Shown here: positions 1-64,000 of the stretch, piece by piece
Position numbering within the stretch: position 1 is the stretch's first letter
How the letters are laid out: every line of letters begins with the position of its first letter
Notes under the pieces: model-generated
The model's input: only the letters and a program-made list of their open reading frames with translations
Database searches by the model: none
Told to the model about the DNA's origin: nothing
Made by a program: the position numbers and the translations under genes
Assembly: GCA_039182125.1 (NCBI GenBank)
Contig: JBCDCH010000002.1
Coordinates: 1-64,000, forward strand
Length of the DNA stretch: 64,000 bases
From: Planctomycetota bacterium
GTDB taxonomy: Bacteria; Planctomycetota; Phycisphaerae; Tepidisphaerales; Tepidisphaeraceae
Direction of reading: 5' to 3'

Positions 1-20
1 AGCCGCCCGCGCGGGCGGCT
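1..20 (-). terminator. Perfect GC-rich hairpin downstream of rpe
   Basis: The first 20 bases form a perfect inverted repeat (AGCCGCCCGC followed by its complement). It lies 20 bases beyond the rpe stop codon on the minus strand. A T-tract, if there is one, would lie outside the window, so the terminator role is inferred from position and stem strength only. Confidence 0.5.
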
Positions 21-40
21 GCGCCGCGGCCGCAAAATGA

Positions 41-727
41 TCAGAGTTGGGCTTTCAGCTCTGCGATGGCCGTCGCCCGGTCCTCGGCTCCGAAAACAGA
101 ACTTCCCGCGACGAACCACTGCACGCCGGCGTTGCGGGCGCTGGCGATCGTCCCGGCGTCGATACCGCCGTCGATCTCCAGGCGTTGGTCGGAACGCAGG
201 CGTTTGGCGAGTTGCTCGCACTTGGGCAGGACTTCGGGCATGAACGATTGGCCACCCTTGCCGGGGACGACGCTCATCACGAGCACCAGCTTGACGCGTT
301 CGTCATCGAGCGCGGGGAAGGCGACCTCCGCGGGCGTGAGCGGATTGAGCACGACGCCGACGTTGGTGCCGGTCTCAGCGACGGCGTCGGTCAGGCCCGC
401 CAGCGTCCGCCGCACGTTGTCGGCGAGTTCGACGTGGAAGCTGATCCCATCGGCTCCCGCTTCGACGAGCTTCGGCGCGTAATCCTCGGGTCGGTCGATC
501 ATCACATGCACATCGAGATACGCGTCGGTGTACTTGCGGACCGACTTCACCACCGGCGTGCCGAAGCTGATGTCGCGCACGAACAGCCCGTCCATCACGT
601 CCAGGTGCAACAGGTCCGCCCCGCCAGCGAGCACGTCGTCGATCTCGTCGCCGAGCCGGGCGAAGTCGGCGGCAAGGATCGACGGGGCGATCAGCGGCTT
701 GTCGGTCTCGAACGGGTCGGTCGGCAT
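41..727 (-). CDS. rpe: Ribulose-phosphate 3-epimerase
   Basis: The enzyme interconverts ribulose 5-phosphate and xylulose 5-phosphate in the cytosolic pentose phosphate pathway. The 228 residues match the usual length of this TIM-barrel family. Visible signatures are PSILAADFARLG at residues 15-26, HLDVMDG at 41-47 with metal ligand His41 and catalytic Asp43, a second metal His74 in DVHVMID, the phosphate loop MSVVPGKGGQ at 151-160 and LEIDGGI around catalytic Asp186. The ATG lies 17 bases from the divergent aguB ATG. TATGGT sits six bases upstream and there is no Shine-Dalgarno, so the mRNA is probably leaderless. The assignment is secure. Confidence 0.96.
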   Translation of the reverse strand: MPTDPFETDKPLIAPSILAADFARLGDEIDDVLAGGADLLHLDVMDGLFVRDISFGTPVVKSVRKYTDAYLDVHVMIDRPEDYAPKLVEAGADGISFHVELADNVRRTLAGLTDAVAETGTNVGVVLNPLTPAEVAFPALDDERVKLVLVMSVVPGKGGQSFMPEVLPKCEQLAKRLRSDQRLEIDGGIDAGTIASARNAGVQWFVAGSSVFGAEDRATAIAELKAQL

Positions 728-732
728 GCCCG

Positions 733-739
733 TACCATA
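733..739. promoter_or_regulatory. Overlapping divergent -10 hexamers of rpe and aguB
   Basis: TACCAT (733-738) lies six bases before the aguB ATG on the plus strand. TATGGT (739-734) lies six bases before the rpe ATG on the minus strand. Only 17 bases separate the two start codons, so both promoters must extend into the opposite gene and the transcripts must be leaderless or nearly so. The -10 role is inferred from the recurring spacing in this window. Confidence 0.5.
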
Positions 740-744
740 TCCGC

Positions 745-1647
745 ATGAGCCAGACCGTCCGCATCGGACTCACGCAGATGACCTGCGGCGACGACGTCAC
801 CGAGAACCGGGAGAAACAGCTCGCCCTCCTGAGCCGAGCGGCCGACGAGGGCGGACAAGTACTCTGCACGCAGGAGATCTTCACCAGCAAGTACTTCTGC
901 CAGGCCGAGGATCACCGCTTCTTCGAACTGGCCGAGACCATCCCCGGACCGAGCACCGACGTGTTCTGCAAACTGGCCAAGGAGAAAGGCGTGGTGATCG
1001 TCGCGTCGCTTTTCGAGCGCCGGGCGGCCGGGCTCTACCACAACACCGCGGCGGTCATCGACGCCGACGGCGAGCTGCTGGGCGTGTACCGCAAGATGCA
1101 CATCCCCGACGACCCGCTGTACTACGAGAAGTTCTACTTCACCCCTGGCGACACGGGCTTTCGCAGCTGGAAGACCAAGTTCGCCGACATCGGCGTGTGC
1201 ATCTGCTGGGACCAGTGGTTCCCCGAAGCCGCGCGACTCACGGCGATGCGGGGCGCGCAGATTCTGTTCTATCCCACCGCGATCGGCTGGCACCCGACCG
1301 AGAAAGCCGAGTACGGCCCGGCGCAGCACGACGCGTGGCAGACGATGATGCGCAGCCACGCGATCGCCAACGGCTGCTTCGTCGCCGCCTCCAACCGCAT
1401 CGGCCACGAGTTCATCCACGACGCCGACGGCAACAAGGCCAGCGAAGACGGCATCGAGTTCTGGGGCCAGTCCTTCGTCGTCGGCCCCGACGGCGGCGTC
1501 ATCGAGCGCGCTTCGGTCGATCAGGAGCAGGTCATGATCGTCGAAACCGACCTGCAACGCGTCGAGTTCAGCCGCACACACTGGCCATTCCTGCGCGACC
1601 GCCGTGTTGATGCCTACGGCGACTTGGGCCGCTTGTTCAACGACTAA
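745..1647 (+). CDS. aguB: N-carbamoylputrescine amidase, nitrilase superfamily
   Basis: The predicted reaction is hydrolysis of N-carbamoylputrescine to putrescine, CO2 and ammonia, the last step of the agmatine route of polyamine synthesis. The 300-residue length is typical. The nitrilase catalytic triad is visible as Glu44 (CTQEIF), Lys117 (YRKMHIP) and Cys154 (CICWDQWFPEAAR). The segments YEKFYFTPGD and SRTHWPFLRDRR are hallmarks of the AguB branch, which favours this over a generic carbon-nitrogen hydrolase. No agmatine deiminase gene is visible nearby. The 3' end overlaps the convergent phosphatase gene by four bases. A TACCAT hexamer six bases upstream suggests a leaderless start. Confidence 0.93.
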   Translation: MSQTVRIGLTQMTCGDDVTENREKQLALLSRAADEGGQVLCTQEIFTSKYFCQAEDHRFFELAETIPGPSTDVFCKLAKEKGVVIVASLFERRAAGLYHNTAAVIDADGELLGVYRKMHIPDDPLYYEKFYFTPGDTGFRSWKTKFADIGVCICWDQWFPEAARLTAMRGAQILFYPTAIGWHPTEKAEYGPAQHDAWQTMMRSHAIANGCFVAASNRIGHEFIHDADGNKASEDGIEFWGQSFVVGPDGGVIERASVDQEQVMIVETDLQRVEFSRTHWPFLRDRRVDAYGDLGRLFND

Positions 1648-3449
1648 TCGCCGGCATTCTCGTCTTTGGCCCGGTACATCGCGGCGACGATCGTGTCGTC
1701 GTCTGGCGGGCGGTTGCGGTGCTTGGCGACGTGTCCCAGAACGGTCTTGGGCCAGTCCGCCGGGTCACGGTCGCCGCTCATGGCGTGGAAGAGTTTTTCC
1801 AAGCCCTTGGTGCCGATCTGCCGGTCACGTTCATCGCGAGCCTCGGCCGCGCCGTCGGTGTAGACCAGCACGGCATCGCCGGGGTCCAGGTGGTGCGATT
1901 GCTCGTTGGGATCGAAGCCGGCCTCGTCCATCACGCCGAGCATGAACGTCGTCGGCTCAAGTTGGTCACAGTTGCCGCTGCGACACACGAACGCCGGCGG
2001 ATGGCCCGCACTCGCGTAGAGCAGGTTGCCGTTGTTGCTGTTCGGCTCTAGCCGCAAGGCCAGCCCGGTGACGAAGATGCCGTGGCGAACGAGCGTGAGA
2101 TGGACGTAATGGTTAAGCCCGGCGAGCACCTTGCCGGGGCTTACGTCAGGGTCTTCGCCGTAGATGCGGTCGAGTTCACCGAGCAGGCGGTTGACCGTGA
2201 GCGCGGCGGCGACACCGTGGCCGGTCACGTCGAGCAACACCGCACTCACCGCCCCGTCCTGACCCTCGGACTCACGAACGTAGAGCAGATCACCGCCGAT
2301 CTGACTCATCGGCTCGTAAACGTAGTTGAGCCGGACCAGACCGTGGTTCTTTTGCGGGGGCAGCACCGCTTCGTGAATCTGGCGGGCACCCGAAAGATCT
2401 TTGCTCAACTGCTTGTATCGGTCGGCCTCGTACCGTGTGCGGAAGACCTTGGGGAAACGGGTGTAACGCCAGAAACACCAAAGCGAGCCAGGCACCAACG
2501 CGAGAAGTCCTAGCACAATGAAGATGATCGCCGCCCACCACGGCAGTCCGCTGAACATGATGTCGGCGATCAGGATCAGCACAAACGCATTGAACACGAC
2601 CAGACCAGGGAACAGCGACTCGCGAAAGTTCCACGGGATGATCAGACACGAGACGAGGTGCCCGAAGAAGATGATGGCGAACAGCGCCCAGCCCGCCGAT
2701 ATGCTGGCACGAAACGCCGACCCGAAAAAGTTGTTGTTCCCGACGCCGGTGACCTGCACGCGGCCAGGGGCAATGTTGACCGTCGTCTGCTCGTCCAACT
2801 GGACCGTGACCGGCTCGGTGTCTTCGATCGACGCCCGAAGCTCGTTGGCATCCTCGATGAGGCGCTCGATCTCCTCGCGCCACTCGCCGCGGTCCTCCGA
2901 ATCGTCAAGCTGGTCCAGCACCTCGGTCACGTCTCGAAGCTCGTCGGTGGCGTCACCAAGTCGGCTGGCCAAGACGAAGAGCTTCCCGGTTTCATCGGCG
3001 GTGCCCGCCTCGACGTGAGCCTCGGTGGCACCTTCAAAACCATGCCGGATCCCTGTTTCGAACGCCTCGGATACCCCTATCAGCTCGATTTCCATCAAGA
3101 TCCGGTTCGTCGCGAGGCTCCCGATACTGGTCAGGATGTACAACCACACCGCGACGCGGATCATGATCCGGGCCTTGGGCGGGGCCTTCCACGCGTAGAC
3201 AAGCGCAGAGCCGACAACGAACAGCGAAACGATGATGTAGGTACTGAGCCAGAGTTGGTTCTGCTCGGAGTTGGTCCCGACGAACATGAGCGAGATGCCG
3301 GTGAGCACCAGACTCAGGATGCAGTACCCGATGAAGCGTCGGCGAAGCCATCGGCCACGCTCGTCCTGCATGGCCACCTCGAACCGCGTGGGCGTGTGCA
3401 CCACCGACGCAGTGGCTTTGGTGTCGTATTCGAGCGTGGGTCCTGGCAT
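1644..3449 (-). CDS. Membrane-anchored SpoIIE/RsbU-type PP2C phosphatase
   Basis: A 601-residue protein with an N-terminal membrane unit and a C-terminal SpoIIE-family serine phosphatase domain. Three hydrophobic helices near residues 38-58, 68-87 and 97-114 are followed by a polar, Glu/Asp-rich helical segment (about 120-245), three more helices (about 253-325) and the phosphatase domain from about 350. Metal-binding motifs are visible: GGD at 385-387, LLDVTGHG with Asp407, YTDGAAEA, and a terminal DDDTIVAA. Family members usually dephosphorylate STAS-type anti-anti-sigma factors. No STAS or RsbW-like gene is nearby, so the target is unknown. Between the two membrane blocks lies a possible sensor loop. 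TACATT is 11 bases before the ATG. The upstream gene on the same strand is the FHA-GAF kinase, 72 bases away. Confidence 0.85.
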   Translation of the reverse strand: MPGPTLEYDTKATASVVHTPTRFEVAMQDERGRWLRRRFIGYCILSLVLTGISLMFVGTNSEQNQLWLSTYIIVSLFVVGSALVYAWKAPPKARIMIRVAVWLYILTSIGSLATNRILMEIELIGVSEAFETGIRHGFEGATEAHVEAGTADETGKLFVLASRLGDATDELRDVTEVLDQLDDSEDRGEWREEIERLIEDANELRASIEDTEPVTVQLDEQTTVNIAPGRVQVTGVGNNNFFGSAFRASISAGWALFAIIFFGHLVSCLIIPWNFRESLFPGLVVFNAFVLILIADIMFSGLPWWAAIIFIVLGLLALVPGSLWCFWRYTRFPKVFRTRYEADRYKQLSKDLSGARQIHEAVLPPQKNHGLVRLNYVYEPMSQIGGDLLYVRESEGQDGAVSAVLLDVTGHGVAAALTVNRLLGELDRIYGEDPDVSPGKVLAGLNHYVHLTLVRHGIFVTGLALRLEPNSNNGNLLYASAGHPPAFVCRSGNCDQLEPTTFMLGVMDEAGFDPNEQSHHLDPGDAVLVYTDGAAEARDERDRQIGTKGLEKLFHAMSGDRDPADWPKTVLGHVAKHRNRPPDDDTIVAAMYRAKDENAGD

Positions 3450-3521
3450 CTGGGGCAGACAATGTACGGCAAGAAGCCGTCGCCGCTAAGGAGATCGTCC
3501 TTACAAAACGTTCGACGGAGT

Positions 3522-5324
3522 CTAACTGATCCGCCCGTGCGTCCCGGCGGGGTCGTTGGCCACCCGCTCGTGTACCGGCAGCGTGATCGTGAAAATCGTG
3601 CCCTGACCGACCTTGGTATCGACGTCGATTTTGCCGTCGTGCTCGGCGACGATCTTTTTCACCACCGGCAGGCCCAACCCGGTGCCACGGTTGCCCTTGG
3701 TGCTGTGAAAAAGCTCGAAAAGGTGCTTTCGTGCGTTGCGGGGAATTCCCAAACCGGTGTCCGCGACGGTGAGGATCAGCCGCTTGAGATCGGCCTCGTA
3801 CTGGCAACCGACCTTCACGATTCGATCTCTCTCGGCATGGTCCGGGTCATCCTTGTCGGGCATCGCTTCCAGAGCATTGGTCAGGAGGTTGGTCAAAATC
3901 TGGTGGATCCCCCCGCCATCGACCGGCACCGGCGGCACACCTTCGTCGACGTCCTCGATCACCATCACCGAGCGATCCCGCGCCAACGGCGCGATCAGCT
4001 CGGTACATTCGTGAATCAACTTCCTGGGATGAGCAAGTTCCAATTTCGGCTGACGCGGCTTGCTCCAGGCCAACAGGTTCATTGTCAACGAGAAGATCCG
4101 CTCCAAGTTCCGATCAACGATCCGCCAGCCCTTTCGGCTCTGCTTGAGATCCTCGCGCCGAAAGCCCATCTCGACGACCTCCGCGCCGCCACGCAAAGCC
4201 TGGAGAATGTTCTTAATCCCGTGGGAGAGCGCGGCGGTGGTCTCGCCGATCGCCGCGAGACGCTCGGCTTGCAGGCCTTGCTGGAAGAGCTTGGCGTTTT
4301 GAATCGCCAAGCCCGCCTGCCAACCGATCGCGGTCAGCAGTTTCAGCTGTTCCTCGCCATAGGTGTAGTTTTCCACGGAACTGTCGACGTAGATCACGCC
4401 CAGCGTGTGCTCCTCTGGCTCAAGGTCCGTGAGGTCGGCACCGCCGTCCTTAGGGCGGGTGTCGAACCGCTTGGCCCGGATCGGCACGCACAACGCGCTG
4501 CGAATACGCATGTGCTGGACCGACTTGCCCTTGCTGAACCGACGGTCGGCCATCGCGTTGGAGCTGAGCACGCCTTGGTTGTTCTCCAGAACGTGGTTCA
4601 CGATCGTCTTGCTCGCGGGCACGTGCTCCGGCTCGTTCTCGGGGGCGTCCCCGCCGACACCCAGTACCGCCGCGCTGTCGTCCTCGCGAGTCCGAGCGAC
4701 CTTGCTTTCGAGTTCGCCGGTCCGCTCGTTCATCAGCAGGATGATCCCACGGTCGGCCGTGACGTTTTCGAACACCAGGTCCATCACCGTCTCCAACGCA
4801 CGTTCGATGGAGAAACTCCCGCCCAGTGCCGCCGACAGGCGGTACAGCGTCGAAAGGTTTTTCATCGCCGCGGCTGACGGGTCGGGCGAGTCGAGGATCA
4901 TGCTGTCGTCGCCGGATGCGGGCACGACATTGACGATCGAGCTGTCCATCCCGTCGATGTCATCGACAAACGGCAGCTCCCAAGAGCCGGTCGCGCTGGT
5001 CGATGTCGACTTGGTGGTCTTGATCGACTTGATGCCAGGCTGGGAGCCGAAGATCAGAACGGATCGGCCGATACGCACCTGATCGCCGAGCCGCAGCGGC
5101 GTCGGGTGAAGGATGCGTTGACCGTTGACATAGGTGCCGTTGGAACTACCGAGATCGCGGCATTGCCAACCGTCGCTGCCAGGCGTGATCTCACAGTGTC
5201 GGCGGCTCGCGGTATCGTCACGCAGCGGAACCTTCTTGCTGTCCCGCCCGATCAGAATCGGCGCGTCCGGCAACTCAAACCGCTTACCCTTCTCCGGGCC
5301 TTGCATGACGCTCAACGTGATCAC
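3522..5324 (-). CDS. FHA-GAF sensor histidine kinase
   Basis: Residue numbers count from the upstream TTG at 5330. An FHA domain (about 25-95) shows the phosphothreonine-binding pattern GR..., SRRH and SSNGTYVNG. A GAF domain (about 160-350) follows, then a kinase core with H-box ALSHGIKN (His370), N-box NLLTNALEAM, G1 ADTGLGI and G2 GTGLGLPVVKK. No transmembrane helix or receiver domain is seen, so it is a soluble orphan kinase that may sense phosphorylated proteins or a small ligand. The chosen start is the GTG at 5324, because TACCCT lies seven bases before it. TTG at 5330 is an alternative that adds two residues. It diverges from the AAA+ gene with 48 bases between starts. The FHA-GAF-HATPase arrangement is common in planctomycetes and myxobacteria. 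Confidence 0.88.
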   Translation of the reverse strand: MITLSVMQGPEKGKRFELPDAPILIGRDSKKVPLRDDTASRRHCEITPGSDGWQCRDLGSSNGTYVNGQRILHPTPLRLGDQVRIGRSVLIFGSQPGIKSIKTTKSTSTSATGSWELPFVDDIDGMDSSIVNVVPASGDDSMILDSPDPSAAAMKNLSTLYRLSAALGGSFSIERALETVMDLVFENVTADRGIILLMNERTGELESKVARTREDDSAAVLGVGGDAPENEPEHVPASKTIVNHVLENNQGVLSSNAMADRRFSKGKSVQHMRIRSALCVPIRAKRFDTRPKDGGADLTDLEPEEHTLGVIYVDSSVENYTYGEEQLKLLTAIGWQAGLAIQNAKLFQQGLQAERLAAIGETTAALSHGIKNILQALRGGAEVVEMGFRREDLKQSRKGWRIVDRNLERIFSLTMNLLAWSKPRQPKLELAHPRKLIHECTELIAPLARDRSVMVIEDVDEGVPPVPVDGGGIHQILTNLLTNALEAMPDKDDPDHAERDRIVKVGCQYEADLKRLILTVADTGLGIPRNARKHLFELFHSTKGNRGTGLGLPVVKKIVAEHDGKIDVDTKVGQGTIFTITLPVHERVANDPAGTHGRIS

Positions 5325-5331
5325 TACCAAG

Positions 5332-5367
5332 AGGGTAGCGAATCTCGAAGCCGCTTACTCGTACTAT
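5332..5367. promoter_or_regulatory. Divergent -10 hexamers for the FHA kinase and AAA+ genes
   Basis: On the minus strand TACCCT (5337-5332) lies seven bases before the kinase GTG at 5324. On the plus strand TACTAT (5362-5367) lies five bases before the ATG at 5373. Neither start has a Shine-Dalgarno. Both fit the leaderless pattern seen at many genes in this window. Confidence 0.45.
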
Positions 5368-5372
5368 CACGC

Positions 5373-7139
5373 ATGTTCGCCACCCGACTCGCACGCCTAC
5401 TCAACAGCGGCCAGACCCGCACGGTACTCTTGCACGGCGAGGTGCAGGACCTTTTCGCCGCAGACGGCGAGACGGTGTTCGAGCCGTTGTTGCCATTCCT
5501 GACCGGTCGGTTCGCGGTGCCGGGGGTGGTGCAGATCGTGTACGAGCTCAACGGGCCGATCCGGCTCGTGGGCGGCTCGCAGTGGGAAGTGCTGCGGCGC
5601 GGCTGGGTCGCGTGGAAGCGTGGCACCACCACCGACGCGAACATCCTGCAATCGCTGGTCGATCGAAAGCAGCAACTGCAAACCGAGATGCTCGAGCGCG
5701 ACTTCGACGCCAATGTGGCCGATGCGACCGGCAAACCGACCGTCGCGCTGGAGTTCCTGCGACAGCTCACGCTCTGCAGCCGCAGTCGTGACCCGAACGG
5801 CAACGCATACATCCCCGAAAAGCTGCTCATTTTCATCGAGGCGGCCGACATGCTCCTGCCCGCAGGCGAAATCACCCGGCTCAGCGCCGCCGACCGGCAT
5901 CGCGTCGCCGTGTGCGCCGACTGGTTTTCGGACGCGGGATTCATGAACGGCGACGACTCGGTGGTGCTCATTGCCGAATCGGTCGGCGGCATCCACGAGC
6001 GGGTCGCCCGTCTGCCGGCCGTGCTGAGCGTCGCCGTGCCGGCCCCCGACGTCGAACAACGCCGCCGGTTCATCGACGCGTTCGATCAACCTTTCGAGAC
6101 CGACATCGACAACCTCGCCGAAGCCACCGCCGGATTGAGCATCCACGCCCTGCGGCAGTTGCTCATGTCCGCCGCCCATGGCGGGCACGCCATCACCGCC
6201 GGCGACGTCATCGGCAAGGTCGAGGAATACCTCGCGGCCAAGCTCGGCGATGACGTCGTCGAGTTCAAGAAGCCGTCGCACTCGCTCGACGCCGTCATCG
6301 GCTTCACCCGGCTCAAGAAGTTTCTCAAGGACGAACTGTTGCCCCGCTTCCGCAGCGACGGGCCCGACGCACTGCCGGGCGCGGCGGTAGCTGGGCCGAT
6401 CGGCAGTGGCAAGACGTTCATCTTCGAGGCCGTCGCCGCCGAATGCCGTCTGCCCGTGCTCGTGCTCAAGAACATCCGCAGCCAGTGGTTCGGCCAGACC
6501 GACGTGCTGCTCGAACGGCTTCGGCTCGTGCTCGAGTCACTCGACAAGGTCATCATTTTCGTCGACGAGGCCGACACCGCGTTCGGCGCGATCGGCCCCG
6601 AGGGCCATGCGACCGAGCGCCGGCTCACCGGGAAGATCCAACAAATGATGTCCGACCCGCGCCTGCGTGGGAAGGTCACCTGGCTCTTGATGACCGCGCG
6701 GATTCACCTGCTAAGCCCCGACATTCGCCGGCCCGGCCGCGTCGGCGACCTGATCATCCCGATCCTCGACCCGGCCGGGGACGACCGGCTCGCGTTCGTC
6801 GAATGGATGCTCGACGGTGTCATCGACGGAGAACTCGAAGCGGCCGCCGCCGAAATCGAACCCAAGCTGGCCGCCGACTCCGCCGCCGCGTTCGCCTCGC
6901 TCCGCAGCAATCTCAAAGCCCGCGTCGTCGCCAAGGGTCGCAAGCTCGGCGTCGACGAGGTCGAGCACTTCGCCGCGGACTTCATCCCTCCCGCCATCGG
7001 CGACACCCGGCGTTACCAACTGCTCCAAGCGCTGATCAACTGCACCCGCCGTTCGCTTCTGCCGGAAGACGTGACCGAAGAGGACCGCGCCCGCTGGGCC
7101 GAGGAAGCAAGAGCCTTGGAGTTACGCGGTATTCGATGA
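5373..7139 (+). CDS. AAA+ family ATPase
   Basis: A 588-residue protein with an N-terminal region of about 280 residues that I do not recognise and a C-terminal AAA+ module. Walker A is GPIGSGKT at 341-348 (Lys347). Walker B is IIFVDEAD with Asp398 and Glu399. A later RRPGR resembles the arginine-finger stretch of FtsH/spastin-like AAA proteins. No protease zinc motif, membrane helix or other fused domain is seen. The substrate is unknown. The reading frame is open upstream to 5106, but that part would overlap the divergent kinase. The ATG at 5373 with TACTAT five bases upstream is the better start. The DUF72 gene follows and may be cotranscribed. Confidence 0.82.
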   Translation: MFATRLARLLNSGQTRTVLLHGEVQDLFAADGETVFEPLLPFLTGRFAVPGVVQIVYELNGPIRLVGGSQWEVLRRGWVAWKRGTTTDANILQSLVDRKQQLQTEMLERDFDANVADATGKPTVALEFLRQLTLCSRSRDPNGNAYIPEKLLIFIEAADMLLPAGEITRLSAADRHRVAVCADWFSDAGFMNGDDSVVLIAESVGGIHERVARLPAVLSVAVPAPDVEQRRRFIDAFDQPFETDIDNLAEATAGLSIHALRQLLMSAAHGGHAITAGDVIGKVEEYLAAKLGDDVVEFKKPSHSLDAVIGFTRLKKFLKDELLPRFRSDGPDALPGAAVAGPIGSGKTFIFEAVAAECRLPVLVLKNIRSQWFGQTDVLLERLRLVLESLDKVIIFVDEADTAFGAIGPEGHATERRLTGKIQQMMSDPRLRGKVTWLLMTARIHLLSPDIRRPGRVGDLIIPILDPAGDDRLAFVEWMLDGVIDGELEAAAAEIEPKLAADSAAAFASLRSNLKARVVAKGRKLGVDEVEHFAADFIPPAIGDTRRYQLLQALINCTRRSLLPEDVTEEDRARWAEEARALELRGIR

Positions 7140-7204
7140 GTACCGTACGCGTGTTTCGTGATGCGCAACGCGTCGGTTGCCCCGGCGCTCGTAAGCTTGG
7201 CCCC

Positions 7205-8056
7205 GTGCCGGACACGATCGACAACACCCGCGTTGCCATCGGCTCGATCGGCTTCGGCTACCCGGACTGGCAGCACGTCTTCTACCACGACACCGGCTCC
7301 AAGCTGAGGGAGTACGCCCAAAGCTTCGACGCGGTCGAGGTGGATACGACTTTCCACGCCGTGCCGCCGCCTGAGCGTGTCGCTCAGTGGGCGAGCGAAA
7401 CGCCTGACAATTTCGTATTCAGTGCAAAGATGGCGAGGGATGTCACGCACGGAGGCGATCTTCGCAGCGTTCCCGCCAGAACCACCACCGACGCCTGGAT
7501 CGAATCGCTCACGCAGCTCGGACCCAAGCTCCGCTCGGCTCTGCTGCAGTTCCCGGCGGCGTTCACCGTGGATCGGTTCGACGAACTCGCGGAGTATCTG
7601 CAAGGGCTACCGAACGATGTGCCTTGGTCGATCGAACTGCGTCACGATTCCTGGTGGCACGGCGAGACGGCCGCGCTGTTGAAGGAGCATGGCGTCACAT
7701 GGGTTCATGCGGACGAGCCGCCCGCGTTGATCGCACACTTGCCGCCAGACGACCCGGAGGCTGCGGCGATGTATTCCCAACGCACGCCCGTGGTCACCGC
7801 ATCGACGTTTTACCTCCGCATGATCGGCCGGCACGACCAGTTCCCGGATCGGTCGCGGCTGTATCTCGATCCCGAGCGCCGCTTGTCTTGGTGGGTGCCG
7901 CGCATCCAGAAGATCGCGGCCTTGGATCGCGTGGAACTGCTGATCATTCAAATCGGTAACGGCTATGCGGGACACGCCCCCGCATGCATCCGCCGGCTGC
8001 GTGAAATGCTCGGATTCCGGCGAACGCTGGGGGCAAGCACGCTGTTCGAGTCGTGA
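7205..8056 (+). CDS. DUF72 family protein
   Basis: A TIM-barrel-like DUF72 protein (YecE family) of unknown biochemical role. The hallmark N-terminus is IGSIGFGYPDW, followed by EVDTTFHAVPPPE and later IELRHDSWW and LRMIGRHDQFPD, as in family members of about 250-290 residues. I chose the GTG at 7205 (283 residues) because the conserved region begins about a dozen residues later and TAAGCT lies seven bases upstream. An in-frame ATG at 7136 overlaps the AAA+ stop codon as ATGA and would give 306 residues with a non-conserved extension, so translational coupling from there is a real alternative. The zinc transporter gene follows after 22 bases. Confidence 0.85.
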   Translation: MPDTIDNTRVAIGSIGFGYPDWQHVFYHDTGSKLREYAQSFDAVEVDTTFHAVPPPERVAQWASETPDNFVFSAKMARDVTHGGDLRSVPARTTTDAWIESLTQLGPKLRSALLQFPAAFTVDRFDELAEYLQGLPNDVPWSIELRHDSWWHGETAALLKEHGVTWVHADEPPALIAHLPPDDPEAAAMYSQRTPVVTASTFYLRMIGRHDQFPDRSRLYLDPERRLSWWVPRIQKIAALDRVELLIIQIGNGYAGHAPACIRRLREMLGFRRTLGASTLFES

Positions 8057-8078
8057 CGGCTCGTGATATGCTCGGTGC

Positions 8079-8846
8079 GTGGACCTAGCGACGCTGCTCC
8101 TTGTCACGTTCGTCGCGGCACTCGTCACCGACCTCGCCACCGGGCTCGGAGCGTTGCCGTTTTTCGTGGTGCCGAGGATCAGCGAGAAGTTCAACGGCAT
8201 TCTGCTCGGAGCCGCCGCCGGGATGATGTCGGTCGCATCGCTTTACCAACTCCTGGGCGAGGGGATGGCTCGTGCACCCGGCTGGCAAATCTGGCAAGTG
8301 GCGATGGGGCTGGGGCTCGGCGCGGTCTTCTTCTACCTCGCCACGCACTGGCTCGAGGACGATCGTTTCGACATCGGCAACCTGCGTGAGACCGGCGGTG
8401 CCGGCGCGTTGCTGATCGTCGCGGCGATGACGCTGCACTCGATGCCGGAGGGTGTCGCGATCGGCGTGGCTTATGGGAGCGGCGAGGCAGACTTCGGCCT
8501 GAACATCGCCGCCGCCCTTGCGGTTCACAACATCCCCGAAGGCGTCGCGATCACCGCCGCCCTGCGCGGCAAGGGCGCGTCGACGTGGGCATGTCTCGGC
8601 TGGGCGATCTTCAGTTCCCTGCCACAGCCGATCTTCGCGCCACCGGCGGCATGGCTGGTGTGGATCAGCGAACCGCTGCTGCCGGCCGGGCTTGGATTTG
8701 CCGTCGGAGCGATGATGTTTCTGGTGACCTACGAACTGGTGCCCGAGGCAGCCAAGAAAGCGGGGAAGTCCCGGTCAAGCATCGCATTCGCGGGCGGCAC
8801 GATTCTCATGCTGGTGCTGGTCTGGGCCGTCGGCGGTGTCGGGTGA
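8079..8846 (+). CDS. ZIP family divalent metal transporter
   Basis: A 255-residue inner-membrane protein with about eight hydrophobic helices. It carries the two metal-site motifs of the ZIP family, HSMPEG in helix IV and HNIPEG in helix V, both with the expected His and Glu ligands. Such proteins import zinc or other divalent cations. The exact metal cannot be read from sequence. The start is GTG, preceded by TATGCT with a six-base gap and no Shine-Dalgarno. It is 22 bases downstream of the DUF72 gene on the same strand. Confidence 0.9.
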   Translation: MDLATLLLVTFVAALVTDLATGLGALPFFVVPRISEKFNGILLGAAAGMMSVASLYQLLGEGMARAPGWQIWQVAMGLGLGAVFFYLATHWLEDDRFDIGNLRETGGAGALLIVAAMTLHSMPEGVAIGVAYGSGEADFGLNIAAALAVHNIPEGVAITAALRGKGASTWACLGWAIFSSLPQPIFAPPAAWLVWISEPLLPAGLGFAVGAMMFLVTYELVPEAAKKAGKSRSSIAFAGGTILMLVLVWAVGGVG

Positions 8847-9036
8847 GCACTCGGTATCGCCGCACCACCCGCAGGATAGAACGACGGCGGCTCACGCCAT
8901 GATTCAACCGAGCGCGCGAACCATAACAGGCTCGTCACTATCAACACGCACGCCGGTAAAGCTAGCCGCACTCGTCAGCCTCCCAACGCTTGCATCGTCG
9001 TTCGGTGTTAGTGGCTGAAGTTCCAGATGTGACAAT

Positions 9037-9062
9037 GCCCCGCACGAGCAAACGTGCGGGGC
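9037..9062 (-). terminator. Hairpin ending the flagellar-fliW-csrA operon
   Basis: A perfect 10-bp stem (GCCCCGCACG and its complement) with a six-base loop lies 27 bases after the csrA stop codon on the minus strand. There is no strong T-tract after it. It is the only strong hairpin in the 242-base gap between the ZIP gene and csrA, where I see no gene. Confidence 0.6.
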
Positions 9063-9088
9063 ATCGAGAAAGCTTTCGAGCCAAACAG

Positions 9089-9430
9089 CTATCCGGCCGG
9101 CTTGTCAGACTCGGGCTTCGGCGTGCCTGCCTCGGACTGATCGGACTTCTTCTCAGGGCGCGGCGGCGAGGGACGCGTACTGCGGAGGTCGTTGCGTGGG
9201 CCACGGGGACGCTGGGGGCGCGGGACATTGGGCATGTCGTCGGGCTGGACCTCGGCGGCAGCGCGGTTCTCACGCTTGATCGCTTCCCAGACTTCCTTGC
9301 GGTGAACGGTGACGTGACGCGGCGCGTTGATGCCCAGGCGGACTTTGTCGCCGCGAATGTCGACGACGGTCACCTCGATCTCGTCGCCGATCATGATGGT
9401 TTCGTCGCGTTGTCGTGAAAGGACAAGCAT
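9089..9430 (-). CDS. csrA: Carbon storage regulator CsrA with a long C-terminal tail
   Basis: CsrA is a dimeric RNA-binding protein that represses translation at GGA motifs, including flagellin mRNA in many bacteria. Residues 1-60 are a full CsrA core, from MLVLSRQRDETIMIGD through VRLGINAPRHVTVHRKEV. The usual family length is 55-75 residues. Here a tail of about 50 residues rich in Pro, Arg, Lys and Glu extends it to 113. The start has a good Shine-Dalgarno, AAGGAG, seven bases upstream (9443-9438). It is the last gene of the flagellar operon, 84 bases after fliW, the gene for its usual antagonist. Confidence 0.95.
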   Translation of the reverse strand: MLVLSRQRDETIMIGDEIEVTVVDIRGDKVRLGINAPRHVTVHRKEVWEAIKRENRAAAEVQPDDMPNVPRPQRPRGPRNDLRSTRPSPPRPEKKSDQSEAGTPKPESDKPAG

Positions 9431-9437
9431 GTCGTGA

Positions 9438-9443
9438 CTCCTT
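9438..9443 (-). promoter_or_regulatory. Shine-Dalgarno of csrA
   Basis: AAGGAG is placed seven bases before the csrA ATG. It is one of the clearer Shine-Dalgarno sequences in the window and itself contains a GGA, so autoregulation by CsrA is conceivable but not shown. Confidence 0.6.
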
Positions 9444-9514
9444 CGGTGGAACGCTGCCCGGGCGGTCGCTGGTTCGTGGCCGCAGGCGTTGGCTTCCGTG
9501 CCAGTTTATCGGTG

Positions 9515-9970
9515 TTAGGCGCTCTTTCGGAGAGGCTGGGGGTTGAGATCGAGCAGCGGGTGCTTGGTGCCCCACTTCTGATCGGTGAGCACGACCTGCA
9601 GGCCGCGTCGACTCTCGACGTGAATCATCAACGGGCCGAGCATGTTGCCGGTCAGCCAGCCTTCGCTTCGGTTGCAGATGACCAGCGGCTGCCAATCCTG
9701 GTCGAGCGTCTCGGGCTTGAGACCCAGATCGCTCGCCATCTCCGGCCGGGTCGATACCGTGTAGTCCGGGACGAAGTCGGTCGGGTCGGCGACGACAAAC
9801 GCAAGGTTCGGGTCGTCGATGCTCTGCAGCCAAAGCAGCGAACTGTCGTCCGACGGGTGGATCAGCGCGAACCGCGACGCGTCGGAAAAGCCGAGCAACC
9901 CGTCCGGGAAGTCAAGGATCAGATCGTCTTCGATCTCAACGACACCGAACCTTTTGGTAGAAATCTCCAT
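9515..9970 (-). CDS. fliW: Flagellar assembly factor FliW
   Basis: FliW binds CsrA and is displaced by flagellin, which ties flagellin translation to its export. The 151-residue product opens with MEISTKRFGVVEIEDD, like characterised FliW proteins, and continues with ILDFPDGLLGF and a conserved ESRRGLQVVL near the end. The ATG at 9970 is preferred because GGAG lies nine bases upstream and the N-terminus then aligns with the family. An ATG at 9988 would add six residues. It sits between flgL and csrA, the classical arrangement for this regulatory pair. Confidence 0.93.
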   Translation of the reverse strand: MEISTKRFGVVEIEDDLILDFPDGLLGFSDASRFALIHPSDDSSLLWLQSIDDPNLAFVVADPTDFVPDYTVSTRPEMASDLGLKPETLDQDWQPLVICNRSEGWLTGNMLGPLMIHVESRRGLQVVLTDQKWGTKHPLLDLNPQPLRKSA

Positions 9971-10112
9971 CGTCGTGGTCTCCGTCATGTCATGGTCGGC
10001 CGCTCGGGCCGGGGTTGGCCGGTCAGGATTGACGCCGCCTCAGGCGACATCGGCGATTGATCGGGGGTGGGTTTACAAAATCGGACGTGCCAGGCTTTTA
10101 TGCCCGCACTTC

Positions 10113-12014
10113 TCACAAAAAGTTCAACAGCGAAAGGTTCAGCAACGAGGACGTGCTGCGGTACGTCGCCTCGATCGCGGTGGTTAGCGTCTGATAATGC
10201 GCGACCGCTTCGCCGTACTCGATGTCCTCCATGTCGGAGAGCATCCGCTGGGTTGCTAGTTGTCGCTCGTCGATCCGATCGCGCCGCTCGATCATGTCCT
10301 TGGTGATCGCACCGGCCCGGCCGCGCTCGGCGATGATCCGGTCGATGTCTTCCTCGAGCTTGGCCGCGGCAATGCGGATCGTGTCGATGTCGTCGGAACG
10401 AAGCCCTTCCGACAACTGGGCCAGCGAGTTGAACACGCCTCGGGACTCGATGCGTTGCGGATCGACGCCAGTGATCACGTTGGCGACGGGCGGCTGGTCG
10501 AAGCCGAGAATCTCCGACACTCGTGAGCCGTTGAGATCTTCCGTTGCGAGCGTCCCTCCGCCACCGGCGGTGTCGGTGAGCGTGATGCCGTTACCGATGG
10601 CGTTGAACGTGGCGGTCACGCCGACCGGCGCGGCGTTGATGGCGTTGATCACGTCCTGCACGGTGGTCGAGCCGGTGAGATCGACGTCGGCCGCAATGCC
10701 GAGCGAGTCGGTCAGCCGCAGGTCGTCGCCGCCATTGAACAGCGGAACGCCGCGTCCATCGTCAAGATCGGTCAGGGCGACAGTGCCGTCGAAGCTGCGA
10801 ATGCCGAGGTCCGCCGCGGTCGTGCCGCCGTTCTCACCGATGCCCAGTCGACGCCCTTGCACCGGGTTGAGCAGTTCGATCCCGTCCCCGTCGGCGTTGA
10901 TGCGTACGTCCAGTTCCGGCACCGCCGCCGATACCGCCGATCGCAGGTCGCCGATCGTCGTCGCCGTGGTGAGATCGACAGTGAACGTGTCGTTTCCGAG
11001 CGTGAGGTTCAGCCCGGACAAGTCGATACCCGACCCGCCGTTGAGCGTGGCAAGAGGCGTGAAGTCGTCGAGCTTTGCCTGCACACTCGAGCCCACGACC
11101 GGCACGCCGGGCGGGTTGTCGGCTTCGATGCCGAGGTCGGCAGCGGTCGTTGAGCCGAGGTCGGTGATCTCGATCGCGTCACCCGCCCCGCCACCGATGG
11201 CGAGCCCGTCGCCGGTGGCATTGAGGGCGGCGGTGATCGCGCCGACGCCGGCGTTGTTGATCGCATCGACGACGTCGCCCAGCGAGTCGGCGGTCGAGAG
11301 ATCGACGACGGCGCTGACGGTACCGTTGCTCAAGAGAATGCTCCCGCGCGTAACACCGTTGCCGCTGGTGCCGTTGAGCGAGGACAACCGGGTCGCGAGG
11401 GTCACGTCGGGATTGAGGTCTTTGGTCGACGTGTTGCCGGCAAGCCCACCGAACGCGGCAACCCCGCTGACGGTGAACTCGGACTGGGCCGCGGTGTCGA
11501 CGTCGTTGGCCAACACCGCTCCACCCCGCCAGACGACGCCGTTGGCGACTTCCTCGAACGCGGGGTTGGTGATCTGGTCGCCGGCGAAGATGAAGCTCCC
11601 GGCGACCTGCGTGTTGGCCAAAGAGACGAGCGACTTCAGCGCGTTGTCGACAACGGCAGCAATGGCGCCGCGGGGTTCGCCGTTGGCACCCGAGTCGGCG
11701 GCGTTCAGTGCGGCCGCATGGACATCGCGCAGCAGTGTCGTCGCATCACCCATCGCACGATCGGCCTCGGAGAGTTGGTTCACATGGCGATCGAGCGTGT
11801 TCATATAACGCGCGTCGGTTTCGAGCCGCTTGCGGAGCAGCTTCGCCACACCGGCGTCGGCCGCATCGTCGCTCGGCACGAGCAAACGCTTGCCGGTGGC
11901 GATTTGCTGATTGACGCGTAGCAACTGGGCGTTCTGCCGATGCACCGCGTCAATCGCACTGGTGCCGCGCATGCGTTGGCTGATTCGCGTGAGGCTTGTC
12001 GGGCTGATGTTCAT
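10113..12014 (-). CDS. flgL: Flagellar hook-associated protein 3 (FlgL), expanded
   Basis: FlgL forms the hook-filament junction together with FlgK. The conserved N-terminal helical region (residues 1-150; LRVNQQIATGKRLLVPSDDA) and the C-terminal helices, ending LLNLSLLNFL, identify it. At 633 residues it is about twice the usual size. The extra length comes from roughly three repeats of about 100 residues between 210 and 540. They share patterns such as LNG-S/G-G, a Ser/Thr-Thr-hydrophobic-x-Asp-Val-hydrophobic-x-Ala-Ile-Asn segment and GDGI/L, which resemble Flagellin_IN modules. GAGGAA lies before the ATG. The gene starts 11 bases after flgK. Confidence 0.93.
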   Translation of the reverse strand: MNISPTSLTRISQRMRGTSAIDAVHRQNAQLLRVNQQIATGKRLLVPSDDAADAGVAKLLRKRLETDARYMNTLDRHVNQLSEADRAMGDATTLLRDVHAAALNAADSGANGEPRGAIAAVVDNALKSLVSLANTQVAGSFIFAGDQITNPAFEEVANGVVWRGGAVLANDVDTAAQSEFTVSGVAAFGGLAGNTSTKDLNPDVTLATRLSSLNGTSGNGVTRGSILLSNGTVSAVVDLSTADSLGDVVDAINNAGVGAITAALNATGDGLAIGGGAGDAIEITDLGSTTAADLGIEADNPPGVPVVGSSVQAKLDDFTPLATLNGGSGIDLSGLNLTLGNDTFTVDLTTATTIGDLRSAVSAAVPELDVRINADGDGIELLNPVQGRRLGIGENGGTTAADLGIRSFDGTVALTDLDDGRGVPLFNGGDDLRLTDSLGIAADVDLTGSTTVQDVINAINAAPVGVTATFNAIGNGITLTDTAGGGGTLATEDLNGSRVSEILGFDQPPVANVITGVDPQRIESRGVFNSLAQLSEGLRSDDIDTIRIAAAKLEEDIDRIIAERGRAGAITKDMIERRDRIDERQLATQRMLSDMEDIEYGEAVAHYQTLTTAIEATYRSTSSLLNLSLLNFL

Positions 12015-12025
12015 CGGGCGGTTCC

Positions 12026-13714
12026 TCAGACAATGGCAATCAACGAGTCCATCAGTTCATCGACCACCGCGATCACCCGCGCGGCCGCCTGGTAAGCCTG
12101 CTGGTAGCGGAGCAGGTTCGTCGCTTCCTCGTCGAGCGACACACCGCTGAGCGCCTCGCGCTGGGCCTGAAGCGTCTGCCGCGTGATCGACGCGCTCTGG
12201 GCATCGACCGCGGTGTCGGCCGCGCGACCGGCGACACGGTTGGTCATTTTTTCGTAACGCTCCGAGAGCGTAAATCCGTCGAGTTGGTCGGTCGCCACGT
12301 TCTGCACGGCGGCGATGGCCCTGGCCGCACCGTTGTCGCCGGGAGCGCCGTTGCTCGCTGCCGCCAGAAGTGTCGGGTCCGTGTTGAGATCGTCGTTGAT
12401 GCCGATCGTGAACGCGTTGTCGCCGTCGAAGAATCGGTTGACGCCGAGCGCACCGAGAACGCCGGAAGAGTCTTCGGCAAAGTTGAACGTCAGATCGCCG
12501 CCGTCGGAGGTGACGCTGAGTCGGCCGTTGTTCACCGTCGCACCAATGCCGGCAACGGCGTCGAGCGCGGCGGCGAGATCGTCGAGCGACGTGTCCGTGC
12601 CGAGTCCGTCGAGATCGACGTCGAGGAGCGTGCTGGTCGTCAAACCGGTGCCGCGTTCGGTGACGTTGACGACGAAGCTGCCGTTGTTCGGCGTGAAACC
12701 GAGCTCGGTGAGTGGATCATTCAACGGCACGGTCGTGTCGGCGACGGCGTGCCCCGCCTCGACCTCGCTCAGTCCTTTGGTCCCCTGGCCGGCGGCGTGG
12801 ATCCGGTTGACGTCGAAGATCAGGGCACCGGCGATGTCGTCGAGATCGTCACGCACCGCCTTAGACTCCTCGCCGGCCGCGAGCAGACCACCGATGCGGC
12901 CCGAGCGGATATCGAGCTTCGCGTCGTTACGCAGGGTCGAAACCCTGGGGAGCCCGGTGTCTTCTTCAGTGCTTAGTTGCACACCGAACGAGCGATTGCC
13001 GGCCACAAGTAGTTCCGAGCCGACGTACACATCGGTTGTGCCGTCGTCACGAACGATGCCGCGGGCGTTGATCAACTCGGCGAGTTCGCGGATCGAGTTG
13101 TCCCGAACGTCACGCAGGTCGTTGGCGACGATCCCGCCCACGCCCTCGGTGTCCTCGATCTGGCCGTTGATCTCCGCGACTTGTTGGAGCAGTGACTCGA
13201 CGCGGTCGACATCGCCGCGAAGTTGCTGGAAAGCGTCGTCGTTGATGGTTTGCAGCTCGGTGTACTGCTGTTGGATTTTGTCGGCGAGCGTCTTGCCCGA
13301 TTGGAGTACGACCTGCCGGAGGCCCTGATCCTGGGGCTTGTTGGCCAGCTCGGACCAGCTGTTGAAGAACTCGCTCATCGCCGTCGAGAGGTCGGTGTCG
13401 GACAGCTCGCCGATGACGACTTCGATACGGTTGAGCCATTCGGTCCGAACAGCGGCACCGGCTTCGTCGGAGATACTCGCCCGGAGGCGGGCTTCGAGGG
13501 CATCGTCGACTTGGCGTTGGACGGTGAGCAGATCAACGCCGCGCCCGACGTAACCGCCGGGCAAACGTTGGCCCTTACTCGGGGTGAGCTGGATCGACTG
13601 CCGGCTGTACCCCTCGGTGTTGGCGTTGGAGACGTTGTTGCCGGTGGTCTGGATCGCCGTCTGGGTGACGGCGAGGGCGGACTTGGCTGCGTTGAGTGTG
13701 CCGACGAGCGACAT
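12026..13714 (-). CDS. flgK: Flagellar hook-associated protein 1 (FlgK)
   Basis: FlgK is the first hook-filament junction protein, exported by the flagellar type III apparatus. The N-terminus contains the rod/hook-family motif TTGNNVSNANTEGYSRQ. The C-terminus is the matching amphipathic helix with LLRYQQAYQAAARVI. The 562-residue length is normal for FlgK. The central region carries a Flagellin_IN-like stretch around residues 345-430. AAGGAA provides a Shine-Dalgarno about seven bases before the ATG. The gene lies 21 bases after flgN, its presumed chaperone, and 11 bases before flgL. Confidence 0.95.
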   Translation of the reverse strand: MSLVGTLNAAKSALAVTQTAIQTTGNNVSNANTEGYSRQSIQLTPSKGQRLPGGYVGRGVDLLTVQRQVDDALEARLRASISDEAGAAVRTEWLNRIEVVIGELSDTDLSTAMSEFFNSWSELANKPQDQGLRQVVLQSGKTLADKIQQQYTELQTINDDAFQQLRGDVDRVESLLQQVAEINGQIEDTEGVGGIVANDLRDVRDNSIRELAELINARGIVRDDGTTDVYVGSELLVAGNRSFGVQLSTEEDTGLPRVSTLRNDAKLDIRSGRIGGLLAAGEESKAVRDDLDDIAGALIFDVNRIHAAGQGTKGLSEVEAGHAVADTTVPLNDPLTELGFTPNNGSFVVNVTERGTGLTTSTLLDVDLDGLGTDTSLDDLAAALDAVAGIGATVNNGRLSVTSDGGDLTFNFAEDSSGVLGALGVNRFFDGDNAFTIGINDDLNTDPTLLAAASNGAPGDNGAARAIAAVQNVATDQLDGFTLSERYEKMTNRVAGRAADTAVDAQSASITRQTLQAQREALSGVSLDEEATNLLRYQQAYQAAARVIAVVDELMDSLIAIV

Positions 13715-13735
13715 GGCGATTCCTTTCGAGTCCGG

Positions 13736-14230
13736 CTACGCGGCCATGTACAGCGACATGCGACGGCGACGCGTCGGGCTGCCGTCCTTGTCGTACATGC
13801 CCGTTTCCCCTGCCGCTTCGGTGAGCACGCGGACCGCGGTGTTGAGGTGACCGAGCATGCCCGACGCGACTTTTCGGGTGAGCTTGGACTGATGCCCGAG
13901 TTCGGCGGAGATGCGTTGCAGTTCGCGGCGCAACTTGAGCACCGTCAGTCCGGCCGCGCCGTTGCGGGCCGCGAGCTCCGAAAGTGTCGTCGCGCCGAGC
14001 TTGGCGAAGATCGCCTTGCGATGCTGTTCGAGCTTGCCGAGGCGGTTACGCAGGTCGCTCTGCTTCTTGTTGACCGCGAGGATCGGTTGAAGGTCCATCG
14101 CCTCGAGCGCGACGCGGTGTTCGGTGAGCAACGTGCCGAGTTCGCGGTACACGGCGATCTGTTGACGCAGCACACACTCCAGGTCGGCCAGTGCATTGGG
14201 GGCCGGCGGTTTTGTCGTTTGGGCGGGCAT
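13736..14230 (-). CDS. flgN: FlgN-like flagellar export chaperone
   Basis: A 164-residue, mostly helical protein with heptad-like segments (LADLECVLRQQIAVYRELGT and the following helices). It ends in a region resembling the FlgN family, which chaperones FlgK and FlgL to the export apparatus. Sequence identity to characterised FlgN proteins is usually low. The call rests on size, predicted helical character and position immediately before flgK and flgL. The ATG overlaps the flgJ stop as TAATG, so translation is probably coupled. The C-terminus (SPTRRRRMSLYMAA) is basic. Confidence 0.75.
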   Translation of the reverse strand: MPAQTTKPPAPNALADLECVLRQQIAVYRELGTLLTEHRVALEAMDLQPILAVNKKQSDLRNRLGKLEQHRKAIFAKLGATTLSELAARNGAAGLTVLKLRRELQRISAELGHQSKLTRKVASGMLGHLNTAVRVLTEAAGETGMYDKDGSPTRRRRMSLYMAA

Positions 14231-14487
14231 TACTTGAGTCGGTTGACGATCGATTCGGCGATGCTGTTGCCGGGGCCGTTGGCGAGCTTGCGGGCCTGGA
14301 TTTCTTCAAGCATGCCGCGGAAGGCATTACCACCCGTACCGCCGTTGAGCATCCTGCTGGTTTCGCTGGTGAACGGCGTCTCGCGGGCTTCCTTAAGCAT
14401 GGGCAGGAAGAACGTCTGCGCGACAAGTTCGCGGGCAACGGGCCGAATCCTGTCGGCGCTGAGTGAGGACGTGAGTGATGGGGTCAC
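14230..14487 (-). CDS. flgJ: Rod-binding protein FlgJ, rod-binding domain only
   Basis: An 85-residue protein that corresponds to the N-terminal rod-capping domain of FlgJ. The conserved pattern is visible in LVAQTFFLPMLKEARETPF and in the following GGTGGNAFRGMLEEIQAR segment. There is no peptidoglycan hydrolase domain, unlike enterobacterial FlgJ of about 310 residues, so another enzyme must open the wall. I chose the GTG at 14487, five bases after the flgI stop, because the upstream codons overlap flgI and read as non-coding. The stop codon overlaps the flgN start. Confidence 0.85.
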   Translation of the reverse strand: MTPSLTSSLSADRIRPVARELVAQTFFLPMLKEARETPFTSETSRMLNGGTGGNAFRGMLEEIQARKLANGPGNSIAESIVNRLK

Positions 14488-14491
14488 GGCG

Positions 14492-15538
14492 TTAGTTCTC
14501 GATGAGTTGGGCGTGAAGCCTGCCGGTGCGGTGCAGTTCCTTGATGATGGCGATGCGGTCCTCCGCACTCACCTTGAGCTGATCGAGACTTTCGAGCAGG
14601 TCGCGGAGCTTGGCACCACCGGCGTTCTCCGGATCGATGGCGACGAAATCGCGATCGACCTGCCGCGGTCGGCCGGGCGTCGGTGGAATGTCCGGCTCCA
14701 TCGTGCTGATCGTCAGGCCCCTGTGGCTGATGATCACCGGGCTGATCGTGACCTCGCCGGTAATCGTGATCGTCCCGGTGCGGCTGTTGATCCGGACACG
14801 GGCCTCGCCGGTCGTCACAGGTACCGGCAACCGCTGAACCCGGCTCACGAAGTTGTTCGGGTTCGCGCGTTCGGCCGGCGGGATCGTCACGACAACGTTC
14901 TTGGCGTCGATCGCTGTCGCCCATTGCTGGCCGTCCTCGGAATCGTTGATCATCTTGGCAATGTTCGCGGTCATCCCCGGCGACGCCTCGGCGTGATTGA
15001 CGATCAGAGTGAACTGGTTGTCGAAGACGTAGTCCGCGAGCATGTCGGCTTCCATGATCGCCCCGCCGCGGATGACGCCGACCGTCGGCGTGGCCGGGTC
15101 TTCGATCACGACGTTGCCACTGGCGAGCGCGAAGATGCCGCCCTCGGCCATCGGGCCTTGCAAAGGCGTGATGAATAGCCGACCGCCACGCAAACTCTCA
15201 GCCGCACCGATGGACTCGACGAAGATGTCGACCTTGTCGCCGTTGCGAGCGCCGGCCGGCGGAATCAGTGCCGTCACCGTCACCAAGGCAACGTTGTCGG
15301 CGTCCTGCAATTCGACGATGTCGGCACCGTTGTTGAACTTCTCGAGCATCGACGCCAACGGACGAATGGCGGGCAGGAAGTCGCCGCCGTCACCCGAGCC
15401 GTTGAGCCCGACGATCAGGCCCATGCCGACAAGCTGCTGCTCGCGCTGCCCGGCGAGCCGGGTGATGTCGGCGACACGCGTGGCAAAGGCGGATGACGTG
15501 ACCGCGAAAGTCAGGAGGATGGCGAGGGTGCGGAGCAT
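14492..15538 (-). CDS. flgI: Flagellar P-ring protein FlgI
   Basis: FlgI forms the periplasmic P ring around the rod. The 348-residue product begins with a signal peptide (MLRTLAILLTFAVTSSAFA) followed by RVADITRLAGQREQQLVGMGLIVGLNGSGDGG (read as one block from about residue 21), the family signature. The C-terminal region includes an ISHRGLTIS stretch typical of the family. The start at 15538 is preferred over upstream codons because only it gives a signal peptide. A presence of both FlgI and FlgH implies a cell envelope with an outer membrane. The gene lies 34 bases after flgH. Confidence 0.95.
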   Translation of the reverse strand: MLRTLAILLTFAVTSSAFATRVADITRLAGQREQQLVGMGLIVGLNGSGDGGDFLPAIRPLASMLEKFNNGADIVELQDADNVALVTVTALIPPAGARNGDKVDIFVESIGAAESLRGGRLFITPLQGPMAEGGIFALASGNVVIEDPATPTVGVIRGGAIMEADMLADYVFDNQFTLIVNHAEASPGMTANIAKMINDSEDGQQWATAIDAKNVVVTIPPAERANPNNFVSRVQRLPVPVTTGEARVRINSRTGTITITGEVTISPVIISHRGLTISTMEPDIPPTPGRPRQVDRDFVAIDPENAGGAKLRDLLESLDQLKVSAEDRIAIIKELHRTGRLHAQLIEN

Positions 15539-15572
15539 CTTTGGAGTTATCGGGCGTGAGCGGAGACCAGCG

Positions 15573-16352
15573 TTAGAAAGGGTTGAGCCAGTCGGTGAAC
15601 CGTGGCAGCAGACCACGCTTGGTCGCGTCGCGGACGGTGCCCTCGGTGAACTTGCGCAGGTCCAAATCGCCAAGCTGGGTGCTGAGAATCGTGTTGTCGG
15701 CGGTGACGTCCTCGGCCCGGCAGATGCCGGTGAGCAGGAACAGTTGTTCATCGTCATCGGTGACGATTCGCTTGCGAGCGGCGACGACGAGATTGCCGTT
15801 GGGCTTGACGTCGATGACCTCGGCGGTGATGCGGGTCACGAAGTTGTCCTCGCGCTCGACACTGCCCTCGCCCTCGAACTCGCGGCTGCCGGACAGGTCG
15901 ATCTCGGGCACCTCGCCGACCACCATGTTCTCGATCCCGAGCGGACCGAACGACGGACGAATGAATTGCGTGAGCGCGGCTTCGAGAGTTGCTTCCTTCT
16001 CGCTCTCGGCACTGCCTTCACTCTCGTGGCTGCTCGACTCACGGACGATGATCGTGACCAGGTCGTGCTTACGGAACAGCTTCGGCTCGGGCGGTGCGAT
16101 GTTGAAGAAGCTCACCGCGGCGGCTTCGTCGGCGACCACCACGCCGGCAAGCTGTGCCCGGCGGCGCTCTTCGAGTTGCGTTCGCAGAAGCGAGCCGCCG
16201 TCGTCCGGCAAACGCGGATCACGCTCGGGAGGCTGCATCTGCGCGGCGTTGGTCTCGGAACCTTCGGGTACTTCACGCTCACCGGCCGGTTGGCTTTGTG
16301 CAAACATCGGAACGGTGATGGCGGCGGCGAGGATGATGGCGGGTTTCTGCAT
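15573..16352 (-). CDS. flgH: Flagellar L-ring protein FlgH
   Basis: FlgH forms the outer-membrane L ring. Conserved features are the N-terminal SFFNIAPPEPKLFRKHDLV region, the central ITAEVIDVKPNGNLVV motif and the GICRAEDV-TADNTILSTQ segment near the C-terminus. The signal peptide (MQKPAIILAAAITVPMFAQS) contains no cysteine, so this FlgH is not a lipoprotein, in contrast to the proteobacterial form. At 259 residues the size is normal, with an acidic insertion rich in Glu and Ser near residues 108-122. The gene starts six bases after the flgA stop. Confidence 0.92.
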   Translation of the reverse strand: MQKPAIILAAAITVPMFAQSQPAGEREVPEGSETNAAQMQPPERDPRLPDDGGSLLRTQLEERRRAQLAGVVVADEAAAVSFFNIAPPEPKLFRKHDLVTIIVRESSSHESEGSAESEKEATLEAALTQFIRPSFGPLGIENMVVGEVPEIDLSGSREFEGEGSVEREDNFVTRITAEVIDVKPNGNLVVAARKRIVTDDDEQLFLLTGICRAEDVTADNTILSTQLGDLDLRKFTEGTVRDATKRGLLPRFTDWLNPF

Positions 16353-16358
16353 GGTGAT

Positions 16359-17402
16359 TTACTCGGTGAGCGAGGCGGCACGATCGTCGACCGCGGCGGC
16401 CTGCGGGCCAGTGACGAACACGATGTAGTTGCGACGAGTCGCCTCGTCCCGAACGCGAATGGCCTGGCCGAGACTGCCCGTCTCGAGTGCCTTGGCGACG
16501 GTCTTGACGGCGATGCCGCCGTTACGAACCGAGACGCTGACGAACTGCCCACGCTCGACCAACGGGATCGGCCGGAGCATGTCGACCGTGAGCGCGATGC
16601 CTGCATCGAGGTCACGATCGGCCAGGACACCGGCGAGCTGATCCACGGTCGCAAAGTCACGTTTCACCGCGGTACGCAGGGCGATTCGCTCGCTGATCAG
16701 ATCGTCGGGCTGAATGGTTGCGCCTTTGGAGATTGAACGTTGGAGCGTGAGTACGTCAACGTACCGGACGGCCCTGCCGGAAACGCTGTGCGTCTCGCTA
16801 CGACCGTCGTGGCGGACGGTCACGTCCCATCGCACCGGGCCAACGCCACCACCACGACGAAGAGCAATGTCGAAATCGAACAACGCGGCGGGCAACTTCA
16901 GGATGTGTGCCGACTTCCCCGCATCCCACTCGACGCTGACCTGTTCGACGGATAAGCCGATACGCCGGGCGAAGTCGGCCAACAGAAGATCGTTGAGCGT
17001 CGCGGTGGGCTTGGTTTCCTCGGCGGGTTCGGCCCAGGCGGCCAGTGCGGCGTCCGCGTCGTAGGTCGTGTCGAGCCGGGTCACCGTGCAGGCCAACGCA
17101 CCGGTGAATCGGAGCCTTGACGGCGCGATGCCTTCCCGGCGAAGTGCGTTGCGGACATCGTCGGCGGTGACTTCGAGGTACCGCCCCGGCGCGTCTGCAA
17201 CGACGATGTCGGCAAGTGGCCGGAGCATCGGCTCGTCGGCCACGCTCCAACGCGCGACCTGCGCCAGACGGACTTCGTCGCCGACGAGGCGAACCTCGGA
17301 AGCAAGTTCCACCGACGCGGCGTCGGCTGCGACAACGAACGACTCGGCCCGTGCCATCGTCGCGGCAAGCAAAAGAACGATACAAAAAATGCGTGTACGC
17401 AT
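16359..17402 (-). CDS. flgA: Flagellar P-ring chaperone FlgA
   Basis: FlgA is a periplasmic chaperone required for P-ring assembly. The signal peptide is MRTRIFCIVLLLAATMARAE. The C-terminal SAF-domain region is recognisable (LTLQRSISKGATIQPDDLI and later the VERGQFVSVSVRNGGIAVKT stretch, about 225-310). At 347 residues it is longer than the enterobacterial protein of about 220, mainly because of an N-terminal extension that may hold a second domain. AAGGA precedes the ATG. The gene follows flgG after ten bases and precedes flgH by six. Confidence 0.9.
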   Translation of the reverse strand: MRTRIFCIVLLLAATMARAESFVVAADAASVELASEVRLVGDEVRLAQVARWSVADEPMLRPLADIVVADAPGRYLEVTADDVRNALRREGIAPSRLRFTGALACTVTRLDTTYDADAALAAWAEPAEETKPTATLNDLLLADFARRIGLSVEQVSVEWDAGKSAHILKLPAALFDFDIALRRGGGVGPVRWDVTVRHDGRSETHSVSGRAVRYVDVLTLQRSISKGATIQPDDLISERIALRTAVKRDFATVDQLAGVLADRDLDAGIALTVDMLRPIPLVERGQFVSVSVRNGGIAVKTVAKALETGSLGQAIRVRDEATRRNYIVFVTGPQAAAVDDRAASLTE

Positions 17403-17412
17403 GGCGAATTCC

Positions 17413-18228
17413 TTAGTAACGACGCAGGTTTCCGATGGTCTGCAGCGCCTGGTCGGCGGTCTGAATCGACTGACTGTTCAACTCGAACGCGCGTTGCGTT
17501 TTGATCAACGTGACCAGTTCCTTGACCGGGTCGACGTTCGACGACTCGAGGTGACGCTGGACCAGTTCGCCGGCACCGTTTTCCCTGGGCGGTGTCCGAA
17601 TGGCGGAGCCGGAAGCTTCGGTTTCCTGGAAGAGAGAACCACCGAGAAGTCGCAATCCCTGCGGGTTGACGAAACGGAAGATCTCGATCTGGCCGATACT
17701 CGTCGGCGTGATTTCACCAGAGAGCAACACGCTCACCTCGCCATCCTGGCTGATGTTGATCGATCTGGGCACGATGTCGTCCGGCACGGTCACCTGGGGT
17801 TCGAGGCGATAGCCGTCACCGACACCCAGAACTAACGCACCGTCCGCGGCGCGGAAGAAGTTGCCGTTGCGGGTGTAGGCGGTGCCGTCGCCGACGTCGT
17901 CGGAAATCGACACGCGGAAAAAGCCGTCACCTTCGATGGCGACGTCCAGTTCGCGATCGGTCGGCTCCAGCGGACCCTGGGTCAGGTCCAGCGCCGTGTT
18001 GCTGATGGTGACACCGGCACCGACATAGATGCCACTGGGCGAGACGTCGCCCTGACGGTTGAGCGCCCCCGGGGCACGCTTCTCGACGTAGAGCAGGTCT
18101 TCAAAGTTGACCCGGCTGCGCTTGAACGCCGTCGTTTCGGCGTTGGCCAGGTTGTTGGCGATGACGTCGATCTGTGTCGACAGTCCCTTGAGTCCGGTCG
18201 CGGCGGAATGGAGTGCGGTGATGGCCAT
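17413..18228 (-). CDS. flgG: Flagellar distal rod protein FlgG
   Basis: FlgG builds the distal rod. The N-terminal motif QIDVIANNLANAETTAFKRS is the hook-rod family signature. The sequences TQGPLEPTDRELDVAIEG and DGFFRVSI, and the C-terminal VKELVTLIKTQRAFELNSQS, are diagnostic of FlgG. Its 271 residues are close to the usual 260. No Shine-Dalgarno is evident in the 43-base gap after flgF, which is AT-rich near the start. Confidence 0.96.
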   Translation of the reverse strand: MAITALHSAATGLKGLSTQIDVIANNLANAETTAFKRSRVNFEDLLYVEKRAPGALNRQGDVSPSGIYVGAGVTISNTALDLTQGPLEPTDRELDVAIEGDGFFRVSISDDVGDGTAYTRNGNFFRAADGALVLGVGDGYRLEPQVTVPDDIVPRSINISQDGEVSVLLSGEITPTSIGQIEIFRFVNPQGLRLLGGSLFQETEASGSAIRTPPRENGAGELVQRHLESSNVDPVKELVTLIKTQRAFELNSQSIQTADQALQTIGNLRRY

Positions 18229-18271
18229 TTTGCTTGTTTTTCGTTGAAATTTCGGATTTCGAAGCGCTGGA

Positions 18272-19036
18272 TTAGGAGATCTTGCCGACGGTGTTCACGA
18301 GCTTCTCGGTGGCGGTGTCCTGATATTGGATCATCCGCGCGTTGCCTTCGAGTTGACGTTGGGCGAGGAGCATGCGAGTCATTTCGACGGTCGGGTCGAT
18401 GTTGGCGCGCTCGACGAAACCGCCGCGTAGCTCGGTGCCGTAGGAAAGCGTCAGGTCCGCGACATCGTCGACGCCGGTGAACTCGTTACCCCCTTCGGGA
18501 CGGAGCGCGGCGGGGTTGTCCACTTCGAAGAAACCGATGCGGGCGATGGGGTAAGAGTTCGCGTCGGTGATCGAGCCGTCCTTGTTGATGTTCAGCTTGG
18601 ACAGCGGCACACCGGCGAGATCGATCGGCTTGCCCTCGTGATCGAGGACGAAGCGCGGGAAAGCGTTGTTGGTCGTGAGGTAGCCTTCCTCGCTGATCTG
18701 GAAACCACCGTCGCGGGTGAGACGCAGATCAGAACCGTCAGCCTCGGAGGTCGCCAGGAAACCGGGGCCGAGCAGTGCGACATCGAGTTTGTTGCCGGTC
18801 GGCTCGAACGCGCCCTGGGAAAGGTCGAGAATGGTCGGCCCCATCCACGGGCCACCGCCGATGCGGTTGCGACCCGTCGTGTCCGTGACATCGGCGGGAC
18901 GGCGTTCGGTGACCGTGGCGAGTGTCCGCTTGAAGCCTGCGGTTTCGAGGTTCGCCAGGTTGTTGGCGATCAGGTCGACCCGCTGGGCAGCGTGGGTCAT
19001 GCCGGCCGCCGAGAGATAGGTGCCGTAGCTGCTCAT
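18272..19036 (-). CDS. flgF: Flagellar basal-body rod protein FlgF
   Basis: A proximal/distal rod component related to FlgG. The N-terminus carries QRVDLIANNLANLETAGFKR and the C-terminus ends in a helix with NARMIQYQDTATEKL. The middle region has a FlgG-like LSQGAFEPTGNKLDVALLG but is otherwise divergent. At 254 residues the size is right. The start codon overlaps the stop of the upstream 80-residue gene as ATGA, so the two are translationally coupled. A FlgG paralogue is the only serious alternative name. Confidence 0.92.
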   Translation of the reverse strand: MSSYGTYLSAAGMTHAAQRVDLIANNLANLETAGFKRTLATVTERRPADVTDTTGRNRIGGGPWMGPTILDLSQGAFEPTGNKLDVALLGPGFLATSEADGSDLRLTRDGGFQISEEGYLTTNNAFPRFVLDHEGKPIDLAGVPLSKLNINKDGSITDANSYPIARIGFFEVDNPAALRPEGGNEFTGVDDVADLTLSYGTELRGGFVERANIDPTVEMTRMLLAQRQLEGNARMIQYQDTATEKLVNTVGKIS

Positions 19037-19275
19037 GCCGCCCCCCGCTTGGCACGCTCGTTCTCAAGCGTCCGCGAAGCAACGGCGATCGAGAGCAACA
19101 ACGGGCCGGCAGCCGGTTCGCCCTCGTCCTCGAACCCGGACTTACAGCAATCGGCGAGCTGTTGGGTCAAATCCTCGTGAGCCAACCGACGCGCCACGGC
19201 GACAATCCGCTCGCCGAGGTTCAGCGCTTCCCAGCCCGGGATGCCTTCGATGTTCGATTCGGTGCGTTCGTCCAC
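19033..19275 (-). CDS. Small protein of unknown function, first gene of the flagellar operon
   Basis: An 80-residue, acidic, probably helical protein with no recognised domain. It contains LGERIVAVARRLAHEDLTQQ and two adjacent cysteines (LADCCKS). The GTG at 19275 is chosen because the codons before it read like non-coding sequence. No Shine-Dalgarno is seen, and an inverted repeat lies seven bases upstream. The ATGA overlap with flgF and its position at the head of the operon suggest a flagellar role. It could also be a chaperone for rod proteins, but this is a guess. Confidence 0.6.
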   Translation of the reverse strand: MDERTESNIEGIPGWEALNLGERIVAVARRLAHEDLTQQLADCCKSGFEDEGEPAAGPLLLSIAVASRTLENERAKRGAA

Positions 19276-19282
19276 GAGTGGT

Positions 19283-19303
19283 GTTATCGGAAGGGCCGAT
19301 AAC
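19283..19303 (-). repeat. Inverted repeat in the leader of the flagellar operon
   Basis: GTTATCGG and its complement CCGATAAC are separated by five bases. The repeat sits seven bases before the GTG start of the first gene of the flagellar operon. It could be an operator or an RNA hairpin that limits ribosome access. The rest of the gap (19276-19441) shows no gene. Confidence 0.5.
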
Positions 19304-19441
19304 GACCTGCAAGATGGCAGGCACAATCACCCACAAACCGCTCTCCGACAATCACTTACGCGATTATCAATAAACCATGCCGGAGGCGCAACTGCTGCGG
19401 AAGCGGGCGCAGCATTTGCGCACCGGGAAGAACCGAGCAGG

Positions 19442-20236
19442 TCACTGGGTCAACGACTCGATGAGCTCGACACGCTGCTGGACCGGCAGCTTGCGCATCA
19501 CCACCGTGACGGCTTGCTCGGTGATCTCGATCGACTCAATCCGCACCGGCATCCAACCGCTCCGCCCCTCATCGACGGGCAGCATCAGCACCGCGTCCAC
19601 GGGCGCTTCGTCCAACAAAGCCTGCGCGACTTTTCCATGCACCGCAGCCGCCGCTGCGTCGTTGGCGAGGTCGTTCGGCTGAAGCTCGGCATCGCGGACC
19701 CAACGCGGCATTTTCCGGCGCAACTCGCGCAAGCCGGGCTCACGGTACTGATCCAGCAACGTCTTCGGCAGCGGCAAACGGCCGCCGCGGAGGCTGACGA
19801 TTTCGCCGACGAGTAGGTCGTCTTCCACCGCGACTTCCGCCGTGATCGACACGACACGGTCCAACTTCACCGCCCGGCCGGCCAACGTGATCCGCCCCTC
19901 GGTCAGTTCGATGACCGGGGCCTCGAGGCGGTCGGTCAAAGCCTTGGCCACGTCGAACGTCGACTTGCCCTGCAACGCACCGTTGAGTTGCGCTTCGCTG
20001 AGTGTCAGCGTGATCGCGTCGTCCGCCGTCCGGGCACGGTGGGCTTGGTTGACCGCACTTGCCGCGTTAATGATCGCCGAGTCGGGGCTTGCCGCCGACG
20101 TCCGATTACGTTCCAACGCCTCGGCGTACCAGTCCGGTTCGTTGCCCAACGCCCACCAAACGGCACCGATCCCCCCGACCGCGAACAGTCCGAGAACCGC
20201 GACCACCAGGAGTATGCGTCGAATCCAGCGCTTCAT
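19442..20236 (-). CDS. Membrane-anchored protein of unknown function
   Basis: A 264-residue protein with one N-terminal transmembrane segment (about residues 7-30, LLVVAVLGLFAVGGIGAVWW) and a soluble, probably periplasmic, C-terminal part. I recognise no domain. Patterns such as ITLTLSEAQLNGALQ and ITLAGRAVKLDRVVSI resemble lipid- or bilayer-associated AsmA/LmeA-like folds only loosely. The ATG at 20236 is chosen because it places the membrane segment at the start. It is divergent to the next gene with 21 bases between the start codons. Confidence 0.7.
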   Translation of the reverse strand: MKRWIRRILLVVAVLGLFAVGGIGAVWWALGNEPDWYAEALERNRTSAASPDSAIINAASAVNQAHRARTADDAITLTLSEAQLNGALQGKSTFDVAKALTDRLEAPVIELTEGRITLAGRAVKLDRVVSITAEVAVEDDLLVGEIVSLRGGRLPLPKTLLDQYREPGLRELRRKMPRWVRDAELQPNDLANDAAAAAVHGKVAQALLDEAPVDAVLMLPVDEGRSGWMPVRIESIEITEQAVTVVMRKLPVQQRVELIESLTQ

Positions 20237-20257
20237 GCCGATAGCAACCGTAGCCGC

Positions 20258-20737
20258 ATGGTCAGTTCGTCGCCAATAGCACAGAACCCGCAGGCCGATG
20301 CACCACAGAGTGCGCTGCGCAAGCTGCGGGAGCAGGAGCGCCGTCGGCTGCGGGGCGAGTTCGAGGTGCCGGCCGACCGGGCCGGGGAGCGGGACGTCGA
20401 GTTCATCCTGCCGCATCTGGCCACGTCACCGACCCTGGCCCGCAACTTCGCCGTCATGGTCGCCGAGCGGCTCGACGGAGGCACCCTGCCTTACGACAAC
20501 CGCCTGCAACTTCTGGCCCACGCTCAGAAGGTTGGCCTACGGATCTTCGAAGCCAACCTGATCATCGCCGCCGTCCAGCACAACGCGCCCACGCTCAAGC
20601 TGGTGCAACCTGATCCGCCAAGCCGGCGCAAGGCCGACAAGGGCGAATGCAGTTGGATCAGCAAGTGGTGGAAGCCGATCGTCGTGGTGTTGCTGCTGGA
20701 AGTGGCGGCCGTGGTGGCGTGGCTTTCGTGGCGGTGA
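20258..20737 (+). CDS. Tail-anchored protein of unknown function
   Basis: A 159-residue protein with a hydrophilic N-terminus rich in Arg and Glu (LRKLREQERRRLRGEFEV), a central helical region and a single C-terminal transmembrane helix (about residues 137-156, IVVVLLLEVAAVVAWL). The bulk of the protein would be cytoplasmic. No family is recognised. The ATG at 20258 is the first start after the divergent gene. The 3' end is four bases from the convergent membrane protein gene. Confidence 0.65.
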   Translation: MVSSSPIAQNPQADAPQSALRKLREQERRRLRGEFEVPADRAGERDVEFILPHLATSPTLARNFAVMVAERLDGGTLPYDNRLQLLAHAQKVGLRIFEANLIIAAVQHNAPTLKLVQPDPPSRRKADKGECSWISKWWKPIVVVLLLEVAAVVAWLSWR

Positions 20738-20741
20738 CGGT

Positions 20742-21164
20742 TCAGCGGGCCGTTCCGATGAGCCAAGCGACGTAATCGCCGGGAAGTCTGGTCAACAGGT
20801 AGAACGCCGGCACCACCAACAACCACGCACCGATGTAAAGCACCAGCGCCGGCTTGAATCCGATCCGACCGATGAAGGCGGGCTTCAACAACGTGAAGAG
20901 CCCGACCACCAGCGGCACGCCGAACGACGTGGCAAACAGTGCAAGGAACGTTAGCCAACGGGCGATCGACATAACCAACGAACCTTGGTCAACCTGGCCG
21001 TGCTCGAGCACCCATCCGTTGTGTGTCGTCTGCCAGTACAGGAGCCCGACCACGGCAAACATGATCCAAGCCGGCGTGGCCGTCACGGCGAATCTGATCA
21101 TGGTGTCGCGAACCGTCAGCGGCGGCTCGGCGCCTTTCGCGGGTCCGGCCGAACGCCTTCTCAC
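20742..21164 (-). CDS. Small integral membrane protein coupled to the BatA-like gene
   Basis: A 140-residue protein with about three hydrophobic helices (AWIMFAVVGLLYWQT, WLTFLALFATSFGVPLVVGL and the later VLYIGAWLLVVPAFYLL). No family is recognised. The GTG at 21164 overlaps the stop of the upstream BatA/VWA gene as GTGA, which supports translational coupling. A downstream ATG at 21101 would remove a basic N-terminus of 21 residues and is the alternative. Confidence 0.65.
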   Translation of the reverse strand: MRRRSAGPAKGAEPPLTVRDTMIRFAVTATPAWIMFAVVGLLYWQTTHNGWVLEHGQVDQGSLVMSIARWLTFLALFATSFGVPLVVGLFTLLKPAFIGRIGFKPALVLYIGAWLLVVPAFYLLTRLPGDYVAWLIGTAR

Positions 21165-23176
21165 GCCGCGACCTTGCGGGTGTACACCCACCATTCGACG
21201 ATGAGGAAAAGCCCGGCGGCGGCGGTGAGCCACCACCACCATTCGAGCCGGCTCAGCCGACTACCGCCCTCGACGGTGGCACCCACGCCGCCGGGGGGGA
21301 GTTCGCTGGGCGCGATGGCTGACTCGCTGGCGCTGAGCAGGTTGACGGCGAGACGTTCAAACTGCGGCACGGCCGGCTCCAACGTGTAGAGCCCGACGTT
21401 TTCCAGCGGATCGAGCACCAGATCGCCGGCTTCGGGAACGTCCTTGTCGAGGTCGCCGTCCGGGCCGTTGACGGTGATGCGGTCTGGGTTGCCGGCGCGG
21501 TCGATGTTGCTGCGTGGCAAGCGCGGGTTGGTGCCCGGCGGGATCGACTGCCGCACGGCCAGGTCCGAGCCGACCGCGAGGAACTTGATCGCGTTGTGCA
21601 GGAAGACTGGGAAGGTGACGTTGGTCGGCCAGTTGGACTCGTACACGTCGAAGCCGACCAGCGTGGTCCGACCGCCCTGTCGATGGAGCACTAGCATCGG
21701 CCCCTTGATGCCTTCGAGCAGCACCGTCGCATCCAGCGGCACCGACCACATCGGCGTCTCCGCGGCGTACAGCTTGCCCATGTTCAGTCCCGCGAGCATC
21801 GGATTGTCGCGGTCCCAGTCGAGCACCAGTTGCTCCTGCGCGAAAAGCCGTTCGCCGTTCTCGTTGGTCGCCTGGATCAGCTCCGATCCTTCCGGCGGCG
21901 TGCCGCCGAGGAAGACGAAGTTCCCTGACGCTGGCAACGCTTGCGGTGAGAATCGGTCGAAAAAGATCACGTCGTAATCGAGCACGCCGTCGGGGGCATA
22001 CTCGGCAAGCCCGATGTAAGTCGGCTCCTCGATGTTGAGCGCGGCGAGGGCTTTCTCCAGGAAGTAATTGCCGTCGGTCACGACCAACACGTTGAGCGGC
22101 CGCGGCGGCGGGACGAACACGTACGCCTGATCGTCGGCGGAGAGGACATCGCCGTCATTGTTGATCAGCTCCAGCCGGATCGTCGCGGCGGTGGTCAGGT
22201 CCAGCGTGAACTCCACCGCATCGCGCTGCGGCGTGCCCTCCTCGTCGATGGCTGCTTGCAGCGCTTCGCCATCGAGAGATGCCGGATAAACATATAGGTT
22301 GCCGTCGATGTCGCGGGTCTGCCAGTTGTCCTCGGCGGGGTTCTCTGAGTTGAGCGTGGAGACGCTCATGCGGACGTTGGCGGTCGACTTCTCGGGGCCG
22401 AAGTTGGCCAGGCGAGCGAAGACCTGCACCTCGGTCGGCCGATCGAAGTTCCGCCGGGCATCGAGCGCGACGATGCCGAGGTTGGGCGAGTCGTCCTTGC
22501 CCAGAGCGGTGTAGCGGAGGTTGCCCTGGAGCGAGAGTTCCTGGCCATCGCCGGCGTTGCCGTCGGAATAGAGGAACACATCAATCGGTGTCAGATCCGA
22601 CCGAAGGTTGTCCGGATCGAACGCCATCTGCGCGTCGGCCAGTTTGTACGCCGGCTCAAGATTGGTGAAGCGGTCGGTCGGCTCGATGCCGCGGATCGCC
22701 GCCCGCAGTGCCCCAGCGTCGGCGGTGAACGGCTGGAGGATCTCCGCCGTGTCATCGAACGCGATCACCATCGCGACGTCGCCCCGGCCCATCGTGTCGA
22801 CCAGCGCCAGCGCCTGGTCCTTCGCATCGTCGAGCCGGCTGCCTGTCTCGCCGTCGTTGGCGTTCATACTGGCCGAGCGGTCGATGAGGATGACGGACTT
22901 GTCCCCCGCCGTGGCCCGCACGTTGCTCACCGGCCGACTCAGCGCGAAGAGCAGCAGGAACAGCAGCAGCAGTTGCAAGAGCAACAGCAGGTTTCGCCGC
23001 AGCCGTTGGAACGGGCTGTTGACCTGCAGGTCCTGCACGGCCTTCTTCCACAGCAGCGTCGACGACACATAAGCCGGCTGCCGACGGAGCTTGAGGAAGT
23101 ACAGGATGAGCAACAACGGCACCGCCACGGCGGCGGCGATGGCGGCGGTGGTGAAGTTCAGGAACTGCGGAAACAT
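21161..23176 (-). CDS. BatA-domain and von Willebrand factor A membrane protein
   Basis: A 671-residue protein. The N-terminus matches the BatA domain, with FLNFTTAAIAAAVAVPLLLI, LYFLKLRRQP and a second membrane helix (about 61-80). A VWA domain follows, with a MIDAS signature DRSASMNAND (Asp99, Ser101, Ser103). The middle region (about 250-600) resembles a glutamine-amidotransferase-like or CARDB-like extracytoplasmic part. A C-terminal membrane helix (LEWWWWLTAAAGLFLIVEWW) closes the protein. Such proteins often occur with MoxR ATPases, but none is present here. The ATG has no Shine-Dalgarno. The next gene on the strand is coupled by a GTGA overlap. Confidence 0.87.
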   Translation of the reverse strand: MFPQFLNFTTAAIAAAVAVPLLLILYFLKLRRQPAYVSSTLLWKKAVQDLQVNSPFQRLRRNLLLLLQLLLLFLLLFALSRPVSNVRATAGDKSVILIDRSASMNANDGETGSRLDDAKDQALALVDTMGRGDVAMVIAFDDTAEILQPFTADAGALRAAIRGIEPTDRFTNLEPAYKLADAQMAFDPDNLRSDLTPIDVFLYSDGNAGDGQELSLQGNLRYTALGKDDSPNLGIVALDARRNFDRPTEVQVFARLANFGPEKSTANVRMSVSTLNSENPAEDNWQTRDIDGNLYVYPASLDGEALQAAIDEEGTPQRDAVEFTLDLTTAATIRLELINNDGDVLSADDQAYVFVPPPRPLNVLVVTDGNYFLEKALAALNIEEPTYIGLAEYAPDGVLDYDVIFFDRFSPQALPASGNFVFLGGTPPEGSELIQATNENGERLFAQEQLVLDWDRDNPMLAGLNMGKLYAAETPMWSVPLDATVLLEGIKGPMLVLHRQGGRTTLVGFDVYESNWPTNVTFPVFLHNAIKFLAVGSDLAVRQSIPPGTNPRLPRSNIDRAGNPDRITVNGPDGDLDKDVPEAGDLVLDPLENVGLYTLEPAVPQFERLAVNLLSASESAIAPSELPPGGVGATVEGGSRLSRLEWWWWLTAAAGLFLIVEWWVYTRKVAA

Positions 23177-23225
23177 AAGCGTGCCCGACCGATGCTACCG
23201 ACTCGGGCAGCGTCGCCCAAACCGA

Positions 23226-24764
23226 TCATGCTTCAACCGGCTCGGAGTTGCGATCGTCCTCGGCGACGGGTTTCTTCTTACCCCGGCCGACGACCTGGAC
23301 CAGTTCCTTGAGTCGGGCCGGCATGAACACGGCAAACGCCCCGACGGCAAGTCCGCCGAAGACCGCAACGACCACGGCGAGCCGTACGGCCGCGGGCAGT
23401 TCCGCCATGAACTGGTAATCGAGGGTCAGCGTTAGTGCCGCCGCGATTCCGGTGATCGCGAGCGGGCCACTCGCTCCCCGATAGAAAATCATCGGCGACA
23501 TCCCCATTGCCCGAAGCGACACGGTCGTCGCGATGATGCCCACGAGCCACCGATAGCCGCCGACGCACAGCGCGATGTTGGTCAAGCCACCGAGCCGGCA
23601 GCCGATGTAGGCGACCAACAAGGTCCCAATGGCGTCGGCGGACAGGATGGCTGTTCGGATGATCCATCGGCCCCGCGCTTCGAGTAGCGAGTTGCCGATG
23701 ACCGAAATCGACCGGGTTGCCGTCGCGAACGACAACGCCTGGACGACAATGATGGCGGCTTGCCACTTCTCGCCCCAGACCAACGTGAGCCCCGGCGCCG
23801 CCGATACGGCCAGCAAACATCCCGACAGAGCTGAAAGCAACGTCAGCAAACGGAACGAACGCTCGACACCCTTTTCCAATCGAGGCTGATCGTCGATGAT
23901 GTGGCTGAACGTCGGAGCAAGAACCCGGCCAAGACTCCCAATGAGCATGGACGCGAACGCGATCGAGAGTTGGAAACCAAACGTGTAGAAGCCGAGCAAC
24001 TGCTCATCGTCGGTCGTCATCCGGCCGATCACAAGGAAGTCGCCTTGCATGATCAGCGCCGTGGCGATTGCCCCGAGCATGACCCAGCCACCATCGCGGA
24101 GGATCTCGATCATCGGGCCGAGTACTGGCTCGGTCGTCGGTGGGAGCTTGCCAGCACGGTGACGATACATCACCGCCTCGACGAAAAGCGACGCGCCGTA
24201 CCCCACGATGAAACACGCCGGCGACGCCCACACCGCCGCCACCGCAATCATGGTCAGCGCTCGAACGAAGTTCACGATCGTCGTCGTCTTGGCTATGAAC
24301 CCAAAGTGCAGATCGAGCGATACCTTCACCTGATAAACGGAGTTACCAAGTCCGACAAACATCGCGCAGCACATCAGTAAAAGCAGGTCCCTGAGCTTGG
24401 GCTGCTCGTAGTAGCTGGCGAACACCGGGCTCAGCGCACCAATGAGTGTGATGGCGAGCAGGTTCGACCCGACAACCAAGTACAGCGCCGGCCGGGCCAG
24501 GCGGTCGAACTCCTTCTTGCGGGCGATGAGGACACGGTGTATCGACGACTCACGCAACACCGCAAAAATCGCAACGCAGCCGAGCACCAATGCCCACAAC
24601 GTAAAGTCCTCGGGCAGGAGCAGAACGCCGAGCACGATCTGGCTACCGAGCGAGAGGAGCCGCGAGAGGATCGCTGCCACGGCTGCGAACTTCGCACCGC
24701 GAATGGCGGTCTGGCCATAGGTTTTGCCGGCGGAATCGGTCGGGCCGGCGGTTGAATCGGACAC
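23226..24764 (-). CDS. Polysaccharide flippase, Wzx/MATE-like
   Basis: A 512-residue integral membrane protein with twelve or more hydrophobic segments and the organisation of lipid-linked oligosaccharide flippases (polysaccharide biosynthesis protein family, MOP superfamily). The N-terminus (SAGKTYGQTAIRGAKFAAVA) leads to the first helix. The C-terminus is hydrophilic. It presumably transfers an exopolysaccharide repeat unit across the inner membrane and sits beside pyruvyltransferase and glycosyltransferase genes. The start is GTG, with TACAGT six bases upstream and no Shine-Dalgarno. Confidence 0.87.
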   Translation of the reverse strand: MSDSTAGPTDSAGKTYGQTAIRGAKFAAVAAILSRLLSLGSQIVLGVLLLPEDFTLWALVLGCVAIFAVLRESSIHRVLIARKKEFDRLARPALYLVVGSNLLAITLIGALSPVFASYYEQPKLRDLLLLMCCAMFVGLGNSVYQVKVSLDLHFGFIAKTTTIVNFVRALTMIAVAAVWASPACFIVGYGASLFVEAVMYRHRAGKLPPTTEPVLGPMIEILRDGGWVMLGAIATALIMQGDFLVIGRMTTDDEQLLGFYTFGFQLSIAFASMLIGSLGRVLAPTFSHIIDDQPRLEKGVERSFRLLTLLSALSGCLLAVSAAPGLTLVWGEKWQAAIIVVQALSFATATRSISVIGNSLLEARGRWIIRTAILSADAIGTLLVAYIGCRLGGLTNIALCVGGYRWLVGIIATTVSLRAMGMSPMIFYRGASGPLAITGIAAALTLTLDYQFMAELPAAVRLAVVVAVFGGLAVGAFAVFMPARLKELVQVVGRGKKKPVAEDDRNSEPVEA

Positions 24765-24770
24765 GAGCGG

Positions 24771-24776
24771 ACTGTA
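24771..24776 (-). promoter_or_regulatory. Putative -10 hexamer of the flippase gene
   Basis: TACAGT lies six bases before the GTG start of the flippase gene, with no Shine-Dalgarno between them. This is the same spacing as at rpe, aguB and nadB, so a leaderless transcript is likely. Confidence 0.45.
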
Positions 24777-24863
24777 TCAACCCCTGCCCATGAACAAACC
24801 GCCCGGAGCAAATCGTCCCTCGGGCAAACTGGCCGATACCCTCGATGGCCCACACCCGACCGC

Positions 24864-25988
24864 ATGAACGCTCAGCCGACCCCATCCAAACGCATCCACC
24901 TCCACGGCTGCTACCACACCGGCAACTTTGGCGACCTGCTGCTGCTTGACCTGCTCGCAAGACATGTAAACCGAACCCATCACCAACGGCCGACCGACCT
25001 GTTTCCGCCCGTCGAAGATCACCATCACTTCGGCGTCGAGACAGTCGACATCGGCAAGGGTCCGCGTACCGCGTTCTCGACCGATGTCGCTGTCTTAGGT
25101 GGCGGCGGCTACCTCGTGGCATCGGAATCCAAATCCGCGATCCGCCGACTGCTGCGATACTCGGTACCGGCCCATATCTGGCAACTGCGTGGAGTGCCGT
25201 ACGCCGTGGTAGGCGTGGGTGCGGGACCGAGCCTTGCAGGTGCCGCGCCTCGGCGAATACGCCGCATCCTCAAAGGTGCGACGGCCATCTGTCCGCGTGA
25301 TCAGGAAAGTGCCGACCTACTCGCGTCCATCGGCGTCGACCGCGACCGGATGGAAGTAACCGCCGACATCGTCATGTCGCTCACACCTGACCAGATCCCT
25401 GCGGGAATCGATGACGCGACCGACGAACAGGTCCAGCGCGAATCTGATCGCAAGCGGATTGCGATGCATCTCCCGTTGCGTGGTTCGCACCCCGACGCCT
25501 ACCAGCGAATTCTCGAGCTCGTCGGTGACGAACTTCGCGGACGTGATGACGTGGAGGTCTATTGGCTTTTCGATCACGGCTTCGACGGCAACGATGACAC
25601 GATCCGGCAGTTCCATAACGAACACCACATACCGGGCGGCAAGATCATCGCCGAGCGACACATCTGGAAGTTCGTCGAACTGCTCCGTCGGTTCAACATG
25701 GTGATCACGAGCAAGCTGCACGTCGGGATCGTGTCGTGGGCGATGGGTACGCCGACGTGTGGGCTCTCGGCCCACGGCAAAACCCGCCGCTTCTACCGGC
25801 AGATCGGCCGGCTCGACTTTCAACAGAATCTCGACGAAGACCTCGACAAAGTCCGCACTTGGGTACGCATGCTTCTCGACGACGACCCACAGTTGGCCAG
25901 CGAAGATGTCGACGCACGTGTGGAGCTCCCCCGCTTGGCCCGACGAAACTTCGAAGTTGCCGACGAAGTGATTCGCAGCGTCGGCTAG
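24864..25988 (+). CDS. Polysaccharide pyruvyl transferase family protein
   Basis: A 374-residue protein of the CsaB/WcaK-like pyruvyltransferase family, which transfers pyruvate ketals to sugars of surface polymers. Family features are the N-terminal CYHTGNFGDLLLLDLL, the glycine-rich VAVLGGGGYLV, the GVGAGPS motif and a C-terminal VITSKLHVGIVSWAMGTP with the conserved His. The gene diverges from the flippase with 99 bases between. Its 3' end overlaps the convergent GT4 gene by four bases. The acceptor sugar cannot be deduced. Confidence 0.88.
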   Translation: MNAQPTPSKRIHLHGCYHTGNFGDLLLLDLLARHVNRTHHQRPTDLFPPVEDHHHFGVETVDIGKGPRTAFSTDVAVLGGGGYLVASESKSAIRRLLRYSVPAHIWQLRGVPYAVVGVGAGPSLAGAAPRRIRRILKGATAICPRDQESADLLASIGVDRDRMEVTADIVMSLTPDQIPAGIDDATDEQVQRESDRKRIAMHLPLRGSHPDAYQRILELVGDELRGRDDVEVYWLFDHGFDGNDDTIRQFHNEHHIPGGKIIAERHIWKFVELLRRFNMVITSKLHVGIVSWAMGTPTCGLSAHGKTRRFYRQIGRLDFQQNLDEDLDKVRTWVRMLLDDDPQLASEDVDARVELPRLARRNFEVADEVIRSVG

Positions 25989-27259
25989 GCGTCGAACTTC
26001 ATGCCGGCGTCCGCTGCGGGCTTGCCGGTCATCATGTTGCGAAACAGGTGCAAGTGTCGCTGGAACGTGGCGGTCGCGCTGTAGTCCGTCTCGATCAACG
26101 TTCGGCAAGCGGCCGAGGCTGCTTGCCATGTTTCGTTGTTTTGTAAGTACCCCGCCGCCGCGTCGGCGATGTCGGCGGCATCGAAGTCGACGAATCGGCC
26201 GGTGACGCCGTCGGTGATCAGGTCAGTAATCCCACTGATTCGCGTACCGATGCTCGGCACACCGCACGCCATTGCCTCGAGCATCGCGTTGGGCATGCCC
26301 TCGGCGTGACTGGGCAGGCAAAACAGGTCGGCTGCAGCGTAGAACGGAGCGGGGTCTTCGTGGAAACCGACGAAATGCACCAGATCGCCGATGTCTGCTG
26401 CCGCAACCTGCGCGCGAAGGCCTTTGCAATATTCGGCATCGCTCTCGGGCCCAAGGAGGACGGCCTGTGCATCGATACCGCGCTGCTTGAGCAGGTCGAT
26501 CGCGCCGATGACGAGATCCGCCCGCTTGCGATGCAAGATCGTGCCAGAAATCAGCAAGGTGGGCCGGTCCGGTAACGCCAGCGCCTCCCGGGCCGCCCGG
26601 CGACCGTCGGCGTCGACCGGCCGAAACCGCTCGGTATCGCAGCCGTTGGGAATCCACGCGACACGCTCGGGATCCACACCAAACCCCAGACACTCGTCGA
26701 CGATCGACCGGCTGATGCAAATGACCGCCGAAAGCCCGTTGAGCGCTTCACGCCGACGCTCGGCCGAGCGGAACAGTCGGTGATGCAACGTTCCCTTCAC
26801 GCGGAAATCGGCATTGTGCGTCAAAGGCTTGACGCATGCTGGCACACCCATCCGCTCGGCGGTCAAAGCCGGCGCTAGCGCGATGTGATAGCCGCTCAAA
26901 GCGTGCATCACGTCGTAGTTCTTGATGTGTTCGCGGACCCAACGTTTGCCGGCCCGAATGAACCGCAACTGGCCCAGTCGCGTACCGAAGGTCGGCAGTT
27001 CGTATTCCTCGTGAAACAGCGCCTGCCGGGTTTGCGTCGGATAGGCGTGAACGAGCGTAAGCCGGACGGCATCGGGATAAGCCTGCTGTCCTGCGGTGTA
27101 GAGCCGAAATGCACTCGTGCCGGGCCCGCCGTAGTGCAAGCCGGCCCCTTTCGTACTCCAGAGCACCACCCGGAGCGTCGATGCATGATGGTCGGGCGGG
27201 CCGGAGGCCCGATGGCCACTTGGCAGCTGGTCGATCGTTGATTGTTCAGTGGCCGTCAT
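25985..27259 (-). CDS. Glycosyltransferase, GT4 family
   Basis: A 424-residue GT-B enzyme. The N-terminal acceptor domain holds GAGLHYGGPGTSAF. The C-terminal nucleotide-sugar domain has LLISGTILHRKRADLVIGA and the catalytic acid motif of the retaining GT4 family, EGMPNAMLEAMACGVPSIG, with the two glutamates eight positions apart. It probably adds a sugar to the exopolysaccharide made by the neighbouring genes. The ATG at 27259 is preferred. A TTG at 27292 would extend it by 11 residues. The donor sugar is unknown. Confidence 0.88.
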   Translation of the reverse strand: MTATEQSTIDQLPSGHRASGPPDHHASTLRVVLWSTKGAGLHYGGPGTSAFRLYTAGQQAYPDAVRLTLVHAYPTQTRQALFHEEYELPTFGTRLGQLRFIRAGKRWVREHIKNYDVMHALSGYHIALAPALTAERMGVPACVKPLTHNADFRVKGTLHHRLFRSAERRREALNGLSAVICISRSIVDECLGFGVDPERVAWIPNGCDTERFRPVDADGRRAAREALALPDRPTLLISGTILHRKRADLVIGAIDLLKQRGIDAQAVLLGPESDAEYCKGLRAQVAAADIGDLVHFVGFHEDPAPFYAAADLFCLPSHAEGMPNAMLEAMACGVPSIGTRISGITDLITDGVTGRFVDFDAADIADAAAGYLQNNETWQAASAACRTLIETDYSATATFQRHLHLFRNMMTGKPAADAGMKFDA

Positions 27260-27415
27260 GCGAATGCCCGTTCGTTCGGAAGTTCCGGGCAACTTCCGAT
27301 GATGGAATCGCCGGTTTGTGGTGTATCATGTGGTTCCCTGTGCGGCAAACGCCGTGGAAATGCCAATGTTCCGTTTTATCGGACATCATCGAGACTTAAG
27401 GCCGGCATCGCCCCC

Positions 27416-27420
27416 GGAGG
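27416..27420 (+). promoter_or_regulatory. Strong Shine-Dalgarno before a non-standard start codon
   Basis: GGAGG lies six bases before an in-frame ATC at 27427, upstream of the O-antigen-ligase-like gene. No ATG, GTG or TTG is found in frame between the upstream stop codon at 27397 and the TTG at 27481. Confidence 0.4.
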
Positions 27421-27480
27421 TGTGAGATCGACGCCATCATCGCCAGAGTAGTTTTCGTCATCGTCATTGCGGGCGGAGCG

Positions 27481-28782
27481 TTGTGGATTTTCAAACGCCC
27501 GGCGGTGGCGGTCGGCATTCTGCTATGCACCTATGTGCTCGAACAATGGGTGCAGACCCAAGACTCTTTCTTCGTTGCCAATACGAAGTTCACCAACGTT
27601 GCCGTCGGCATGCTGATCGTGTTGGCGTTGGGCGTGAGGGCGATCCGACGCGACCAGCTTTTCAAGCCGTTTCCGCCGGTGGGCTGGGCCGTGCTGGCGC
27701 TGCTGGTTTACGCGATCGTCAGCGTGATCTGGAGTCCGTACAGCGGAGCTCAGAGTCGCATCATCGACACATTACCGTACTTCATCGCGTTCGGCCTGCT
27801 GATGCCGTTCGCGGTGTCGAAATTCGAAGACGTCCACGCCAGCGCGATGACGTTGCTGTTTCTCGGCACCGCCTTGGTCCTGCTCGCCATCACGACCACC
27901 GATTGGGACGGACGGGGCATGACGTTCCAGGGCAGCGTGAGCTTCGGTACCCGGACACGCGACGTCGGCTCGCCACTGGCGGTGGCCACGCTCGCCGGCA
28001 ACGTGGCGATGATCGTCGTGCTGCTCAACTTCACTGGTATCAACCGCTTCTGGCAGCTGGCACGCTGGGGTGTCGTCGCACTCGGGTTCTACGTCGCGCT
28101 CAAGTCGAACACGCGCGGACAGGTCTTCGCCATGCTCATCGCGGGGCTGTCGTTCATTCCCTTGAGCCGACGCATCGCATCTTGGCGTGGGTTTTTCGGC
28201 ACCATCGTCGCCATCGGGTTCGTGGCCATTCTGGCCAACTTCCTCATCGACTACATGGTCGGCGGGTCCGAGCGGTGGTCGGCCGAGCGCATGATCGAGG
28301 TGTACGGAAGTTCGCGCGTTCGCATGTCGGCCGACCTACTCAGTGCGTGGGTCGATGCCGGCCCGTTGGCGTGGGTGTTCGGGCTCGGCTACGCGGCCAG
28401 CTATGACCCGACAATCATCGGCTTCTACCCGCACATCGTCCTCGTCGAAGCGCTGGGTGAGCTCGGCATCATCGGCTTTGCGATCCTGTGGCTCGTGGTA
28501 TTTTTCGTTGCTCGGAGCATCTACCGGCTTTGGCCTGTCGTCAAAGACTATCCCGAAGCACGAGGCGTTGTTGCGGTGCTCGGTGCGATGTTCTTCTTCG
28601 AGGTGATTCTCTCGTTCAAGCAAGGCACGTTGCTCTCGGCTCACACGACACTGGCCTTCGCCGTCATGCTTGGCCGGCTGGAGATGAACTATGTTCCAGC
28701 CGCCGCGACTCAACAGGTCACCGACGAAAACTACGACTACGGGTACCTGCCCGATGTCGCACTGCCCAACCTCAACGGCTAA
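27481..28782 (+). CDS. O-antigen ligase/polymerase-like membrane protein
   Basis: A multi-spanning protein of at least 433 residues with about ten hydrophobic segments. A large loop around residues 250-330 (GGSERWSAERMIEVYGSSR, then VFGLGYAASYDP and FYPHIVLVEALGELG) matches the Wzy/WaaL-type O-antigen ligase family. It probably polymerises or ligates the polysaccharide of this locus. The TTG at 27481 is the first conventional start. The open frame, however, continues upstream through a hydrophobic segment (27427-27480), and GGAGG precedes an ATC at 27427. The true product may therefore have 18 more residues with a complete first membrane helix. The 3' end overlaps the convergent GT4 gene by 11 bases. 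Confidence 0.82.
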   Translation: MWIFKRPAVAVGILLCTYVLEQWVQTQDSFFVANTKFTNVAVGMLIVLALGVRAIRRDQLFKPFPPVGWAVLALLVYAIVSVIWSPYSGAQSRIIDTLPYFIAFGLLMPFAVSKFEDVHASAMTLLFLGTALVLLAITTTDWDGRGMTFQGSVSFGTRTRDVGSPLAVATLAGNVAMIVVLLNFTGINRFWQLARWGVVALGFYVALKSNTRGQVFAMLIAGLSFIPLSRRIASWRGFFGTIVAIGFVAILANFLIDYMVGGSERWSAERMIEVYGSSRVRMSADLLSAWVDAGPLAWVFGLGYAASYDPTIIGFYPHIVLVEALGELGIIGFAILWLVVFFVARSIYRLWPVVKDYPEARGVVAVLGAMFFFEVILSFKQGTLLSAHTTLAFAVMLGRLEMNYVPAAATQQVTDENYDYGYLPDVALPNLNG

Positions 28783-29917
28783 CGCTCACCGCGGCTTTGC
28801 GGATCGCAGCTTCCAAGCCGTCGACCATGTTCGAGAGAGAGAACTCGGAACGAACGCGCCGAATCGCCGCGTCAGACATGCGTTGGCGTAGTGCTTCGTC
28901 GTCGAGGAGGCTCCTGATCTTGACGGCCAGATCGCCCGCATCGCCGTCGCGGTAAGTCAGCCCGGTCTCGCCTTCGACCAACGCGATGATCTCAGGGTTT
29001 TGCCTCTCGACGGCGGCGGCGGTCACGACGGGCAAGCCGTAGCTCATCGCATGGATCAGACTCAGGCCGATCATCGCCGGGTAGACGAACACGTCCGCCG
29101 CGGCGAAGTAGTGGGCCAGCCGACGCTCGTCGTAGACCGGACCGACCCACACGACGCGGTCACCCACACCGAGCCGATCAGCTTCGGCACGCAACGGCAT
29201 CGCATCCCCCCCACCGACAACAAGCAGCTTTGCCGCAGGCAACTCCGTAAGTGCTTGTAGCAACAGATCGAGCCGCGACTTCGGCGATACACGGCTGACG
29301 AACAGCAACACCGGCGCATCCCCAAGTTCGTGCTCGGCGCGTACCGACGTCCCGCCATCATCGACCGCCGCGCGGGCGGCTTCCATCGGAGCGCCGTCGA
29401 GTGTGTTGGCCGCAACGAAGACACGGCCGGCGTCGTATCCGTCCGCGATGAGTTTGTCAGCGGTCGCGCGGTCATAGAGCACCACCGCGTCCGCACGCTT
29501 GCCCAACGCATCGCGGCGACGTTTTCGAAACGGCGTTTCGCGCTTGGAGTAACCGTGACCCCACAGCACCGTGCCCACACCATGACGGCGAGCTCGACCT
29601 AGCGCAGGTTTGAGCGCCAAGTCATTGGCATTCCACGACATCACGATGACGTCCGCATTCGATCCCGCCGCCGCCCAGTTGGCCGGCTCCCAACGCAACG
29701 GCAACTTGGGCAAACGCCAGGTCGACACCGGCCGGCCACGAAATCCGTCCGGCTCGACATTGCTCAACCCCCGCACCGCGCTATACCAGACGTCGAGGTC
29801 GATCCCGTCACGCTCGGCCAGCGCGCGAAACACGGGAATGCGGTACTTGGCCAGTGCGGGTTGGCAAAGGATGGTTTTGATCGGGTCGGAAGCCGTCACA
29901 AACGGAGCATCCAACAT
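28772..29917 (-). CDS. Glycosyltransferase, GT4-like, lacking the usual E-x7-E pair
   Basis: A 381-residue GT-B fold protein. The N-terminal domain has ILCQPALAKYRIPVFRALAE. The C-terminal domain has LLFVSRVSPKSRLDLLLQAL and the donor-site segment GLSLIHAMSYGLPVVTA. In most GT4 enzymes this segment holds two glutamates. Here the positions are occupied by other residues, as in a subfamily with His before Ala-Met/Phe. It is therefore probably active but of a distinct subgroup. The ATG at 29917 is chosen because upstream codons overlap the divergent gene. It may act on the same polysaccharide as the neighbours. Confidence 0.83.
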   Translation of the reverse strand: MLDAPFVTASDPIKTILCQPALAKYRIPVFRALAERDGIDLDVWYSAVRGLSNVEPDGFRGRPVSTWRLPKLPLRWEPANWAAAGSNADVIVMSWNANDLALKPALGRARRHGVGTVLWGHGYSKRETPFRKRRRDALGKRADAVVLYDRATADKLIADGYDAGRVFVAANTLDGAPMEAARAAVDDGGTSVRAEHELGDAPVLLFVSRVSPKSRLDLLLQALTELPAAKLLVVGGGDAMPLRAEADRLGVGDRVVWVGPVYDERRLAHYFAAADVFVYPAMIGLSLIHAMSYGLPVVTAAAVERQNPEIIALVEGETGLTYRDGDAGDLAVKIRSLLDDEALRQRMSDAAIRRVRSEFSLSNMVDGLEAAIRKAAVSVSR

Positions 29918-29989
29918 CGCCGTCGACGATGCAAACCACCAACGCCCGTTCGCCTTGCCGTGGGGTGTGCGGTGGTCGATACTCCGAAC

Positions 29990-31180
29990 GTGACTCGGCC
30001 GACCGATCCCTCGTTCGATCCTTCGTTGCACGTGCTCCAAGTCGTGCCGCACCTACTCCCCCATCGCGGCGGGGTCATGAAAATGGTGTCGGATCTCGTG
30101 CCGGTGCTGATGCGAGCGGACGCATCGGTAAAGATCACGGTGGGTTGCTTCGACTTCGAGACGCCGCCGCCGGCATGGGACGAGTTGGACACCAACCGGT
30201 TTCGACTGGTTCACCTCGGACGCGACGGTGTGTCACTCGAAACGCTGGCCGACGACGCCCATGTGATGCACCTGCACGGCGTCTGGGACCCGAAGGTCGC
30301 GCGAGCTTCGAAGGTCGGCATCAAAACCGACACGCCGTGGGTGATTTCGGCCCACGGGATGCTCAACGATTGGGCCGTCGCGCACCGCGCGTGGAAGAAG
30401 AAGATCTTCCTGAAGCTGCTCGGCAAACGACACTTCGGCGGGTCGTCTGGCGTTCATGTCACGGCCGCACAAGAACGCCAACAGGCACGACGCAACCTGC
30501 GATCGACCGTCGACCTGCCGGACGATCACTTTCGAGTCATCCCGCTGGCCATCGACGACACGCTGTTCGGGCCGGTACCCGATCCGACGCCTGCGCGGCG
30601 GGAGCTCCTCGCCGATGTGCCTGCCGACGCGCCGATTCTGCTCTTCGCGGGCCGGATGCACCCGGTCAAACGAATCCACTTGCTCATCGAAGCGCTGCCG
30701 AAACTCCACGCGACCGGCATCGACGCCCATGTTGCCATCGCCGGTGCCGACGTTGAACACACCGAAGTGGATCTTCGCCAACGCGTCGACGACCTCGACC
30801 TGCGGAATTCGGTCCACTTCCTAGGGTTCGTACGCGGGGAGACGCTTCGGTCACTTTATGCCGCGGCCGACCTGTTCGTGTTGCCGTCGATCAGCGAGAA
30901 CTTCGGGCTTGTGCTGCCCGAAGCACTGCTATGCGGGACGCCGGTGCTCACGACGCGTGGCGTGGACATCTGGCAGGAGCTCGAAGCAGCCGGTGCGAGC
31001 GTGCTCGAAACCGTCGACGCCGACCGGATCGCCGAAGTGGCTGGCCAACTGTTGTCAGACCGGCCGGCCCTTAGCGAACTCGGCCAACAAGGCCGCGCGT
31101 GGGTCGAAGCCAACCTCGAACCCATCAACATCGCGGGTCAATATCTCCAACTCTATCGCGACGTGATCAAGCGGCCCTGA
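29990..31180 (+). CDS. Glycosyltransferase, GT4 family
   Basis: A 396-residue GT-B enzyme. The N-terminus contains VLQVVPHLLPHRGGVMKMV. The C-terminal half has LLFAGRMHPVKRIHLLIEAL and the acid motif ENFGLVLPEALLCGTPVL with both glutamates. It is divergent to the previous glycosyltransferase. The start is uncertain. GTG at 29990 gives a compact N-terminus with 72 bases between the two starts. GTG at 29972 is also possible. No Shine-Dalgarno is seen at either. The 3' end overlaps the convergent small membrane protein by 14 bases. Confidence 0.86.
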   Translation: MTRPTDPSFDPSLHVLQVVPHLLPHRGGVMKMVSDLVPVLMRADASVKITVGCFDFETPPPAWDELDTNRFRLVHLGRDGVSLETLADDAHVMHLHGVWDPKVARASKVGIKTDTPWVISAHGMLNDWAVAHRAWKKKIFLKLLGKRHFGGSSGVHVTAAQERQQARRNLRSTVDLPDDHFRVIPLAIDDTLFGPVPDPTPARRELLADVPADAPILLFAGRMHPVKRIHLLIEALPKLHATGIDAHVAIAGADVEHTEVDLRQRVDDLDLRNSVHFLGFVRGETLRSLYAAADLFVLPSISENFGLVLPEALLCGTPVLTTRGVDIWQELEAAGASVLETVDADRIAEVAGQLLSDRPALSELGQQGRAWVEANLEPINIAGQYLQLYRDVIKRP

Positions 31181-31583
31181 GACGGCTGCGAAAGATCGGG
31201 TCGAACGCGGTGAGGAATCCGCCCTGGATCAACACGCCCAAGCCGTGCCCCCAGAGCCCGAAGGCGAGCAGCACGACGCCACTGATGATCCAGATCGGAT
31301 TAAGCACCTTGATGCTGAAGCTCAACGCGTCGACGAGTTTTGCCCGCTCGGCGTCGTCCATCGGGCCGATCGCACGTAAGCCCGTGGCGGCGAAAACCAG
31401 GTCGATGAGCCCCCAAATCACGAACTGCCAGCCGAACGCATCGGGGTGTCCCTCGGTGAGGAAGATCAACCCCGAGCCGCTGAAGACACTGAACACGGCA
31501 AATCCGGCGAGGATTCGAGAAAACAACCAATGCACGCGACGCGGCGGATTGACCGGATCGGCGGGGATCGTTGTTTGGCTCAT
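31167..31583 (-). CDS. Small membrane protein of unknown function
   Basis: A 138-residue protein with about four hydrophobic helices: ILAGFAVFSVFSGSGLIFL, FVIWGLIDLVFAATGL, and a long final pair containing IWIISGVVLLAFGLWGHG. I do not recognise the family with certainty. The ATG at 31583 overlaps the stop of the TraB-like gene as ATGA, which makes it the best start and shows translational coupling. It may therefore work with that protein at the membrane. Confidence 0.7.
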   Translation of the reverse strand: MSQTTIPADPVNPPRRVHWLFSRILAGFAVFSVFSGSGLIFLTEGHPDAFGWQFVIWGLIDLVFAATGLRAIGPMDDAERAKLVDALSFSIKVLNPIWIISGVVLLAFGLWGHGLGVLIQGGFLTAFDPIFRSRLRAA

Positions 31584-32629
31584 CGGGCGGTCATGTCCCA
31601 TGCGGTGATGTACTCGGGCTCGCCGACCTGCTCGAACCCGCGCTCTATCAGGAGTTCTTCCATGTGCGGCAAGTGGGCCGCGCCGTAGAAGACGCCGAGG
31701 TGCTTATCGCCGGCGTCAATCTGCTTGTCGAGCACCTCGAACGCGACGTTGTTCCGCTCGTGAATGATGACACTTCCGTTGGGCCCGTCGAACAGGCGGG
31801 TCATCTGATCCATCTGGCGCATCTGCTTGGCGAAAAGCAGTTTCAGCTGGCGGGCGCGGTCGGGCGCTTGCATCGCCTGGAGAAGTTCCATGAAGTCGAG
31901 CTGCTCCATCTGTGCCATCTCTTCCTGCGTCGGCGGGTTCAGCATCGCCTTGATGAACAGATCGAGGAATGTCTCGTTGCGATCCTGTTGGAGGCGGGTG
32001 AACGTGGCCGCATCAAGGTCGGCGTGGACGAAGTTGGGCTTGTGGTAGTCGATGCGGTCGAGCTGGAAGTCGAGCTCGAGTGCTTGCTTCATGAGTACCT
32101 GCAGGTTACCGATCATCGACGCGTCCAGATCGAACTGCCGTTGACCACCCGCCCGCGGCGGCGCGGCTCCCTCGGGAAGCACCAACTCGTACAACAGACT
32201 GTCGTACGCGGGGAACCGATCGTTGAGCGTCTCGAAGTAAGCGCGGTCACCGATGTGAACGGCCCCGATGAGGTCAACAGTGACGCCGTCGGCGTTGCGG
32301 TAAGTGACGATGGAGGTCTGCAACTCGCCGCCGTTGCCGCGATCGTTGAACTTGATGAACTTCTCGGCATCGGATGCCGGCGGCTCGGGCGCTTCGACTT
32401 CCTGGCCAGCGGCACGACGGGCAGCTTCGGCCGCGCGACGGGCTTCTTTGGCGGCTTGCTCGGCACGCTCGGCGGCTTCGGCCGCACGCTCGGCAAGTTC
32501 CGCCGCCGATGGCTGCTCGCGCGTCGTCTCGGCCAGCGCCACCGGGCCGCCCATGCCAACAAAACACAGCAACGCCGTCAGGCCAACAGCCTTAACCGCA
32601 CCACGCACGCGTTCACTTGTTCCGTTCAT
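31580..32629 (-). CDS. Exported TraB/GumN-like protein
   Basis: A 349-residue protein with an N-terminal signal peptide or anchor (residues 11-33), then an Ala/Glu/Arg-rich helical segment (about 41-76) predicted to form an extended coil. The C-terminal two-thirds carries the TraB/TIKI superfamily features: a first GxxH (LIGAVHIGD), an early SLLYELV and a second GxxH in VFYGAAHLPHM. Some superfamily members are metal-dependent proteases, but activity here is not proven. A GGAG Shine-Dalgarno lies six bases before the ATG. The small membrane protein gene is coupled downstream. Confidence 0.75.
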   Translation of the reverse strand: MNGTSERVRGAVKAVGLTALLCFVGMGGPVALAETTREQPSAAELAERAAEAAERAEQAAKEARRAAEAARRAAGQEVEAPEPPASDAEKFIKFNDRGNGGELQTSIVTYRNADGVTVDLIGAVHIGDRAYFETLNDRFPAYDSLLYELVLPEGAAPPRAGGQRQFDLDASMIGNLQVLMKQALELDFQLDRIDYHKPNFVHADLDAATFTRLQQDRNETFLDLFIKAMLNPPTQEEMAQMEQLDFMELLQAMQAPDRARQLKLLFAKQMRQMDQMTRLFDGPNGSVIIHERNNVAFEVLDKQIDAGDKHLGVFYGAAHLPHMEELLIERGFEQVGEPEYITAWDMTAR

Positions 32630-32940
32630 CGTGTTCTCCGTTCAATATCAATGAAAGTAACGACTCGACTTCTCGTCATGCGCTAGACGCATTGATGTTA
32701 CACACCTGCCTGACGGCCAAGTGTCCGCGATTTTTGGATGCAGCGCATCGCTCGAGATACTGACAGCAGACAAACGAAAGACTAATGACCAAAACAGGCT
32801 GGTGTCCGTTTGTCACCGAGAGACCTATCTTGTGGTGCAACGCGAGAAGGAGCCCACGACCCGCGTCGCCCCGCCTGCTCCTCAGCTGTGATGCGTTGTG
32901 AAAAATCGATGGCTGGTTTGAACGCCTCGCATCGGTGTGT

Positions 32941-32993
32941 GCCGGGGGCAACTGGACCGGAGAAAGCCCCCCCCTCTTTCTCCCGCTCCCGGC
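32941..32993. repeat. Nested inverted repeat with a C-rich loop
   Basis: An outer 6-bp arm (GCCGGG with CCCGGC) encloses an inner perfect 8-bp arm (GGAGAAAG at 32959-32966 with CTTTCTCC at 32976-32983). The loop of the inner stem is eight C and one T. It lies in non-coding DNA downstream of a minus-strand gene. It could be a terminator or part of a small RNA. Confidence 0.45.
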
Positions 32994-33018
32994 ACTTTGA
33001 TCTCCCCCCTTCCCATCG

Positions 33019-33049
33019 CACGCCGCTGACCCAACCGGTCGGCGGCGTG
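33019..33049 (-). terminator. Stem-loop after the lipid-A-synthase-N-like gene
   Basis: An 8-bp GC-rich stem (CACGCCGC with GCGGCGTG) extends through one T-G pair into a further 4-bp stem with a five-base loop. It begins 12 bases after the stop codon of the minus-strand gene. No T-tract follows, so termination is inferred from position and stability. Confidence 0.55.
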
Positions 33050-33061
33050 TACTTTGGTGGA

Positions 33062-33547
33062 TCACTTGGCCTTATGGATGAGCCACAGGTTTCGCGCGTA
33101 GATACCCCAGCCGGTGCCCTGGCCGAGAACACCGACGATGTCGCGGCGCCAGACGAAGTAAATCAACAGCAACGACGCCCCGCCCAAGCTCATCCACCAG
33201 AACACGACCGGAACGGTGGACCGTTTTTGCTTTTCGCTGACGAGCCACTGCACGAGCATGCGGCCGGTGAAGAGTACTTGGCCGAAAAGGCCGAGTCCGA
33301 CCATGAGTAGACCGGCCGGTGCCGTAACATCGAAGACGGTTTGCCACCAGTGCCGACCACGATCACGGCGCTCAAGCTCCGCGGCAAACTCGTCGGCCGT
33401 GAGACGGACACCGGCATCGGTCACGAAGACCGGGGAACCATCGGCATCGCGCTCGACCTGGAGCGTGCCGATACGGTCCGACATACGCACCGGTGCGGCG
33501 GCAATGGACAACAGCAGTAGGAAAATCGCGAGCCGTGAAGGATTCAC
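33062..33547 (-). CDS. Protein with a lipid-A-disaccharide synthase N-terminal (LAB_N) domain
   Basis: A 161-residue membrane protein with an N-terminal hydrophobic segment (residues 4-19), a polar part and a LAB_N domain with two or three helices from about residue 75. The domain pattern is seen in FTGRMLVQWLVSEKQKRS and WWMSLGGASLLLIYFVWRRD, ending in NLWLIHKAK. The domain is a multidrug-resistance-like helical unit found alone or fused to LpxB. It is not the catalytic part. Its partner and role here are unknown. The ATG overlaps the upstream stop as ATGA. Confidence 0.83.
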   Translation of the reverse strand: MNPSRLAIFLLLLSIAAAPVRMSDRIGTLQVERDADGSPVFVTDAGVRLTADEFAAELERRDRGRHWWQTVFDVTAPAGLLMVGLGLFGQVLFTGRMLVQWLVSEKQKRSTVPVVFWWMSLGGASLLLIYFVWRRDIVGVLGQGTGWGIYARNLWLIHKAK

Positions 33548-34029
33548 GAGCGATCCGGGCCGAGCGGGCCGACCTCGTCGGTCTCGGGCTGGTCGACGTG
33601 CGTGACCAGCGGCGCGGGGTGCTCGCTGACGGCTTCGAAGTGCTCGACATCCGGTGTCAATTCACGCCGCTTGGCCCACTCACGGATGCAACGCGCGATG
33701 GCCGCGTCGAGGTCGTCGAGATCATCCGGATCGAGATGCTTGATGTAGCTGACGTCACCGCCGTTGGATCGGGCCTGATGACGGATGCTCTCGACGAGTT
33801 CCTTGCCGTGGCCGCGTTCGAACAGATCGACCGGGATACGACGTGCGACGTAAATCGCCTCCGGCATCTCGGTCCGGTCACGGAGCAGATCCTGCGCACC
33901 GCGTAACGCCTCGTCCCGAGACGCAAAACGCCCCGCGAAAGTCTCGCGGTCGAAGCTATAGCTGTACCAACGTCGGTTGCCGGTCGGCACTTTCACGTCG
34001 GTTTCAGGTTCACTCATCAACGAGGTCAC
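33544..34029 (-). CDS. Soluble protein of unknown function
   Basis: A 161-residue, hydrophilic, acidic protein with no recognised domain. Visible segments include RRWYSYSFDRETFAGRF and a helical part with CIREWAKRRELTPD. There is no signal peptide or membrane segment. GTG at 34029 is chosen because AGGAG lies eight bases upstream. An ATG at 34017 would remove four residues. The stop overlaps the start of the LAB_N gene as ATGA, so the two genes are coupled. Confidence 0.65.
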   Translation of the reverse strand: MTSLMSEPETDVKVPTGNRRWYSYSFDRETFAGRFASRDEALRGAQDLLRDRTEMPEAIYVARRIPVDLFERGHGKELVESIRHQARSNGGDVSYIKHLDPDDLDDLDAAIARCIREWAKRRELTPDVEHFEAVSEHPAPLVTHVDQPETDEVGPLGPDRS

Positions 34030-34098
34030 GTCGTCATCTCCTGCTGTGCTGTTCCGGACCGCTGTGGTTGTACACAAGCATCGGCCCTGTCGCGGCAA

Positions 34099-34113
34099 GT
34101 TGTCAAGGACAAC
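34099..34113. repeat. Short inverted repeat upstream of a hypothetical gene
   Basis: GTTGTC and GACAAC are separated by three bases, in the gap between the HlyD-type gene and the 161-residue gene. It may be an operator half-site pair. The short length leaves chance as an explanation. Confidence 0.25.
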
Positions 34114-34145
34114 ACCCGCCGATCTCGGATCAAATCCATCATGAT

Positions 34146-35738
34146 TCAGACACCCGCATCATCGGCCGGTTTGTCGGCCGCGTCCCGGGCATTTTGTTGC
34201 TGCTCACGGACCGGGTCGATGCCGGCGGCTTCCAGCAGATCGCGTCCTTGACCGACCTGTAAAAGAACCACCTCGTCGCCCACGTCGACGCCGGAGACAA
34301 TCTCGGCATGGGTCGTGCTCGACGCCGCAACCTCGACCTCGACCGGTACGGGCCGACCGTCGTCGCCGCGCTTGAACACAAACCGCTGCGAGCCGACCGT
34401 GTACACCGCGCCCAGCGGCACCGCGATCACATCCTCGCGACGGTCGATGAAAATCTCCGCGTTGACCTTCATCCCGGGCTTCAGACCTTCGGGCGTGTCG
34501 GCCATCAAAAGTTCGACCGGGTACTCACGTACGTCCGGGTTGAACCATCGTTGGTTGCTGTCGGCGACAACGGAGATGCTGCTGACGGTCGCGTCAATGG
34601 GATCACCGCCGGAGTTGAGCATGAGCGTCGCACTCTGGTCGAGTTCGATCATGCCGACCCGGCTCTCGCTGATCTTGACGACCGCCTTCATCGACTGCGT
34701 GTCGGGCAGGCGAATGATCGTCTGCCGCTCGCGGACACTGGCACCTTCGGTGATCTGATCCTGTTCACGCTGGTTGCCCGCAGCACCGTACACGACCAGA
34801 CCTGCGATCGGCGCGCGAATCTCCGACGCGGCCAACTGTTGTTCGCACCAATCCATCCGTTCTTGCCGGTTGAGCAGACGAAGCTCGCGGGACTTCACAT
34901 TGGCTTGGTTACGGCTGATGTTGGCTTTGCCCTGACGTTGCACACGGGCGAGTTGCTGTTTCCGCTGGGCCAGCACGTTCCGCTTGCTGGTCAGATCCTT
35001 CGGATGCGTGTACTCGGTGAGCACGTCGTAGTCGGTCTGGGCCTTTTCGAGCGCGTTGCGGGCACGAATGAGGGTCAACTCCCGCCTCTTGACGTCCGAG
35101 CCGGTGGCGAAGTTCTTGGAGAAAAGCTGCTGGGTCTGGAGTAGTTCTTCCTCGGCATTACGAAGATCAATCTTCGCCATCTCAACGGCGGTCCGAGCGT
35201 TGGACTCAAGCTGTGGGTAGACGCCCTGCTCGTACTGCCGAAGGTCCATCTCGGCAAGCGTCAACGCGACCGTGGCCGCTTCGATGTCCGCCTCGACTTT
35301 CTCTTTCTCGATCTCGAGCTGCTCGGTCGCGTTGATCAGATCATTTTCCGCGCCTTGAAGTTCAAGCTCGGTTTCCTGAAACTCACGCTCGATGCCGGAG
35401 CTGTCGAGCCGAACGAGAAGGTCGCCGGCTCGCACGAACGTGCCTTCCTCGACGAGTTCGACGATCGTGTTGTTACCTTCGAGACGGGAAACGACTTCGG
35501 TGCTGTTGACCGACTGGAGCTCGCCGTCCTTGCGGACCGTGATGTCGAGGTCCATGCGTACGACCGGCTCGTAGGTAACGGCGTCGATGACTTCGCCCGA
35601 CCCATTCATCGCCACGGCAGCAGCCATGCCGCCGCCGAGCAGCGCGACCACCGTCACGCCCGCCGCCAGGGGAACCCAGCGGCGTTTGGGTTTGCGGGCC
35701 GACTTCGGGGGCGGTTGGGTTTCTGGGCGTCGGTCCAT
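34146..35738 (-). CDS. HlyD/RND-type periplasmic adaptor protein
   Basis: A 530-residue membrane-fusion protein. A short cytoplasmic N-terminus with a Lys/Arg cluster leads to one transmembrane helix (about 20-45). A first half of a lipoyl domain (EEGTFVRAGDLLVRLDSS), a long coiled-coil hairpin (about 115-310), the second lipoyl half (ASEIRAPIAGLVVYGAAGN) and a beta-barrel domain follow. It is longer than the common 350-400 residues because the hairpin is extended. No ABC or RND pump gene is adjacent, so its partner is elsewhere. TACATT lies six bases before the ATG. It follows the histidine kinase gene on the same strand after 59 bases. Confidence 0.85.
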   Translation of the reverse strand: MDRRPETQPPPKSARKPKRRWVPLAAGVTVVALLGGGMAAAVAMNGSGEVIDAVTYEPVVRMDLDITVRKDGELQSVNSTEVVSRLEGNNTIVELVEEGTFVRAGDLLVRLDSSGIEREFQETELELQGAENDLINATEQLEIEKEKVEADIEAATVALTLAEMDLRQYEQGVYPQLESNARTAVEMAKIDLRNAEEELLQTQQLFSKNFATGSDVKRRELTLIRARNALEKAQTDYDVLTEYTHPKDLTSKRNVLAQRKQQLARVQRQGKANISRNQANVKSRELRLLNRQERMDWCEQQLAASEIRAPIAGLVVYGAAGNQREQDQITEGASVRERQTIIRLPDTQSMKAVVKISESRVGMIELDQSATLMLNSGGDPIDATVSSISVVADSNQRWFNPDVREYPVELLMADTPEGLKPGMKVNAEIFIDRREDVIAVPLGAVYTVGSQRFVFKRGDDGRPVPVEVEVAASSTTHAEIVSGVDVGDEVVLLQVGQGRDLLEAAGIDPVREQQQNARDAADKPADDAGV

Positions 35739-35744
35739 GTCTTC

Positions 35745-35750
35745 AATGTA
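35745..35750 (-). promoter_or_regulatory. Putative -10 hexamer of the HlyD-type gene
   Basis: TACATT lies six bases before the ATG. This supports a separate, leaderless transcript for the adaptor, even though the kinase gene lies just upstream on the same strand. Confidence 0.4.
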
Positions 35751-35797
35751 CGCCGCCAGCGTTTTAAATGTTTCAATCCTGCGAGGGATTCTCGTAT

Positions 35798-36592
35798 TCA
35801 AGCTGCGGCAGGCAGTCGTATAGCAAATGTGGTACCACGTCCCAGCTCGGACTCGACTGAAATCGTGCCACCGTTGTTTTGCACCAATCGCCGGCAGATG
35901 GCAAGGCCCAATCCGGTGCCACGCTGTTTGTCGGGGCCACCGGTCGATTTCGTCGTGAAAAACGGCTCGAATACCCGCTCGTGGTGCTTGGGATCGATGC
36001 CCGGCCCGGTGTCGGCCACCCGAACCACCACGAACGCGTCTTCTTCGAGTTCCGCCGTGACCGTCAGCCGTCCGCCACCGGTCGATTCCATCGCCTGCTT
36101 GGCATTGATGAGCAAGTTCAGCAGAACCTGCTCGGCCTGCACCGCATCGCAACGGAGCTTCACCCCCGGCGGCACTTGCACCCGCAAGGCGATCCCGTCC
36201 TTGCTCGGATCCCGCGCCAGCACGGCAAGCACTTCGTCGATGATCTCTTGCAAGTCCGCCGACCCGCCGCGTGAGCCGCGGGAGAGGTTGAGCATGCTCG
36301 AACAAATCCGCCCGGCTTTCTCGGCATTCGTCGCTCCCCGCCGCAAGGCCTTCTCGATCATGACCATGTCCGGCTCGCCCTTCTCCAAGCCCGAGAGCGC
36401 GAACTGGCTGTAGCTGATCATCGGGGTGAGCAGGTTGTTGAACTCGTGCGCCACGGCGGCCGCGACGGTCCCGATCGCGGCCAGTCGCTGGCTCTCGACC
36501 AACGCGTCCTGGAGCTGATTCAACTGACGCTCCGCATCGTCAAGGCGCTCGAGCAACTGCTCGGCGGTCGGGGGCATCGTCTCGGTGGGCAC
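35798..36592 (-). CDS. Histidine kinase without sensor or receiver domain
   Basis: A 264-residue soluble kinase with a short N-terminal coiled coil (residues 10-38), an H-box VAHEFNNLLTPM (His49), an N-box NLLINAKQAME, G1 VADTGPGID and G2 RGTGLGLAICRRLVQ. The HEFNN-LL-T pattern is typical of NtrB/HWE-like kinases. No transmembrane segment, PAS or GAF domain is present, so it must receive signals from another protein. No response regulator gene is adjacent. The start is GTG. It may regulate the adaptor gene downstream. Confidence 0.87.
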   Translation of the reverse strand: MPTETMPPTAEQLLERLDDAERQLNQLQDALVESQRLAAIGTVAAAVAHEFNNLLTPMISYSQFALSGLEKGEPDMVMIEKALRRGATNAEKAGRICSSMLNLSRGSRGGSADLQEIIDEVLAVLARDPSKDGIALRVQVPPGVKLRCDAVQAEQVLLNLLINAKQAMESTGGGRLTVTAELEEDAFVVVRVADTGPGIDPKHHERVFEPFFTTKSTGGPDKQRGTGLGLAICRRLVQNNGGTISVESELGRGTTFAIRLPAAA

Positions 36593-36638
36593 TCTGGGTT
36601 AGTCGGCATCCGCGACGCGATGTGTGCATGCGCGGACG

Positions 36639-38279
36639 TTATCGGACAGGCACGTTCGTCGGTTCCTCGCCCCGGACCCAGCGTTGGCGCAGCCGCCAGT
36701 GCGCGTCGTCGCGATCAGGGTGGTCCATGCGATAGTGCGCACCACGACTCTCGGTCCGTGCCGCGGCGGCCTTCACGATGAGCCGGGCGATCGTCAGCAT
36801 GTTTTGCAGCCGCAACCCGTCGGCGTCGTCGAACACCTTGTCCATGATGTACCGGCCCCAGAACCCGATGATCTCGCGGGTCTCATCAAGACGGTCGCCT
36901 GTCCGCTCGATCCCGGCGTTGCGCCACATCAAACTCCGCAGGCTGCTGCGCACGTCGGTAATGTCGAGCTGGGTCCGCTCCGAGTGCGGTACGTCGTGGC
37001 TCAGTTTCATCGGGAAACGGAGCTTGTCGCACAGCGCACGCTCTCCCGCTTCGCGGCCGCAGGCTTCGCCGTACGCTAGTCCTTCGAGCAGCGAGTTGCT
37101 CGCCAATCGGTTCGCCCCGTGCAGACCAGTGCAGGTGCATTCCCCGGCGGCGTACAACGCCTCGACGGAGGTCTGCCCGATCTCATCGACCTCGAGCCCG
37201 CCGATCATGTAGTGCGCCGAGGGATGCACCGGGATGGGATCGGTCTTCGGATCGATGTCGAAGTCGTCGCAAAGCTGGATCAATCCCGGGAAACGGCACG
37301 AGAAGTGGGCCCAATCCAAGTGGCGCACGTCGAGGTAGACGTGGGTGAACTCGGTCTTGCGAATCTGGTCGACGATGGCGCGTGCAACGACATCACGCGG
37401 GGCGAGTTCGGCATCGCGGTGAACGTCGGGCATGAAGCGATGGCCGTGGCGGTCGATCAGGTACGCCCCTTCGCCACGAACGGCCTCGGTGATGAGTGAC
37501 CGCCCGGCACCGGCGACGTAAAGCGTCGTCGGGTGGAACTGCACCATCTCCATGTCGAGCAGCGCCGCCCCGGCCCGCCATGCCGCGGCATGTCCATCCG
37601 CAGTGGCGATGTTTGGGTTGGTCGTCTCGCGGTAGAGCATGCCCGTCCCGCCGGTCGAGAGGATCGTGCGCCGTGCCCAGACCGCGTGGAGCTTGCCGTC
37701 GATCTGCGCCAATACGCCGACGCACCGACCGCTCTCGTCGGTGAGTACGTCAACCACGAACGCCCCTTCGAGCACGCGAATGCCGTCGCGGCCGAGTACG
37801 GCACGGATCTGAACGTTGGACAACTCGCGCCCGGTGGCATCGCCGAAGGCGTGGAGGATGCGGGCGAAGCTGTGGCCCGCTTCGAGGGTCATGCTGAGTT
37901 CGCCGGCCGGCCCCTTGTCGAAGTTCGCACCCCACTTGAGAAGTTCCAACACCTGCTTGGGGCCCTGCTCGACGACGAACCTGACCGCCGCCTCGTCACA
38001 CAGTCCTGCTCCGACCGCGAGGGTGTCGGCGGCGTGGGCTTCGGGCGAATCATGCTCGGTGTCGAGCACGGCGGCGATCCCGCCCTGTGCGTACCACGTG
38101 TTGCTCTCGGCGATCGTGTCCTTGGTCAGCAGCAACACCTCGGCACCCGCATCGGCCGCCGCGATCGCCGCCCGCAACCCCGCCACACCCCCGCCGACGA
38201 CCAGCACGTCGGCCACCTGTTGCGGCAACTTCGGGGCATGAAACGGAACCAGGTACCGGCGCTCGTCATACAGCGACAT
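36639..38279 (-). CDS. nadB: L-aspartate oxidase
   Basis: NadB oxidises L-aspartate to iminoaspartate, the first step of bacterial de novo NAD synthesis, with FAD as cofactor. At 546 residues the length is normal. Family features are the FAD dinucleotide motif VVGGGVAGLRAA (residues 28-39), SNTWYAQGGIAAV, the HPTTLY stretch, and GECTCTGLHGANRLASNSLLE near residue 370 (written here as two parts: GECTCTGLHGANR and LASNSLLE). This distinguishes it from the succinate dehydrogenase flavoprotein. No nadA or nadC is adjacent. TATGCT lies six bases before the ATG. Confidence 0.95.
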   Translation of the reverse strand: MSLYDERRYLVPFHAPKLPQQVADVLVVGGGVAGLRAAIAAADAGAEVLLLTKDTIAESNTWYAQGGIAAVLDTEHDSPEAHAADTLAVGAGLCDEAAVRFVVEQGPKQVLELLKWGANFDKGPAGELSMTLEAGHSFARILHAFGDATGRELSNVQIRAVLGRDGIRVLEGAFVVDVLTDESGRCVGVLAQIDGKLHAVWARRTILSTGGTGMLYRETTNPNIATADGHAAAWRAGAALLDMEMVQFHPTTLYVAGAGRSLITEAVRGEGAYLIDRHGHRFMPDVHRDAELAPRDVVARAIVDQIRKTEFTHVYLDVRHLDWAHFSCRFPGLIQLCDDFDIDPKTDPIPVHPSAHYMIGGLEVDEIGQTSVEALYAAGECTCTGLHGANRLASNSLLEGLAYGEACGREAGERALCDKLRFPMKLSHDVPHSERTQLDITDVRSSLRSLMWRNAGIERTGDRLDETREIIGFWGRYIMDKVFDDADGLRLQNMLTIARLIVKAAAARTESRGAHYRMDHPDRDDAHWRLRQRWVRGEEPTNVPVR

Positions 38280-38285
38280 TCGTCA

Positions 38286-38291
38286 AGCATA
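38286..38291 (-). promoter_or_regulatory. Putative -10 hexamer of nadB
   Basis: TATGCT lies six bases before the nadB ATG. There is no Shine-Dalgarno in between, so a leaderless transcript is likely. The 82-base gap to the divergent kinase gene holds both promoters. Confidence 0.45.
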
Positions 38292-38350
38292 TCGAACCCG
38301 TTGCGTCGAGCCGAAGATCGTGGAGAATCGAAAGCGGCCGGGGACACGAA

Positions 38351-38357
38351 AGAGGAG
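38351..38357 (+). promoter_or_regulatory. Shine-Dalgarno deciding the start of the CBM48 kinase
   Basis: AGAGGAG ends four bases before the GTG at 38362. It favours this GTG over the in-frame ATG at 38320 in the kinase gene. Confidence 0.5.
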
Positions 38358-38361
38358 TCTC

Positions 38362-39756
<1,395 letters not shown>

Positions 39757-39766
39757 CCGGTGTCGG

Positions 39767-40144
39767 TCACTTCTTGGTAAACACCACGTTCGGCTTGCCG
39801 TCAAACTGCAACGTGAGACTCGTGTCACCCACGTTCCGGACGAACGCGCTGTCGGCAAGCCCGCCATCGATCATCCAGACCAGCTCCGGCTCATCGCCGC
39901 TGGTGAGGCGCCATGTGCCGAACGACGGCAACGCACCCCACTCGCTAAACGCCCAAGCCGCGCCGGGTTTACCGGTCGGGTTGCCGGTATCGAACTCGAA
40001 CGTCTTGTCCGCGTTGAGCACCAACGTCAAGGGAACATGGTCGTACGACGCGGTCCAGGTCCCCTCGACACTTTCCTCGGTCACCGGCAAGCTCGCTTCG
40101 CAACCGAGCAACGCCAACAATAGCAGCATGGGCAGAAATCTCAT
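39767..40144 (-). CDS. Small lipoprotein of unknown function
   Basis: A 125-residue protein with a short signal peptide and a lipobox (LLLLALLGC, residues 7-15), so Cys15 is the expected lipidation site. The mature part includes a beta-strand-rich lipocalin-like pattern (VEGTWTASYDHVPLTLVLN, TFEFDTG) that resembles small TIGR-type single-domain lipoproteins, but I do not recognise a family. The ATG at 40144 is preferred since it places the signal peptide correctly. It converges with the kinase gene with ten bases between. Confidence 0.7.
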   Translation of the reverse strand: MRFLPMLLLLALLGCEASLPVTEESVEGTWTASYDHVPLTLVLNADKTFEFDTGNPTGKPGAAWAFSEWGALPSFGTWRLTSGDEPELVWMIDGGLADSAFVRNVGDTSLTLQFDGKPNVVFTKK

Positions 40145-40188
40145 TGCCACATCATGCACGATCGCGCCGAGTTTTGAAGTGCGACGAG

Positions 40189-40809
40189 CTAGGCCGTTTC
40201 GCGGGTGACGATCTTGTAACCTTCGCGTTCACCAACGCCGCGTAGCGGGTAGTCCTTGCGGAGCGGGAAGTTACCGAAACCGTTCCAGCTCATGATGCGG
40301 CGCAGATCCGGGTGGCCCTCGAAGATGACGCCGAACATGTCGTAGACCTCGCGCTCCATCCACTCGCCACCGGGCCAGACGCCGCAAACGCTGGGAACCA
40401 CGAGACCCGGATCGCCTTGCTCCAGCGCGTTCTCGTCACGGAAGCCGTTGGCGTCGGAGTCTGGCACGGTGTCGCGCTCGGGGTTGAGGAACACCTTGAG
40501 CCAGAGCCGGTTGTTGTGCGGGATGCTCGTCAGCCCGTACGTCACCGCAAACCGCCCCGGCGTCTTCTGTGAAAAGCCCAGGTAATCCGCACCGTTGACC
40601 TCGGTGAGGTGGTCGTACCGCAGGTTCGGATCATCACGCAGGTAGGCACAGACCTCCACGATCTTCTCGCGAGGGGTCACCAGCGAGACCATGCCGCGGA
40701 AGTCCTTGGCTAGGAACTTGATCTCCGGGAACTGCCGCTTGAGCGGCTCGATCGCGGGGTGGTCGATCTTCGGCTTGCTAACGGTCGCGGTGGCGGCTTC
40801 ATCGGACAT
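40189..40809 (-). CDS. nuoC: NADH-quinone oxidoreductase subunit C
   Basis: NuoC (30-kDa subunit) is part of the peripheral arm of complex I. The product of about 206 residues shows the 30-kDa family signature EREVYDMFGVIFEGHPDLRRI and FPLRKDYPLRG near the C-terminus. The ATG at 40809 is preferred. An ATG at 40884 overlaps the stop of the upstream phosphatase gene as TGATG and would add 25 non-conserved residues, so a coupled start is possible. No other nuo gene is within the window. The upstream neighbours are signalling genes, so the nuo cluster is split in this genome. Confidence 0.92.
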   Translation of the reverse strand: MSDEAATATVSKPKIDHPAIEPLKRQFPEIKFLAKDFRGMVSLVTPREKIVEVCAYLRDDPNLRYDHLTEVNGADYLGFSQKTPGRFAVTYGLTSIPHNNRLWLKVFLNPERDTVPDSDANGFRDENALEQGDPGLVVPSVCGVWPGGEWMEREVYDMFGVIFEGHPDLRRIMSWNGFGNFPLRKDYPLRGVGEREGYKIVTRETA

Positions 40810-40883
40810 CGCCGTGATGATTGAGATTCCGCCGTCGCCGGTCAACGTGACGGAAGGTTTGCGTGGGCTTCGTGCCCGAATCA

Positions 40884-42131
40884 TCAGTGCGACCGACGCA
40901 GGATCACGGCGGTCTGGTCGTCGGTTTGCGGGCCATCGCCGACATGAGCAGCAACGACATTCTTTAGCCGCGCCAACACGTCCGCCACGCTTCCGGGTTG
41001 ACTCGCGGCAACGATGAGCGGGCCCTGGTCGAGCTCCTCGCCGGCGGCATTCTGGGCTTCGTAGAAACCGTCGGTCAGCAGCAACAGCATGTCCCCGACG
41101 TCGAAGGCAAAGTGACGCCCGAATGGCTCGGCTTCCTCAGACGGCAAGTCTTCGAGGATTCCCAGCGGCATGTGCGTCGCATCCCGGACATCGGCGGTGC
41201 CATCGACGCGGAGCATGACCAGCGGCGCCTGCCCGGGCGCGGCATAGGTGAGCGTGTGGGTCGCCGGGTCGAGGATGCCGATGAACGCGGTGATGAACCG
41301 GGTCGCCGAGAGGTCGTTGGCGAGTTGGGCGTTGATGTCGTTGAGCAACGTCGCGGGGTCGGCATCGAGCCGAAGCCCGACGCGGAGCATCGACCGCGCC
41401 TGCGTCACCGACAGCGCCGGGCCGACGCCGTGACCCGTCGCGTCGGCGAGGAAGATGCATATGCGACCGTCGGGAAGCGGGATCAAGTCGTAGATATCGC
41501 CACCGGTCTCCTCGGCCGGGTCGGCGTGGGCGGCGATCTCGTAACCGGGCACCGCAGGCGTTTCGTTCGGAAGCACGTCCTCCTGGATCTGCCGAGCGAT
41601 GGAGATTTCCTGTTCGAGCCGTTGCTTGGCCAGCCGGTCTTCGAGCAACCGGGCACGTTGGAGGGCGACCGCGGCCTGGTCCGCGAGTGCTTCGGCGAGT
41701 TGTTGGTGATGCGCGTCGAACGGCCCGTCCGCGTGGTTGAGCAGTTGCAATACGCCGACCAGTTCGCGGTCGAGGCCGACAAGCGGTATCGACAACATCG
41801 ACCGCGTCCGAAAGCCCGTCGCCTTGTCGGTGTCGGCGTGAAAGCGTGGGTCGGCGTAGCAATCGGGGATGTTGATGGTGGTGCGTGTCTGGGCGGTCTC
41901 GCCGACGATGCCGCGGTCGGACGGGATGCGAATGGCCGGCCCATCGACGCCGGTGCCGACGAACATGAACAGTTCGCCCGCCGGCTCGTCGTGGAGGAAC
42001 ACGCTGCCGCGTTCGGCCTCGGTCACCGCAAGCCCCGACTCGATCACCGCCGCAAGCACCTCCGGCAACTCGACGCCCTGGGCGATGTGGCGGGTCACTT
42101 CCAGCACACGTGTCAGATCTTGGGGGGTCAT
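40884..42131 (-). CDS. GAF-domain SpoIIE-type PP2C phosphatase
   Basis: A 415-residue soluble protein. An N-terminal GAF domain (about 20-160) is followed by a short coiled coil and a SpoIIE phosphatase domain (about 180-412). Metal ligands are visible: GGDIYDL (Asp212), IFLADATGHGVG (Asp230), LLLLTDGFYEAQ and a terminal TDDQTAVIL. Phosphatases of this type act on STAS-domain regulators or other phosphoserine proteins. The ATG overlaps the stop of the FHA-GAF cyclase gene as ATGA. No STAS or anti-sigma gene is visible nearby. Confidence 0.88.
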   Translation of the reverse strand: MTPQDLTRVLEVTRHIAQGVELPEVLAAVIESGLAVTEAERGSVFLHDEPAGELFMFVGTGVDGPAIRIPSDRGIVGETAQTRTTINIPDCYADPRFHADTDKATGFRTRSMLSIPLVGLDRELVGVLQLLNHADGPFDAHHQQLAEALADQAAVALQRARLLEDRLAKQRLEQEISIARQIQEDVLPNETPAVPGYEIAAHADPAEETGGDIYDLIPLPDGRICIFLADATGHGVGPALSVTQARSMLRVGLRLDADPATLLNDINAQLANDLSATRFITAFIGILDPATHTLTYAAPGQAPLVMLRVDGTADVRDATHMPLGILEDLPSEEAEPFGRHFAFDVGDMLLLLTDGFYEAQNAAGEELDQGPLIVAASQPGSVADVLARLKNVVAAHVGDGPQTDDQTAVILRRSH

Positions 42132-43681
42132 TCATCCCCCACTTCCAGCACACGGAAACAGCGCAACTTGCCTTCGTTTTTCGTGTCGATCTCGTGGCTC
42201 TCGACCGTGCAGTGTTTCCACACGCGGGCATGGACCTGCGGGCTGATGAGCACTTCGCCGGGCAGCGCGCCGTCGCAGTAGCGGGCGGCCTTGTTCACCG
42301 CGTCGCCGATCACGGTGAACTCCTGACGGTCATCGCTACCGATGAACCCCTGCAGCACTTCCCCGCTGTGCACGCCGATCCCGATCTCGCAGATGGGCAA
42401 CCCGGCAGCGGTACGTTCGGCGGTGATGTGCGCGATCGCGCCACGCATCGCCAGCGCGGCACGGACGGCGCGGACGTGTTGCTGCTCGTCAGGCGGCGGG
42501 AAGCCCCAGATCGCCAGGATCGCGTCGCCGATGAACTTGTCGACGATCCCACCCTCGGCATGCACGATCGGCACCATCGCGGTGAAGTACGCGTTGAGCA
42601 TGTCGACCACATCATCCGGCTCCATGTCCGCGCTGGTCCGCGTGAAGCCGCGCACGTCGCTGGTGAGGATCGTGACGCCCAGCCGTGAACCGCCGAGCCG
42701 CGTTCGGCCCTTCTGCTTGAACAGCCATTCGACCACCTGCGGCGAAAATTGCCGTGCGAGGTTCGCCTTGGCCGTGGCCTCGCGGCGAACCTCTTTTTGC
42801 AGGCGCAGGTTGGTCAGCGCCATCGCCGCGTAGTTGGCGACGGCGAGCATCAGCCGAAGGTCGTCTTCGGCGTACTCGGCACCGCTCGACGGATTGTCGG
42901 CGCAGAGCGCGCCGTAGGTGTGACCGCCGAAGGTCAACGGCGCGTACATGCCGGTGTGGACGTTCTGGCGGATCATGCTGGTGACCGCGTCGCCGCCGGG
43001 CGCGTCGTCACGCCAGATGATGCCTTCGCCGGAGTCGATGACCCGTCGGGCGAGGGTTTCGCTAACGGCGGCGGAGACGCCCGGCGGACTGACATGAGCC
43101 GCCAGAAGCAGCGCATCACCCTCGACCAGCAACAGTCCCGCCCGCGTGACGTTCGGCAGCACCGCCACGAGCCGATCCACCACCGACTGCAAGAGCCCGT
43201 CCGCGTCCGCCTCTTCGGCGAAACTCAGCGGCAGCTCATACAGCATCTGCAACCGCTCGGTGTTGGCACCGGTCGGTGGCTTGCTATCGGCGGCGGCAAG
43301 CGCCGTGCGCACGGTTCCGGGCGGTGTCTTGAGAATCGCCCCCGGTGCGGTGCTCGCGCCTGCACCGTGCAGGCGGAGCGTGGTTTCACCCATGATCAGC
43401 GTGTCGCCGGGACGAAACGGCTGTGGACCCCGGCCGCGAATCTCGGTGCCATTGAGCTTGGTACCCCACCGACTGTCGAGGTCTTCGATGAACCACACCT
43501 CGCCACGTGGAAACAACTTCGCGTGGGGTCGGCTGATCGACGCGTCGAACGAAAGGTCGATGTCGGGTTCCGCGCCGGGTTTGCTCCGCCCGAGAACGGC
43601 CGGCCCGTCGAGCGGGACGCGCTGCTTCTGCTTGGCGTGCAGGATGGCCAGTTCGAGCGGCACCGCCGCAGGGTAGCACAT
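42128..43681 (-). CDS. FHA-GAF class III adenylyl cyclase
   Basis: A protein of about 517 residues. An N-terminal FHA domain (about 28-102) has LGRS, SRPHAK and GTKLNG. A GAF domain (about 150-310) follows, then a class III cyclase domain (about 325-510). Catalytic residues are visible: metal Asp in TSDVRGFT and in IGDAILAIWG, Lys in VDKFIGD and Thr in EFTVIGD that specify adenine, and Asn/Arg in VNKAARY. The Thr replacement is typical of class IIIb cyclases, which are often bicarbonate-responsive. The start is uncertain: ATG 43681 was chosen, with GTG 43663 and TTG 43690 as alternatives. The next gene overlaps by four bases. Confidence 0.9.
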   Translation of the reverse strand: MCYPAAVPLELAILHAKQKQRVPLDGPAVLGRSKPGAEPDIDLSFDASISRPHAKLFPRGEVWFIEDLDSRWGTKLNGTEIRGRGPQPFRPGDTLIMGETTLRLHGAGASTAPGAILKTPPGTVRTALAAADSKPPTGANTERLQMLYELPLSFAEEADADGLLQSVVDRLVAVLPNVTRAGLLLVEGDALLLAAHVSPPGVSAAVSETLARRVIDSGEGIIWRDDAPGGDAVTSMIRQNVHTGMYAPLTFGGHTYGALCADNPSSGAEYAEDDLRLMLAVANYAAMALTNLRLQKEVRREATAKANLARQFSPQVVEWLFKQKGRTRLGGSRLGVTILTSDVRGFTRTSADMEPDDVVDMLNAYFTAMVPIVHAEGGIVDKFIGDAILAIWGFPPPDEQQHVRAVRAALAMRGAIAHITAERTAAGLPICEIGIGVHSGEVLQGFIGSDDRQEFTVIGDAVNKAARYCDGALPGEVLISPQVHARVWKHCTVESHEIDTKNEGKLRCFRVLEVGDE

Positions 43682-43693
43682 CCCCACCAAGGC

Positions 43694-44683
43694 TCACCAC
43701 GCATACGCCTCGGGCGCCGGGCCACCGGGGCCGGGGAAGATCTCGTCGAGGAGTTTCATGTGGCCGCCGTCGATCTTGATGTCGACCGCTCGGCAGATGC
43801 CTTCGAGTTGTTCGATCGTGCGCGGGCCGATGATCGGGGCGGTGACGCGGTCGTCCTGGAGCATCCACGCGATCGCCAGATCGGCAGGCTTCTCACCGAT
43901 GTCGTCGCAAAGACTCTCCCACTTTTCCAACTGCGGACGCAGGTCTTCGATCCGCTTCTGTGTCTGCTCACTGGCGCGGCGTCCGCCTTCGGCCTGCTTC
44001 TTGAGCACACCGCCGAGCAACCCGCCGGCCAGCGGCGACCACGGGATGACGCCGACGCCATAGTGCTCGCAAGCCGGCAGCACGTCAGTCTCGATCGCGC
44101 GGTCGAGGAGCGAGTACTTCGACTGCTCCGATACGAGCCCGAGCATGCCGAGCCGCTTGGCGTTCTCGTTGGCCGCGGCGATGTGCCAGCCGGCGAAATT
44201 GCTGCTGCCGGCGTACAAGATTTTCCCCTGTTTGATCAGCGTCTCAAACGCCTGCCAGCACTCCTCCCACGGCATTTCACGCGCGATGTGGTGCATCTGG
44301 TAGACGTCGATCCAGTCGGTTTGCAGTCGTTTGAGCGAGTGCTCGCATTCGAGAATGATCTTACGTGCCGAGAGGCCGCGCTTGAGGTTGCGGTCGGGCA
44401 GGTCGTCGTTGTCCATGTCGCCGAAGACCTTCGTGGCAAGCACCGTCTGCTCCCGCCGCGTACCGCCCTGGGCAAACCAGTTGCCGATGATCCTCTCGGT
44501 GACGCCTTCGCCCTTGCTCCACCCGTACACGTCGGCGGTGTCGAAAAAGTTCACCTCGAGCTCCAGCGCCCGGTCCATGATCGCGAACGAATCCGCCTCG
44601 GACGTCTGCGGCCCGAAGTTCATCGTGCCGAGACAAAGCTTGGAAACTTTCAGGCCGGTGCGTCCGAGGGTGGTGTGTTGCAT
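43694..44683 (-). CDS. Aldo/keto reductase
   Basis: A 329-residue NAD(P)H-dependent oxidoreductase with a TIM-barrel fold. The catalytic tetrad is visible: Asp and Tyr in NFFDTADVYG, Lys in VLATKVFG and His in VYQMHH. The N-terminal TTLGRTGLKVSKLCLGTM motif and the IIGPRTIEQLEG near the C-terminus are typical. The length fits the Tas/YajO-like group. The substrate is unknown. Start ATG 44683 was chosen because TATGCT lies seven bases upstream and the family N-terminus begins here. It may form one locus with the paralogue upstream and adenine deaminase. Confidence 0.9.
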   Translation of the reverse strand: MQHTTLGRTGLKVSKLCLGTMNFGPQTSEADSFAIMDRALELEVNFFDTADVYGWSKGEGVTERIIGNWFAQGGTRREQTVLATKVFGDMDNDDLPDRNLKRGLSARKIILECEHSLKRLQTDWIDVYQMHHIAREMPWEECWQAFETLIKQGKILYAGSSNFAGWHIAAANENAKRLGMLGLVSEQSKYSLLDRAIETDVLPACEHYGVGVIPWSPLAGGLLGGVLKKQAEGGRRASEQTQKRIEDLRPQLEKWESLCDDIGEKPADLAIAWMLQDDRVTAPIIGPRTIEQLEGICRAVDIKIDGGHMKLLDEIFPGPGGPAPEAYAW

Positions 44684-44701
44684 GCGGATGAGCATAGCGG
44701 C

Positions 44702-44729
44702 AAAGCCCACGACTTCAGCCGTGGGCTTT
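44702..44729. repeat. REP-like palindrome overlapping the end of an aldo/keto reductase gene
   Basis: A perfect 10-bp stem (AAAGCCCACG with CGTGGGCTTT) has an eight-base loop. It includes two of the three bases of the TAA stop of the upstream aldo/keto reductase and lies just before the next one. It may act as a terminator on either strand. Similar palindromes recur in many bacterial genomes as REP elements. Copy number in this genome cannot be judged here. Confidence 0.55.
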
Positions 44730-45639
44730 AGTTGCCGGATACCGACTCGCATTTGCCGAAGCGAGCTTCCAATGCTTGAAGCACCCCGTCATCGAGCGGG
44801 TCGGCGTTGATCGACGCGAGGTTCGCGTCAAGGTGGGCGGTGTTGCCAGTTCCGAAGAGGGTGACGTCGATGCCGGGCTCGTGACGGGCGAAGCGGTAAC
44901 CGGCGTCGGTAATGGCCGGGCCGTCTCCGAGGAAGTCGAGCACGTCGGCGGCCATGTCTATCCGGTCCAACACCTCGGCCCGCTTGGTGGGATCGGTCAG
45001 CGCGCGACGGACGGCGAACATGCACAGCGTACCGATGTTCAGCCGCCGTGTGTGTGGCAAGACATATCGACGGGCCGAGGGGTTGAGCAGGTTGAAGCCG
45101 ACCATGAGGATGTCGAACACCTCGGCCCACTCGGGCTCGGCGTAGAGATCACGGGCCATCGCATGACTCGGCTCCGCTTGGAAAAGTTCGCTGATCGCGA
45201 GAAAACGAATCTTTCCCGCAGCCTGCACGTCACGGAGCACCGGAACGATCTGGTCCATCACCCGCGGCAGCTCATCCCGTGACACGCCATGAACGTGGTA
45301 GGCGTCGATCATGTCGACACCGAGTTCGGCAAGGCTCGTGTCGATCGCCTCCGCAAAGTGTTCAGGCGTGTGATCGCCGACCCGAAACTTGCTGGTGATG
45401 AACAGTTCGTCACGCCGGCCGCTCTCCCGGATCGCCCGACCGACGACGGGCTCGGTGCCATAGGCGCGGGCTGTGTCGATCAGCGTGACACCTTTATCGA
45501 TCGCGTGTCGGACGACCCGGACCGCGTCGTCTTCGGTGTTGCCGTAACCCTCACGCAGTCCCAACCGACTCGGCCCACCGCAGCCGAGCCCGGCGATGCT
45601 GACGTTGACACCCGTTCGACCGAGCGTGGTGGTTTGCAT
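44728..45639 (-). CDS. Aldo/keto reductase, second copy
   Basis: A 303-residue aldo/keto reductase paralogue, divergent from its neighbour. The tetrad residues are Asp and Tyr in LIDTARAYG, Lys in ITSKFRVGD and His in YHVHGV. The N-terminus TTTLGRTGVNVSIAGLG is typical. A histidine- and cysteine-free C-terminus ends in FGKCESVSGN. TAGCGT lies six bases before the ATG but overlaps the ade stop, so it may be coincidence or an internal promoter. The gene lies nine bases after ade and its end is inside the palindrome at 44702-44729. Confidence 0.9.
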   Translation of the reverse strand: MQTTTLGRTGVNVSIAGLGCGGPSRLGLREGYGNTEDDAVRVVRHAIDKGVTLIDTARAYGTEPVVGRAIRESGRRDELFITSKFRVGDHTPEHFAEAIDTSLAELGVDMIDAYHVHGVSRDELPRVMDQIVPVLRDVQAAGKIRFLAISELFQAEPSHAMARDLYAEPEWAEVFDILMVGFNLLNPSARRYVLPHTRRLNIGTLCMFAVRRALTDPTKRAEVLDRIDMAADVLDFLGDGPAITDAGYRFARHEPGIDVTLFGTGNTAHLDANLASINADPLDDGVLQALEARFGKCESVSGN

Positions 45640-45648
45640 ATCGGCACG

Positions 45649-47364
45649 CTACACGAACAACGGCACGAACCCGAACGCCTCGACATCGACCAGGCCGCGG
45701 TCGGTGATCTTGAGCTTGGGGATGACTTCCAACGCCATGAAGCTCATCGCCATGAAGGGGTCGTGCATCGGACTGCCGAGCTTTCTCGCGGCGGCGAGCA
45801 GGTCGGCCATTCGATGGCGGACGTCCTCGATCGGCTCGTCGCTCATCAGGCCGGCGACGGGCAACGGGAGTTGGGCAAGGACCTTGTCGCCATCGACGCA
45901 GCAGAGCCCGCCATGCATGTCGGCGACGCATCGAGCGGCGGCGGTCATGCTCGCGTCGTCGGCGCCGATGACGACGAGGTTGTGGTGGTCGTGGGCGACA
46001 GTGCCGGCGATCGCGCCGCGCTCGAGACCGAAGCCTTGGATGAAACCGAGACCGACATGACCGTGTTTTCCGTGGCGTTCGATCACTGCCATCTTGAGAA
46101 CGTCGTTCGCGATGTCTGACACCGCATGACCGTCGACGATTTTCGCGTTCAGGTGCCGCTCCTCGGTGAGCAACTGACCTTCCAGCGAACCGATGACGCG
46201 GAGCTTGTGCCCCTTCGCAGCAATACGGAAATCAGGTTCGTCAGGGACGACGCACTTGCCCCATGCGTCGACCGGCGGGGCCGATTTGGCGGCTTGGATC
46301 AGCACGTCCGCGTCGATCAGTCGCCCGCCGACCATCGTGTGCTTGACGTCCATCTCGGTCAGATCGCCGACAAGCACGATGTCGGCGAAGTATCCGGGCG
46401 CGATCGCTCCACTGCCGACGAGGCCAAACCGCTCGGCGGTGTTGAGCGTCGCCATCCGCACGGCCGTCACCGGCTCAATCCCGAACGCGATCGCGCGACG
46501 AACCATCATGTCGATCGAGCCTTCGGCCAACAGATCATCAGGCGTGCGGTCGTCGGTGCAGAAGCAAATGCGTCGGTTGTTCTTCTCGTTGACCAGCGGC
46601 AGAAGCGTGTCGAGGTTGTGAGCGTTGGTCGCTTCGCGGATGAGAACGTACATGCCACGGGCGAGTTTCTCAGCGGCTTCCTCGATAGTGGTGCATTCGT
46701 GGTCGGAGTCGATGCCGGCGGCGGCGTAGGCATTGAGCGCGTTGCCCGAAAGCCCCGGTGCGTGCCCGTCGCGTTTGGCCAGGTCGAAGGCGGCGAGCTT
46801 GGCGAGCATGTCGGGATCACCTTGGACCACGCCGGGGAAGTTCATGACCTCTGCGAGCAGGCCGACAACGCCGTCGTGCTTGAGCCGGGCCAGGTCGTCG
46901 GCACCGAGCGTCGCGCCGGCGGTGCCCATGTCGGTCGCAGGAACGCAACTCGGAGCGGCCCAGTGAAACCGTGGGGCCGGCAGCGCCGACGCTTGGCGCG
47001 CCATCGCACGCACTCCCGCCACGCCGGCCACGTTCGCGATCTCGTGCGGGTCGGCCACGACATGCGTCACCCCCCTCGGCACCACCGCCCGTGCGAACTG
47101 CCCCGGCACGCACAACGAACTCTCGACATGCACATGCCCATCAATCAACCCGGGCAACAAGTACGCCCCACGGGCTTCGACGACTTCAACCGCTTTCTTG
47201 TACTTACCCACACCGGCAATCCGTCCGCCGTGGATCGCGACGTCGGCCCGCTCAATCTCACCGCTGAACACGTTGACGACGCAACCGTCGGCAAGGATCA
47301 AGTCCGCCTCGGCATCTCCGCGGGCCACGGCGAGCAACTCCGAGAGGTCAAAGTGGCGATGCAT
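45649..47364 (-). CDS. ade: Adenine deaminase
   Basis: The enzyme converts adenine to hypoxanthine in purine salvage. At 571 residues it matches the Ade family of amidohydrolases. Metal-binding and family motifs are PGLIDGHVHVESSL, VVADPHEIANV, IDSDHECT and an APGYFADIVLVGDL stretch. The C-terminal domain includes TVAHDHHNLVVIG. The activity is most likely adenine deamination, but guanine or cryptic amidohydrolase activity cannot be excluded. TACACT lies six bases before the ATG. It is divergent from the CorC-type gene with 49 bases between. Confidence 0.93.
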   Translation of the reverse strand: MHRHFDLSELLAVARGDAEADLILADGCVVNVFSGEIERADVAIHGGRIAGVGKYKKAVEVVEARGAYLLPGLIDGHVHVESSLCVPGQFARAVVPRGVTHVVADPHEIANVAGVAGVRAMARQASALPAPRFHWAAPSCVPATDMGTAGATLGADDLARLKHDGVVGLLAEVMNFPGVVQGDPDMLAKLAAFDLAKRDGHAPGLSGNALNAYAAAGIDSDHECTTIEEAAEKLARGMYVLIREATNAHNLDTLLPLVNEKNNRRICFCTDDRTPDDLLAEGSIDMMVRRAIAFGIEPVTAVRMATLNTAERFGLVGSGAIAPGYFADIVLVGDLTEMDVKHTMVGGRLIDADVLIQAAKSAPPVDAWGKCVVPDEPDFRIAAKGHKLRVIGSLEGQLLTEERHLNAKIVDGHAVSDIANDVLKMAVIERHGKHGHVGLGFIQGFGLERGAIAGTVAHDHHNLVVIGADDASMTAAARCVADMHGGLCCVDGDKVLAQLPLPVAGLMSDEPIEDVRHRMADLLAAARKLGSPMHDPFMAMSFMALEVIPKLKITDRGLVDVEAFGFVPLFV

Positions 47365-47370
47365 GAGCCG

Positions 47371-47404
47371 AGTGTAACGACAGAACGTTTCACATCACTA
47401 CACT
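47371..47404. promoter_or_regulatory. Two identical divergent -10 hexamers for ade and the CorC-type gene
   Basis: TACACT (47376-47371 on the minus strand) is six bases before the ade ATG. TACACT (47399-47404 on the plus strand) is nine bases before the GTG of the transporter. Neither start has a Shine-Dalgarno. Confidence 0.45.
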
Positions 47405-47413
47405 GTTGCCGTC

Positions 47414-48790
47414 GTGACGTTTCTATTGCTCTTTGCCGCCGTTAGTGTGTCGCTGGGGATCAGCGCGATTTGTTCGCTGCTCGAAGCCGCCCTGCTCTCG
47501 CTCACGCCGGGTCAGGTCGGCGAACTCAAACGCACCCGCCCGGTCATCGGCGAGATCTGGGAGACGTTCAAGAAAAACGTCGAGAAGCCGATCAGCGTCA
47601 TCCTGATTTGCAACACCGCCGCCCACACCATCGGCGCGACCGTCGCCGGTGCGGAGTTCGAGCGGCTCATGGAGCTCTACGGCTACCAGGGCGGGTGGAC
47701 GGTCTTCGCCTTCGGTGCGGTCTTCACCGTGCTGATGCTGCAGTTCACGGAGATCCTGCCCAAGACGATGGGCGTGAAGTACAACACGACGGTCGCGACG
47801 ATCAGCGGCCGACCGATGCGGTTCCTGGTCTGGGCGATGGGGCCGGTGCTCGCGGCGATCCGCTTCGTGAACAAGCCCTTCGAGGGCGGCGGCGGACACG
47901 GGCACGGCACGTCGGTCACCGTCGACGAAATCGCCACCCTCGCCGCCATCGCCAAGGGTGGCGCGGTCATCGACGCGCAGCAGGAACGCATGATCCGCAC
48001 CGCCGGCAAGCTCGGCGACATCCGCGTCCGCGAGATCATGACCCACCGCAAGGACGTCCGTTTCCTCCGGCTCAACGACGACTTCGCGACCATTCTCCAG
48101 ACGCTGCGCGACGCACCCTACACCCGCCTGCCGATCGTCGACGGATCGCTCGACACGATCCTGGGCGTGGTGCATCTGCGCGACGTGTTCAACGTGCTGG
48201 CCCTGGTGCCGGGGCGAATGCACCTTCAGCCAAATCCGGATAAGCCCGACGAGTTGATGGCGATTCCCAGCGACAAGCCCGGCGGTGAGATGCACGCGAT
48301 CGGCACGGGCGCGGTGGACCTCAAGGCGATCATGCGGCCGATGCCGTTCGTGCCCGACACGCAGCCCATCGACGCCCTGCTCAAGCAGTTCCAGACCGGC
48401 GACTCGCACATGGCTGCGGCGGTCAACGAGTACGGCGCGGTCGAAGGAATCGTCACACTCGAAGACGTGTTGGAAGAACTCGTCGGCGACATCGAGGACG
48501 AGTTCGACGATCGCGACGGTGCGAGCGAACTCGAAGAACGTAACGGCGTCTGGCACGCGACCGGGGACATCGCGTTGCGTGACGTGGCCGAGAAACTCGC
48601 GCTGCCCGAGGACGTGTTCGACGACGCCGGCGTGGTCACGCTCGGCGGCTGGCTCACCCACGAACTGTCCCGCTGGCCCAAGGTCGGCGACACCGTCCCC
48701 GTCGCCGATCGCACCGTCCGCGTCGCCAAGATCGAAGGCAAGACGCTGCACGTTGTCATCGAGCAGCCGATTGCGGACGCGGGTGAGTGA
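47414..48790 (+). CDS. CNNM/CorC-family transporter with CBS domains
   Basis: A 458-residue protein of the HlyC/CorC family. An N-terminal CNNM (DUF21) membrane domain has three or four helices (FLLLFAAVSVSLGISAICSLLEAALLS-type start, then GGWTVFAFGAVFTVLMLQF and others). Two CBS domains (about 205-350) include REIMTHRKDVRFL and AVNEYGAVEGIVTLEDVLEE. A C-terminal CorC_HlyC domain (about 375-455) follows. Relatives export Mg2+ or Na+, or act as hemolysins; the role here is unproven. The start is GTG, with TACACT nine bases upstream. Confidence 0.9.
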   Translation: MTFLLLFAAVSVSLGISAICSLLEAALLSLTPGQVGELKRTRPVIGEIWETFKKNVEKPISVILICNTAAHTIGATVAGAEFERLMELYGYQGGWTVFAFGAVFTVLMLQFTEILPKTMGVKYNTTVATISGRPMRFLVWAMGPVLAAIRFVNKPFEGGGGHGHGTSVTVDEIATLAAIAKGGAVIDAQQERMIRTAGKLGDIRVREIMTHRKDVRFLRLNDDFATILQTLRDAPYTRLPIVDGSLDTILGVVHLRDVFNVLALVPGRMHLQPNPDKPDELMAIPSDKPGGEMHAIGTGAVDLKAIMRPMPFVPDTQPIDALLKQFQTGDSHMAAAVNEYGAVEGIVTLEDVLEELVGDIEDEFDDRDGASELEERNGVWHATGDIALRDVAEKLALPEDVFDDAGVVTLGGWLTHELSRWPKVGDTVPVADRTVRVAKIEGKTLHVVIEQPIADAGE

Positions 48791-48798
48791 ATGCGTTA

Positions 48799-48824
48799 GG
48801 CCTGTTCGCTTAAGCGAACGGGCC
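48799..48824. repeat. Perfect palindrome and hairpin before the TauE-type gene
   Basis: GTTCGCTTAAGCGAAC at 48804-48819 is a perfect 16-base palindrome. With flanks GGCCT and GGGCC it forms an 11-bp stem with one T-G pair and a TTAA loop. It lies between the CorC-type stop and the TauE-type start and covers the -35 position of the putative TACGGT promoter (48833-48838). It could be an operator or a terminator. Confidence 0.5.
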
Positions 48825-48845
48825 GGGGCGAGTACGGTGTTTTCC

Positions 48846-49334
48846 ATGCCCGACTTCGTCTCATCGACCAACCCGTACTTCCTACTCCCCTTCGGCATTT
48901 TCATCGGCGTGTTCAGCGCCTTCACCGGCCTGGGCGGCGGCGCGGTGATCGTGCCGGTGCTGGTGCTGTTGCTCGGCTTCGATCAAAAGTCCGCTCAAGG
49001 AACGAGTCTGGGCGTGATCGCGTCACCGCTGCAGATTCCGGCGATGGTCAAGTACTACGGCGAGGGCACGCTCAAGATCGCCACCGCCGCCTGGATGCTC
49101 CCGGGCGTGTTCATCGGCAGCTACTTCGGCGCGTGGGCGGCCAACGCGCTGGACACGGGCGTGCTGAAGCTGACGTTCGGGTTCATCCTCGTGTACGTCG
49201 CCGGCTACCAGATCTTCGGCAAAGCCGCCGGCGTGGGTCTCGGCCGAGCGGTTGTGATGAGCACGGTCCTCGTCGCCCTTGCCGGCGGACTGTGGGCAGT
49301 GAACAAGTGGGTGCTGCCCGGCACCACCGGCTGA
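48846..49334 (+). CDS. Small TauE/SafE-type membrane transporter
   Basis: A 162-residue protein with four hydrophobic helices. It matches half of a typical TauE/SafE permease (usually about 250 residues): FGIFIGVFSAFTGLGGGAVI and a following QKSAQGTSLGVIASPLQIP at the N-terminal half. The family exports sulfite, sulfoacetate and other organic sulfur anions. A half-size member probably works as a dimer. The ATG has TACGGT seven bases upstream. The gene lies 55 bases after the CorC-type gene and 79 bases before recJ. Confidence 0.82.
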   Translation: MPDFVSSTNPYFLLPFGIFIGVFSAFTGLGGGAVIVPVLVLLLGFDQKSAQGTSLGVIASPLQIPAMVKYYGEGTLKIATAAWMLPGVFIGSYFGAWAANALDTGVLKLTFGFILVYVAGYQIFGKAAGVGLGRAVVMSTVLVALAGGLWAVNKWVLPGTTG

Positions 49335-49375
49335 TCAGGAACCGCGCCGCCACCCGACGCGGTTCTACGGTGGTT

Positions 49376-49405
49376 TTCGCATTCGGCCAGATCTCGACAT
49401 ACTCT
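49376..49405 (+). promoter_or_regulatory. Putative recJ promoter
   Basis: TTCGCA (49376-49381) and TACTCT (49400-49405) are separated by 18 bases. The -10 element ends eight bases before the recJ ATG, so the transcript probably starts at or within a few bases of the codon. This is the most complete two-element promoter among the leaderless candidates. Confidence 0.5.
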
Positions 49406-49413
49406 GGGATCGC

Positions 49414-51201
49414 ATGGACGCCACGATGACCGCACGGACACAATCGGACGCACCGACGTTGCCGCGCAAGCGGTGGGAAGTGCGGGCATGGCCGGACAAT
49501 TGTGCGGACCTGGCACGGGACACGGACGTCTCGGAGCTGGTTGCTGGGCTGCTCAAACAGCGCGGCATCCATGATGCGGAGGCGGCGCGGAAGTTCCTCA
49601 AGCCGACGCTCGCGGACCTGCTCGATCCGTCGGACCTGCCCGGCTGCGATGACGCCGCCCACCGACTCGCCAAGGCGCTGCGGCAGAACGAAAAGATCGT
49701 CATCTACGGCGACTACGACGTCGACGGCATCACCGCGTCGGCCATCCTCTACCACACCCTCACCCTCCTCGGCGGCGAGGTCGCGACGTACGTGCCCCAC
49801 CGCATCGAGGAGGGCTACGGGCTCAACGGCGATGCGGTACGGGCGCTGGCCGATGCGGGCGTGGACGTGATCGTCACCGTCGACTGCGGCATCACTGCGA
49901 CCGAGCAAGCCACCATCGCCGCTAATCGCGGCATCGACCTGATCATCACCGATCACCACACGCCCACACAAAAAGGGGACAGTCCCCTTTTCCCCGAGTG
50001 TTGCGCGATCGTGCATCCGCAGGCGGGCGAGGGATATGCGAATCACGACCTGTGCGGCGCGGGCGTGGCGTTCAAGCTGGCGTGGGCGGTGGGCCGGTGC
50101 GTGGCGGGCGGTAGCCGGGTGCATCCGAAGCTGCGCGACTTCCTCGTCGACGCGGTCGGGCTGGCAGCACTCGGGACCGTCGCGGACGTGGTTCCGTTGA
50201 CCGGCGAGAACCGCGTGCTTGCCCGACACGGACTGGCCGGGCTCAAGCACTCGAACCTCGACGGCGTCAAAGCGCTGATCAAGGTCGCCGGGCTCGACGG
50301 TCAGGATGTCGACGCGTTCGACGTCGGCTTCAAGGTCGGCCCGCGCCTCAACGCCGCCGGCCGGATGGGCCACGCACGGCAGGCGGTCGATCTGCTCACC
50401 ACCGCCCCGCTGCACGAAGCGGTCGACATCGCCGAGTTCCTCGCGAAACAGAACACCACCCGCCAGGCAACCGAGCGTGAGATCGTCGCCGCGGCGATCG
50501 AGCAGATCGAATCCGCCGGCTTCGCGACCGACGACCGCCGCGCGATCGTCGTCGCTGGCGATGACTGGCACCAGGGCGTGGTCGGCATCGTGGCCTCGCG
50601 GCTCGTTGAGAGGTACTGCCGGCCGACCGTCGTGCTCGCCGGCTGCGAGGACGGAAGTCTGACCGGCAGCGCCCGCAGCATTCCCGGCTTCGACCTCGCT
50701 GCCGCACTGGCGCATTGCACCGACCACCTCCAACGCCACGGCGGCCACGCGATGGCCGCCGGGCTCACGCTCGACGCGGCGAACCTCGACGCGTTCCGCG
50801 ATGCACTGACCGCCCACGCCAACGACCTACTTGAGCCGACGGACCTGGTGCCCCGCCTGCGGATCGACGCCGAGGCAACGCTCGATCAACTCACGCCGGC
50901 GTTGGTCAAACAGCTCGCCTTGCTCGGCCCGTTCGGCGCGGGCAACAGTCGGCCGGTGTTCGTGTTCCGCAACGTCCTGCTCGCGGCCGACCCGAGGCCC
51001 GTCGGCCGCAACGGCGACCACCTGCAGCTGCGCGTCCGCTCAGGACAAACGCCGATGAAGTGCATCGCGTTCAAGATGGGACCGCACGCGACGGAGCTCC
51101 GCCAAGGCCAACGGCTCGACATCGCCGGCGTGCCGTCACTCAACCATTGGAACGGAATGACCAGCGTCGAGCTTGAGGTTCGCGACATCACCGTCCGGTA
51201 A
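49414..51201 (+). CDS. recJ: Single-strand DNA exonuclease RecJ
   Basis: RecJ degrades single-stranded DNA 5' to 3' in recombinational repair and mismatch repair. At 595 residues the length is normal. All DHH-family motifs are present: motif I IYGDYDVDGITA (Asp100, Asp102, Asp104), motif II VTVDCGI (Asp157), the DHH motif LIITDHHTP (180-182), motif IV GTVADVVPL, and the DHHA1 pattern GGHAMAAGLT. Directly after the DHH motif, residues 186-193 (QKGDSPLF) are encoded by a palindromic element and are absent from typical homologues. Start ATG 49414 is used. ATG 49426 is an alternative. Confidence 0.94.
   Translation: MDATMTARTQSDAPTLPRKRWEVRAWPDNCADLARDTDVSELVAGLLKQRGIHDAEAARKFLKPTLADLLDPSDLPGCDDAAHRLAKALRQNEKIVIYGDYDVDGITASAILYHTLTLLGGEVATYVPHRIEEGYGLNGDAVRALADAGVDVIVTVDCGITATEQATIAANRGIDLIITDHHTPTQKGDSPLFPECCAIVHPQAGEGYANHDLCGAGVAFKLAWAVGRCVAGGSRVHPKLRDFLVDAVGLAALGTVADVVPLTGENRVLARHGLAGLKHSNLDGVKALIKVAGLDGQDVDAFDVGFKVGPRLNAAGRMGHARQAVDLLTTAPLHEAVDIAEFLAKQNTTRQATEREIVAAAIEQIESAGFATDDRRAIVVAGDDWHQGVVGIVASRLVERYCRPTVVLAGCEDGSLTGSARSIPGFDLAAALAHCTDHLQRHGGHAMAAGLTLDAANLDAFRDALTAHANDLLEPTDLVPRLRIDAEATLDQLTPALVKQLALLGPFGAGNSRPVFVFRNVLLAADPRPVGRNGDHLQLRVRSGQTPMKCIAFKMGPHATELRQGQRLDIAGVPSLNHWNGMTSVELEVRDITVR
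49971..49991. repeat. Palindromic element inside the recJ reading frame
   Basis: A 9-bp stem, AAAAGGGGA with TCCCCTTTT, has a three-base loop. It lies in frame and codes for the KGDSPLF part of RecJ. It resembles AAAAGGGGACAGTCCCCTTTT-type palindromes that occur in many copies in other bacterial genomes. Its copy number here cannot be judged from one window. Confidence 0.55.
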
Positions 51202-51362
51202 CGAAGCCGCGCGGGCGGCGTCGGATTTGTGACCGCATCCCCGTTGATTACCGGCCGTGATGTAAAAATGGGTAATTTTTCGATTTTTGTCGCGGGGTCG
51301 GCGGTCATCTGTAAACTTGCGATCAACCGCCATTTCGTACCGAAAGTGCCGGATTTGTCCGT

Positions 51363-53600
51363 ATGAAACCGACATCCTTCGCCCAAGACAAATTTTTCAA
51401 CGCCATGCTCGAGAAGCTCGAAAATCGCCGGCTCCTCTCGTCCACGCTCTTCCACGAAGCCCCTGCGGTCGAGGCCCCGGTTGCGTCGGAGGTGCTGCGT
51501 AACGCGGCGGGCGAGATCGTCCGGTTGCCCGGCAGCGCGATCGGGCTCAACGGCGTCTCCACCGTCGCGGTCAACCTTCCGTTCAACGACGTCGCCAAGC
51601 ACAACAACGGTTGGATCTCCGGCCCCGTCGACGGCAGTGTCTGGGACGACGGCCGGTCGCTCCCCCTGACCGAGGACGGCTACCCCGCCGGTCTCGCGCC
51701 CGGCCAGGCCGCCCGCAGTCCGATCTTCCAGGACACCGAAGGCTTCCACCCCACCGGTGAGTACGTCGTCGAATGGGACGGTGCCGGCGATGTCCAGATC
51801 CGCGGGCAACACATCTACGAAAAGGACACCGGCCCTGACCCCGGCCCCAACCGCAAGATCTACGTCCACAACACCGCAGGCAACATCTTCCTGAACATCA
51901 TCGAATCCGACCCGGCCGATCCGGTCCGCAACATCCGTGTCTGGCTGCCCGATCGCGAGGACGCCCCCAGCCGATTCACCGACGAGTTCAAGGCCAACCT
52001 CGCCGACCATCCGGTGCTGCGGTTCATGGACTGGAACGTCACCAACGGCAACACCGACGTCGAATGGTCCGACCGCCCACAGCTCAGCGACGCACACTGG
52101 GGCTGGGAAGCCGGGGTTCCCTACGAGGTGATGATCGACTTGGCCAACGAAACGGGCAAGGACATCTGGATCAACGTGCCCCACGCTGCCAACGACGATT
52201 ACGTCGCGCAGTTGGCCCGGCTGTTCAACGCTCGCCTCAACCCGGAGCTGGACGTCTGGGTCGAGTACTCCAACGAAACCTGGAACTCGGCGGGACCGTT
52301 CCGCGTTCAGTTCGATCACGTCGCGATGCTCGCCGAGCAATGGGGCATCTCACACGACGCGGCCCACGGCCGACGCAGCGCGGAGATCTTCGCGGTTTTT
52401 CAAACCGAGCTCGGCGGTGTCGATCGCATGGTCCGCGTCATCGCGGGACAAACGTTCAACCCCGGCGGTCTTGGCCTGCGGATCGACGGTGCTGGAGCCG
52501 AGAATGTCGATGTCGCGGGCGTGGCGTACTACTTCACCAGCCGCGAGACCGGCGAGTACATCAACGCCAACGCCGGCGATCTCGACTACGACGAGGTGTT
52601 TGACCGTATCGCCGCCGACACCGTCGATGCGGCCGACCAGTGGGCCAACGCGGCCTTCCGCACCCAGCAACGCGGCATCCCGCTCATCGCCTACGAAGGC
52701 AACCAACACCTCGACCGCATCAGTGCCGGCGGTGCCAATCCCCATCCGAACCTCGTTCCCGCCCTCCAATCGGTCACTCGCCACCCGCGGATGGAGCAGG
52801 CGTACCGCAACGCGCTCGAAGCCTGGGAAGACGCCGGCGGCACCATGCCGACCGCCTACACCGATGTCGCCAAATGGAACACCGGCCAGTGGGGACACAA
52901 GGAGTACTACAACCAGCCGAACGACGAGGCCACGCTCAACCGCGCCCTGCTGGGTTGGGTCGAGGAGCACCGAAACGGATTCTTCGTCGACGGCGGCAAC
53001 GTGCTCGTTGGCGGTACGCGGTTCGAGTTCGAGCAAGGCCAGAGCGTCACCATTCGCATGGATGCCGGCTTTGCCTCGGCCCTGGACGAAGGTGACCTCG
53101 TCCTGACCAACCTAGACACGGGCGTCCGGATCGACATCAACGCGACGCATCTCGTCATCGACACCGAGCGTGACATCGCCGCGTTTTCGTTCGCCGGCTT
53201 CGAGCAGGGAATCCTGCCCGACGGCAACTATCGTGCGACCCTCTCGGCCAATGCCGCAGTCGATGGCAACAACGGCAACGTCGGCCCCGCACTCGCAACC
53301 GATGTCACACTCGACTTCTTCGTTCTTGCTGGCGATCTCGATCGCGACCGCGACGTCGATCTGTTCGACGCACTGACACTCCAACGCAACTTCGGCGACA
53401 CCGACGATCCGGTCTTTTCTCAGGGCGACCTCAACTACGACGGCGACGTCGACCTGTTCGACGCCTTAATTCTCCAACGCAACTTCGGCCAAACCCTCCC
53501 GCCGGCCGGCAGCATCCCGCCCTCGCTCTTCGCCGGCGGAGCCGATGGCGATTCGGACGACGACGACACGTCCCCGCTTCGCCCACGCGGGAAACGGTGA
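51363..53600 (+). CDS. Exported GH-A-type glycoside hydrolase with dockerin repeats
   Basis: A 745-residue surface protein. The N-terminus has FFNAMLEKLENRRLLSS (residues 12-28), matching the planctomycete LEPR-XLL leader. The catalytic part is a clan GH-A-like barrel. The acid/base Asn-Glu is in VEYSNETWNS (Glu305), the likely nucleophile is in LIAYEGNQHL (Glu445), and WINVPHAAND is typical of this group. Two dockerin-type calcium loops occur at about 655-715 (GDLDRDRDVDLFDALTLQ and GDLNYDGDVDLFDALILQ), followed by an acidic tail. The substrate is not known. It converges with the exosortase gene, 30 bases away. Confidence 0.85.
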   Translation: MKPTSFAQDKFFNAMLEKLENRRLLSSTLFHEAPAVEAPVASEVLRNAAGEIVRLPGSAIGLNGVSTVAVNLPFNDVAKHNNGWISGPVDGSVWDDGRSLPLTEDGYPAGLAPGQAARSPIFQDTEGFHPTGEYVVEWDGAGDVQIRGQHIYEKDTGPDPGPNRKIYVHNTAGNIFLNIIESDPADPVRNIRVWLPDREDAPSRFTDEFKANLADHPVLRFMDWNVTNGNTDVEWSDRPQLSDAHWGWEAGVPYEVMIDLANETGKDIWINVPHAANDDYVAQLARLFNARLNPELDVWVEYSNETWNSAGPFRVQFDHVAMLAEQWGISHDAAHGRRSAEIFAVFQTELGGVDRMVRVIAGQTFNPGGLGLRIDGAGAENVDVAGVAYYFTSRETGEYINANAGDLDYDEVFDRIAADTVDAADQWANAAFRTQQRGIPLIAYEGNQHLDRISAGGANPHPNLVPALQSVTRHPRMEQAYRNALEAWEDAGGTMPTAYTDVAKWNTGQWGHKEYYNQPNDEATLNRALLGWVEEHRNGFFVDGGNVLVGGTRFEFEQGQSVTIRMDAGFASALDEGDLVLTNLDTGVRIDINATHLVIDTERDIAAFSFAGFEQGILPDGNYRATLSANAAVDGNNGNVGPALATDVTLDFFVLAGDLDRDRDVDLFDALTLQRNFGDTDDPVFSQGDLNYDGDVDLFDALILQRNFGQTLPPAGSIPPSLFAGGADGDSDDDDTSPLRPRGKR

Positions 53601-53630
53601 AGCCACCGAACGGCCAAGAGCTTCGCCGCC

Positions 53631-55253
53631 TCACTCAACCAGCGTGGGCTCGGCCATCATCGCTTCGATCATCGGACGACCCAGCCGGATGAACTCCGCC
53701 AGCACCTCGGCTTGACGCGCCTCGTCCTCGCCGGCGTAAAACAGCAACTGCATCTGCCCGGCGCCGTAATGCAGTCGGCTGCGGTCTTTCACGGCGTCTT
53801 CGAGCTCGTTCATGTCCCGCAACGTCCGGTCGCCGCCGGGGACCGTGATGAAGTTCAGAATCGTCACGGGCGGATGATCTTCCCGGCTCCCCGGCGGATG
53901 AAACCGGTATCGCACGCCGTCGATCGTCATGTCATCGACTTCCCACACGACCGGCTCCTGCGACAGCATCGTCCAAGCCTGATTGGGATAGCAGACCGGT
54001 GGGAAGTGCCCGAGCAGGTCGCGATTGTCCTGGACATGCACCATCAGCAGCCCGACGGCCGCCGTGCCCGACAGGTTGGAGTAACGCCGACTGACCAACG
54101 CCGTGGGCTTGAGCAACTCGGTCGCCTGCGTCGGCACCGGCATGGTTTGTCCGAACCACGACCCGGTCTGGAACGGCAACGCCTCCGCCGCTTCGGCGAT
54201 CCCTGCCTGGTACGCGGTCGCATCACCCGGCTCGATCTGCCAGTAAACCCGCTCGGCGATCAGCGCGAGTAGCACGACCGAACTCGCCGCCACCGCGACA
54301 ACCGAGGGCCGACCCACCGTCCCCAGCGCGGCCGTTGCAAACGCCCGTGCCTTGGGCAACATCACCGGTAATCCGAGCCATTCCAGCGACCAGACAAAAC
54401 CGGTCAGTACCAGGTAGCCGACGAGCAACATCACCCAGCCGGCCATGTCGTGAAACAGGTCGGCGCTCTCGGGTTCCATGTACCCGTACGCCCAGACCGT
54501 CGGCACGAGCCGAAGGATGTTGCACGCCACCGCGAACACCGGCGACAACGCCAACACGGCCAACCGCACCCACGTTCGCATCGGTGTCGCGAAGGCGAAT
54601 GCCACCGACACCAACACCAACGCATGGCTCATGCGGAGCCCGTTGCATGCCTCCGCGACTGTGACCGGCGTCCCGTTGATCGTGAGCAGATTGCCCTGCC
54701 GCTCGACACCCGTGCCGATGACGTCGAGGATCAGTTGCGTAACCACGGCGGCCGACTGTTGCATCGGGAGCGTGATGTTTTGGCGTGCGATCGCGGGGAG
54801 CGGCACGAGAAAGATCATTACCATGATGGCCGGCGCGAAGCGCTTGAGCACGTCCGTGCCCAGGCCGGTGACGATGGTTCCGACCAGCACGACGACGGCC
54901 GAAAGCTGCCAAAGGCTGAGCATGAGGAACGCATCGCCGATCGTGTAACACAGCCAACCGAGCGCGGTGATCGCCACGCCGACCCACTGGCCACGCACGA
55001 CCGCCGTCGCGGCGCGTTTGCGGCGCAGAAACGCAAGCCAAATCACGATGATCGGTACGAGCAGGATGTGGCTCGCTTCTTCATCCTGCGTGCCCCGCCA
55101 CGCCAAGTCGGACCAGACGTCGAACGTCGCGATGATCCCGACCCCGGCAAGCAACGCCGTAAGTGCGTACTGCCGGGCCGACCACCCGCCGCTGCCGGCT
55201 GTCGGTGAAGGTGATGCGTCCGTTTGGCTAACAGAGACGGTGGTCATGATCAT
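53631..55253 (-). CDS. Exosortase fused to an EpsI domain
   Basis: A 540-residue protein. An N-terminal exosortase (about residues 28-310) has eight or more membrane helices and the catalytic triad residues Cys203 in VAEACNGLRMS, Arg248 in CNILRLVP and His268 in LFHDMAGW. A C-terminal EpsI-type extracytoplasmic domain (about 330-540) follows, with HFPPVCYPNQAW. Exosortases cleave C-terminal PEP-CTERM-like sorting signals and attach proteins to the surface. In exopolysaccharide loci they may act on EPS-linked proteins. The start is uncertain: ATG 55253 was chosen, with TTG 55259 and ATG 55247 possible. It is the last gene of the polysaccharide operon. Confidence 0.9.
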   Translation of the reverse strand: MIMTTVSVSQTDASPSPTAGSGGWSARQYALTALLAGVGIIATFDVWSDLAWRGTQDEEASHILLVPIIVIWLAFLRRKRAATAVVRGQWVGVAITALGWLCYTIGDAFLMLSLWQLSAVVVLVGTIVTGLGTDVLKRFAPAIMVMIFLVPLPAIARQNITLPMQQSAAVVTQLILDVIGTGVERQGNLLTINGTPVTVAEACNGLRMSHALVLVSVAFAFATPMRTWVRLAVLALSPVFAVACNILRLVPTVWAYGYMEPESADLFHDMAGWVMLLVGYLVLTGFVWSLEWLGLPVMLPKARAFATAALGTVGRPSVVAVAASSVVLLALIAERVYWQIEPGDATAYQAGIAEAAEALPFQTGSWFGQTMPVPTQATELLKPTALVSRRYSNLSGTAAVGLLMVHVQDNRDLLGHFPPVCYPNQAWTMLSQEPVVWEVDDMTIDGVRYRFHPPGSREDHPPVTILNFITVPGGDRTLRDMNELEDAVKDRSRLHYGAGQMQLLFYAGEDEARQAEVLAEFIRLGRPMIEAMMAEPTLVE

Positions 55254-55311
55254 CAACAAAGGCCACGGGCGTGTCCACGGCGGCTCCGGCGTGAGACCGG
55301 CGTCCGACCCG

Positions 55312-56484
55312 TCAACGCCTCGCCCGCCTAGACAATACCTCGTCGATTAACGTCAGGCAGGTTTGGCTAGTCTGAGAAATGTGGAAGGTCGACAGCGCCC
55401 GGTCCCGGCCCGCCGCCGCCATCCGATGTCGGAGGTCGTCGTCACGCAACAGTCGGACGATCTGGCGTGCCATCGACTCGGCCATTCGGTCTTCGTCTCC
55501 CATCGCGATGAGTACGCCGGTCTGCCCGTCGACGACCGTTTCCCGGACACCGCCGCCATCGGTCGCGATCACGGCCCGCCGCGCGGCCATCGCTTCGACC
55601 ACGACCTGCCCAAACGGTTCAGGCGTTACAGACGCGTGGACCACCAGGTTCAACTCGGCAAGTGCCGACCAGATGTCGTCCCGAAACCCACTGAACTCCA
55701 CCGCCCCGGACAAGTCCGGCCGCTCCGCCCGATCGCGCAGGCGGCGTTCGTAATCATCCTCGCCAAACAACGCCGAACCGATCAAACGAAACCGCGCGTC
55801 TGGAATGTCCGCGCGAACTCGGGCTGCCGCTTCGAGGAACACGTGCTGACCTTTCCACGGCGCCAACCGCCCGACCAGCCCGATCACCGGCGGACCGTCC
55901 GGCTCGTCCGCCACCTCGGCCGGCGGCACCACGCCCGAGTAGATCACCTGCGTCGGCTTCTCCCGCGGCAAGTGCAGCGTTGCGAGCGTGTGTTCGGAGT
56001 TGGCCGCGACACCCGCCGGCACCCACGCGGCCAACTTCCTGAACACCGGCACCACTTTCGCCGGCAGGTAGTCGGGCTCCACCCGGTCACGCACATGCCA
56101 GATGCAAGGCACGCCCGCGAGCCGCGCCGCCACACCGCCGAGCACGTCGGCCTTGAGCGAGTTACAGTACACCAGCTCGGCACCGCTTTGCCGGATGTGG
56201 CGTTTGAGTCGGCCAACGAACTTCATCGCGGCGGGCAGTTTGCCGATCGACCGGATGCCGGTGGCGTCCTTACTCGCGGCACGGATCTGCTCTCCGAGCG
56301 GCATCAGCGTCGTCGGGATGCCGACCGAACCGAGCCGATCGACCAGCGGCCCATCCTCGAACACGACAACCTCGGGCTTAAAGCGGTCGTCATCCGCTTG
56401 GTGTAGATGGGTGAGAAGGTTTGCGAGCGCGATCTCGCCGCCGCCGAGCTTGGCGGTGTGACTCACCACGAGCAGCCGCGTCAT
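55312..56484 (-). CDS. Glycosyltransferase, GT4 family
   Basis: A 390-residue GT-B enzyme. The N-terminus has LLVVSHTAKLGGGEIALANLL. The C-terminal domain includes IGLVGRLAPWKGQHVFLEAA and the acid motif TPEPFGQVVVEAMAARRAVI, with both glutamates. It ends with a basic tail (SRRARR). It overlaps the FkbM gene upstream as ATGA. It probably adds a sugar in the EPS repeat unit. The donor is unknown. Confidence 0.88.
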   Translation of the reverse strand: MTRLLVVSHTAKLGGGEIALANLLTHLHQADDDRFKPEVVVFEDGPLVDRLGSVGIPTTLMPLGEQIRAASKDATGIRSIGKLPAAMKFVGRLKRHIRQSGAELVYCNSLKADVLGGVAARLAGVPCIWHVRDRVEPDYLPAKVVPVFRKLAAWVPAGVAANSEHTLATLHLPREKPTQVIYSGVVPPAEVADEPDGPPVIGLVGRLAPWKGQHVFLEAAARVRADIPDARFRLIGSALFGEDDYERRLRDRAERPDLSGAVEFSGFRDDIWSALAELNLVVHASVTPEPFGQVVVEAMAARRAVIATDGGGVRETVVDGQTGVLIAMGDEDRMAESMARQIVRLLRDDDLRHRMAAAGRDRALSTFHISQTSQTCLTLIDEVLSRRARR

Positions 56485-57290
56485 GAACCCGCCGCCCCGA
56501 CTGGCGTGGCGACCCAGTCCACCTGATCCTTGGCCGGGTCGGAGTCGGCGCGAACCTCATAGCCGTGGTCACGCAGCATTTGCTGGACTTCACCGGTCTT
56601 GATGCCCAAGGCGGCGGCGCGTGGCTTGTGCTCCTCGAACCGAATCTCGCCAATCCGTTTTTCACGCAACAGCGTCTGCGCACCTTCCAGGACCCACGCA
56701 TCGGCACCTTCGGTGTCGATTTTCAGCAGGTCGATATGCTGCTCGCCACCCACGGCGGTGTCGAGCGGGACCACGTCGACACGGACGGTTTGTTCCGACT
56801 TCTCCGCGGCGAAACCGCCCCAGCCGGTTTGCTCGTCCGGGCCGAGGTCGAACTCGAGAAAGCCGTCTTCCCGACCGGCGGCAAGCCCACGGACATCGAC
56901 GCGATCCCCCAGACCGTTCCGCTCGACGTTTTCACGCAGTAACGGCAAGTTGCGCGGCGAGGCCTCGAACGCGATGACACGCCCGCCCCGCGCGGCCCAC
57001 AGCAAGGTGAAGTAGCCAACGTTCGCCCCGACATCGACCAACAGCCCACCACCGCTTCCTCCCTCGGCCACACGCTGCGACAACGGCCACTCGTAGTAAC
57101 CGGTCATCGCGATGCACCCATGCAGCACATCGGTCGGCACCAACTTCATCCGCACGTCCGGCGCGAAGTGCAACGGCGCGCCGTCGAACAACCCGGCGTA
57201 GGTCGGGGGCACCGGGTTGTACATCCGATAGAACGCCGACGCCCGCAGCTTCGGGGGGATCAGCGACATGAGAACGGGACGTCGGGTCAC
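56481..57290 (-). CDS. FkbM family methyltransferase
   Basis: A 269-residue protein with an S-adenosylmethionine-dependent methyltransferase fold of the FkbM family. The glycine motif is LLVDVGANVGYFTLLWAAR, followed by VIAFEASPRNLPLL and HIDLLKIDTEGADAWVLEG. FkbM members O-methylate sugars, lipids or other small molecules. In this operon a sugar of the EPS is the likely acceptor. The start is GTG, with AAGGAA eight bases upstream. The stop overlaps the next gene by four bases. Confidence 0.88.
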   Translation of the reverse strand: MTRRPVLMSLIPPKLRASAFYRMYNPVPPTYAGLFDGAPLHFAPDVRMKLVPTDVLHGCIAMTGYYEWPLSQRVAEGGSGGGLLVDVGANVGYFTLLWAARGGRVIAFEASPRNLPLLRENVERNGLGDRVDVRGLAAGREDGFLEFDLGPDEQTGWGGFAAEKSEQTVRVDVVPLDTAVGGEQHIDLLKIDTEGADAWVLEGAQTLLREKRIGEIRFEEHKPRAAALGIKTGEVQQMLRDHGYEVRADSDPAKDQVDWVATPVGAAGS

Positions 57291-57338
57291 AAGTGGGTTT
57301 CCTTCCGGGCGGGACTGGGGAGGCGGTCGGCGTGGGAG

Positions 57339-58049
57339 CTATCGGGGAGCGGGTATGGTCGGGTCGGCGTCGCGTGGCACCGGCGGCCAACACTCGCGTG
57401 GCTCGGGGATAAGCCCGAGCAATCGGCCCAGGCGGCGCGACTTGCGACCGATGACGCTGCTCAGCCGGGCGTTGGATTTCGACGTGTTGAGTGAGGGGAA
57501 TGGCGCATCGGGGACGGGGCACTCGAGAAACGAACACAACCTGCCCCAGCCCGCGTCACGGGACAAGTCGATCTCCAAAAGATCACCGTCGCGTCCGGCG
57601 AAATGCGCCCGAACCTTGCGGGTGTGACGCTCGTAACGGGCCAGGTACTTCTCGCGGCGTTCCTCGTTGTCGGCAGGTCCAAAGATCCAGTCGCGCATCG
57701 GCGTCCGGTACTTCGGGCCGAAGTATCGCTCCACGCTCCCGATCCAACTCCGCAGGTCGCGCGTGCTGAGGATGAACTTGCTGCCCGGATAAGCGGCGTC
57801 GAGTTCGGTAAACAGCACCGGCCAGGGATTGTCCTGCACCGCGTCGTAGTGCTCGAGAACTTCCTGAGCCCGAGGCCAAGCATGCTCGGCAATCCGAGGA
57901 TCATGGATCCCGAACGGCCCAGCAACGCGATAACCGAGCACCTCGAGTGCGGCACCCAGCGACGTCGTGCCGGTCTTCATGAAGCCGATGCAGAACACCT
58001 TCGGACGGTCGGCACTGCCATTTTGCGGATTGCTCGCTGCTGAACTCAT
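57339..58049 (-). CDS. Sulfotransferase family protein
   Basis: A 236-residue protein of the PAPS-dependent sulfotransferase family. The 5'-phosphosulfate-binding loop is GFMKTGTTSLG near residues 22-32. The 3'-phosphate-binding part follows in FILSTRDLRSWIGSVERYF. In an EPS operon it is likely to sulfate a polysaccharide sugar, which suits a marine planctomycete. The ATG follows the upstream stop by one base (TGACATG). A 48-base gap separates it from the FkbM gene. Confidence 0.87.
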   Translation of the reverse strand: MSSAASNPQNGSADRPKVFCIGFMKTGTTSLGAALEVLGYRVAGPFGIHDPRIAEHAWPRAQEVLEHYDAVQDNPWPVLFTELDAAYPGSKFILSTRDLRSWIGSVERYFGPKYRTPMRDWIFGPADNEERREKYLARYERHTRKVRAHFAGRDGDLLEIDLSRDAGWGRLCSFLECPVPDAPFPSLNTSKSNARLSSVIGRKSRRLGRLLGLIPEPRECWPPVPRDADPTIPAPR

Positions 58050-58050
58050 G

Positions 58051-59220
58051 TCACTTACTCAGATCGACTGCTTGACGATAAACCCCAGCGACTTGCCCGG
58101 CGATGCGGTCCCACGCAAACCGATCGACCGCATACGCCCGGCACTGCTCGGCCGTCGGCATCTGCATCTCACCGGACAGCGCGGCGGCAAGGGTATGCGC
58201 GATCACGTCACTCGACGTTCCGGGCATCACGAGATCGGCTCGCCAGTCCTGCACCACCTCGGGCAGGCCGCCGACCGGCGTGACCAAGGCCGGCGTCCCG
58301 GCGGCAAGCGATTCGGCCACGATCAGTCCGAACCCCTCCAGCGCTTGCGTCGGCACCACGCTCAAATCCGCCGCCCGGTACGCCAACGGCAACTGCTCGT
58401 CGGGCATGTACCCGAGAAGTTCGACGTGATCGGCGAGCCCCGCCTCGCGCACACGACGCTCCAACGCGTCGGCGAGCCGGCCCTTGCCGATGATCTGGAC
58501 CAACACGTCCGGGTGCCGCTCGCGCAAGGTCGCCGTTGCATCCATGAGAGATTCCAGACCCATGCGGGCGACAAGGCGCCGTACGCAGACGACGATCGGC
58601 CGATCGGACGGCCAGCCGAGTTGGGCCCGGGCATCGGCCCGTGGCATGGACGCGTCGAACCGCTCGATGTCGACGCCGCCGGGAATGATCGTAATGCGTG
58701 CGCGATCGACGCCATAGTCCTTGGCCAGGATGTCCGCAAAGGCGTTGGAGAGTGTGATGAAACGGTCGCCGGTGCGGTAGACCGCGCGTTCGACGCGGTG
58801 CTTGATGTGCGTGGCGATCCGACCGAGTCCCTCACGTGAACTCTCCGCCGCCCACGGGCCATGAAAGTGCACGACATGCGGCCGATCGCGAAGCAGATCC
58901 CGGCAGCCGCGGGCGTACAAGGCGAAGTGCGTCACGGCGAGATCGGCGTCCGGCAGACTCGCCCGCACCGCGCCGCGCATCCGGAGCAAGCGCCGAAACA
59001 CCGGCTCGTCCGGGCCCGCGACCGACGCCACTTCCTCGCGCGCCTCAATCTCCTCCGACTCACCCGCAACCAGCAGCAGCTTCTGGTCGATACTCGCCGA
59101 GCCGAGGCTCCCGTGCAAACCGTGGACGTACCGGTTGAGCCCGCCGGGCTGTTTGGGAAACCAGCCCACGCCCAGGGTCATCGCCCGGAGCGTTCGTTGC
59201 CGTGGAGCTTGCGAGGTCAT
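58051..59220 (-). CDS. Glycosyltransferase, GT4 family
   Basis: A 389-residue GT-B enzyme. The N-terminal domain has LGVGWFPKQPGGLNRYVHGL. The C-terminal domain includes VVCVRRLVARMGLESLMDA and EGFGLIVAESLAAGTPALV with both glutamates. It ends with VAGVYRQAVDLSK. The ATG at 59220 overlaps the stop of the upstream gene as ATGA and fixes the start. It belongs to the EPS operon, and the acceptor is unknown. Confidence 0.88.
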   Translation of the reverse strand: MTSQAPRQRTLRAMTLGVGWFPKQPGGLNRYVHGLHGSLGSASIDQKLLLVAGESEEIEAREEVASVAGPDEPVFRRLLRMRGAVRASLPDADLAVTHFALYARGCRDLLRDRPHVVHFHGPWAAESSREGLGRIATHIKHRVERAVYRTGDRFITLSNAFADILAKDYGVDRARITIIPGGVDIERFDASMPRADARAQLGWPSDRPIVVCVRRLVARMGLESLMDATATLRERHPDVLVQIIGKGRLADALERRVREAGLADHVELLGYMPDEQLPLAYRAADLSVVPTQALEGFGLIVAESLAAGTPALVTPVGGLPEVVQDWRADLVMPGTSSDVIAHTLAAALSGEMQMPTAEQCRAYAVDRFAWDRIAGQVAGVYRQAVDLSK

Positions 59221-60413
59221 GGGTAATCCGGTGCGGCGTCGAAAGCCCTGTCGATCACGTCGGCGTAAGCGTCGGCCGTTCGTGACCATGTCAGTTCCGA
59301 CACTGAGAACGGTGCGGCGTGTCGTAGTTGATTGACGAGCCCGGGTGATTCGGCCAGCCGCCGGAGCGTAGCGGCAAGGCCATCGACATCATTGGTTCCG
59401 GAAAGAACGTAGCCGTTCTCCCCGTCGCGGACCAGCGTGCTGGCACCGACCTGCGGCACCGTGATCACCGCCGCCCCGCTGGCGAGCGCTTCCGGCACGA
59501 CCAGCCCCCACGGCTCGTAGTGTGACGGATACACCACGACATCCACCTGCGCAAACCACTTGGCCACGTCCGGGCGATGGCCAAGGAACGCCACCTTGTC
59601 CGCCAACCCCAGCGAGTTCACGAGGCCCGGGTACCTGCTGCCCGCCTCACCGCCCAGCACGAAAGCGTGAACGCCGTCGACCCTCCCCAGCGCGGCGAGA
59701 AGCAGGTCGAGGTTTTTCCGGTTGGTCTGCAAATCGCCGCAAAAGCCAAGCACCAGCTTGTCACGCGCCGCTTCCCACTCGTGCCCTTGGCGTGGTGAAC
59801 CCTGGTCGGGCGTCCATGGCGTAAACGTGTCGAGATCCACGCCGGACTCGATGACACAAACACGCTGCGGGGCCACGCCGCAATGGTCGATGACGTCGTT
59901 CGCCACCTGCGGGGACACGGCGATGACCCTGCCCGCTTGCCGGTAAGCCCGACGCTCCCAAAGCGCGTTCCAGCGTGTCACGAAACCCTGGTACATGCCG
60001 CGAGCGCCGCCGCCGTGTCGCGGGTGGGCCGGGTTGGCCTTCCACGAGCCGTGGACGAAGTGCGAGGCGTTCACGTCGACCGGCCCGGTCAGCATCGCAC
60101 CGTTCGCGACAATGACGCATCGTGCCCCGGCCGACTTGGCCGATGCCCGCGCTCGCCGCACCGCCCGGCCGGCCCGACCGGCGAACGACAGGTGCCGCAA
60201 CGGCGTGGTCGGCAACGAACGCGGCAGCGTCTCCACGAACGCCACGCCCTCCGTCGCCGCAAGCTCCGCAGGCACGTCCGCCCCGATGAGCGTCAGTCGG
60301 TCGTACCGACCCGCCAAGCGGCTGACCACTTCCAGGTTCACCCGGCCCTGCCCGTCGGTCCGGCGGAACGTGTGGTTCACCCAGATCAGATGTCGCCGGG
60401 CCGAACCGTTCAC
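59217..60413 (-). CDS. Glycosyltransferase, GT4 family
   Basis: A 398-residue GT-B enzyme. The N-terminus has LIWVNHTFRRTDGQGRVNLE. The C-terminal domain has LGFCGDLQTNRKNLDLLLAA and the acid motif HYEPWGLVVPEALASGAAVI with both glutamates. The N-terminal part after residue 20 is divergent from other family members in this cluster, so it probably uses a different acceptor. Its start overlaps the stop of the gene upstream, and the stop overlaps the next start by four bases. Confidence 0.87.
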   Translation of the reverse strand: MNGSARRHLIWVNHTFRRTDGQGRVNLEVVSRLAGRYDRLTLIGADVPAELAATEGVAFVETLPRSLPTTPLRHLSFAGRAGRAVRRARASAKSAGARCVIVANGAMLTGPVDVNASHFVHGSWKANPAHPRHGGGARGMYQGFVTRWNALWERRAYRQAGRVIAVSPQVANDVIDHCGVAPQRVCVIESGVDLDTFTPWTPDQGSPRQGHEWEAARDKLVLGFCGDLQTNRKNLDLLLAALGRVDGVHAFVLGGEAGSRYPGLVNSLGLADKVAFLGHRPDVAKWFAQVDVVVYPSHYEPWGLVVPEALASGAAVITVPQVGASTLVRDGENGYVLSGTNDVDGLAATLRRLAESPGLVNQLRHAAPFSVSELTWSRTADAYADVIDRAFDAAPDYP

Positions 60414-61684
60414 CGCTTCCCTCCCTGAGCCGCGACGGTGCGGAGCATCCGTTCGAGTTGATCCACGACGCGACGGACGTCGAAATGCTCTTCGGCCGTG
60501 CGACGGGTGGACTCCGGATCGAGCAGTCGGCCGGCTTTCTTTCTCGCCGCCAGGTCGTGCAGCACCGCGGCAAACGTCTCAGGCAAATCGTCGGTCAGGC
60601 GGACGGACTGATCGCACATGAAATCGCCCGTCCCGTTGGTCTTGCCGACGACCACGGGCGTACCACACGCCATGGCCTCGGCGACGCTCGAGCCGAAATC
60701 CTCGTCGTCGCTCGGCTGAACCAGCACGTCGCACTGCCGCAACAACCCGACGACCTCCGGCCGCGGCACCCGTGGGTGATGCGACAAGTACTCGGGCATC
60801 GGGAACTCGTCGAGCAGCTTCCGCAGCCCCTTGGCGAAGCCGAAGTTGCCGACGATGTCGATGTGCAGCCGGCACCCTTGCTCGATCGCCAACTTGGCCG
60901 CGTCGAGGAGCAGATCGAGCCGTTTGCGTGGGACGATGCGACCGAGCCATAACAGCCGCAGCGGCTCGTCCGACGGCTCCGCGTCCGACTGCGGCCGGGG
61001 TGAAAAATCGCTCAGGTCGATCGGGTACGCCAACGCCGCGGTCTTTCCCGGGTCGACGCCGTAGTGGCGTGTGAGCAGTTCGCGCGATGTCGAGCTCCCG
61101 ACGATCACCCGGTCACTGCTGGCGTAGTCCGGCAAGCCGAGCGTCAGCCGATACCGGCCGTAAGCCTTCATCCCGGCCAGGCGGATGCGCCCCTCGGTCC
61201 GGCGGAGAAGTGTCCCGCGCTCCGTCAACGACCGCACGTCCGAGCCGGGCGCGCCCTGCACCCAACTCACCGCCGGCAAGCCCGGCACGCGACCGAACGC
61301 CGGCACGCCGGAGAAGAACGCCACATCAAACGGATCGGCCTCGTGCAGCGTCTGAATCGCCCCCATCACCCGGCGACCGAACTTGCGATGGTTCACCCAC
61401 GCGGCGGCCAAACCGGTCACGGGCCCGAACCTGGTCGCGAGCTTGTGAACCCGGTCCGTCGCGGCATCGCCGACGTCCTGGTAACTGAGATTTGGAAAGC
61501 GTTCGAGGAGCGACCGGGGATGCACGAACGACTTCTTGGAAACGAACGTGACGTCGTGGCCGCGTTCGAGCAGCTCTTGCAGCAGCATGAAGCCGGCCGT
61601 GGCGATGCTGCCGGCACTCGGCTCGACGTAGCCGTTGCACACGATCCGCAGCGGGCGTTCGGACTCCGTGCCTGGCGGGTTCAC
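60410..61684 (-). CDS. Glycosyltransferase, GT4 family
   Basis: A 424-residue GT-B enzyme. The N-terminal domain has [18 protein letters not shown] and [19 protein letters not shown]. The C-terminal domain has [20 protein letters not shown] and the acid motif [20 protein letters not shown] with both glutamates. The start is GTG, overlapping the upstream acetyltransferase stop as GTGA. It belongs to the EPS operon, and no signal or membrane segment is seen. Confidence 0.88.
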
Positions 61685-62136
61685 TCGACCTCCCTGGGCC
61701 GAGTCCGTGCCGGTACGCCGGTCGCGACGTGCTTGGCAGGCACGTCACGCGTCACCACCGCGCCCGCGCCGATGACCGCGTCATCGCCAATGGTCAGCCC
61801 GGTGTCCTTGCGCGGGATGATCTTGCATCCCGTACCGAGCATGACCCGGTCGCCGATCCTCACACGATGCGGCGACCCGAGCCAGGATTCCCCGGCGATG
61901 GTGACCTGGTGGTAGATGATCACGTCGTCACCGATGTCGCAGTTGGGGTGGATGACGGTCCCGATGCCGTAGTGGCGCAGCTTCGGGCGTTCGCCGACGC
62001 TCGCTTCGGCAGGGAGGAGGCAATGATGCAGCTTGAAGTTGAGCGCTTTGTACAGCGCCGCCCGGCGGCGGTGTCCCTTCTGATAGGCCCTTCGCGAACG
62101 CTCCCAGAGCCATTCGGGCGTTGGTTTGAGTCGCAT
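61681..62136 (-). CDS. Hexapeptide-repeat acetyltransferase
   Basis: A 151-residue protein of the left-handed beta-helix acyltransferase family, related to serine acetyltransferase and to sugar O-acetyltransferases. Hexapeptide repeats run from [20 protein letters not shown] through [18 protein letters not shown] and [20 protein letters not shown]. The conserved His is in YHQVTIAG. In this operon a sugar O-acetylation is more likely than serine synthesis. It starts one base after the upstream stop and overlaps the next gene by four bases. Confidence 0.87.
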
Positions 62137-62137
62137 G

Positions 62138-63637
62138 TCAGGGTCGCCGTCGGAGGGTTGAAGGTCGTGCCGGCACGGGCATCGGGGAAAGTCGCGGCGT
62201 GAGCCGTTGCCGGGGAAGCTCGACCGGCCGTCGTTGCGGCATGGTTTGCTTGCGATAGACCATCCCCGCCAGCGTTCCGAGCATCAGCCAGACGAGAAGC
62301 GCCATCTCGGTCCGCAGGAAGTTCGACGCCGCCAGTTGTGCGAGGTGGCCCACGACGAACGCGGCCATCATCATTTTCAGATTCAGGTCCGGATCGCCGC
62401 GCACCCAATCCTGTCGCAACCCGGCCCAGATGTACTTGCCGATTTTGTAGAACCCGAGGATCAACAACGCCGCACCGGGCAGGCCCAACGCGAAGCCGAT
62501 TTGCAGGTAGCCGTTGTCGAACGCGATCAACGACTGCCGGCCCGCAAGTCGCCCGGCGAGCCCGGACGCGCCCATGCCGAACCCGTACGGCCGACTGATG
62601 ATCATGCCGATGGCACGCTGGCTGAACTCGACCCGACCGTTGAAGCTGCCGTCCTCGGCCAGGTTCGTCAGCGAGTCGAGCCGATCGACCACCGCCGCCC
62701 CGCCGGGGATCACCGGCAGCGCCACGAACCCCGCGATCACCACGAGCGTCGTCACGATGACCAGGCGAATCTTCTCGCTGAACCGGGTCACCGCCATGTA
62801 GATCAGCGACGCCATCATCAGTGTGAGCCACACCGAGCGGACTCGGCCCATCAGAATCCCGCTCATCAGAAACGCAGTGATCGCGAGCCACAGCGCGTTG
62901 CCGCCGGGACGGACTCGCTTGTCGACGAGCATGAGCAACAGCGCGAGGCCGGCGAACTGCTGCACACGCCCCGGCCCCGAGAAGGTCGAGTAGAACCTTG
63001 ACCGCCGTGGCTCGGGCGCGCCCATCGACGCCATGTCGCTCTCGATGACCCAAAACGCTTCCCAAGGCGGCAGCACGAGCCACTGGTACCAGCCGTATGC
63101 GACGCAGATGATCGCGATCACGACCATGCCTCGGAACCAACTGACGATCGTCGAGATGTCCGGCCGGAGCCAGACCAGGAACAGGAACAACCCCAGCGGC
63201 GCCGACCAGGTGAGCGCTTCGAAGATCGCCCCGATGCCGTTGGTGATACCCACCCCGAGCGCCAGCCCCACGGCCCCCGCAATCAGGCAGGTGCCGATGC
63301 GCAACTGCCGCGGGATCGACTTCCACTGCCCGAAAACGAATAGCAGAAGAATCAGGCAGAACAGCTCCGGCACGATGCTGGTCAGCGGCGTCTGCGAAAA
63401 CTCCCCGACGTTCCAATCGGTGATCCTGCGGACCCAGCGGTTGAAGGCGACCAACGCGAGGAGATACAGCGGGGCCTGCGTCGGCCGCGTCGCCAGGATG
63501 GAGATCCCGACGAGCAGCATGACGGCCGCAGAGAGCGAGTTCATCGCCCCGCCAAGACCCGCGATAATCCAGCCTAGAGAACCCATGATCGTGGCCAGTC
63601 CACAAAGCGCAACTACGGTGACTTGCTGGGATCGCAT
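62138..63637 (-). CDS. O-antigen ligase/polymerase-like membrane protein
   Basis: A 499-residue integral membrane protein with about eleven hydrophobic helices and a large extracytoplasmic loop near residues 300-370 ([19 protein letters not shown] and [14 protein letters not shown]) that matches Wzy/WaaL-type proteins. The C-terminus is basic and Pro-rich. It presumably polymerises or ligates the sulfated/acetylated exopolysaccharide encoded by the operon. The start overlaps the upstream GT gene by 25 bases, indicating cotranscription. Another such protein is found in the first polysaccharide locus at 27481. Confidence 0.86.
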
Positions 63638-64000
63638 GGGACACTGGAGGGTGTAACGCCGGTCATCGGCTCGGGCATACGCTGGTCGTCAAACCAGATG
63701 CCCGGGTCGGGTCGGCCCTGAATGCACTGTACTGTTGCATCGGTCATCCTGCGCACGAATGCTTGCTCCGAGAAGGTTTTTGCACGGTCCTGAGCTCGTG
63801 CGGATTCAATTTCCCCCGACAAAGCCCGGCCGATCGCGGTCGCGAGTGGATCGGGCTCACCGTAGTCCACGAGCAGGCCGTTGACGCCGTCCTCGATCAC
63901 CCACGCGGGGCCGCCGGGCTTGGTCCCGATCACCGGCTTGCCCAAACCCATGCCCTCGACCACGACGATCCCGAACGGCTCGTCGCGGCTGGCGTTGACG
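63613..64000 (-). CDS. Glycosyltransferase, GT4 family, N-terminus outside the window
   Basis: The C-terminal part of a GT4 enzyme runs into the right edge of the window, so the 5' end is missing. The visible part begins with ASRDEPFGIVVVEGMGLG, which contains the E-x7-E acid motif, followed by KPVIGTKPGGPAWVIEDG and the C-terminal helix. The gene overlaps the next one by 25 bases. It is the first visible gene of the EPS operon. About 128 codons of it are seen. Confidence 0.85.
   Translation of the reverse strand, partial: VNASRDEPFGIVVVEGMGLGKPVIGTKPGGPAWVIEDGVNGLLVDYGEPDPLATAIGRALSGEIESARAQDRAKTFSEQAFVRRMTDATVQCIQGRPDPGIWFDDQRMPEPMTGVTPSSVPCDPSKSP

Follow-up and report, generated by a model that had tools for sequence, protein, structure and literature searches.

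How does a perfect palindrome come to be translated as part of a DNA-repair enzyme? This question is raised by the recJ gene in the planctomycete DNA analysed here (a stretch of 64,000 nucleotides, hereafter the window), where a short inverted repeat lies in frame just downstream of the codons for the DHH motif. A preliminary description of this locus had proposed that a dispersed REP/RAYT-like element inserted itself into an essential-type gene without breaking it. RecJ is generally not essential, and the term 'essential-type' is therefore not appropriate. The origin of the palindrome is the subject of the analyses below.

Results

The recJ gene, encoding the single-stranded-DNA-specific exonuclease, spans positions 49414..51201 on the forward strand as an open frame of 595 amino acids. 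Its product contains the Pfam domains DHH, DHHA1 and RecJ_OB, exceeds the cut-off of the recJ model TIGR00644 (519 bits against 397) and also matches RecJ proteins in the PDB, in line with the preliminary description that the frame is open and all other motifs are intact. The palindrome pointed out there is indeed a perfect inverted repeat of 21 bp, AAAAGGGGACAGTCCCCTTTT, at 49971..49991, shortly after the DHH codons (residues 180-182; 49951..49959, forward strand). Its left arm AAAAGGGGAC (49971..49980) and right arm GTCCCCTTTT (49982..49991, both given on the forward strand) are 10 nt long, 100% complementary and separated by 1 nt. As single-stranded DNA it is predicted to fold into a hairpin with a 3-nt loop at -8.1 kcal/mol (z -3.8 compared to shuffles); this fold, the perfect repeat and exact copies in other genomes mark it as a REP-type palindrome. 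It is flanked by ACAC-A and CCCC, with neither a GTAG nor a CGTC tetranucleotide at its foot on either end. The insert, at ca. 21 bp and without an ORF of its own, holds no transposase gene such as an IS200/IS605 insertion sequence would contain. In shuffles of the window, a 21-mer palindrome of the recJ type is expected 0.00 times, and perfect inverted repeats with arms of at least 10 and a loop of at most 3 were seen twice in the window versus 0.4 expected per 64 kb. As a separate observation, the window itself begins with a GC-rich perfect 20-bp palindrome, AGCCGCCCGCGCGGGCGGCT (positions 1-20), against an expectation of ca. 0.4 repeats of this kind in 64 kb.

At the protein level, residues 186-193 (49969..49992, forward strand) read QKGDSPLF, of which KGDSPLF is the product of the palindrome and adjacent bases. 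These residues fall into an alignment gap relative to RecJ proteins of solved structure, which have a shorter connection there, and behind them the protein picks up at the homologous residue with PECCAIVHP. The loop between the DHH motif and the IVHP segment (49960..50019, forward strand) gives a DHH-to-VHP distance of 23 residues. Compared to the usual spacing of 18-19, this amounts to a net gain of ca. 5 residues, so that the extra residues noted in the preliminary description do exist but fall short of the 7-8 that it implied. Conservation of these residues across RecJ proteins, which it had named as an argument against its reading, was not found, as the peptide KGDSPLF occurs in 0 of 134 other planctomycete RecJs. 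None of the six reading frames of the palindrome contains a stop codon, and a 21-bp insertion alone would therefore be unable to break the gene in whichever orientation it landed.

The preliminary description had further expected many copies of the palindrome in this genome and regarded uniqueness as an objection. In this regard the expectation failed, because exact AAAAGGGGACAGTCCCCTTTT is found nowhere else in the 4.13-Mb assembly (131 contigs) and the recJ copy is the sole one. The same 21-bp design, AAAAGG-N9-CCTTTT, has 13 matches in the genome compared to 0 for the reversed pattern, with AAAAGGTGTCAGGGTCCTTTT and AAAAGGGGTCAGGGTCCTTTT as typical sibling palindromes. At least one of these 13 matches is a chance occurrence, probably the one on contig C25, since the CysC segment that it encodes (EKGLVPFFEV) looks native. 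The RAYT or IS200-like transposase that had been suggested as worth searching for is present as well: a RAYT-like gene (L268) has siblings on either side at C11:66527 and C11:67285, and its product matches Pfam Y1_Tnp above the cut-off (E 2e-6) and NCBIfam REP_Tyr_transpos below that model's cut-off (E 1e-13). This resident gene is probably not the mobiliser of the recJ palindrome, because the siblings beside it share the core TGTCAGGGT and the recJ copy has the core GGACAGTCC. At its 3' end, the RAYT-like gene is overlapped by the REP there, which provides its stop codon (VEKGP-stop). On contigs C5 and C65, siblings form inverted pairs with a spacing of 62-63 bp in a REPIN-like manner. The pair on C65 (L272; positions 3592 and 3655, 63 bp apart) lies directly upstream of clpP and is open to the clpP frame.

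Several siblings are translated within other genes of this genome, too. In an ATP-dependent DNA ligase (L269, C13:15903), an in-frame sibling codes for QKVSGSF right before the DGE motif; in alignment with homologues this REP-coded stretch brings no net change in length, i.e., a segment has been replaced. In MnmG/GidA (L270, C35 ~36395), an in-frame inverted pair of REPs codes for most of a stretch of ca. 38 residues, where the E. coli structure has ca. 5 residues at the same place. In two other genomes, siblings code for KGVTSLF in PdxA (G020, L278) and KKGDSHLF in an SNF2 helicase (G019, L276). The replaced segment of the ligase and the net gain of just ca. 5 residues in RecJ show that insertion was not a clean addition of 21 bp, which points to trimming of the surrounding sequence during or after the event. 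Back in the window's genome, the first residues of a predicted lipoprotein (MKKVPDTFFRG...; L267, C6:43983) seemingly derive from a sibling REP.

Across a scan of genome contigs, the exact palindrome was found in at least 119 stretches from many phyla. Allowing up to 2 mismatches, there are between 25 and 168 copies in several other genomes, with 168 in Myxococcales bin5, 148 in Aminicenantes bin112 and 117, 107, 73 and 55 in the following ones, while backwards controls gave 0 or near-zero counts. RAYT genes are flanked by the exact palindrome in at least four genomes (G111, L372, L373 and L388). It lies on both sides of the RAYT gene in the Planctomycetota genome G111 (L065) and the Actinomycetales genome G455 (L388), whereas in G445 (L372) and G446 (L373, identical to L128) the palindrome flanks or sits within RAYT genes, with variants also present. 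In Gordonibacter (L376), an AATT-flanked variant, AATTGGGGACAGTCCCCAATT, is found on either side of the RAYT gene. The RAYT frames of L372 and L373 themselves contain the palindrome, and in L128/L373 it is in frame and codes for KGDSPLF again. In a comparison by motifs, the L372 and L373 RAYTs carry NHVH, WQ and YIELNP, in agreement with the motifs NHVH, W[EQ] and YIELNP given for subclass 2.1 (group 1) in Table 1 of PMC6006769; the RAYT of G111 has YIEWNP in place of the subclass 2.1 motif YIELNP. Outside the window's genome, most copies of the palindrome lie between genes: ORFs of at least 200 amino acids contain 45 of 133 copies compared to 110.6 expected. Still, exact copies in other phyla also lie in frame within or beside conserved domains, e.g., in a PARG-domain protein and, in an Omnitrophota genome, in an amidase and a radical SAM protein. 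The proposal of a dispersed REP/RAYT-like insertion thus holds with respect to the association with RAYT genes, the up to 168 copies elsewhere and the siblings, but not with respect to the exact copy, which is unique in its own genome.

What the preliminary description overlooked is that relatives have palindromic repeats of unrelated sequence in this same RecJ loop. In the window's family, the DHH-to-VHP segment varies in length and is extended, with a median of 30 residues (n=22) compared to 18 in others, and it measures 18-19 residues in 85% of 108 planctomycete RecJs from outside this family. In G001 (L038), the loop contains an in-frame (AGGACTG)n palindrome with 16-nt arms, and the 16-mer has 165 matches in that genome. 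In G015 (L040), it contains an in-frame (GTCGAAT)n palindrome with 18-nt arms, and the 15-mer has 9 matches there. A third relative, G025 (L010), carries an octamer-like repeat insert in frame that is imperfect and was read by hand, and it was therefore left out of the strong cases. The AGGACTG, GTCGAAT and octamer-like repeats apparently represent undescribed repeat families, and no RAYT gene was found in the ca. 3-kb loci around the three loop repeats. For a systematic comparison we defined strong inverted repeats by arms of at least 10 and a loop of at most 30 and set aside 21 recJ loci that failed the DHH filter. All three strong inverted repeats in the 22 recJ genes of the family fall into the DHH loop with 0 elsewhere. 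The 113 other recJ genes contain five such repeats, none of which lies in the loop. Only two of the loop cases are independent because the window's own copy had prompted the look. The chance of two independent cases in a loop that makes up ca. 7% of the ORF length is ca. 0.005, tolerance aside. These results suggest that the RecJ loop repeatedly takes up selfish DNA.

Discussion

With a probability of roughly 0.84, we read the recJ insert as a RAYT-type REP that came to lie in frame in a permissive loop just after the DHH motif. Under this interpretation, a RAYT, i.e., an HUH/Y1 enzyme, would recognize the REP palindrome as a single-strand hairpin, and the recJ copy would have arrived via RAYT-catalysed single-strand transposition. 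The mobilising enzyme was probably not the resident RAYT but one that has been lost or was foreign. The landing site directly behind the DHH motif would be a loop of the surface type. Since 21 bp is a multiple of three and the palindrome contains no stops, insertion would have added ca. 7 codons (ca. 5 net after local trimming) without interrupting the exonuclease frame. Several results weigh against this interpretation, namely the single exact copy in the genome, the different core of the REPs beside the resident RAYT, the missing GTAG/CGTC tag, the length change that differs from a clean 21 bp in RecJ and the ligase, and the depletion of the palindrome from ORFs in other genomes. The effect on RecJ was presumably neutral or mildly tolerated, and the copy may persist because the loop tolerates it. 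In this planctomycete family the loop is expanded and has received other palindromic repeats on at least two more occasions, which is most simply explained by a loop that tolerates inserts.

In several respects the palindrome behaves like known REP/REPIN systems with their RAYT (TnpAREP) enzymes: it is short, present in high copy number in several genomes and found beside Y1 (HUH) genes, and its siblings in the window's genome occur as close inverted pairs of 62-63 bp like REPINs. Unlike described REPs, it lacks the GTAG/CGTC foot tag and has a symmetric 21-bp AAAAGG...CCTTTT design. The recJ palindrome would work like a REP, but the missing tag places it outside the described GTAG and CGTC superfamilies. 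Intragenic REPs of both superfamilies have been described as inserted in frame, many of them in genes for replication and repair, among them DNA ligase (PMC3733652), which resembles what we see in recJ and the ligase of this genome. The same work reports REPs at approximately the same position of recB in two Xanthomonas species, and its text does not mention recJ. What differs from these REPs is that the RecJ loop holds unrelated types of palindromes in different genera. In-frame REPs also occur inside tnpAREP genes of subclass 2.4, and subclass 2.1 genes are reported to lack REPs (PMC6006769). The palindromes within the L128/L373 and L372 transposase genes are similar to the subclass 2.4 case except that the host RAYTs here have 2.1-like motifs and that the palindrome has no GTAG. 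Rickettsia palindromic elements are another precedent for palindromic selfish DNA in frame in protein genes, with RPE-4 and RPE-6 carrying the CGTC tag; a connection between CGTC repeats and RAYTs is not described there (PMC3733652). They share the in-frame insertion with recJ, the DNA ligase and mnmG of this genome but are unrelated in sequence and organism, and the recJ palindrome lacks their CGTC. Neither the palindrome nor the peptides or repeat motifs had a match in the literature that we searched, and none of the papers covered combined recJ with in-frame REP insertion.

The strongest rival explanation is that the DHH loop of RecJ acts as a hotspot and is not merely tolerant. Palindromes would then be attracted to it by features of the DNA at this locus or by selection favouring a longer loop, and they would perhaps modify RecJ activity, as has been proposed for REPs in other repair genes. 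The at least two sequence-unrelated palindromic repeats in the loops of G001 and G015, the imperfect repeat-like insert of G025 and the absence of strong inverted repeats outside the loop in the 22 family genes all speak for such a hotspot. The published concentration of REPs in repair genes and the recB site shared by two Xanthomonas species would fit as well (PMC3733652). However, the non-ascertained cases number only two, their chance value of ca. 0.005 sets tolerance aside, and the loop is long and variable throughout the family, which alone predicts survivorship of inserts there. We therefore consider an active hotspot unlikely, though it deserves to be taken seriously.

Beyond a permissive loop that received a RAYT-type REP, the hairpin might have been kept in recJ for a role at the RNA level, as attenuator or mRNA stabiliser. 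The RNA of this region does fold better than shuffles (z -2.4), but a scan revealed no intrinsic-terminator-like site in recJ, the palindrome has a mid-gene position, and its T-run extends over just four bases before CCCC. An effect of the hairpin on transcription is unlikely, and we find retention for an RNA-level role very improbable. We give still less credence to a palindrome that arose locally by chance or by point mutations in a variable loop without any mobile element; the uniqueness of the exact sequence in its genome and the varying loop length would be compatible with this idea, but the identical 21-mer is abundant in many phyla beside RAYTs, shuffles do not yield it, and its design recurs in the genome with no match to the reversed control. 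Finally, an assembly artefact, in which two fragments were linked through a repeat k-mer that is frequent in metagenomes, is conceivable for a genome in 131 contigs and a 21-mer that is very common in other environmental genomes, but it is hardly credible given that RecJ resumes at the homologous residue past the palindrome and was rejected as a chimeric assembly when tested, since both parts of RecJ match the same closest family (with L007, L008 and L011 among the best for each) and have equal GC3 (0.859/0.866).

If a RAYT-type REP did settle in a permissive loop of RecJ, selfish palindromes have here been turned into protein sequence of a DNA-repair enzyme. REPs within repair genes have been described before, and the pattern of a recurrent site in the RecJ loop is an interesting addition to them. 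It would form a natural series of replicates, in which one loop has received three or more palindromic repeats of unrelated sequence across different genera. Whether REPs occur in repair genes owing to chance tolerance, to targeting or to adaptive change would thereby become testable with one protein. A more far-reaching proposal has two parts: that the RecJ loop is a true recurrent acceptor which independently received several unrelated palindrome families, and that AAAAGG...CCTTTT defines a GTAG-less REP superfamily of 2.1/group 1 RAYTs. We put this forward tentatively and with more doubt than conviction. RAYTs with subclass 2.1 motifs, for which a survey from 2018 found no REPs (PMC6006769), would gain a candidate family in this palindrome. 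Apart from the RAYT-like gene on C11, the window's genome encodes a second Y1_Tnp gene (L003, C28:9291-9626), which has short repeats (GCGACGAAGTCGCCCGTGTG and similar) on either side.
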